Shown here one piece after another: positions 1-35,956 of a stretch of 35,956 bases of DNA (its first letter is position 1; each line of letters starts with the position of its first letter). Source of the DNA: an uncultured Porphyromonadaceae bacterium (GTDB lineage: Bacteria; Bacteroidota; Bacteroidia; Bacteroidales; Muribaculaceae); the NCBI GenBank assembly GCA_947177575.1, contig CAMWVA010000014.1:1-35956 (forward strand), read 5' to 3'. The position numbers were made by a program, and so were the translations under genes. Below the pieces are notes generated by a model that searched no databases, was not told where the DNA came from, and saw only the letters and a list, made by a program, of their open reading frames with translations.

Positions 1-2211
1 TCAGGAATTAGTTTCAGAGCTATTGACAAAAGAATCCAGCATGATATGAAGTTCATCGGTTTTACCGGCGAGGACAGGTAATTGCTGTAAGTCTGTTTCA
101 ATATCTGCGCGCAGGGTATCAAGATCGTTGTTTCTGAGCTGAAGAGCCTTAGAGTAAAGTTGTCGAGCTACTGCATACTGATCCATAAGAATATGAAGAT
201 GAGCTGCGTTGACAAAATCGGAGTCTTTGGGCTTCGCAGCAAGAAGACGGTCAAAATGGGGCAGAGCTTTGTCGAATTTACCTAAAGCCATCTCACACCA
301 AGCTATAGCTCTGAGAGGGTTGAGGCTATCCGGGTGAAGATATAGAGCTTTGTAGTAGAGTTTAAGAGCTTCATCTAATTTGCCTGTTTCGTATAAAGCA
401 TGTCCTGTATTTAATAACAAGGTCATATCGTCAGGCTGACGTTCAAGAGCACGTGAATAGTAATTAGCTGCTTTCTCAAAGTCACCGAGTGCTTTGTAAC
501 AATGAGCCAGCTTTTTTAGTAACCAAAGTGACTCTCCGTTCATAAGAAGAGCACGTTCATACCACATCAGGGCGTTGTCAAGCTGAGAAAGCGACTGATA
601 ACAGAAGGCAATCTTTTCAAGGACGGCAGTGCGTTTCGGATCTGTATCATAAAGAGTAAGAAGATACTGTAAAGCCTCTTTATAATAGCCGTGAGCAAAG
701 TAAAACTCAGCAGTAAGTTCAACTATCTCATCGTTCTTCAGAAGCTCACCGATAAAAGGCAGCTGTAGGAAAGAAAGAGGTGAGGCGAAAGGATCGTAAA
801 ACTCTTTATGACGAGGAAAGAGTTTGTAGAGGCGATACATATCTCTTAAAAATACGCTGAGCTCGGAATCAAAATCAGCATCACTAACAAAAGGAGCTGC
901 ATTTTCGTCAATCTGGTCTTTAATTTGTTCAAACTGACTACCTAACTGAGAAAAAATAGCTGATTTCTGTGCTTCAGGCATTTGTTGCAGCGAAAGAACA
1001 AAAGAGAATTTGTCAGAATTACATATCATCTTTTGTGATAGCAATGTGAGGCGCATTATTTCAGGTAAGCTGTTCATTACAGGTGCAGTCACAGGATTAT
1101 CTACAGTAAATGGTAAAAGCCAGTGACTCACCTTACGGAAAAACGGAAAACCCTTGAGATTGGAAAATGCCACCATCATAACATCTGCACCTTCGGACTG
1201 CATCTCACTAAGTTCTTCAAGCTGTCGTGTTAGACCTGATTTGCTTAAAGCATCGTGCCACTCTGGATTTTCTTCAAACTGAGAAACATCAGCCTCAGCT
1301 GAAAAATCACGCATACGACGCATTATTTCAGGACTTAGCTTCATTATCTCAGGTATAAGTTCCTGTCGCATCTTATCAGCTACACGGTCAGTATCCCGTG
1401 TGCGTAGCAGTGCCTTAACAAGGGAACGCAGACGACAGAACATGATGAGTGAATCATTCCAAAGCATCAGACGTTGTGCCAAAGTAAGGTCAGAGGCTAA
1501 TCGTCCGGCATATTTACGTAGTACGAAAATCACTCCTGGCAAAGCTCTGGCTGCTAATTTCGAAGAGAAGGTATTTTCAGCCACATCTATAAGTAGCATA
1601 AGCTTAGCCCTATCATAAAACTGAAGCAATGACAGAGTAAGAGCTGATAAAATCTGTGCTTTGAGTTCAAAAGAATTTTCTCCGGAGTCAAGAATAGATG
1701 ACAGACGAGTAGTCTGTGAATTATTAAGCGGACCGGCTGTCCAAATAATATCAAAGACTGAATCAAGAGCTTCTTCCTTTTCTTTAAGACACTGTAGAGT
1801 AGCTTCAGCTTCGCTTCCCATAGATTCTTTGCACAAAGTGAATTTCGCAAATGTATCGAGATAACGGTTTAAGGCATTATCAAGCGAATTATCCTGTAGG
1901 GTATGGAAGCGTAGAGTAGAGTAGTATAAAGCTGAATTGTCAACAGCTATCCGCTCACGACGTAAGCGATCACATAAGGCATAAATATCTTCTTTGATGG
2001 AAGCGTAAAGCCGATTACGGTGTTGGTCGGGAATACCAGCCAACATATATTCGGACATATAGCGGTATGTTTGCCGTAATTTCTCGACTTCTGAGAAATC
2101 AGCAGGTGTTTTACAAAGAGAATATGATATATCCAAAGCTTCTTTAAGCCGTGAAGCACGGACAAAATCAACAATCTGCTGATAGGGATTTGTTATTTTC
2201 TTATTTGGCAT
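1..2211 (-). CDS. Tetratricopeptide-repeat (TPR) protein
   Basis: 736-aa ORF complete within the window (stop complement TCA at 1-3). The C-terminal half has tandem TPR-like units (ALQYLLTLYDTDPKRTAVLEKIAFCYQSL..., ALMWYERALLMNGES..., AANYYSRALERQPDD..., ALKLYYKALYLHPDS...). Confidence 0.85.
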   Translation of the reverse strand: MPNKKITNPYQQIVDFVRASRLKEALDISYSLCKTPADFSEVEKLRQTYRYMSEYMLAGIPDQHRNRLYASIKEDIYALCDRLRRERIAVDNSALYYSTLRFHTLQDNSLDNALNRYLDTFAKFTLCKESMGSEAEATLQCLKEKEEALDSVFDIIWTAGPLNNSQTTRLSSILDSGENSFELKAQILSALTLSLLQFYDRAKLMLLIDVAENTFSSKLAARALPGVIFVLRKYAGRLASDLTLAQRLMLWNDSLIMFCRLRSLVKALLRTRDTDRVADKMRQELIPEIMKLSPEIMRRMRDFSAEADVSQFEENPEWHDALSKSGLTRQLEELSEMQSEGADVMMVAFSNLKGFPFFRKVSHWLLPFTVDNPVTAPVMNSLPEIMRLTLLSQKMICNSDKFSFVLSLQQMPEAQKSAIFSQLGSQFEQIKDQIDENAAPFVSDADFDSELSVFLRDMYRLYKLFPRHKEFYDPFASPLSFLQLPFIGELLKNDEIVELTAEFYFAHGYYKEALQYLLTLYDTDPKRTAVLEKIAFCYQSLSQLDNALMWYERALLMNGESLWLLKKLAHCYKALGDFEKAANYYSRALERQPDDMTLLLNTGHALYETGKLDEALKLYYKALYLHPDSLNPLRAIAWCEMALGKFDKALPHFDRLLAAKPKDSDFVNAAHLHILMDQYAVARQLYSKALQLRNNDLDTLRADIETDLQQLPVLAGKTDELHIMLDSFVNSSETNS

Positions 2212-2486
2212 TTTAATAAATAGTTATCTATAATTGATATGGTCAGGGTTAAATGAGCTATATAAAATTTGTTGAATGTCAATTATAATCTGTAATCGGT
2301 TAATAAATATTTATATAACAAGTTAACCATCTAAAACCAATAATATAAACCTTTCATTAATGTAAACGCCAGAAAGGTATGAAATGGTTTCTAACAAAAA
2401 TCATACCAAACGGACTTAGATCAGAATAGTACCTTCGACTAATGAAAGTAATATTTATATTTAAAGGTCTAAGGCCAGATAAATGT

Positions 2487-2517
2487 TTTGGCAGCTCAGA
2501 AATAATGGCTAACTTTG
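2487..2517 (+). promoter_or_regulatory. Bacteroidetes-type promoter (TTTG-N19-TAACTTTG) upstream of the DUF4293 gene
   Basis: TTTG at 2487-2490, 19-nt spacer, TAACTTTG at 2510-2517; matches the known Bacteroidetes primary-sigma consensus TTTG-N19-21-TAnnTTTG. Confidence 0.65.
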
Positions 2518-2610
2518 CTGACTCAACTGAAATATGTTTCTCTGGCCGTAAGACCGGCACTGAATCATGGACTCGTCAGAACGATAACAACATCAAAAAT
2601 ATAATCAAAA

Positions 2611-3081
2611 ATGGTCATACAACGTTGGCAATCGGTGCTGTTGCTCATAGCTGCAATAGCCATGTGTTGCTTCACTTTCATGTCGTTAGGACAGGTACAG
2701 ACACCAGAGTACACACTTAACTTTACTACACTTGGTTATACATACGAAGGTGTGGCAACTGAAGGAGGTGTGTCAGGATATTACGAACACACAGGTTTTC
2801 TATTTGTCCTGTCATTGGTGGCAGCCTTGTTACCTCTGGTAAGTATTTTTATGTTTAAGCGCCTGTCATTACAGGTCAAAATGTGTGTGGTAGCCATACT
2901 GGTATTGTTGGCAACAGCTGCTTATTGCGGTGTATCGGGGTATACTGCTGTTCCTGACGCAGCGGTAAGCTGGTCTTCAGTTATTATAGGTGTACCGGTG
3001 GCCTTATGTGCCGAACTTATGGCTATAAAATATATACGCCATGATGCCAATCTATTACGGGCAGTAGACCGAATAAGATGA
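2611..3081 (+). CDS. DUF4293 family membrane protein
   Basis: 156 aa with four hydrophobic segments; N-terminus MVIQRWQSVLLLIAAIAMCCFTFMSLGQ resembles Bacteroidetes DUF4293 proteins. Confidence 0.75.
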   Translation: MVIQRWQSVLLLIAAIAMCCFTFMSLGQVQTPEYTLNFTTLGYTYEGVATEGGVSGYYEHTGFLFVLSLVAALLPLVSIFMFKRLSLQVKMCVVAILVLLATAAYCGVSGYTAVPDAAVSWSSVIIGVPVALCAELMAIKYIRHDANLLRAVDRIR

Positions 3082-3248
3082 TTGTCATGTATTAACAAAA
3101 GTTGAAAAATCTGTAATAGCTCAATTGTGGGTATTGTGACAATTAACAAAATGATATGAACATATATAGAAAGTCGGAAAAACTTACTATATTTGCACAA
3201 CTAAAGCATAGAGTCCCCAGACAGGTATAAAGGGACCAGACAACGATA

Positions 3249-4730
3249 ATGGCAAAAGAACTAAAGAACTTTACAAAAAGGAGCGATAACTACTCTCAGT
3301 GGTATAATGAGCTGGTCGTTAAAGCCGATTTGGCTGAACAATCAGCGGTACGCGGCTGTATGGTCATAAAACCATACGGTTATGCAATATGGGAGAAGAT
3401 GCAGCGTACGCTTGATGATATGTTCAAGGCTACAGGTCATCAGAATGCCTACTTTCCCTTGCTGATTCCCAAGTCTTTTCTTAGCCGTGAAGCTGACCAT
3501 GTAGAGGGCTTCGCCAAAGAGTGTGCCGTAGTGACCCACTATCGTCTTAAGAATGACCCTGACGGTAACGGTGTTGTTGTGGACCCGGCTGCTCGTCTTG
3601 AAGAAGAACTTATCATACGTCCGACCTCAGAAACTATAATCTGGAATACCTACCGTAACTGGATTCATTCTTATCGCGACCTTCCTATTCTGGTCAATCA
3701 GTGGGCTAATGTATTCCGCTGGGAAATGCGTACACGTATGTTCCTACGCACGGCAGAGTTCTTATGGCAGGAAGGCCACACAGCTCATGCTACAAAAGAG
3801 GAAGCTGAAGAAGAAGCAATCCGAATGTTAAATGTGTATGCCGATTTTGCGGAGAATTATATGGCTGTACCGGTAGTGAAGGGTGTGAAGTCAGCTAATG
3901 AACGTTTCGCAGGTGCGCTTGACACATACACTATTGAGGCTATGATGCAGGATGGTAAAGCTCTGCAATCAGGGACATCCCATTTCTTAGGCCAAAATTT
4001 CGCAAAAGCCTTTGATGTGACTTTCATGAACAAGGATAATAAACCTGAGTATGTATGGGCTACTTCGTGGGGAGTATCAACCCGTCTGATGGGAGCACTT
4101 ATAATGACTCATAGCGATGACAACGGTCTGGTATTGCCTCCTCGTCTGGCACCTATTCAGGTTGTTATAATTCCTATATATAAAGATGCCGCAGGTTTGA
4201 AGGCTGTTTCCGAAAGAGTTGCACCTATTGTTGATGCTCTGCGAGCTAAAGGTATCAGTGTAAAGTATGATGATGCCGACAATAAACGTCCGGGATTCAA
4301 GTTTGCCGATTATGAAGTGAAAGGTGTGCCCGTACGTCTTGCTATAGGTCAACGAGATCTTGAAAACGGTACCGCCGAACTGATGCGTCGTGATACTTTG
4401 GAAAAGGAAATAGTATCGCTTGAGGGTATTGCAGACCATATCGAGAAGGAGCTTGAAGATATTCAGAAGAATCTTTTTGAACGAGCTCGCATTTACCGCG
4501 ATCAGATGACAACTACAGTAGATGACTATGAGGAATTCAAACAGAAGATAGAAGAAGGTGGTTTCATCTTAGCTCATTGGGACGGTACGCCTGAAACAGA
4601 AGAACGTATTAAAGAAGAAACAAAAGCTACGATACGTTGCATACCATTCGAGGGAGATAAAACACCCGGCAAGTGTATGGTTACAGGTAACCCGTCAGCC
4701 CAACGTGTAGTATTTGCACGTTCTTATTGA
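3249..4730 (+). CDS. proS: Prolyl-tRNA synthetase (archaeal/eukaryote-like type, C-terminal Tyr)
   Basis: 493 aa; class II aaRS motifs (e.g. [62 protein letters not shown]), no inserted editing domain evident, ends ...VVFARSY. Confidence 0.97.
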
Positions 4731-4745
4731 TAAATTGAAACTACT

Positions 4746-4782
4746 GGTTCATGTCTGATTCAGCTGATGTCAGACATGAACC
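4746..4782 (+). terminator. Inverted repeat downstream of proS, putative terminator
   Basis: GGTTCATGTCTGA (4746-4758) / TCAGACATGAACC (4770-4782): 13-bp perfect arms, 11-nt loop, 15 bp after the proS stop. Confidence 0.6.
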
Positions 4783-4868
4783 TGTCACCAATATATATTC
4801 TGTACATATATAGTCTCAGTACATACACAGTGTATGTCAAGAAACAAAATAATATTGTCTACAGCGCC

Positions 4869-7049
4869 ATGAAATATTATCCCTGTACACTGGCCCTTTT
4901 GTTTATGGGCACTGTAACGGTCGGTCAGGCCACTCCTCTTAATGTAGAGGATTATTGCGATGTGAAAATATCTGCTCCGGTAAGCATTAAAGAGATGCGT
5001 CCGTTGGCAGATGGACTGACTTATGCCGCTATAAGCGATGACGGACGTTCGATAGAGGTGTATAGCTATAAATCGGGTAAGAAAGTCAATACTCTTTTTA
5101 GTGTCGATGCTATAAAAGGAGATGTCAAAATAGATGGCTTTGAAGGTTATGTGCTTAGTGATAACGAACGTAAGATATTGCTTTGGAATAACAGCGAGGC
5201 TATATATCGTCACTCATTCACAGCAGACTATTATGTGTATGACATAATGCGTGGCACTATGGCACGCGTGTCGGAGAAGGAGGGCTTGAGATGTGCTACT
5301 ATGTCACATGACGGACGTATGGTGGCTTATGTGTATGACAATAATATATATATATCCAATTTAGATTATCAGACTGACCGCCCTATAACAGAAGACGGGG
5401 TGAAAAACGAGATAATCAATGGTGCACCGGATTGGGCTTATGAGGAAGAATTTGGTATAGAGAATACAATACGCTGGAGTGCAGATGACAGTATATTGGC
5501 TTATATAAGATTTGATGAACGAAAGGTTCCGGTATATTCTTTTGATGATTACAGAAGTTACTGTGATAATGAGCCATTAGGAGACCCATACCCAGAATCA
5601 TTCAGATATAAGTATCCTTTACCGGGTTATCCAAATTCGAAAGTGTCAGTACATGCCTACGAACTGGATAATCGTGTAACGAAGACAATGGACCTGAAGC
5701 TGGATGAGAATGACTACGTTCCTTCGATGGAATTCGGAGGTGAAGGTACACAGCTTATGGTCATGGTTCTGAATCGTGATCAGAATCGTCTAGAGCTTAA
5801 CAGCGTCAATCCTAAGTCAACTGTAGCACGTGCGATACTTAAGGAAAACAGTGATGCATGGCTTAATCCGACAGCTTATCAGATGGCGGATTACGGATCT
5901 TCGAGTTTTGTAATCGGTAGTGAACGCAGCGGGTATCTACATCTCTATGAATATGACTATTCGGGTAATCTGAAACGTCAGATTACCAACGGGTCATATA
6001 ATGTAACTGCTTATTACGGTACAGATAAACGTAACGGTACGGTGTATGCACAGACAACATGTAAGGGTGCTATAAACCGTAATGTGGTAAAAGTAGACCG
6101 TAACGGAAAGATGATAGTGCTGAACAATCAGGAAGGTACGGAAAGTGCTTCGTTCAGCAAGAACTTTGACTATTTTGTGCGTACTTACAGTAGTTCGACT
6201 GTTCCACCTCAATATACTATATGTAATTCATCGGGAAATATGATTGCAGAGGTGGAAATGAACCGTGAATATGCTATGAAATATGCTCAGGCTCCTAAGA
6301 TGGAATTTCTGACTGTTCCTAATGCTGAGGGCAAAGAAATGAACGCATACATTATAAAGCCTGCTAATTTTGACAGTTCGAAGAAATATAAGCTTCTGAT
6401 GTACCAGTATAACGGACCAGGCTCGCAAGAAGTGTTAAACCGCTGGCGTATGGAAGGTATATTTTATCTGGCTTCGGAAGGTTATGTAGTAGCCTGTGTT
6501 GACGGACGTGGTACTGGGAACCGAGACCGTGCATGGGCAACCGCTGTCTATAAACGTCTGGGGCAATATGAGACAGCAGATCAGATAGCCGGTGCAAAAT
6601 ATTTCTGTAATCTGCCTTATATAGATGCGTCTAAGGCAGCCTGTTTCGGCTGGAGCTATGGCGGTTATATGACTCTTATGGAATTGTCTGATCCTTCCAA
6701 TCCGTTTAAGGCCGGTGTAGCTATGGCACCCGTAACAGACTGGCGTTATTATGATTCAATCTATACAGAGCGTTACATGCAGACGCCTCAGCAGAATGAG
6801 GCAGGTTACACTCAGGGTTCGGCTTTGAACAGAACTCGTGATATGCAGCGTAAACTCCTTATAATGTCAGGTACGAGTGATGATAATGTACATTTCTATA
6901 ATACGTTGAAATATACCTCTAAGCTCAATTCGGAGGGTACATTGTTTGATATGATGGCGTATACCGGTTTTGAACATAGTCTCAGAATGTGTAATGCTCG
7001 TACTATGCTTTTCAGAAAAGTGCTTCAATTCCTCAATACTAATTTATAA
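4869..7049 (+). CDS. S9 family peptidase, dipeptidyl-peptidase IV type
   Basis: DWAYEEEFGIE double-Glu motif, GWSYGG nucleophile elbow and C-terminal Asp/His region (GTSDDNVHFYN...GFEHSL). The longest ORF starts at 4767, but the in-frame ATG at 4869 (MKYYPCTLALLFMGTVTVGQA, signal peptide) is preferred because the longer start lies in the proS hairpin. Confidence 0.92.
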   Translation: MKYYPCTLALLFMGTVTVGQATPLNVEDYCDVKISAPVSIKEMRPLADGLTYAAISDDGRSIEVYSYKSGKKVNTLFSVDAIKGDVKIDGFEGYVLSDNERKILLWNNSEAIYRHSFTADYYVYDIMRGTMARVSEKEGLRCATMSHDGRMVAYVYDNNIYISNLDYQTDRPITEDGVKNEIINGAPDWAYEEEFGIENTIRWSADDSILAYIRFDERKVPVYSFDDYRSYCDNEPLGDPYPESFRYKYPLPGYPNSKVSVHAYELDNRVTKTMDLKLDENDYVPSMEFGGEGTQLMVMVLNRDQNRLELNSVNPKSTVARAILKENSDAWLNPTAYQMADYGSSSFVIGSERSGYLHLYEYDYSGNLKRQITNGSYNVTAYYGTDKRNGTVYAQTTCKGAINRNVVKVDRNGKMIVLNNQEGTESASFSKNFDYFVRTYSSSTVPPQYTICNSSGNMIAEVEMNREYAMKYAQAPKMEFLTVPNAEGKEMNAYIIKPANFDSSKKYKLLMYQYNGPGSQEVLNRWRMEGIFYLASEGYVVACVDGRGTGNRDRAWATAVYKRLGQYETADQIAGAKYFCNLPYIDASKAACFGWSYGGYMTLMELSDPSNPFKAGVAMAPVTDWRYYDSIYTERYMQTPQQNEAGYTQGSALNRTRDMQRKLLIMSGTSDDNVHFYNTLKYTSKLNSEGTLFDMMAYTGFEHSLRMCNARTMLFRKVLQFLNTNL

Positions 7050-7131
7050 CTAACAGAGGAAAAAGCATAAAAAGAAAAAACGGGTACGATTCTATCCATT
7101 GTACCGGATAAACTACTAATGCTAATGTCAA

Positions 7132-8490
7132 ATGGATGATTTAAGGAAGGTTAGCAGCCTACAGCTATATGAATTCTGGAAGAATCTCTCAATAGGGCTT
7201 CTGATGGTCATCGCCATGTTGACTTTCTCACAGCTTCTTCCGTTCTATCTGTCGCCGGTTCTGTCATTAGGAAGCGCTGCGATATTGTCGACTTTGTTGT
7301 ATAATAACAGGCAGAAAAAGACAGGCTCGTGTATGTTGCCTATATACGCTCTGTTTTTCTGTTTTATTTCGTTTTCGTTTGTCACCATCATTCTAAATGT
7401 TCTGTATGCTTGGGGTCTGTTGTCGATGCCGGTGGAATTTATCTTCTTCAACGATCCTTATATACCGTCACTGATGATGATGCCTATCAGCTTTCTGACA
7501 TTGCTGATAATAAATGTACGCCGTCACAAGCTACGTATCTGTATGGATTGTAAGCTTGAACGTGGTGATAACTATGAAAGAGGTAAATTAGGAAGTATAC
7601 TTGATTATGAATCACACTTTCAGTTGAAGAATCTGTTACTTCTATTCGGACTTCTATCGGTTATTATCTGGACATATTACCTTATATTCTATATCAACAT
7701 TAATCAGAATGCACGTGACTGGTATGTATTTACGTGGTTGATTATCATTATGTTTATTTTAGATGAGTTATATTTTGTAGCCCGTTACTATAATTTATAT
7801 CTGGATCTGAAAGATAATGATGAGATTATCAGTCCGCAGGAGTTGCGTGATATGACAGCCAAGACTTATCTGCGTTTCTATGTAGTGTGCGGTAATAACA
7901 TGTATGTAGATACTCATGCTGTTGATGCCCGTGAGTCTCATAAGGAAATCATAGATACTCCGTTCTTTACCAAACGTTCTGTCAATGGTATTACAGTGCA
8001 TGAGGTAAAGCGTATAATTACACGTATGACAGGTGTTGATCATGGTGAATTACGTTTCTTTTTCGGACGTAAGAGCTCGGATATGAGTAAACACAGTCTG
8101 TTACGGTATTTCTATTTTCTTGACGGTACGCCTGATGATTATCCCGAACTGAATGCAGAAGGAGAATGGATGAAATTTGATACCATCAAGCATATCTATT
8201 CCACATCACCCAGCCGTCTGTCTAATATTACAGTTGCCGATCTGACACGATTAGCTACTATTATATTAACCGAGAAGATATTTGATGAGGAAGGCCGACG
8301 CAAATCGCGTATAAAGAGCTACAATCCGACATTCAACTTAGATGATGTACGGAAATCGGAGCTTGATTTTCAGGATGACAAGTGGTTAAAAATATCAATG
8401 TTTAATTCAGACACACGTATGTACGGTCTGAAGCGCTGGTGGCGTAATATTACCGGACGTAATACACGGAAATCAAGAACATGGCGATAA
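7132..8490 (+). CDS. Multi-pass membrane protein of unknown function with C-terminal soluble domain
   Basis: 452 aa; about six hydrophobic segments in the first ~230 aa, then a soluble basic C-terminal region; no family recognised from sequence. Confidence 0.8.
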   Translation: MDDLRKVSSLQLYEFWKNLSIGLLMVIAMLTFSQLLPFYLSPVLSLGSAAILSTLLYNNRQKKTGSCMLPIYALFFCFISFSFVTIILNVLYAWGLLSMPVEFIFFNDPYIPSLMMMPISFLTLLIINVRRHKLRICMDCKLERGDNYERGKLGSILDYESHFQLKNLLLLFGLLSVIIWTYYLIFYININQNARDWYVFTWLIIIMFILDELYFVARYYNLYLDLKDNDEIISPQELRDMTAKTYLRFYVVCGNNMYVDTHAVDARESHKEIIDTPFFTKRSVNGITVHEVKRIITRMTGVDHGELRFFFGRKSSDMSKHSLLRYFYFLDGTPDDYPELNAEGEWMKFDTIKHIYSTSPSRLSNITVADLTRLATIILTEKIFDEEGRRKSRIKSYNPTFNLDDVRKSELDFQDDKWLKISMFNSDTRMYGLKRWWRNITGRNTRKSRTWR

Positions 8491-9419
8491 ACACCATAGC
8501 AGTGGTAGGCCCTACAGCTTCCGGAAAAACCGGACGTGCTGTAAGTCTGGCACGCCGTTTTAATGGAGAAGTTGTCAGCGGAGATTCGCGTCAGGTATAT
8601 CGGGGTATGACACTTGGTACAGGAAAGGACCTTGAAGAATACGGCGATGTTCCATATCATCTTATAGATATAGCTGAACCCGGAGAAAAGTATAATCTGT
8701 ATCGTTTCCTCAGAGACTATGACCGGATAAGTCACAGTCTGGAGATACGTGGCCGTAAGTGTATACTTTGCGGAGGCAGCGGCATGTATGTCGAGAATGC
8801 TCTGCGCGGTCTGGTTATGCCTGAAGTGCCCCGTAATGATATATTACGTCAGCAGTTGGCTGAACTAAGTACAGATGAATTAAAAACACGTCTTGCTGCC
8901 TGTAAAACTCTACATAATGTCACTGACCTTGATACACGTCAGCGTATGGAACGTGCTTTGGAAATAAGTGAATATTACCGATACCATCCTGATGAGGCAC
9001 TTAAAACAGATACAAAACATGTACAGCTTCGTGAGGCTGTCATAGTAGGTATAAATATGCCACGTGAAGAAAGACGCCGACGTATAACGCAACGGCTATA
9101 CCGCCGGCTTGAAGCTGGAATGCTCGATGAGGTACGTGGCTTGCTGCGACAGGGTGTAAGTGCCGAGAGTTTAATTTATTACGGATTAGAATACAAATAT
9201 TTGACTCTACATATTATAGGTCAGCTTAGTTATGAAGAAATGGTAAGTCAACTTGAGATAGCCATTCACCAATTTGCTAAACGTCAGATGACCTGGTGGA
9301 GAGGAATGGAACGAAGAGGTTTATCTATCAACTGGCTGTCGTGGGAGATGACAGACAGAGAATTCGGTGATGCTGTAGAAGAAATATTAAGACAAAAAGA
9401 AAACACAGACCATGAATAA
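8481..9419 (+). CDS. miaA: tRNA dimethylallyltransferase
   Basis: Walker A GPTASGKT, SGDSRQVYRGMTLGTGKD, DRGR-like and FAKRQMTWWRG motifs; overlaps the preceding ORF by 10 bp. Confidence 0.96.
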   Translation: MAINTIAVVGPTASGKTGRAVSLARRFNGEVVSGDSRQVYRGMTLGTGKDLEEYGDVPYHLIDIAEPGEKYNLYRFLRDYDRISHSLEIRGRKCILCGGSGMYVENALRGLVMPEVPRNDILRQQLAELSTDELKTRLAACKTLHNVTDLDTRQRMERALEISEYYRYHPDEALKTDTKHVQLREAVIVGINMPREERRRRITQRLYRRLEAGMLDEVRGLLRQGVSAESLIYYGLEYKYLTLHIIGQLSYEEMVSQLEIAIHQFAKRQMTWWRGMERRGLSINWLSWEMTDREFGDAVEEILRQKENTDHE

Positions 9420-10284
9420 AAAGACTGTACCAGAGACAGTGGATTTCCGGCGTAAACCGGAATGGCTCAAAATAAAGTTGCCACGAGGCTTCAAGACCAG
9501 TCAGGTAGTGGGCCTACTCAATGAAAGGAATCTGCATACTATCTGTTCAAGCGGTATGTGTCCTAATCGTGGCGAATGCTGGGGGAACGGCACAGCTACT
9601 TTTATGATAGGTGGTAATATATGTACGCGTAGCTGTAAGTTCTGCAATGTGGCTACCGGTCGTCCCGGACCTCTTGAAGAAAAAGAACTTGAGGATATTG
9701 TGGATTCTGTTAAAAAACTTAAACTACGTCATATCGTCATTACTTCTGTAGATCGTGATGATCTGCCTGATTGTGGTGCAGCTCACTGGGCCCAAATGAT
9801 AAGATTATTACGGAAGGAGTGTCCGGATGTGACTATGGAAGTGCTGATACCGGATTTCAAAGGACGTATGGAACTTGTGGATATGGTTATTGCTGAAAAA
9901 CCGGATGTAATATCACATAATCTTGAGACTGTAAGGCGTCTGACGCCAGAAGTACGTTGTTTTGCTACTTACGATACTTCATTAAATGTTATCAGGCACA
10001 TAGCTGAAAGCGGTATTCGTTCGAAATCCGGAATAATGCTTGGTCTTGGCGAAACCAGAGAGGAGATACTTGAAACTATGGATGATTTGCGAAGTGTCGG
10101 ATGTGAAGTCATGACAATAGGCCAGTACCTACAACCTACAAAAGCTCATTATCAGCTACAGGAATATATTACCCCAGAGACGTTTGCTGAATATGGTGAG
10201 ATAGGTTATAAAAAAGGGTTCCGTCATGTTGAGAGTGCTCCTTTAGTGAGGTCAAGTTATCATGCGGAAAAACATGTACTATAG
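9412..10284 (+). CDS. lipA: Lipoyl synthase (radical SAM)
   Basis: CSSGMCPNRGECW and CTRSCKFCNV cysteine motifs; YLQPTKAHYQ; VESAPLVRSSYHA. Confidence 0.97.
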   Translation: MNKKTVPETVDFRRKPEWLKIKLPRGFKTSQVVGLLNERNLHTICSSGMCPNRGECWGNGTATFMIGGNICTRSCKFCNVATGRPGPLEEKELEDIVDSVKKLKLRHIVITSVDRDDLPDCGAAHWAQMIRLLRKECPDVTMEVLIPDFKGRMELVDMVIAEKPDVISHNLETVRRLTPEVRCFATYDTSLNVIRHIAESGIRSKSGIMLGLGETREEILETMDDLRSVGCEVMTIGQYLQPTKAHYQLQEYITPETFAEYGEIGYKKGFRHVESAPLVRSSYHAEKHVL

Positions 10285-10302
10285 TTTGCATACCTATAAT
10301 AT

Positions 10303-11046
10303 ATGAAGCTTGTAACTACAGACGGTAAGAATCTTGAATGTATTTTCTTAGGCCGTGCCGATTACAGAGAAGTGTTACAGATGCAACACTATATATTTGA
10401 TAATCTTGTAGCACTGAAACGCAATCATGCTGAGATAACTGGGGGCGAGTGCATTCTGATGGTAGAACATAATGATGTACTGACGTTAGGAAAACACGGT
10501 AAAGATACTAATCTGTTAGTCAGTGAAGAGTCACTACGGGCCCAAGGTATAGAGTGTATACGTATAGAACGCGGCGGAGATATAACTTATCATGGCCCTG
10601 GTCAACTTGTAGTATATCCTATCATCAATCTTGAACGTTATAGCCTTGGTGTTAAGGCGTATGTGAATCTGCTTGAAGAGGCAGTGATACGTTATCTTAA
10701 GACGCATGGTATACATGGAAAAAGAATAGAAGGTGCATCTGGTGTATGGGTAGAATCGGTTGATAAAATCGATTGTAAAATATGTGCTGTAGGAATAAAA
10801 TGCAGCCGTTTTGTCTCTATGCATGGTTTCGCATTAAATGTAACTACTGATCTATCAGCATTTAAGCGTATAAATCCCTGTGGCTTTACTGATCGCGGAG
10901 TAACCTCTATTCAGAAAGAAACCGGAAAATCTCTATCTTTAGAATCCGTAGCTCGATCTATTGCAGATATATTAGGAGAATTATTAGGTCTGCCAGTCGT
11001 ATTTGTAAATAAATCAAATAATTTTACAAATATAGAGGCATTATAA
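10303..11046 (+). CDS. lipB: Lipoyl(octanoyl) transferase
   Basis: ERGGDITYHGPGQLVVYPI and ASGVWV...KICAVGIKCSRFVSMHGFALNV motifs; directly after lipA. Confidence 0.96.
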   Translation: MKLVTTDGKNLECIFLGRADYREVLQMQHYIFDNLVALKRNHAEITGGECILMVEHNDVLTLGKHGKDTNLLVSEESLRAQGIECIRIERGGDITYHGPGQLVVYPIINLERYSLGVKAYVNLLEEAVIRYLKTHGIHGKRIEGASGVWVESVDKIDCKICAVGIKCSRFVSMHGFALNVTTDLSAFKRINPCGFTDRGVTSIQKETGKSLSLESVARSIADILGELLGLPVVFVNKSNNFTNIEAL

Positions 11047-11065
11047 CGTAAAACTAATTGAAGAC

Positions 11066-11686
11066 ATGTTGGTAATCGGAATAGCAGGTGGTACAGGTTC
11101 AGGTAAGACCACCGTAGTAAGACGTATAATAGAAAGTCTGCCTAAAGATGAGGTAGCTGTAATTCCGCAGGATTGTTATTATAATGATAATGCCCATATA
11201 CCGTTAGAGGAAAGGCTGAAGATGAATTATGATGAACCTGCTTCAATTGAGTGGAGTCTGCTTGCAAAGCATATTGAGATGCTGAAGAGCGGAAAGGCTA
11301 TTGAGATGCCTACGTATGATTTTCTTACGTGTTCGCGCCAGAAGGAAACTATAAGAATAGAGCCACGTGATGTAGTAGTAGTAGAGGGCATACTTGTACT
11401 GACTAATAAACGTATGCGTGAACTTATGGATGTCAAAGTATTTGTAGATGCAGATGCAGATGACCGTCTTATACGAGTTATAAAACGTGACTGTATTGAA
11501 AGAGGACGTACGCCCGAAATGGTGATAGAACGTTATCAGCAGACTCTTAAGCCTATGCATGAGCTTTATATAGAGCCTTCTAAGCGTTGTGCCGATCTGA
11601 TAATTCCTCAGGGCGGTAACAATAGTGTTGCCATAAAATTACTGACTGACTATATACGTTCGCTTCTTAAGTCGAATAAGCACTAA
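11066..11686 (+). CDS. udk: Uridine kinase
   Basis: 206 aa; GIAGGTGSGKTT P-loop, IPQDCYYND, FDEPASIEW-like (NYDEPASIEW), VVVEGILVL. Confidence 0.95.
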   Translation: MLVIGIAGGTGSGKTTVVRRIIESLPKDEVAVIPQDCYYNDNAHIPLEERLKMNYDEPASIEWSLLAKHIEMLKSGKAIEMPTYDFLTCSRQKETIRIEPRDVVVVEGILVLTNKRMRELMDVKVFVDADADDRLIRVIKRDCIERGRTPEMVIERYQQTLKPMHELYIEPSKRCADLIIPQGGNNSVAIKLLTDYIRSLLKSNKH

Positions 11687-11697
11687 AGAGTAAATAA

Positions 11698-12645
11698 ATG
11701 TTTTTTAAGAAAAAGAAAACATCTGTATTGCCTCCGGCAGAAGAATCTTTGCCAGTCAGAGAGGGAGAACAGGTACCAATGCCTGATATGCAACTGCGTG
11801 AGCAGGAGACTGAAATAATGGATAGTGCTAACGGCATGACGGAGGACATAACTATTGAAAGCGAGCAACCCGTCAAAGGTGTACTGAGGACAGACAATCT
11901 TGTGAAACGTTATGGAAAGCGAACGGTGGCTAATCATGTGTCAATAGATGTAACACAGGGCGAGATTGTAGGGTTGTTAGGACCAAACGGTGCCGGTAAG
12001 ACTACTACTTTCTATATGACTACAGGGCTTATAACTCCGAATGAGGGTAAGATATTTCTTGATGAGCGTAATATAACCTCATATCCTGTATATAAACGAG
12101 CACAGTTAGGTATCGGTTATTTAGCTCAGGAAGCCTCAGTATTTAGGAAACTGAGTGTGGAAAATAATATTCGTGCTGTACTTGAGATGACAGCACTTAG
12201 TAAAGAAGAACAGCGTGAGAAACTTGAAAGTCTGTTAGATGAATTCAATCTGCATCATGTGCGTCATAATTTAGGTGACCAATTAAGCGGTGGTGAGCGA
12301 CGTCGGACCGAGATAGCAAGGTGTCTGGCTATTAATCCACGCTTTATTATGCTTGATGAGCCCTTTGCAGGAGTTGACCCGATAGCTGTAGAAGATATTC
12401 AGTCAGTTGTGTACCGTTTGAAAGAGAAGAATATCGGTATTCTCATCACTGACCATAATGCACCGGAAACCCTAAGTATTACAGATCGTGCTTATCTGTT
12501 GTTCGAGGGCAAGATACTATTTCAGGGTACAAGCGAACAATTGGCAGAAAATCCAGTGGTAAGAGAAAAGTATCTGGGCCGTAATTTTGTGTTCAGACGT
12601 AAACATTTTGATTTTCCTGACACTACTGCATCAGATGTAAAATGA
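11698..12645 (+). CDS. lptB: LPS export ABC transporter ATP-binding protein, with N-terminal extension
   Basis: ABC ATPase: LLGPNGAGKTTTFYM, LSGGERRRTEIARCLA, FIMLDEPFAGVDP; LptB-like VLRTDNLVKRYGKRTVANHVSIDV preceded by ~60 extra residues. Confidence 0.93.
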   Translation: MFFKKKKTSVLPPAEESLPVREGEQVPMPDMQLREQETEIMDSANGMTEDITIESEQPVKGVLRTDNLVKRYGKRTVANHVSIDVTQGEIVGLLGPNGAGKTTTFYMTTGLITPNEGKIFLDERNITSYPVYKRAQLGIGYLAQEASVFRKLSVENNIRAVLEMTALSKEEQREKLESLLDEFNLHHVRHNLGDQLSGGERRRTEIARCLAINPRFIMLDEPFAGVDPIAVEDIQSVVYRLKEKNIGILITDHNAPETLSITDRAYLLFEGKILFQGTSEQLAENPVVREKYLGRNFVFRRKHFDFPDTTASDVK

Positions 12646-13541
12646 CGATTATCGGAAAAAAAAATTATCTCACTACACCTTCACGTGGTGTGGTGGGTAT
12701 GGGTATACTGCTGATTGGTCTTTTTGTAGGTCTAATACTGACGGTATGTATTTCAAGCTGTTTTGTATCTGGTGAGCCTACACGGACAGAATTGTTATGG
12801 CAATCAGTAGTTCAGAGTATAATGGCCTTCATTATTCCGACACTGGTTGTAGAGCGATATTTAGGTTATGCACCTTTATCTTTTTCAGGGTTATCAGAAC
12901 GACCTAATATAATAACTTTAGTGTGGGTTATAATAATTTATATATGTGGTTATACTGTATTAGGCCAGATAATAACTTATAACGAAGCTTTTCATCTTCC
13001 TAAATCATTACATACTCTTGAAAATACTTTGCGTAGCTGGGAAGAGAATGCAGCTGCTACTACAGCTCTTATACTTGATTCTTCTACTGTAGGAGGGCTT
13101 ATAGCAGAGATAATAGTAGTCGGTGTATTAACAGGCATGGCTGAAGAAATATTTTTCAGAGGTGGAATACAACGTATATTGTATCGAAGCGGTTGTAATA
13201 TACATATTGCCATTTGGGGTACAGCTGTAGTGTTCAGTGCATTACACATGCAGTTTTTCGGGTTTCTTCCACGCCTTCTGTTAGGAGCTTTCTTTGGTTA
13301 TCTGCTTTATTGGAGCAATAGTCTATGGCCTGGTATTTTTGCTCATGCACTTAACAATTCGCTTTATGTGACTGCTGTATGGTTGGATAAACGCGGGATA
13401 ATCAGTCAAGATATACTTGAAACAGGAGTGGTCAGCCAGGGGATGCCATGGATGGCTATAGTGAGTGCTCTTGTAAGTGCCGGGGTAATTACAGTAGCTA
13501 TGCAAAGTATTAAAAAAAGACATAATAAATCAATCGGCTGA
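12642..13541 (+). CDS. CPBP family intramembrane glutamic endopeptidase
   Basis: Hydrophobic; AEEIFFRGGIQ (EExxxR) plus ...HMQFFGFLPRLLLGAFFGYLLYWSNSLWPGIFAHALNNS. ATGA overlap with the lptB stop. Confidence 0.9.
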   Translation: MTIIGKKNYLTTPSRGVVGMGILLIGLFVGLILTVCISSCFVSGEPTRTELLWQSVVQSIMAFIIPTLVVERYLGYAPLSFSGLSERPNIITLVWVIIIYICGYTVLGQIITYNEAFHLPKSLHTLENTLRSWEENAAATTALILDSSTVGGLIAEIIVVGVLTGMAEEIFFRGGIQRILYRSGCNIHIAIWGTAVVFSALHMQFFGFLPRLLLGAFFGYLLYWSNSLWPGIFAHALNNSLYVTAVWLDKRGIISQDILETGVVSQGMPWMAIVSALVSAGVITVAMQSIKKRHNKSIG

Positions 13542-13575
13542 TATCCTTGAAGCCGTATAGAAAAGCATACCGCAG

Positions 13576-14616
13576 ATGGCTAAAAAATCAGAAATAGGCT
13601 ACCGAGATATTCTGAGTTCAATAAGACAAAAGAATTTTGCTTCGGTCTATATACTTATGGGGGAGGAGCCCTACTATCTTGATTTACTCACTAAAGCACT
13701 TGAGGCTAAGGTTATCGAAGATGAAACCACAAGAGAATTTAATAGTGTAGTGTTCTATGGTGCAGATGCAAGTATCGAAAAGGTCGTTGCAAGTGCACAG
13801 CAATTTCCGGCTATGGGAGGTTTACAACTGGTAATTCTGAAAGAAGCTCAGAGTATGCCCCAAGCTAAAAAGAGTCTCGATAAACTGGAAGGATATGTAA
13901 CACATCCTAACAAGACTACTGTGCTGGTGATAGTATTTAAAGATGATGTTCTATCATCAACTTCCAAATTAATTAAAGCTGCCTCTAAAGGTGGAGCAAT
14001 AGTTTATAACAGTGAAAAATTACGTGATTATCAGTTGCCATCGGCAGTTAAAGATTATTGCCAGCATAAAGGATTCAAAATAGAAGACAAAGCCGCTACT
14101 TTACTGAGCGAGTATATAGGATCACCACTATCAAAGCTTTTTGGGGAGATAGATAAATTATGTGTGGCTGTGCCTAAAGAAGCGGGACGCATCACTGTAG
14201 CAGATATAGAACAGAATATAGGCATTTCAAAAGACTATAATAATTTCGAGCTTGTCAAAGCTTTATCACGTCGGGACTATGTAACAGCTATGGGAATAGT
14301 GACGTATTTTAAGTCAAATCCTAAACAGAATCCTGTAGTTATGACTACAACAACACTGTTTAATTTCTATGTACGTCTTGTATTGGCATTGTTCAGTTCT
14401 GACCGTTCAGACAGCGGCTTAATGAAGGAACTTGAAGTAAAAAATATATGGGCTCTGACAGATGTAAAAGCAGGTATAGAAAATTATAATGCAGTCCAGG
14501 CTGTGGAGGCAATACACGTATTGCGTGATTTTGACTGTAAGACTAAGGGAATCGGCTCGAGTCAAAATGAGTATGAATTACTTCGGGAGCTAATATTCAG
14601 ATTAGTGACATTATAA
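13576..14616 (+). CDS. holA: DNA polymerase III subunit delta
   Basis: 346 aa; VYILMGEEPYYLD N-terminus and whole-length HolA-like layout (SKLFGEIDKLCV..., GISKDYNNFELVKAL). Confidence 0.92.
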   Translation: MAKKSEIGYRDILSSIRQKNFASVYILMGEEPYYLDLLTKALEAKVIEDETTREFNSVVFYGADASIEKVVASAQQFPAMGGLQLVILKEAQSMPQAKKSLDKLEGYVTHPNKTTVLVIVFKDDVLSSTSKLIKAASKGGAIVYNSEKLRDYQLPSAVKDYCQHKGFKIEDKAATLLSEYIGSPLSKLFGEIDKLCVAVPKEAGRITVADIEQNIGISKDYNNFELVKALSRRDYVTAMGIVTYFKSNPKQNPVVMTTTTLFNFYVRLVLALFSSDRSDSGLMKELEVKNIWALTDVKAGIENYNAVQAVEAIHVLRDFDCKTKGIGSSQNEYELLRELIFRLVTL

Positions 14617-14626
14617 GTAAAGCAAA

Positions 14627-15400
14627 ATGATATATTATTTTACCGGTAACGGCAACAGTGGTTATGTAGCTGCACGTATCGGAAGTTATCTACATGATTG
14701 TATAGAAAAAATAGGTGACTCTACCAGATTGTGTGTATCTGCCGAAGATAATGGTATAGGTTTGGTATTTCCAGTATATGCCTGGGGTGTGGCCCCACCG
14801 GTTACAGATTTTATAAACGGCTGGACCCTTGATGATATAAGGCGGATTAATACAGAAAAGATACCTGTATGGGCGGTTATGACCTGTGGTGATGAAGCAG
14901 GAGCATGTAGTGATATGCTTATTAAAATACTTGGAAAGAAAGGAATCAGCTTAGCAGGTGTATGGAGTATTATAATGCCTAATACATACGTGATTTTACC
15001 TGGTTTTGATGTAGATAGCCATGTGTTAGCACAGCAGAAGCTTACTTCAGCTATGGGGCGTATAAAAGAAATAGGAGATAAAATACAATCTTGTACATGG
15101 GAGACAGATGTGTGGCGTGGCAGCTGGCCACGTCTTAAGACACATCTTGTTTATCCATTGTTCAGGCGTTGGGGAATTAATCCCAAAAAGTGGAGTAAGG
15201 GAGAAGAGTGCATCAAATGCGGACAATGTGCCCGAGTCTGTCCTGTAGATAATATTCGAATGACACCAACCGGTCCTATATGGGGTAATAATTGCAAATC
15301 CTGTATGGCATGTTATCATAATTGTCCTAATCATTCCCTTGAATATGGAAAAGTTACTGTCAAAAAGGGACAATATAGAATCAAGGATTATGAGCTTTAG
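14627..15400 (+). CDS. EFR1-type ferrodoxin (flavodoxin-like domain plus 2x[4Fe-4S])
   Basis: YYFTGNGNSGYVA flavodoxin-like start; CIKCGQCARVCPVDNI and CKSCMACYHNCPNHS ferredoxin clusters. Confidence 0.9.
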   Translation: MIYYFTGNGNSGYVAARIGSYLHDCIEKIGDSTRLCVSAEDNGIGLVFPVYAWGVAPPVTDFINGWTLDDIRRINTEKIPVWAVMTCGDEAGACSDMLIKILGKKGISLAGVWSIIMPNTYVILPGFDVDSHVLAQQKLTSAMGRIKEIGDKIQSCTWETDVWRGSWPRLKTHLVYPLFRRWGINPKKWSKGEECIKCGQCARVCPVDNIRMTPTGPIWGNNCKSCMACYHNCPNHSLEYGKVTVKKGQYRIKDYEL

Positions 15401-15492
15401 ATAATATACTTTCAGTCCAATACTGAGAGACATCATTTTATAGTTAGGAAAGTAATGATATAGATAGCTTCTTCACTATTGAGATTAAAATA

Positions 15493-15524
15493 TTTGTCTG
15501 AATAAAAAGAATAAACTAACTTTG
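15493..15524 (+). promoter_or_regulatory. Bacteroidetes-type promoter for the polysaccharide module
   Basis: TTTG (15493-15496), 20-nt spacer, TAACTTTG (15517-15524), 70 bp upstream of the 15595 ATG. Confidence 0.75.
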
Positions 15525-15594
15525 CCTATAAGGAGTAAGAATAGACTTTGCTTCCTTGGAATAACTAAAGTATATAACCCAAATAATAAAAAAC

Positions 15595-17967
15595 ATGCGT
15601 CTTGTAACGCCATTCCCTCACACTTTAGCAACAGATGTGAAGACTGTAGGAGTAAATACCACCTTACCCTTAGCTGGGTTGGGAAAGATAATCTCTGTCA
15701 AAATCTTATGCAGATTCGTTCTGAGAAAATGGTGGATACCGCTGGCGGGTATGATAGCTGGAGGGACCATCGGTTTTATTTTAGGTAAATTACAAAGTTC
15801 GGAAGTCAGACGAGCTATAAAGGTTATGGTAATTCCGGATCGGAATGAAACTTCATCACCTCCTGATCTTCTTGGCTCTTTAGGTGGAATCCAGAAATTC
15901 AATTATGATAATGATATAGCTATTCTTAAATCAACTACTCTTATGAGGGAAGTTGTAGAAGAACTGGATTTACAGGGCTTGCTTTATGATTGTAACGGGT
16001 GGCCGAAAACTCTTATATATGATCATAATAAATTACTGACAGCTAAAGTAACCGGAAATATGTTTATAAGGAGTTTCAGAATCAGGTTCAGTTCCGGCTT
16101 ACATAGCGGATTACTTGAGATAAGGGGAGATACTGAGGGAAAAACAAAAAGTTCTAAAATAGAATTGGGAAATAAGGATTCGGGAGATACAATAGCAGTT
16201 GATGGAGGCAGTATAATACTTAACCTGACTGTCGAGGGGGATAGAATCCGAAATGGTAAGTTTGAATATGAATATATGACCGTACCAGAACGTAGCAGTC
16301 AGTTGTTAAAGGGATTGACTATAATAAAATCTCAGGATAAGAGTAGAATAATTACTCTTGAGTATACTTCGCAATCATATCTGCTAAATGACAGATTATT
16401 GATGACATTATACGAATTGTATAACAATTATAACCAATCTCAAAAGACAAGACGTCTATTTGAGAAAGAGAAATTTTTTCTAAGCCGAGTTGAAAAAGTA
16501 GAATATGAGTTGCAAAAGATAGACAGTATTCTTAGTTCGCTTCTTATATTAAACCCATACGCTGCGGCTTATCTGGAGTTAGGAAGTAATCTTATTAATG
16601 AGGAGCTCCAATCAAGAAATCTAGTAATAGAAAGTGATAAATTATCATCACGTATTGAGCAAGCTCTGATAAATATCTATGAGTTGACTCCGGAAGAACC
16701 AATTTCTTATTCACTTACAGAACTGAGACCGGTAGTAGGGGAAATAATCAATGAACATAATTATCTTATAGAGCGTAGAGCACAACTTATTGAAGAAAGC
16801 AGTGAAGTGTCGCCAATAGTAACAGATTTAGACGAGTCTATCAGAAGACGTAGAGAAGCTATTATTAATTATCTTGAGACATTGCGATGGGAGCTGCCGC
16901 TGTCCTTAAGTGTGTCGAGACAATATAATGAAGAGATAGACAGTATGTTGCAGCGTTTACCAGATGATTTTACCAAAGTTACCCATATACGTCGGCAACA
17001 GGTGATAAAAGAGAATATTTATCAACAGTTATTAAAGCAAAGAGAGGAGACCGCTCTATTGATAAATGATGTTTCTGACCGTATGGAACTTGTTGAATTA
17101 CCCTATAATACGGCTTTAGCTAAAATAGATATAGAGTTAGCAGTCTTTTTAGGTATGATATTAGGTACAGTAGGCGGAATTATTATAATTGTAGGTATGG
17201 TAACTATAAGTAAAAAAATAGTCAGTCATCATCAGTTGAAAAGTTTAGGTTTACCTATAATAGGAGAAGTATCAAAGGCCAAAGTATTGGATGAAGGTAC
17301 TATTATGAAAATGAAAAAATATGAGTCACATTATAATAAGAATAAATATGATGAAAAAACAGTAGAAGAGTTTAGGTTAATACGTAGTAATCTTATGCGA
17401 GGTAAGAAGATAGGAAATTATAAAGCAACTATAATGGTAACTTCGATTGACCAAAGTTGTGGAAAAACATTTGTAGCACTACAATTAGCACGCTCATTCA
17501 CAAAAATTGGTAAACGAGTATTGTTAATAGATCTAAATTTTCGTTCTATGAATGGTTTGTCTGAAGCTTTGCTATGGCCAAGATATGGAATAACTCAATT
17601 GCTTCTACAACCGATACTTTCTTTTAAGGATTTTAATTTAGCCTGTCGGAAAATAGACAATATGTTATCAGTAATACCTATAGGAAACTTTAAAAATTTA
17701 GCATTAGATTTATTAGGTAATGAACGGTTGGAAAATATTATTGATACTTATCATGAAGAATATGATGTTATCGTATTGGATACAGTAGCGGCAGATATAT
17801 ATGCTGATGCTCGACTGATAGGGCGATGTGCTGACCATAAGGTAATAGTGATAAAGACAGGACAAACTGAACAGAATAAATTAAACGAAGTAATGGCAAG
17901 ATGTACTGAAGAAGAGTATAGAAAAAGTTGTATAATAATTAATTGCTTCGATGATATATACTACTGA
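15595..17967 (+). CDS. Wzc-like polysaccharide chain-length/BY-kinase-type protein (divergent nucleotide-binding motifs)
   Basis: 790 aa; N-terminal TM and Wzz-like region, long coiled coil, second TM (~aa 520), C-terminal MinD/BY-kinase-like ATPase domain (MVTSIDQSCGKTFVALQLARSF..RVLLIDLNFRS). Confidence 0.85.
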   Translation: MRLVTPFPHTLATDVKTVGVNTTLPLAGLGKIISVKILCRFVLRKWWIPLAGMIAGGTIGFILGKLQSSEVRRAIKVMVIPDRNETSSPPDLLGSLGGIQKFNYDNDIAILKSTTLMREVVEELDLQGLLYDCNGWPKTLIYDHNKLLTAKVTGNMFIRSFRIRFSSGLHSGLLEIRGDTEGKTKSSKIELGNKDSGDTIAVDGGSIILNLTVEGDRIRNGKFEYEYMTVPERSSQLLKGLTIIKSQDKSRIITLEYTSQSYLLNDRLLMTLYELYNNYNQSQKTRRLFEKEKFFLSRVEKVEYELQKIDSILSSLLILNPYAAAYLELGSNLINEELQSRNLVIESDKLSSRIEQALINIYELTPEEPISYSLTELRPVVGEIINEHNYLIERRAQLIEESSEVSPIVTDLDESIRRRREAIINYLETLRWELPLSLSVSRQYNEEIDSMLQRLPDDFTKVTHIRRQQVIKENIYQQLLKQREETALLINDVSDRMELVELPYNTALAKIDIELAVFLGMILGTVGGIIIIVGMVTISKKIVSHHQLKSLGLPIIGEVSKAKVLDEGTIMKMKKYESHYNKNKYDEKTVEEFRLIRSNLMRGKKIGNYKATIMVTSIDQSCGKTFVALQLARSFTKIGKRVLLIDLNFRSMNGLSEALLWPRYGITQLLLQPILSFKDFNLACRKIDNMLSVIPIGNFKNLALDLLGNERLENIIDTYHEEYDVIVLDTVAADIYADARLIGRCADHKVIVIKTGQTEQNKLNEVMARCTEEEYRKSCIIINCFDDIYY

Positions 17968-17987
17968 AATACTATAAATAAACTTTT

Positions 17988-19148
17988 ATGAAAGTAGCTA
18001 TTGTAACTCATAAATTACTCCATAATTATGGAGGTGTTCTACAAGCATACGCTTTACAGAAGGCTCTTAGAGAATTAGGACATAATCCTATAGGTATAGA
18101 CTGTGTTCCACCTTTGATGAGTCGGCATAGATATTTATTGGCCAATATAAAGACATTATGTTTTAGAATGATTGGTAAATATAATAGAAAATGGATTTCG
18201 TTTCCTATAGAAGAAAGGAAAGACTTTTTTAAAGACTTTTATAACAAGTATATGGCTTTAACTCCAATCTGTAAAAAGTATACATATAGTGTACTAAAGC
18301 AGATTGGTGCTAAAGCAATTATTGTTGGCAGTGACCAGGTCTGGCGATCATCATTTTATTCAGACAGAGGGTTATATATGGATATGTTTCTGAGATTTGC
18401 ATTAAAGTTTAAGGGTCTTAAGATAGCCTATGCAGCCTCATTTGGGATAGTAAATCTGGAAGTATCAAAAAAGGAGCAATATCTGTTACAATATCTAATA
18501 TCTAAATTTACTGCCATATCGACACGTGAACTTTCCGGAGTATATCTATGTAAGCAGCATCTGAAAGTTGATGCACTACATATATGTGATCCTACAATAC
18601 TACTTACACGAAAAGATTATATGCAACTTACAGAGAAACCAACCTATACTGATTATATATTTGGTTATATATTAGATATAGAACCAGTTACTGAAGGAGT
18701 GATTAAAAAAATAGCGAAACAACTTGGACTACAAGTCCGTATAGAAGGAGCGGAAAGTTCAGCATATATAAGTATAGAGAGGTGGTTAGGAATGATAGAG
18801 GGTGCTACTGCAATGATTACTAATTCTTTTCATGGTACAGTATTTGCTCTTATAACCCATACTCCATTTATTGTTATAGCTCATGAAGAAAGGGGGACAG
18901 AACGTTTATGTTCATTATTGAATAGTTTAGATCTTAATGAACGTATGGTAACTGATAATGTATATATAAAGGCGTATATGTTGAAAGAATATAACATTGA
19001 TTGGGAAAAGATAGATAAGAAACTGGAGACTATGCGTGTCGTCGGAAAACGTTTTCTTGAGGAAGCATTATGTGGTAAAACTACTAAAGAAATAGCACAG
19101 ATATTTTTGCGTGAGAAGTTATTAGACAGTCTAACTTCAAACTTATAG
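17988..19148 (+). CDS. Polysaccharide pyruvyl transferase family protein
   Basis: MKVAIVTHKLLHNYGGVLQAYALQKALRELGH, VGSDQVWR, ITNSFHGTVFALI motifs typical of PF04230. Confidence 0.92.
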   Translation: MKVAIVTHKLLHNYGGVLQAYALQKALRELGHNPIGIDCVPPLMSRHRYLLANIKTLCFRMIGKYNRKWISFPIEERKDFFKDFYNKYMALTPICKKYTYSVLKQIGAKAIIVGSDQVWRSSFYSDRGLYMDMFLRFALKFKGLKIAYAASFGIVNLEVSKKEQYLLQYLISKFTAISTRELSGVYLCKQHLKVDALHICDPTILLTRKDYMQLTEKPTYTDYIFGYILDIEPVTEGVIKKIAKQLGLQVRIEGAESSAYISIERWLGMIEGATAMITNSFHGTVFALITHTPFIVIAHEERGTERLCSLLNSLDLNERMVTDNVYIKAYMLKEYNIDWEKIDKKLETMRVVGKRFLEEALCGKTTKEIAQIFLREKLLDSLTSNL

Positions 19149-19151
19149 ATT

Positions 19152-20219
19152 ATGAAAATAGATGTGATTGTATCTGCTATAATACCCGGAGGAGGAATTA
19201 CAACCTTTGTAACACAATTATGCAAAAGACTTAGTAGTAAATATTTGGTACGGCTTATAGTAACTCATAAAGAAGTAGAAGAGGAACAAGTGATTTATCT
19301 TAATATGTTTCTAAGCCGTGGATTGATTGATATATCAAAATCATATAAACTATGGCGTTATATACGACTTATCCATATATGGAGAAGTGATATGCCGGAT
19401 TATATAATAAACAATTATAATGCTGTAGGACAATATGTATTACCTATATTGGCCAGTAGAGTAAGAAATCTACATATAGTACATGGTATAACACCAGATT
19501 TTAAGCGGGTCGCTACTATTAACAAGAGTTATACATCGCACTGGGTTGTTCCAAGTATAAAAACTGCTGAAATGATTATGACAGGTAACAAATCAGTTAG
19601 AGCAGAGGATATCACAGTCATACCACATGGTGTGGAAGAAATTTCAGAAGTAAATATAATTGGACAGAAGCTGCAGAATAAAATATTCCTGATATATGTA
19701 GGAGTATTAGAAGAGCATAAAGGTGCAGATGTACTTCCGGATATAGTAAAGCTGCTTGAAAAGAGAAATATATCTTACCAATTCAATATTATAGGTGAAG
19801 GTAGTCTGAGAGAAATACTCTGTAAAAATCTTGCATCTGAGATGTCTGAAGATAAAGTGCGACTGCATGGAGTAATAAGACATGAAGCAGTGCTTAAGAT
19901 GTTTACTCAGGCTAATATACTTGTCTATCCTACCCGAATAGACTCGTTCGGACTGGTTATAGCAGAATCAATGATGGCAGGCTGTGTACCTATAGTCGGA
20001 AAAATAGCGGGCGTGACCGATCAGATAATCGACAACGCCCGTGATGGATTCTTAGTATCGGTTAAGGCCGAAGAGATAGTACAAAAGATATGTGAACTTA
20101 GACAAGATTTTCAACTTCTTGAAAGAATGTCGGTACAAGCGAGATATACTGCCTCAGTTCGTTATTCTCTTACTGCTATGACTGAAGCTTATAATAGACT
20201 TTTAATCCAATTGTTATGA
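19152..20219 (+). CDS. Glycosyltransferase family 4
   Basis: GVLEEHKGADVLPDIV, IIGEGSLR, VYPTRIDSFGLVIAESMMAGCVPIVGKIAGVTDQI (GT4 E-x7-E region). Confidence 0.92.
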   Translation: MKIDVIVSAIIPGGGITTFVTQLCKRLSSKYLVRLIVTHKEVEEEQVIYLNMFLSRGLIDISKSYKLWRYIRLIHIWRSDMPDYIINNYNAVGQYVLPILASRVRNLHIVHGITPDFKRVATINKSYTSHWVVPSIKTAEMIMTGNKSVRAEDITVIPHGVEEISEVNIIGQKLQNKIFLIYVGVLEEHKGADVLPDIVKLLEKRNISYQFNIIGEGSLREILCKNLASEMSEDKVRLHGVIRHEAVLKMFTQANILVYPTRIDSFGLVIAESMMAGCVPIVGKIAGVTDQIIDNARDGFLVSVKAEEIVQKICELRQDFQLLERMSVQARYTASVRYSLTAMTEAYNRLLIQLL

Positions 20220-21401
20220 CATACGGTCACGATAGTCTTCATAAGTAAATTCTCTAAGTAGCTGAGGAGCTCCTTGAGAAGGCTGTAACCATATTGAAGG
20301 ATGCTGGAGTCCGTTAAACATAGTAGTTTTTACAGTAGTATAATGATTCATATCTTTTAAAGTGAGACGCTGGCCAGGAAGGAGAGGAGTTGAAAATGTC
20401 CAGTCGCCGACAAAATCACCGCTTAGGCAAGAATTGCCACCTAGTCTGTATGAGATACCATCTTTCTTATCAGTATCAGGTAATGATTCAGCAACAACCG
20501 GTTTATATGGCATTTCCAGACAATCAGGCATGTGACAGGCAAATGAAGCATCTATAATAGCAGTCCTTATACCAGCATCTTCGACTACATCAAGTACCTG
20601 CGTGATGAGATCACCTGTCTGCCATGTAAATGCACTGCCAGGTTCGATTATGATCTGCAGATGAGGATATTTATCGTGTAGTTTATTCATAATTTTTATG
20701 AAATGCTTTACGTCATAGTCACTTCGTGTAATGAGATGACCACCTCCCATATTCAGCCATTTTATGTGAGGTAAGAGATGACCGTATTGTTCCTCAAATG
20801 CATGGAGTACCTTTTCAAGGTCGTAGCTCGATGATTCACATAGAGCATGAAAATGCAAGCCCTCAATACCTTCTGGCAATCCTTCGGTAAGTTTAGACGG
20901 ATTTTCGCCGAACCGTGAACCCGGTACACAAGGATTATATATATCAGTTTCAATAACACTACAATGAGGATTAACTCTTAATCCTACAGAGACCGGGTTA
21001 TCCGGATGTGTATCATTCCATTTATCTATTGCGGTATGAAATCGTTCGAACTGAGCTAGAGAATTAAAAGTGATATGCGAACAACCTGCAAGAAACTTTG
21101 GAAAAGTTTCGTCAGTATATACCGGGCAGTAAGCATGCACATCATGCCCAAGATAGTCAAGCGAGAGTTTCATTTCATTGAGAGAGCTGGCTGTGGAAGC
21201 ATCAAAATATTCTTTAATGATGGGAAAAGTCTTCCATAGGGCATTGGCTTTAAAAGCCATAATAATCTTAATATCGGCTTTCTCTGCTACATTTTTAAGT
21301 TTCTGAAGGTTTGCACGTAATTTATCTTCATATATAATATAAAAAGGAGTAGGAATATCAGCTGTTGAAATAGGCTGACTATTGTTAAAAGTTTCAGACA
21401 T
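20214..21401 (-). CDS. nspC: Carboxynorspermidine decarboxylase
   Basis: PLP-dependent alanine racemase-fold decarboxylase: TPFYIIYEDKLRANLQ, MAFKANALW, LNMGGGHLITRSDY, IIEPGSAFTWQTG, RLGGNSCLSGDFVGDW. Confidence 0.92.
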   Translation of the reverse strand: MSETFNNSQPISTADIPTPFYIIYEDKLRANLQKLKNVAEKADIKIIMAFKANALWKTFPIIKEYFDASTASSLNEMKLSLDYLGHDVHAYCPVYTDETFPKFLAGCSHITFNSLAQFERFHTAIDKWNDTHPDNPVSVGLRVNPHCSVIETDIYNPCVPGSRFGENPSKLTEGLPEGIEGLHFHALCESSSYDLEKVLHAFEEQYGHLLPHIKWLNMGGGHLITRSDYDVKHFIKIMNKLHDKYPHLQIIIEPGSAFTWQTGDLITQVLDVVEDAGIRTAIIDASFACHMPDCLEMPYKPVVAESLPDTDKKDGISYRLGGNSCLSGDFVGDWTFSTPLLPGQRLTLKDMNHYTTVKTTMFNGLQHPSIWLQPSQGAPQLLREFTYEDYRDRMS

Positions 21402-21405
21402 TTAA

Positions 21406-23748
21406 TTAGAATTTAAGTAAATTAAACTTCGCGAATTTTAACATCAGTTTCTTTATACCGACAATACCGAAGTCAACTGTAATAGTCGGCTCACCTGATA
21501 ATTGTCCAAGAGCACGGACTTCCCCTCGACCATATTTATTATGTTCAATAACACTTCCTATCCGTAGGTCAGGGGTGTTAGTAGGGGTAGCAGAATGTTT
21601 CTGCAATACTTCTTTTAAGGGTCTTAGTGAAGAAGAGGCCTGGCCAGAAGACGTAGTGTTATGACGAGAGGTATTACCTGAAGAAAAAGAAGCTTTCTGA
21701 TTCCCTCGGCTGGTAGTAGAGTAGTTTGCTAAAGGATTAATAAATGATTTATTTGATTTAGCGGATGAAGATACAACTTTAAGGAATCTAGTATCAATCT
21801 CACCAAGAAAGCGTGAGGGCATAGTAGGAGTAGTCTGTCCATTTCGGAATCTGCTGGCAGCATAGGTAAGGGTACAGGTTGTCTTTGCTCTTGTCATGGC
21901 TACATAGAGTAATCTTCGTTCTTCTTCTACCTGTTCAGGAGATTCCATAGATAAAGCAGATGGGAAAAGCTCTTCTTCTACTCCAACTATAATAATATGT
22001 TTGAATTCAAGACCTTTTGCGGCATGTACAGTCATCAAAGTCACTTTGGGTTGATTATCTTCTTCCGTTTCATCCTGGTCTGTAGCCAACATGACCTCTG
22101 ATAAAAAGGCACGCATATCAGTCTCACCTTCACCGGTCTCTGTACGTGATTCTACAAAATCTTTCAGACCTGTGAGCATTTCAGTCAAGTTTTCTTGCCG
22201 ACTAATACTTTCAGGAGTATTATCGTGTGCCAATGAGGTGAGAATACCGGTACGATTATATATAAGCTGAGCTACTTCAAAAGCATTTGAGCCTGAAACA
22301 TTATCTTTAATAAACTCATTTATAAGAGAGGTAAAATTCTTTAATTTCTTTATTGTACCGGCATTAAGGCCTTCTATTCCTGTATTAATAGCCATCATAA
22401 TAGTCTGCCACAGTGAAGTTTTATTAGCAGAAGCTACGGTCTGAAGCTTTTTAAGAGTGGTTTCACCTATACCACGCGCCGGATAATTGATTATACGTCG
22501 TAATGCCTCATCATCGTCCGGATTAATGACAAGCCTAAAATAACAGATAATATCCTTTATTTCCTTACGTTGATAGAATGATAGTCCTCCATAGATACGA
22601 TACGGTATATTACGTTTGCGGAGAGCTTCTTCAAGCACACGGCTTTGTGCATTAGTACGGTACAACACAGCGTATTCGTCCAGACTATCATGACGAGTTA
22701 GTACAGATTGTGAAATCATATTAGCTACCAGATAAGCTTCTTCAAAATCACTGTATGTTTTGACTATTTTGACAAGCTCTCCCGTTTCGTTCTCACTGTA
22801 AACCGTCTTCTTCATTTGCCGGGTATTCTTGGCAATAAGACTTCCGGCAGCATTAATTATATTCTGAGTTGAGCGGTAGTTCCGTTCGAGTTTAAAAATA
22901 CGTAAGCCCGGATAGTATTTCTCCATAGTCAGAATATTAGAAATATTTGCACCACGAAATGAATAGATACTTTGGGCATCATCACCGACCACACACAGAT
23001 TGTTACCGACATCAGACAATTGTGAAATTATCAGGTGCTGGGCAAAATTGGTATCCTGATATTCATCTACAAGAATATAGCGGAAAAACTCTTGATAATG
23101 ACGTCTTATCTCAGGATGATCACGTAAAAGAAGATTCATATACACGAGAATATCGTCAAAATCCATAGCATTTGCCAAACGACACCGTTCGGAGTATATT
23201 GCAAATATTCTTGAAGTCAATGGTCTCTGAGCTCTACGATCCATATCATAGTACACGTTATGATACTGCTCCGGAGACATCATTGCATTCTTTGCATTAG
23301 AAATAGTAGCGGCGATAGTAGCAGGTTTATATATTTTTTCATCGAGATCTAACTCCTTGATGATTATTTTAATCAATGATTTAGAATCGTTGGTATCATA
23401 TATAGTAAAGCCTGGTTTGAAGCCAATCAGTTCTGTATGATGACGTAGTATGCGCAGAAAGATACTGTGAAAAGTTCCCATCCACAGACGTTGTGCTACT
23501 GAAGGATTGACGATATTGCAGATACGTTCTTTCATTTCACGCGCTGCCTTATTAGTAAAAGTAAGCGCCATAATGCGATAAGGCTCAAATCCACGCCGCA
23601 GAAGGTCTACTATCTTATATGTTAATACACGAGTCTTACCGGAACCAGCCCCGGCAATAACGAGCGACGGACCGTCACAGTAAGTGACAGCAGCACGTTG
23701 CTGTTCGTTCAATAAGTCAAGATAATTATAATTAATATCTTCTGCCAT
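21406..23748 (-). CDS. UvrD/PcrA-family ATP-dependent DNA helicase
   Basis: 780 aa; LNEQQRAAVTYCDGPSLVIAGAGSGKTRVLTYKI, LVDEYQDTN, VGDDAQSIYSFRGA, TVHAAKGLEF, LLYVAMTRAK. Confidence 0.96.
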   Translation of the reverse strand: MAEDINYNYLDLLNEQQRAAVTYCDGPSLVIAGAGSGKTRVLTYKIVDLLRRGFEPYRIMALTFTNKAAREMKERICNIVNPSVAQRLWMGTFHSIFLRILRHHTELIGFKPGFTIYDTNDSKSLIKIIIKELDLDEKIYKPATIAATISNAKNAMMSPEQYHNVYYDMDRRAQRPLTSRIFAIYSERCRLANAMDFDDILVYMNLLLRDHPEIRRHYQEFFRYILVDEYQDTNFAQHLIISQLSDVGNNLCVVGDDAQSIYSFRGANISNILTMEKYYPGLRIFKLERNYRSTQNIINAAGSLIAKNTRQMKKTVYSENETGELVKIVKTYSDFEEAYLVANMISQSVLTRHDSLDEYAVLYRTNAQSRVLEEALRKRNIPYRIYGGLSFYQRKEIKDIICYFRLVINPDDDEALRRIINYPARGIGETTLKKLQTVASANKTSLWQTIMMAINTGIEGLNAGTIKKLKNFTSLINEFIKDNVSGSNAFEVAQLIYNRTGILTSLAHDNTPESISRQENLTEMLTGLKDFVESRTETGEGETDMRAFLSEVMLATDQDETEEDNQPKVTLMTVHAAKGLEFKHIIIVGVEEELFPSALSMESPEQVEEERRLLYVAMTRAKTTCTLTYAASRFRNGQTTPTMPSRFLGEIDTRFLKVVSSSAKSNKSFINPLANYSTTSRGNQKASFSSGNTSRHNTTSSGQASSSLRPLKEVLQKHSATPTNTPDLRIGSVIEHNKYGRGEVRALGQLSGEPTITVDFGIVGIKKLMLKFAKFNLLKF

Positions 23749-23771
23749 AATAAAATATGTGAATTACAGAG

Positions 23772-24308
23772 TCAAATAATAGAGAATATATCTCCGTAAT
23801 CTGGAATATATGGTAAAAAACTGTATGAATCAGTTGTGTAATCAATCTGACAGCAATAATGTTTCAGACCGTTCGATACAATCAGAAAAGGAGTATGCAG
23901 CACCATATTATATCTTACAATCTGATCGAATGTAGTCTGAGAAATGGCTATATGAGGAGCCTTATATTCAATTATCATCAACGGACGACCATCAGATCTG
24001 AATACTACTGTATCACAACGACGTGAAGTGTTATTGAGAGTTATGCCAGCTTCTACAGCAATTAGAGAAAGAGGGTAGTGCAGGTACTCTGTAAGCCAAG
24101 AAATAAAATTCTGTCTTACCCATTCCTCGGGCGTGAGTTTAAGCCATTTATGGCGTATTCTGTCGAAGATTACCATTTTTCCAGCCGAATCTTTTTTAAT
24201 ACGTACTTTACCTGATGGAATATTTAGTTGTGGTAATCTATCTGACGATGAGAAACTATTATTTATCAGAGCGTACAAAAGAATTGAGAGGTGAATACTC
24301 AGTATCAA
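23772..24308 (-). CDS. Type I restriction enzyme R N-terminal-like (HSDR_N) nuclease-fold protein
   Basis: Conserved VIFDRIRHKWLKLTPEEWVRQNFISWL start region and PD-(D/E)xK-like RCDTVVFRSDGRPLMIIEYKAP. True start may lie downstream of 24308; the annotated ORF overlaps the upstream nuclease gene by 50 bp. Confidence 0.85.
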   Translation of the reverse strand: MILSIHLSILLYALINNSFSSSDRLPQLNIPSGKVRIKKDSAGKMVIFDRIRHKWLKLTPEEWVRQNFISWLTEYLHYPLSLIAVEAGITLNNTSRRCDTVVFRSDGRPLMIIEYKAPHIAISQTTFDQIVRYNMVLHTPFLIVSNGLKHYCCQIDYTTDSYSFLPYIPDYGDIFSII

Positions 24309-25080
24309 ATATAGAATTTAGGATATCAGCGAGACGTAAGCCTCCACGAAGAAACTGTTGTTCTACTACAGGCGTCCACTCAGCAATATAATCGTAACTC
24401 AAGGCACTATCTTCAGGAGTTGTATCATAGATTCTGGTAGCTATCTCATAAGTCTGTCTGCCCCATTCGTCGGGATTTGTGAGTGTAAAGACTTCTTCAT
24501 TAACAGTAGTGTCATTGCAGTCAATCTGTTGTGCCCACTCAGTATAACTCCATTTATGTGCCTGTTCGGGAAGCCAGCTATCCCATGCTGAATGTAAGTT
24601 TGAGTGTCGGTCAAAAAGTTTTACGCTATGTCGGTTACCTCCTAAATCGGAAGCCCGTCCCATGTGCATAGGCTGATGTAAATCACCCATGAAATGAACT
24701 ACCAATTTCAATGCCAATGCTTTCTGTTCTTTAGAACTGTCAGGATTATTCAGCAATTTAGTCTGTTCGTATATGGCCTGAACAATATTGCCTTCGGGAA
24801 TATTAGGGGCTGTATCATAGGAAAATTCCGGATCAATATTTTTATAATGCCAGGTCTTTGTATAGGCATATTCCGGAGTATGTGAAGCATTGTCCATCCA
24901 GTTAGCCCAATATACAATAGATTTTCCGTCAAGAATCTCGGTTATCTGTTGTTTAGCAACTGGTGTGAGATGGTTTTCGGCGATAAAAGCGACAGTATCA
25001 TGTCCTTTTTGCCCCCAGCCAAACATAGGAGCTGCTGAAAGAATAAGAAATGAAAGAGAGAGAAATGAATGTAGTTTCAT
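24259..25080 (-). CDS. S1/P1 family nuclease, secreted
   Basis: Signal peptide then WGQKGHDTVAFIAENHL, HYKNIDP, VHFMGDLHQPMHMG, GGNRHSVK, NLHSAWDS zinc-ligand motifs. ORF track extends to a TTG at 25116, but ATG at 25080 (MKLHSFLSLSFLILSAAPMFG-W) fits the signal peptide. Confidence 0.92.
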   Translation of the reverse strand: MKLHSFLSLSFLILSAAPMFGWGQKGHDTVAFIAENHLTPVAKQQITEILDGKSIVYWANWMDNASHTPEYAYTKTWHYKNIDPEFSYDTAPNIPEGNIVQAIYEQTKLLNNPDSSKEQKALALKLVVHFMGDLHQPMHMGRASDLGGNRHSVKLFDRHSNLHSAWDSWLPEQAHKWSYTEWAQQIDCNDTTVNEEVFTLTNPDEWGRQTYEIATRIYDTTPEDSALSYDYIAEWTPVVEQQFLRGGLRLADILNSIFDTEYSPLNSFVRSDK

Positions 25081-25096
25081 AATAAACAATGTATTA

Positions 25097-25136
25097 AAGA
25101 GAGAGAAATTCACCAATTGGTGAATTTCTCTCTCTT
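25097..25136 (-). terminator. 40-bp perfect palindrome, putative trxA terminator/attenuator
   Basis: AAGAGAGAGAAATTCACCAATTGGTGAATTTCTCTCTCTT is perfectly self-complementary; lies 64 bp beyond the trxA stop and 16 bp before the nuclease ATG. Confidence 0.6.
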
Positions 25137-25199
25137 ATTAATTAAATTTGGTTGAAAAGAGATTCAACTCAATCAGCTAAATTTATGGTTTTACCTTAA

Positions 25200-25514
25200 T
25201 CAAAGCAGAGGTTTAAGCTTATTCTCAAGATCGGAAAGCTTAACCAGACCTACACTACGGTCTTTAAGTTCTCCATCCTTAAAGAAGAGTACAGTTGGTA
25301 TATTACGTACACGATTAGCTGAAGCAATCTCATCGTTTTCATCGATATTGAGTTTACCTATAACAGCTTGTTCGCCATACTTTTCAGCCAGTTCTTCTAC
25401 TACCGGTCCGAGTTTGATACAAGGGCCACACCATGTAGCCCAGAAGTCAATCACCACAGGACGACCGCTCTCAATAGCTTCGCGGGCAGTCTGGTCAGTG
25501 AATTGTAGTGCCAT
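25200..25514 (-). CDS. trxA: Thioredoxin
   Basis: 104 aa with VIDFWATWCGPCIKLGPVVEELAEKYG; WCGPC active site. Confidence 0.97.
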   Translation of the reverse strand: MALQFTDQTAREAIESGRPVVIDFWATWCGPCIKLGPVVEELAEKYGEQAVIGKLNIDENDEIASANRVRNIPTVLFFKDGELKDRSVGLVKLSDLENKLKPLL

Positions 25515-25621
25515 GATATAAAAATTTAATAGTTATAGCATTATTGATTGTAGATGCAGAAACTTATATTTACCTTGTACAGTAATTATGTACCAGAAAT
25601 AATAACTAAGCTTCAGCACTC

Positions 25622-25653
25622 CAAAGTTAGTTACAATAACTGAAATAGACAAA
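25622..25653 (-). promoter_or_regulatory. Bacteroidetes-type promoter for trxA
   Basis: On the minus strand TTTG (25653-25650), 20-nt spacer, TAACTTTG (25629-25622). Confidence 0.7.
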
Positions 25654-25751
25654 TTTTTCATCTTAATTTAATAAGAAGATGAAATGTGTAGAGTAATAAT
25701 TTATCTATTTAGATGAATACTTACTGATATTAAATGAGGTAAGTATCATTC

Positions 25752-28700
25752 TTATTGTGTAAGAATACGGTATTTAATACCCCATTCGTCAAGGAAACGT
25801 ATTAAATCGCGTGAGATGTCAAATTTCTTACGTGAATGTATCTTGATAGTCTGTTTGGATTTCATATCTATAAGTTCAAGATACAAATCTCCCGGGCGAG
25901 TAGGATTAACAGAGAATTTCTCAAGAGCTGAGAAGAAGTCCTGATTGGCAAATTGAAAATCAAGATATAGAATAGCACAATTAGCAACATTCCCCTTGAT
26001 ATTTTCGAGCGGCACAATCTCTTCAAACTCAGTGTCTATAAAATTACTATATCCTTGGGTTATTTTTATTTTCATGAAGAGGGCAGAGCCAATAGGAAAT
26101 TTAGCTCTCATAACGTCAGGATTCTGTCTGAATAGCCTTAATTCTTTTTTACCGGAAAAATCTTCCAATGTTACGACAGCATAAGGCTGACCTTTTTTTG
26201 TAAGGCGTTCGTTAAAGGCTGTCACCAAACAGCCTACGGTAAGTGTATTACCGGCTTCAGCCTTTGTATCATAATCAGCTAATGGACAGTTGCATCCGTA
26301 TGTTATCTCCATAAAATAAGGGTCCAAAGGATGTGCTGAGAGATATATGGTCACCAGCTCCTTTTCAGCATTGAGCAGTTTGATTGTAGGCCATGGTATA
26401 ACCTGAGGTATTTCGGGTTTAGGCGTTTCAATTGGCTCAAGGTCGCCGAAGAGGGATGTCTGCAAAGAATTTCTGTCATTTTGAATTATCTGTCCGAATT
26501 TTACCAATTGATCAGTAAATGTACTATCACCTACAGGATGTACGAATACCTCACGGCGTAATCCGAAACAGTCAAATGCTCCGGCTAATGCAAGATTCTC
26601 TATAGCAGAACGGTTGCATGCGCTCAGATTGATACGTTCGACGAAATCGTAAATACTTTTAAAAGGACCGTTAGCTTTTCGTTCTGTTATAATTGCGGAG
26701 ACGGCATTTGTACCGACTCCTTTTATAGCTCCGAGACCAAAACGTATCACACCTTTTTCAGAGACACCGAATTTAATGTATGATTCGTTGATGTCTGGTC
26801 CTTTGACATTAATACCCATACGGACACACTCGTCCATATTTACCTTAAGTTTATCAGCTACAGACAGGTTACGACTCATAACCCCTGCCATGTATTCAGC
26901 TGGATAGTTAGCCTTAAGATAAGCTGTCTGATAAGCTACCCATGTGTAACAAGTGGCATGACTTTTATTAAATGCATACGAAGCAAATTTTTCCCAGTCA
27001 GCCCATATTTTTTCAAGTACCTTAGCTTTATGGCCATTTTTCTGTCCTTGGTCCATAAATTTGACCTTCAGTTTAGCCATTTTGTCGATTTGCTTTTTAC
27101 CCATAGCTTTACGTAGCATATCGCTCTCACCACGTGTAAAGTTAGCTAACAGACGGGAAAGAAGCATGACCTGTTCCTGATATACCGTTATTCCATAGGT
27201 CTCCTCAAGATACTGCTTCATTATAGGTATATCGTAGGCTATAGGCTCATCACCATGTTTACGAGCTACAAAAGATGGTATATAATCCATTGGCCCTGGC
27301 CTATATAAAGCATTCATGGCTATAAGATCTTCGAATTTCGAAGGTTGCAGACTACGTAAAGATTCCTGCATACCGGTTGATTCGAATTGAAAAGTCGAGG
27401 TTGTGCGTCCGTCACAATATAGTTTGAATGTCGCCGGGTCATCAAGCGGTATTTTACTTATATCAAGATCTATACCACGGGCTTCCTTAATATTGGCTAA
27501 AGCCTCTTTTATGATGGAAAGAGTCTTTAGTCCAAGAAAGTCCATCTTAATAAGACCAGTGTCTTCAATTACACTACCTTCATACTGTGTAGTTAGAACT
27601 TTGTCGCCATTAGCGTCAGTAGAAACAGCAACCGGTACCCAATCAGTTATATCGTCACGGCTAATAATAACTCCACAAGCATGGACACCTGTACCACGAA
27701 CATTCCCCTCAAGCTGATGGGCATATTTCATTGTTTCTCTTACCTTAGGGTCGGGATTTTGTTCTTCGGCAGCAAATTCCTTGCAATACTTAAGGCAGTT
27801 GGTAAAATTAATTTTGGGATTTTTACCATTAACTTCAGGTAATCTGTCAGGTACCAGTTTTGCCAGTCTATTGGCTTCCGGCAGGGGGACTTCCATTACT
27901 TTAGCTACATCTTTTATTGACATTTTTGTAGCCATCGTCTGGTAGGTGATAATATGAGCTACTTTCTCTTCTCCATATTTCTCAGTGACATATTTAAGTA
28001 CTTGTTCGCGTCCGTCATCATCGAAATCCACATCTATATCAGGAAGTGAAATACGGTCAGGATTAAGAAAACGTTCGAACAGTAAGTCATACTTAATAGG
28101 GTCAATCTGTGTTATACCAAGACAATAGGCAGCAGCAGAACCGGCAGCGGAACCACGTCCCGGTCCTACACTAACTCCGAGCTCTTTACGCGCTACATTA
28201 ATGAAGTCCTGTACAATCAGGAAGTAGCCCGGGAATCCCATAGTCTTCATTATATATAGTTCAAATTTGAGACGTTCAGCAATTTCAGGTGCCAAAGGCT
28301 CGCCATACCGTTCCCGAGCTCCTTTCATTGTAAGAGCCTCAAGATAATCTGCCTCAAATTTGATGCGATATAATTTATCGTATCCACCGAGTCTATGTAT
28401 TTTCTTCTCAGCCTCCTCCTGACTTAACACTACGTTGCCATTCTCATCACGTGTGAACTCTTCAAATAGGTCTTGTTCTGTCAGACGGGTACGATATTCC
28501 TCTTCAGTACCGAATGATGCCGGTATATCGAAATTCGGCATTATAGGGTCATGATTGATAGAATAACGTTCTATTTTATTGAGAATTTCCCATGTAGACT
28601 CAAGAGCTTCAGGAATGTCAGAGAATATTTGTTCCATCTCCTGAGTAGACTTAAGCCATTCCTGTTTGGTGTAGTGTAGACGAGGTTCGTTAAAGGTCTT

Positions 28701-29435
28701 CTGCATTGAAACACATATAAGACGATCGTGAGCTTCAGCGTCATCTTCAAATGTGAAATGCACGTCGTTAGTGGCTACTACCTTAATATTATACTTCTCA
28801 GCCATGCGAAGCAATTCTTTGTTTACCTTTACCTGCTCCAGATAGGTCTGTGTATTGGCATTTGTCTTAAAGGTCTCATGACGTTGAAGTTCGAGATAGT
28901 AGTCATCACCGAATACTTGTTTAAACCATCGAACTCTTTCCTCAGCAAGCTCCAAATCTCCATGCATTATATGCTGAGGTATCTCTCCTCCAAGACATGC
29001 TGAACATACGATAAGACCTTCAGAATGTTTCTCAAGTTCTGAACGGTCTGTACGTGGATGATAGTAAATACCTTCAGTCCATGCTTTACTAACAAGTTTT
29101 ATGAGATTATGATAGCCGGTACTATTTTTTGCAAGTACGATGAGGTGGTAACCTTTGTCGGTTTTGTCCTTTTTTGTGTACATACTTCCCTGTGCGACAT
29201 ACATCTCGCAGCCGACAATAGGAGTAAATTTTTCTTCATCAGGCAAACCGGCATTTTTTTTGTCAACATAATTAAGAAACTCTTTTATACCGAACATATT
29301 TCCATGATCGGTGAGAGCCAGACCTCGCATTCCATCAGAAATAGCTTTATCGACAAGCTCGGCGATACCAGCTTTACCGTCAAGCAGACTGTATTGTGAG
29401 TGAACGTGAAGATGAGTGAAGGGATGTTTAGACAT
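25752..29435 (-). CDS. dnaE: DNA polymerase III subunit alpha
   Basis: 1227 aa; PHP domain start FTHLHVHSQYSLLDGKAGI; GPGRGSAAGSAAAYCLGIT; PDIDVDFDDDGRE; FNKSHATCYTWVAYQTAYLKANYPAEYMA. Confidence 0.98.
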   Translation of the reverse strand: MSKHPFTHLHVHSQYSLLDGKAGIAELVDKAISDGMRGLALTDHGNMFGIKEFLNYVDKKNAGLPDEEKFTPIVGCEMYVAQGSMYTKKDKTDKGYHLIVLAKNSTGYHNLIKLVSKAWTEGIYYHPRTDRSELEKHSEGLIVCSACLGGEIPQHIMHGDLELAEERVRWFKQVFGDDYYLELQRHETFKTNANTQTYLEQVKVNKELLRMAEKYNIKVVATNDVHFTFEDDAEAHDRLICVSMQKTFNEPRLHYTKQEWLKSTQEMEQIFSDIPEALESTWEILNKIERYSINHDPIMPNFDIPASFGTEEEYRTRLTEQDLFEEFTRDENGNVVLSQEEAEKKIHRLGGYDKLYRIKFEADYLEALTMKGARERYGEPLAPEIAERLKFELYIMKTMGFPGYFLIVQDFINVARKELGVSVGPGRGSAAGSAAAYCLGITQIDPIKYDLLFERFLNPDRISLPDIDVDFDDDGREQVLKYVTEKYGEEKVAHIITYQTMATKMSIKDVAKVMEVPLPEANRLAKLVPDRLPEVNGKNPKINFTNCLKYCKEFAAEEQNPDPKVRETMKYAHQLEGNVRGTGVHACGVIISRDDITDWVPVAVSTDANGDKVLTTQYEGSVIEDTGLIKMDFLGLKTLSIIKEALANIKEARGIDLDISKIPLDDPATFKLYCDGRTTSTFQFESTGMQESLRSLQPSKFEDLIAMNALYRPGPMDYIPSFVARKHGDEPIAYDIPIMKQYLEETYGITVYQEQVMLLSRLLANFTRGESDMLRKAMGKKQIDKMAKLKVKFMDQGQKNGHKAKVLEKIWADWEKFASYAFNKSHATCYTWVAYQTAYLKANYPAEYMAGVMSRNLSVADKLKVNMDECVRMGINVKGPDINESYIKFGVSEKGVIRFGLGAIKGVGTNAVSAIITERKANGPFKSIYDFVERINLSACNRSAIENLALAGAFDCFGLRREVFVHPVGDSTFTDQLVKFGQIIQNDRNSLQTSLFGDLEPIETPKPEIPQVIPWPTIKLLNAEKELVTIYLSAHPLDPYFMEITYGCNCPLADYDTKAEAGNTLTVGCLVTAFNERLTKKGQPYAVVTLEDFSGKKELRLFRQNPDVMRAKFPIGSALFMKIKITQGYSNFIDTEFEEIVPLENIKGNVANCAILYLDFQFANQDFFSALEKFSVNPTRPGDLYLELIDMKSKQTIKIHSRKKFDISRDLIRFLDEWGIKYRILTQ

Positions 29436-29515
29436 TTTTCAGACGGAAAGAGTATAGTACACAAATAAAGTTAAAATATAAGGATGGTATATTTACCTCA
29501 GAGATAGGAATTAAA

Positions 29516-30133
29516 TTAATTTATTGTCTTTGGAGGACGTTCTGTAATTTTAGAAGCAGCTGTATCAGCCAACTGGACTAATGTAACAAGTGGGTACTGT
29601 TTCTCAGCAGCGCGGAAATTACCCTGTTCTTCTGAATCAGCCTGATTAACACTCCATGCACCCATGTGCCAACGTATAGCACATATTTCTTCGTCAGTAA
29701 GAGGAAGTCCCATCTGAAGTAACATTACAACGGATTTTTCACCGTGTCCTATAGGTAAAGAACCATAAGATGTACCAAATTCAGCTTTACAAAAATCTAC
29801 CTGTGCTCCACGCTTTTTAAAATAGAGGTTACTTTTACACATATCATGAAGCAGACAAGCAACAATAATACTTGCTTCCTCAATACCTTCAAATACATCA
29901 GACCTTATTTTAGAGAAAGTATCTCGGATAGCTATCGCGGCATCATAAACATTAAGTGAATGTATCATTAGACCTCCTTCAAAACAGAGGTGGTTCTTCA
30001 TAGAGGCCGGAGCTGTGAAATATCCCGATTTTTCAAGCTGTGAGATAAAGTAGTCAATGTCATCAATACCTGTAGATTTAAGTAAGTCAATGACACGTTG
30101 TTTATATTTAAAAAATTCTTCTTTTTTGAGCAT
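29516..30133 (-). CDS. HD-domain phosphohydrolase-like protein
   Basis: 205 aa; GGLMIHSLNVYDAA ... ACLLHDMCKSNLY ... HGEKSVVMLLQMG: HD-type metal-binding motifs. Confidence 0.85.
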   Translation of the reverse strand: MLKKEEFFKYKQRVIDLLKSTGIDDIDYFISQLEKSGYFTAPASMKNHLCFEGGLMIHSLNVYDAAIAIRDTFSKIRSDVFEGIEEASIIVACLLHDMCKSNLYFKKRGAQVDFCKAEFGTSYGSLPIGHGEKSVVMLLQMGLPLTDEEICAIRWHMGAWSVNQADSEEQGNFRAAEKQYPLVTLVQLADTAASKITERPPKTIN

Positions 30134-30164
30134 TGTTGTTAGGATTGATTATCATATATCATTA

Positions 30165-30195
30165 CAAAGGTAATAAATTATATTTAGAAAACAAA
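30165..30195 (-). promoter_or_regulatory. Bacteroidetes-type promoter upstream of the HD-domain gene
   Basis: Minus strand TTTG (30195-30192), 19-nt spacer, TACCTTTG (30172-30165). Confidence 0.6.
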
Positions 30196-30222
30196 GTCTG
30201 TGTAGAAGTGAAGATATGGCAG

Positions 30223-30275
30223 GTCATAAAAAGGCAACAGGTAAGCCAGTGGCTTACCTGTTGCCTTTTTATGAC
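30223..30275 (-). terminator. Rho-independent terminator downstream of the sigma factor gene
   Basis: GTCATAAAAAGGCAACAGGTAAGCCA-G-TGGCTTACCTGTTGCCTTTTTATGAC: 26-bp perfect arms; minus-strand T-run present. Confidence 0.85.
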
Positions 30276-30347
30276 AAAAATGTGAACTTTAGAGTAGTGG
30301 AATATGAGTAGGAAGTTAAAATGATAGTGAATGCAGAATCGAATTTT

Positions 30348-30857
30348 TTAACGGGCGTAATCTTTAAGTTGCTCACGCAGACGTTTGCGTGCAAAGAAGA
30401 TACGGCTTTTAACAGTACCTAAAGGTAACCCCATCTTTTCTGCTATTTCGTTATATTTGTATCCAGCCACATACATATTGAACGGTATACGGTATTCATC
30501 AGGGAAACTATTAAGAGTAGTTGAAATTTCATGAACGGCAATTGAACCGTCAGGAGTTTCAAGCCCGGAATCCTGTGAAATATTGAGATGATAAAGATCT
30601 TCAGTCTGATCAATAACAGTAGCCTTACGTACAGTCTGACGATAGTTATTGATGAAGATATTACGCATTATAGTGAATATCCAACCCTTAAAATTAGTAT
30701 TGTCAACGTATTTATCTTCGTTGTCAAGTGCTTTAAGGGTAGTATCCTGAAGAAGATCCTGGGCGGCTTCACGATTTGTGGTGAGCTGATATGCAAAGCT
30801 AAGAAGGTTGCCTTGGAGGCCGAGGATACGCTGTTTAAAAGTCTCTTTAGTTCTCAT
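30348..30857 (-). CDS. RNA polymerase sigma factor, ECF/sigma-70 family
   Basis: 169 aa; AQDLLQDTTLKAL (region 2), GWIFTIMRNIFINNYRQ, EIAEKMGLPLGTVKSRIFFARKRLRE (region 4 HTH). Confidence 0.95.
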   Translation of the reverse strand: MRTKETFKQRILGLQGNLLSFAYQLTTNREAAQDLLQDTTLKALDNEDKYVDNTNFKGWIFTIMRNIFINNYRQTVRKATVIDQTEDLYHLNISQDSGLETPDGSIAVHEISTTLNSFPDEYRIPFNMYVAGYKYNEIAEKMGLPLGTVKSRIFFARKRLREQLKDYAR

Positions 30858-31006
30858 TTTGTCTTTGTTTTTAGTTGTTATATCTCTATAACATTAGAGC
30901 TATAAAATTGTTTTGAAATTTATGTTTTTTTATCGTTATGAACTGAACTTTTTATCTTAGAAAGTTGTTGATGTCGTTTTAATATGTTGAATGGCAAGAG
31001 AGTAAA

Positions 31007-31048
31007 AAATTAAAAAAATGTGAACTGACTGATAAATTTTTTTAATTT
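31007..31048. repeat. AT-only inverted repeat in the sigma/DEAD-box divergent intergenic region
   Basis: AAATTAAAAAAAT (31007-31019) / ATTTTTTTAATTT (31036-31048), 16-nt loop. Confidence 0.5.
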
Positions 31049-31159
31049 ACTTTCGAAATCTAATATTCGTACCTTCTACAACCGCTGTAATGATTCTACC
31101 ATGAGGTAAGGAAAATTCATTAACTTTGCAAAAATTAAAAATTAGTTTTAGTTGTAGAA

Positions 31160-32479
31160 ATGAGATTTGACGAAATACTTAGGAATGACGCTCTGTTAGA
31201 CGGATTAGATGATATGAATTTTCAGGAATGTACACCTATACAGGAATTGGGAATGCCACCTGTGCTGGCCGGACGAGATCTTCTTGCGGTTGCTCAGACC
31301 GGAACAGGTAAAACGGCAGCTTATCTGCTTCCCATTATAGAATGTCTTGTTGAAGATGGTTATCCAACAGATTGTGTCAATTGTGTTGTAATGGCTCCTA
31401 CACGAGAGCTCGCCCAACAAATAGATCAACAGATGGAGGGTTTTTCCTATTTTGTACCTGTTACAAGCGCACCTATCTATGGAGGTACAGATGGAGAAGG
31501 CTATGAAAGGCAGCGTAAAAGTCTTAAAGCAGGTGCGGATGTAGTTATAGCTACTCCAGGGCGTTTGTTAGCTCATTTAAGTATGGGGTATGTGGATTTA
31601 TCGAAAGTATCGTTTTTTGTACTTGATGAGGCTGACCGTATGCTGGATATGGGTTTTATGGATGACATAATGCAGATAGTGGGACGATTGCCAAAGAAAC
31701 GTCAGACGTTGCTTTTTTCAGCTACTATGCCTCCAAAAATACAGGCTTTAGCTAAGAATTTGTTACATAATCCAGTATTTATTGAATTGGCTGTGTCCAA
31801 GCCTGCGGATAAAATAAAACAATCGGCTTATATTTGTTATGAGCCTCAAAAACTACCTATATTAAAGAGTATCTTCGTTAGAGAGAGATTCGGAAAGGTA
31901 ATAATCTTTTCTTCATCAAAACTTAAAGTTAAAGAACTTGCCAAAGTATTACGTTCGATAAAAATGAATGTTGCTGAGATGCATTCAGATTTATCTCAGG
32001 CGGTTCGTGAGGAAGTAATGCTGAAATTTAAAGCTGGTAAAGTAAATATAATAGTTGCTACAGATATTTTAGCACGTGGAATAGATATTGATGATATAGA
32101 ATTGGTAATCAATTATGATGTTCCGCGTGAAGCAGAGGATTATGTACATCGTATCGGTCGCACTGCAAGAGCTAACAAAGATGGGCGTGCAATAACGTTT
32201 GTAAATGAAAAAGAAATAGGTCGCTTGAAGATTATAGAACGTTTGCTGGAGAAAGAGATACCTAAAGAGGAAGTAGATAAAATTCTTGGTGAGACACCGT
32301 CTTATACTTCAAGTCGTAATAAGAGAGTAAGACACAGTAAAAACTATACTAAACAACGTCTCAAAGTTACCTCAAAGACACAGGTATCTGCGAAAGAAGA
32401 CGAAACTGTAATGCCAGTCAAGGTGAAGTCACACCGACGTTCACATCGAAGTTATAAAGAAGGTGAAAAAAATAAGTAA
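31160..32479 (+). CDS. DEAD/DEAH-box RNA helicase
   Basis: AQTGTGKTAAYLLP, PTRELAQQI, VLDEADRMLDMGF, LLFSATMP, DILARGIDIDDI, HRIGRTAR; basic C-terminal tail. Confidence 0.96.
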   Translation: MRFDEILRNDALLDGLDDMNFQECTPIQELGMPPVLAGRDLLAVAQTGTGKTAAYLLPIIECLVEDGYPTDCVNCVVMAPTRELAQQIDQQMEGFSYFVPVTSAPIYGGTDGEGYERQRKSLKAGADVVIATPGRLLAHLSMGYVDLSKVSFFVLDEADRMLDMGFMDDIMQIVGRLPKKRQTLLFSATMPPKIQALAKNLLHNPVFIELAVSKPADKIKQSAYICYEPQKLPILKSIFVRERFGKVIIFSSSKLKVKELAKVLRSIKMNVAEMHSDLSQAVREEVMLKFKAGKVNIIVATDILARGIDIDDIELVINYDVPREAEDYVHRIGRTARANKDGRAITFVNEKEIGRLKIIERLLEKEIPKEEVDKILGETPSYTSSRNKRVRHSKNYTKQRLKVTSKTQVSAKEDETVMPVKVKSHRRSHRSYKEGEKNK

Positions 32480-32527
32480 ACAGAAGCTGACGGCTAAACC
32501 GTCAGCTTCTGTTTACTTATTTTTTTC
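32465..32527. terminator. Bidirectional intrinsic terminator between convergent DEAD-box helicase and lon genes
   Basis: 29-bp perfect arms (32465-32493 / 32499-32527), CTAAA loop, A7/T7 flanks on both strands; contains the DEAD-box stop codon. Confidence 0.92.
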
Positions 32528-32532
32528 AAAGA

Positions 32533-34950
32533 CTATTCTTTAAGAAGAGCAAAATCAAGAAGCTGGGGTACACTTTCAATGAAATGAAAAGAGAGACCTT
32601 CTTTACAGTCTTCGGGAAGTTTCTCAATATCTCTTCTGTTGCGTTCACTTAGAGCAATATCTGTTATACCAGCTCGTCGGGCAGCGAGAATCTTCTCTTT
32701 TAAGCCTCCTACCGGAAGTACTTTGCCACGCAGGGTAATTTCTCCTGTCATGGCAAGATGATCACGTACTTTACAGCCCAATAGAGCAGAAGCTATTGAA
32801 ACTGCCATAGTAATGCCTGCTGAAGGTCCGTCTTTGGGAATGGCCCCTTCCGGAACATGAATGTGTACTTGAAGATCATCAAATATATCAGCTGATAGTC
32901 CTAATAGACTATAGTTGGATCTTAAATACTGAAGAGCAATAGTGGCAGACTCTTTCATTACATTACCAAGATTTCCGGTTAAAGTAAGTTTTTCAGTCTT
33001 CCCATGAGACAGAGAAGTTTCAATAAATAAAATTTCTCCGCCTGTGCGTGTCCATGCCAGACCTGTCACTACTCCAGGAATATCATTGTTATCATATACC
33101 TCCACAAGTTGTTCTTCAACACCAAGTAACTCTTTTACATCATCGGGCTGTATAAACTGAATGAGAGGCTGGCCTTCTACTTTCCGTCTTGCCAGTCTTC
33201 TGACTATTTTTGCTATACATTTATAGAGTCCTCTGACTCCAGATTCTCTGGTATAGTAATCTATAATGTAGCGTAAAGCCTCCGGAGAAAAGGCAATCTT
33301 ACTTTTAGCTAACCCATGTTCCTGAAGAATCTTAGGTACCAGATGTCTTGCAGCTATCTCCACTTTTTCATTAGCAGTGTAACCTGATAATTCAATGAGT
33401 TCCATACGGTCCAACAGAGGCGCTGAGATAGATGATACATCATTCGCAGTTGCTATGAACATGACATTGGACAAATCATAGTCACAATCTATGTAGTTAT
33501 CATGAAAGGCAACATTCTGTTCTGGATCAAGAACTTCAAGAAGAGCTGTAGAGGGATCGCCTTTTATGTCGGCACCTAATTTGTCAATCTCATCCAGTAC
33601 AATTACAGGATTAGATGTCTTGCATTTTTCTATAGCTGTGATTATACGTCCCGGCATAGAGCCCAGATAAGTACGTCGATGACCTCTTATTTCGGCTTCA
33701 TCATGGACACCTCCTAAAGCAATGCGTTTATATTCTCTTCCAAGTGCTTCAGCTATAGCTGTACCAAGAGAGGTTTTGCCTACTCCCGGAGGACCAAAAA
33801 AGCATAAAATCGGAGCTTTCATGTCCTTACGTAACTGTAAGACTGCAAGGTGTTCGAGAATACGGTCTTTTATGTCATCCATTCCGAAGTGATCCTTATT
33901 AAGGATTGCCTTAGCTTTGGTGAGATTGACCGAAGAATGAGAATATTTATTCCAAGGTAAATTCAGAAATGTATCAAGGTAGTTATACTGTACTGAATAG
34001 TCAGGAGTCTGCATATTAAGCCGACATAATTTAGCTAATTCTTTTTCAAAATGGGCTTGGGTTTTCTTATCCCATTTTTTTGTTTTGGCTTTTTTCTTGA
34101 ATTCCTCTATGTCTGAATAATCTGCATCAGTTGACTCAAGTTCAGCTTCAATCTGTTCAATCTGTTGTCTAAGGAAAGCTTCCTTTTGCCTTTTTCCCAT
34201 TTCTTCCTGGGTTCTCTTCTGCAATTCAACTCTCAGCCGTAGCCGCTGACATGCTAAGGTCAATGTGTCGAGGATAGTATGAAGTTTGTCCTTAAAATCA
34301 TTTTTTTCGAGAATTACCTGTCGTTCAGCAGTAGAGATAGGTGAGTGGGAGACAATGAATCCAGCTGAACGTACGAGATCATCTTTATACTGTTTCCACT
34401 GGAATTTTATCTGTTTACCTTCTTCTTCGCCTATCATCCCTATCATAGAGGTATAAAGCTGCGCAATTAATTCATAGCTGTTCCTAATTTCTTCGTCATC
34501 AGGATTGAATGGCAGAATAGGGTAAGGATTAATTGAGGCACGTACTAAAGGTTTCTTTTTTTCAATACGATTCAGTATCGCTGTATCCTGACATTGAATC
34601 AAAGCTGTATGTCCACCATCGGGACGCTGGAATATCTGAAGTACCCGAACGATACATCCTACCTTATGAAGATTGCGTAACGTTAAGGCTTCATTATCGC
34701 TATTGATTTTGGTTACAGCAAAAAGAAGTTCCTTGTTAGTTTCGGCATACTGAAAAATTTTAAGGGCCTGTTCATTTTCAATTTCTATATCAGTAGCTAA
34801 AAAAGGTGAGAGAACAATGTCATTAAGAGGTAATACTAATATGTTATTTGAGTCAAGCTCACCGACCGAGGATTGGTCATCGTTATGAATCTCTGTTAAC
34901 ATTTCTAAGATTTCTAAAAGAGAAGAATGGGGGTTATTCAATTGGTTCAT
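32533..34950 (-). CDS. lon: ATP-dependent protease La (Lon)
   Basis: 805 aa; [51 protein letters not shown] (catalytic Ser), lysine in [27 protein letters not shown]. Confidence 0.98.
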
Positions 34951-35026
34951 TATTAGATATTACGGGTAATCAGTAAGTTAAAACCTATATAGCAAAAACT
35001 TAAATTGACTACCTCCAATAAGCCTA

Positions 35027-35058
35027 CAAAAGTAGTAAAACTAAGTGTAACAACCAAA
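35027..35058 (-). promoter_or_regulatory. Bacteroidetes-type promoter for lon
   Basis: Minus strand TTTG (35058-35055), 20-nt spacer, TACTTTTG (35034-35027). Confidence 0.65.
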
Positions 35059-35109
35059 GAATTTAAAATTGGGACGGTTTGAAAAGGTTACATACCTGTG
35101 GATATAGAT

Positions 35110-35141
35110 TTTGGAGAAAAGAGCCGAAAGGATTACTTTTG
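35110..35141 (+). promoter_or_regulatory. Bacteroidetes-type promoter for the tRNA methyltransferase gene
   Basis: TTTG (35110-35113), 20-nt spacer, TACTTTTG (35134-35141). Confidence 0.65.
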
Positions 35142-35174
35142 CAGTAGTAAAATTAGAAACAAAACAGGCAGATA

Positions 35175-35942
35175 ATGGACAAAAAGGAAGTAGTATTCAG
35201 ATTCAAGAGATTTAATATGAATCATGGACTAAGTTCGATGCGAATAGGGGTCGATGCTGTTCTTCTTGGTGCCTGGTGTGATGTAAGAAATACAAGCAGT
35301 GTACTTGATGTCGGTACCGGTTGTGGAGTAATAGCACTAATGATAGCTCAGCGACTACCATACGGAGAAATAGAAGGAATAGAGATTGATCTACCTTCAG
35401 TGGAAGAAGCAAGTAAGAATTTTGCTTCCTCTCTATGGAAGGACAGGTGTCATGTAAGCCATATTGATTTTCTTACTTACGTTAAAACATATAAAGATAG
35501 TGATAGAACAGAAAATCATAAGAATGAGATAGATCTGATAGTAAGTAATCCACCTTATTTCGATTCTGGGGTAAAAACCTATAGTACCTCCAGATTACTT
35601 GCCCGACATCAAGGTTCTGAATTATCACCTACAGTATTATTGAGAGAAGGTGCAAGAATATTAAGTTGTAGAGGTCGGATAGCAATCATAGTACCAAAAG
35701 ATGTCGGAGATAAGCTGGAAAATGAAGTTACGTCATACGGATTGATGATAATAAGAAAGTGTTATGTACGTGGTCATGATAAAGCACCATATAAGCGTGT
35801 TCTTATGGAATTCGGAAGATATGAGAATTGTCGGAATGAAATACCAAATACTATTGTCTCTTATCTCACATTAGAAGAGAAACCGGGTACTCCTACTGAG
35901 GATTATAGAGAATTATGTAAAGAATTTTATCTGAAGTTCTGA
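35175..35942 (+). CDS. tRNA1(Val) (adenine(37)-N6)-methyltransferase-like (TrmN6/YfiC family)
   Basis: SAM motif VLDVGTGCGVIALMIAQR, NPPYF N6-adenine methyltransferase motif, KVGxDAVLLG-like MRIGVDAVLLGAW. Confidence 0.92.
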   Translation: MDKKEVVFRFKRFNMNHGLSSMRIGVDAVLLGAWCDVRNTSSVLDVGTGCGVIALMIAQRLPYGEIEGIEIDLPSVEEASKNFASSLWKDRCHVSHIDFLTYVKTYKDSDRTENHKNEIDLIVSNPPYFDSGVKTYSTSRLLARHQGSELSPTVLLREGARILSCRGRIAIIVPKDVGDKLENEVTSYGLMIIRKCYVRGHDKAPYKRVLMEFGRYENCRNEIPNTIVSYLTLEEKPGTPTEDYRELCKEFYLKF

Positions 35943-35956
35943 GTTCACTGTTATAC

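Follow-up and report, generated by a model that had tools for sequence, protein, structure and literature searches.

The analysed window, a stretch of 35,956 nucleotides, carries three intact open reading frames on the plus strand between positions 15595 and 20219, encoding a putative Wzc-like PCP-2a protein of 790 amino acids (15595..17967, +), a PF04230 polysaccharide pyruvyl transferase of 386 amino acids (PVT; 17988..19148, +) and a GT4-family glycosyltransferase of 355 amino acids with a D-x7-E motif (19152..20219, +). Only 20 bp separate the Wzc-like gene from the PVT gene and 3 bp the PVT gene from the GT4 gene, while the 3' end of the latter overlaps nspC tail to tail by 6 bp, an overlap that is identical in the sister species described below. 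A Bacteroidota-type promoter of the form TTTG-N20-TAACTTTG (15493..15524, +) precedes the genes, as judged from motif counts and conservation: the window has four perfect matches to TTTG-N20-TANNTTTG where 0.13 would be expected, and the sister species keeps both promoter elements together with the stretch proximal to the start codon, while much of the upstream spacer has diverged. The earlier note's description of a tight three-gene cluster behind a strong promoter was therefore confirmed in its ORFs, gaps, domains and promoter motif, and what is shown here reads as a single tight operon behind one conserved promoter. The other three perfect matches (25622-25653, −; 35027-35058, −; 35110-35141, +) precede an S1/P1 nuclease-like ORF, lon and a methyltransferase-like ORF, respectively. 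An imperfect inverted repeat of 17 nt (82%) surrounds the operon promoter; an invertible promoter was considered and rejected, the promoter having the same orientation in both species.

The assignment of the pyruvyl transferase is based on a Pfam score of 126.9 bits against a curated cut-off of 25.3 (E = 1.8e-36) and on a motif alignment in which the SFHG motif is kept. The domains of the GT4 enzyme likewise exceed their cut-offs (PF00534, Glycos_transf_1, 1.1e-25), and its EX7E-like motif carries an aspartate in place of the first glutamate, a replacement also found in four more distant relatives that were aligned. Decay of either enzyme was considered and rejected, as the family motifs are kept and the alignment with relatives gave no sign of it.

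The GC contents of the Wzc-like, PVT and GT4 genes (0.346, 0.331 and 0.355) are all below that of the lowest other window gene (0.361) and compare with 0.400 ± 0.023 for the other genes of the window, in agreement with the previous claim that the module is more AT-rich than its flanks. As its codon-usage distance is unremarkable and falls inside the range of the other window genes, the compositional signal is one of AT-richness, not of alien codon usage. The source assembly comprises 3.2 Mb at 86.5% completeness, and the contig on which the window lies (C14) has a GC content of 0.395 without the module, compared with 0.425-0.489 in 22 of 24 other stretches sampled from the same assembly, which could stem from a binning error but more probably from a chromosomal region that is itself low in GC. 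Because the source genome has one copy each of nspC and EFR1, the same region is also low in GC in the sister assembly, whose contigs reach down to 0.40, and shared stretches on other contigs of the two genomes mostly match at about 85-99% protein identity, contamination of the assembly was judged unlikely.

The Wzc-like protein is predicted to cross the membrane twice (TM1 about 46-66 and TM2 about 516-540, both spans read from sequence) around a periplasmic region and to continue in the same chain into a cytoplasmic P-loop ATPase domain (about 585-787; AAA_31, 1.7e-7). Matches to Wzc, Etk and EpsG profiles cover residues of about 447-783, PDB matches to Wzc and to CapA1-CapB1 were obtained, and the protein aligns with Wzc proteins over residues 34-788 at 24-27% identity. 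The Wzz and GNVR Pfam domains, both present in the other Wzc of the genome, were undetected in the Wzc-like protein, so that the PCP assignment rests on the two transmembrane segments and these near-full-length alignments. A structure prediction with the sister sequence as the only other row gave a mean pLDDT of 30.7 and was too poor for use.

Comparison of the ATPase domain with 55 Wzc homologues, chosen from search hits and numbered according to E. coli K30 Wzc by our own mapping from a phmmer alignment, revealed a selective pattern of conservation. The equivalents of G539, K540, T541, D562, R566 and D642 are kept as G623, K624, T625, D646, R650 and D729, together with both RxxR arginines, and the P-loop lysine corresponding to K624 is present in all 55 homologues. 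In contrast, the equivalent of D564, the second Walker A' aspartate and an aspartate in 55/55 homologues, is N648 in both species, where the Walker A' motif reads D646-L-N648. In the PNPxE loop, the equivalents of P616 and E618 (both 55/55) are replaced by alanine and aspartate in both species and that of N615 (54/55) by leucine, while the Walker B proline P645 (55/55) is alanine or serine and P536 (46/55) is glutamine or histidine. The last 40 residues contain 3 and 2 tyrosines in the two species against a homologue median of 7, and the tail past the core measures 7 and 13 residues against a median of 28, with a few of the comparison proteins also being short or tyrosine-poor. In Wzc, residues A534-P536, P645-L647, E675 and S679 make up the tyrosine pocket, and the active site that receives the incoming tyrosine is marked by D564 (PMC11986026).

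The alignment thus shows a loss of kinase motifs, and we infer a loss of kinase activity; by the measure of a pseudokinase, several motifs are lost, but the P-loop and two aspartates are kept, and some kinase or ATPase activity may remain given the retained Walker A lysine and threonine and these two aspartates. The degeneration of the kinase motifs is a point absent from the earlier note and new here. We regard it as improbable that the protein is an active, divergent BY-kinase that phosphorylates another protein instead of its own tail: although the P-loop GKT, the first Walker A' aspartate, Arg650 and the Walker B aspartate are kept in both species, such an enzyme would have to operate with asparagine at a position invariant among the 55 homologues and after the loss of the pocket prolines, the PNPxE loop and the tyrosine-rich tail.

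The window ORFs, four of which were profile-scanned and the remaining ones named from sequence, include no recognised wza, flippase, polymerase or priming transferase. The reported lack of Wza, flippase and priming transferase in the window accordingly held, and such genes are encoded elsewhere in the same genome. Contig C11 carries a canonical wza-wzc pair whose Wzc has a tyrosine-rich tail, adjoined by an ORF that we take for a CpsB/YwqE-type phosphatase, while contig C124 encodes glycosyltransferases, a UDP-GlcNAc 2-epimerase and a priming transferase. A second priming transferase is located on contig C119, and six flippase-family genes (PF01943) are distributed in the genome, in which the PVT gene of the window is the only PF04230 gene found. 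On C124, the genes for the UDP-GlcNAc 2-epimerase and the priming transferase are separated by one for a FAD-linked oxidase of 966 aa that contains a 4Fe-4S domain (L151 6370-9270). The lack of any recognised export or polymerisation gene nearby, together with the undetected Wzz and GNVR domains, could also be accommodated by a small self-contained pathway, with a glycolipid or glycoprotein as its product, for example, and with the Wzc-like protein as a membrane ATPase and not a polymer co-polymerase. We consider this quite unlikely in view of the alignment with Wzc proteins over nearly the entire chain and the availability of Wza and flippase-family genes in the genome. In several other genomes of the genus (G041:C16, G018:C2, G028:C4 and others), proteins of 540-590 aa weakly match the PCP part only (E about 1e-6 to 1e-4) and are possibly kinase-less PCPs.

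For two of the module genes, distant homologues occur within larger EPS loci in other genera; genes of these loci beyond the BLAST-matched ones were named by sequence appearance, not by profile. The closest PVT found (43%) and a close GT4 homologue (35%) occur together in locus L148 of genome G213, which belongs to another genus of the same family, and this larger EPS locus also holds wza, a canonical wzc, an 11-TM flippase-like gene and other glycosyltransferases. Its Wzc is 24% identical to the Wzc-like protein and 42.5% identical to the canonical Wzc of the source genome. The GT4 relatives in G281 and G173 likewise lie in loci with wzc-like and other glycosyltransferase-like genes. A literature search for a precedent in Muribaculaceae EPS or pyruvyl transferases returned nothing directly relevant.

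Within the genus, a close copy of the Wzc-like protein was detected in one other genome (G148; 77% identity, next best 27%), and the trio was not found in 109 of the 111 genomes; since many of the comparison assemblies are incomplete, absence from a single genome is weak evidence, which does not apply to the overall pattern. A scan of the named genome collection yielded one matching contig, CAMWKC010000188.1, corresponding to the same sister locus, and a family-wide sample of 397 genomes, with two candidates scored in each, gave nothing above 27% besides the query genome. Both genomes that carry the operon, the only two found, are fragmented assemblies: one contig of the sister species contains holA, EFR1, the Wzc-like gene and a PVT gene broken at the contig end, and a second contig contains the remainder of the PVT gene, GT4, nspC and the end of uvrD. 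The sister species hence presents the same genes in the same order at the same EFR1/nspC junction, with near-complete, intact copies and a module identity of 72-77%. Conservation of the trio at this locus in all relatives, or the remainder of a canonical EPS locus adjacent to it in other strains, had been named earlier as observations that would speak against a module; the former contrasts with the 2 of 111 genomes carrying the trio, and the latter was not observed at this locus.

Pairwise dN/dS values between the two species amount to 0.179 for the Wzc-like gene, 0.249 for the PVT gene and 0.222 for the GT4 gene, with 0.150 for the ATPase domain alone; the genes, including this domain, are under purifying selection. 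Since dS of the module (0.65-0.72) is close to that of the flanking genes holA, EFR1 and nspC (0.68-0.82), the module has been diverging for about as long as its flanks. This is read most simply as an operon that predates the separation of the two species and has been under selection ever since. These values also bear on the idea that the operon is the remnant of a complete EPS locus that lost most of its genes, with the remaining three drifting and the kinase motifs decayed. Such a history would explain why relatives of the PVT and GT4 genes reside inside larger loci, why the Wzc-like pair forms by far the longest branch in a tree of 46 proteins (stem 2.27 against 1.09 for the next longest) and why the two species do not agree even with each other at positions 620, 621 and 732. 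However, it is hard to reconcile with ORFs that are intact where readable in both species, with dN/dS values of 0.15-0.25 that include the ATPase domain, with the conserved promoter and spacing and with an Asn648 common to both species, and we judge it unlikely. Between the remnant and the small module offered as alternatives by the earlier note, the lack of the trio in 109 of 111 genomes and the presence of the machinery elsewhere favour the small module, which has no relation to the housekeeping genes around it, while the intact ORFs, the gene-wise dN/dS of 0.18-0.25 and the conserved promoter argue against the remnant.

The module is flanked by the blocks udk-lptB-CPBP-holA-EFR1 and S1P1-typeI-uvrD-nspC, which are shuffled relative to each other across the genus. 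EFR1 and nspC were adjacent in none of the ten other genomes in which both blocks were readable, which places the module at a rearrangement point. In addition, the flanks available for 29 other nspC loci, of about 1.5 kb at most, contained neither GT4 nor EFR1, nspC was absent from the available flank of 28 other EFR1 loci, and no EFR1-nspC junction lacking the module was seen in the genomes examined. Each block (11066-15400 and 20214-25116 of the window) is largely conserved in itself; their order and orientation vary, often with lipA or lipB between them.

The limited distribution and AT-richness of the trio might be taken to indicate that the module was recently inserted by horizontal transfer at an EFR1-nspC site that was otherwise empty, but this appears very improbable, as the sister species has the module at this very position and its dS is close to that of its flanks, which contradicts a recent event, and EFR1 and nspC are not adjacent in the other genomes examined. 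Moreover, the inverted repeats near the module ends were all imperfect or short (10-17 nt), and no transposase ORF was recognised by eye in the window. Because the trio occurs in 2 of 111 genomes and the best family-wide matches of its enzymes lie in larger EPS loci, the module was probably acquired or relocated before the split of the two species, and it is neither recent nor decaying. The proposal that it had been acquired or relocated between holA/EFR1 and nspC therefore remains likely, whereas a simple recent insertion into an empty site is not supported; an older insertion that preceded the split is possible and compatible with the explanation that follows.

On balance, we lean towards an intact, vertically inherited three-gene operon of two sister species of gut bacteria in one Bacteroidales genus, which probably modifies a surface polysaccharide and encodes a PCP-2a protein with a pseudokinase-like domain together with two enzymes that would tailor a glycan built by genes elsewhere. 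In such a pathway, the GT4 enzyme would transfer a sugar onto a lipid-linked repeat unit, with the PF04230 enzyme attaching a pyruvyl ketal, while the Wzc-like protein, as a PCP-2a co-polymerase of the inner membrane, would control chain length and link polymerisation to glycan export, with Wza, flippase and priming enzymes supplied from unlinked genes elsewhere in the genome. Its cytoplasmic domain probably still binds nucleotide, given the conserved P-loop lysine and threonine, first Walker A' aspartate and Walker B aspartate, and may still oligomerise through the conserved RxxR motif. A cycle of tyrosine autophosphorylation is probably impossible with asparagine at the second Walker A' position and with the pocket prolines, PNPxE loop and tyrosine-rich tail gone. 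The probable loss of this cycle suggests a role as a phosphorylation-independent scaffold, by analogy with EcpK and HfsB, although fused to its own PCP. A more far-reaching reading, which we put forward tentatively and with some doubt, is that of a phosphorylation-independent PCP-2a of the Bacteroidales whose fused domain would now be a nucleotide-binding scaffold, in an operon that could serve as a portable tailoring cartridge taking over chain length, glycosylation and pyruvylation of a glycan assembled elsewhere.

The current model of PCP-2 function rests on tyrosine phosphorylation cycles (PMC12004946), and fused PCP-2a proteins that are kinase-dead by nature and under selection would put the need for such a cycle to the test. 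The canonical, wza-linked Wzc in the same genome makes a direct comparison possible, and the tailoring enzymes form a small, defined pair.

Among known systems, the Wzc-like protein resembles E. coli Wzc (e.g. 7nhr), a PCP-2a with a fused BY-kinase, with which it shares two transmembrane segments around a periplasmic region, a C-terminal P-loop domain and the conserved P-loop lysine and threonine, Walker B aspartate and RxxR motif. Unlike E. coli Wzc, it has no second Walker A' aspartate, Walker B proline, PNPxE loop or tyrosine-rich tail, its Wzz and GNVR domains were undetected and its gene is not located beside wza. The best PDB match of the domain is S. aureus CapA1-CapB1 (4jlv, 2.6e-17); CapB1 has been called inactive (PMC3795738), and its aligned motifs GAGKS, IDGDMR and DTPP look intact, unlike those of the Wzc-like protein. 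With regard to its genes, the operon resembles the G213 EPS locus in the pairing of PVT and GT4, and differs from this larger locus with its wza, canonical wzc, flippase-like gene and other glycosyltransferases. EcpK of Myxococcus and HfsB of Caulobacter are BY pseudokinases proposed to work without tyrosine phosphorylation (PMC12004946), and the Wzc-like protein resembles them in its polysaccharide gene setting and in a BY-kinase-like domain from which several catalytic motifs and the tyrosine tail are missing. However, both are stand-alone partners of a kinase-less PCP while the present domain is fused to its PCP, and EcpK is devoid of any Walker motifs whereas the Wzc-like protein keeps the P-loop GKT (PMC12004946). 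Fused variants of PCP and BY-pseudokinase (e.g. SMc01795 and VV1_2305) have been described in several Proteobacteria and are attributed to Cuthbertson et al. (PMC12004946). The Wzc-like protein may be likened to these, by description and not by sequence, as a PCP joined to a domain described as a pseudokinase; in contrast to these proteobacterial proteins, it belongs to the Bacteroidales, and the detached operon that encodes it adds only one glycosyltransferase and a pyruvyl transferase.
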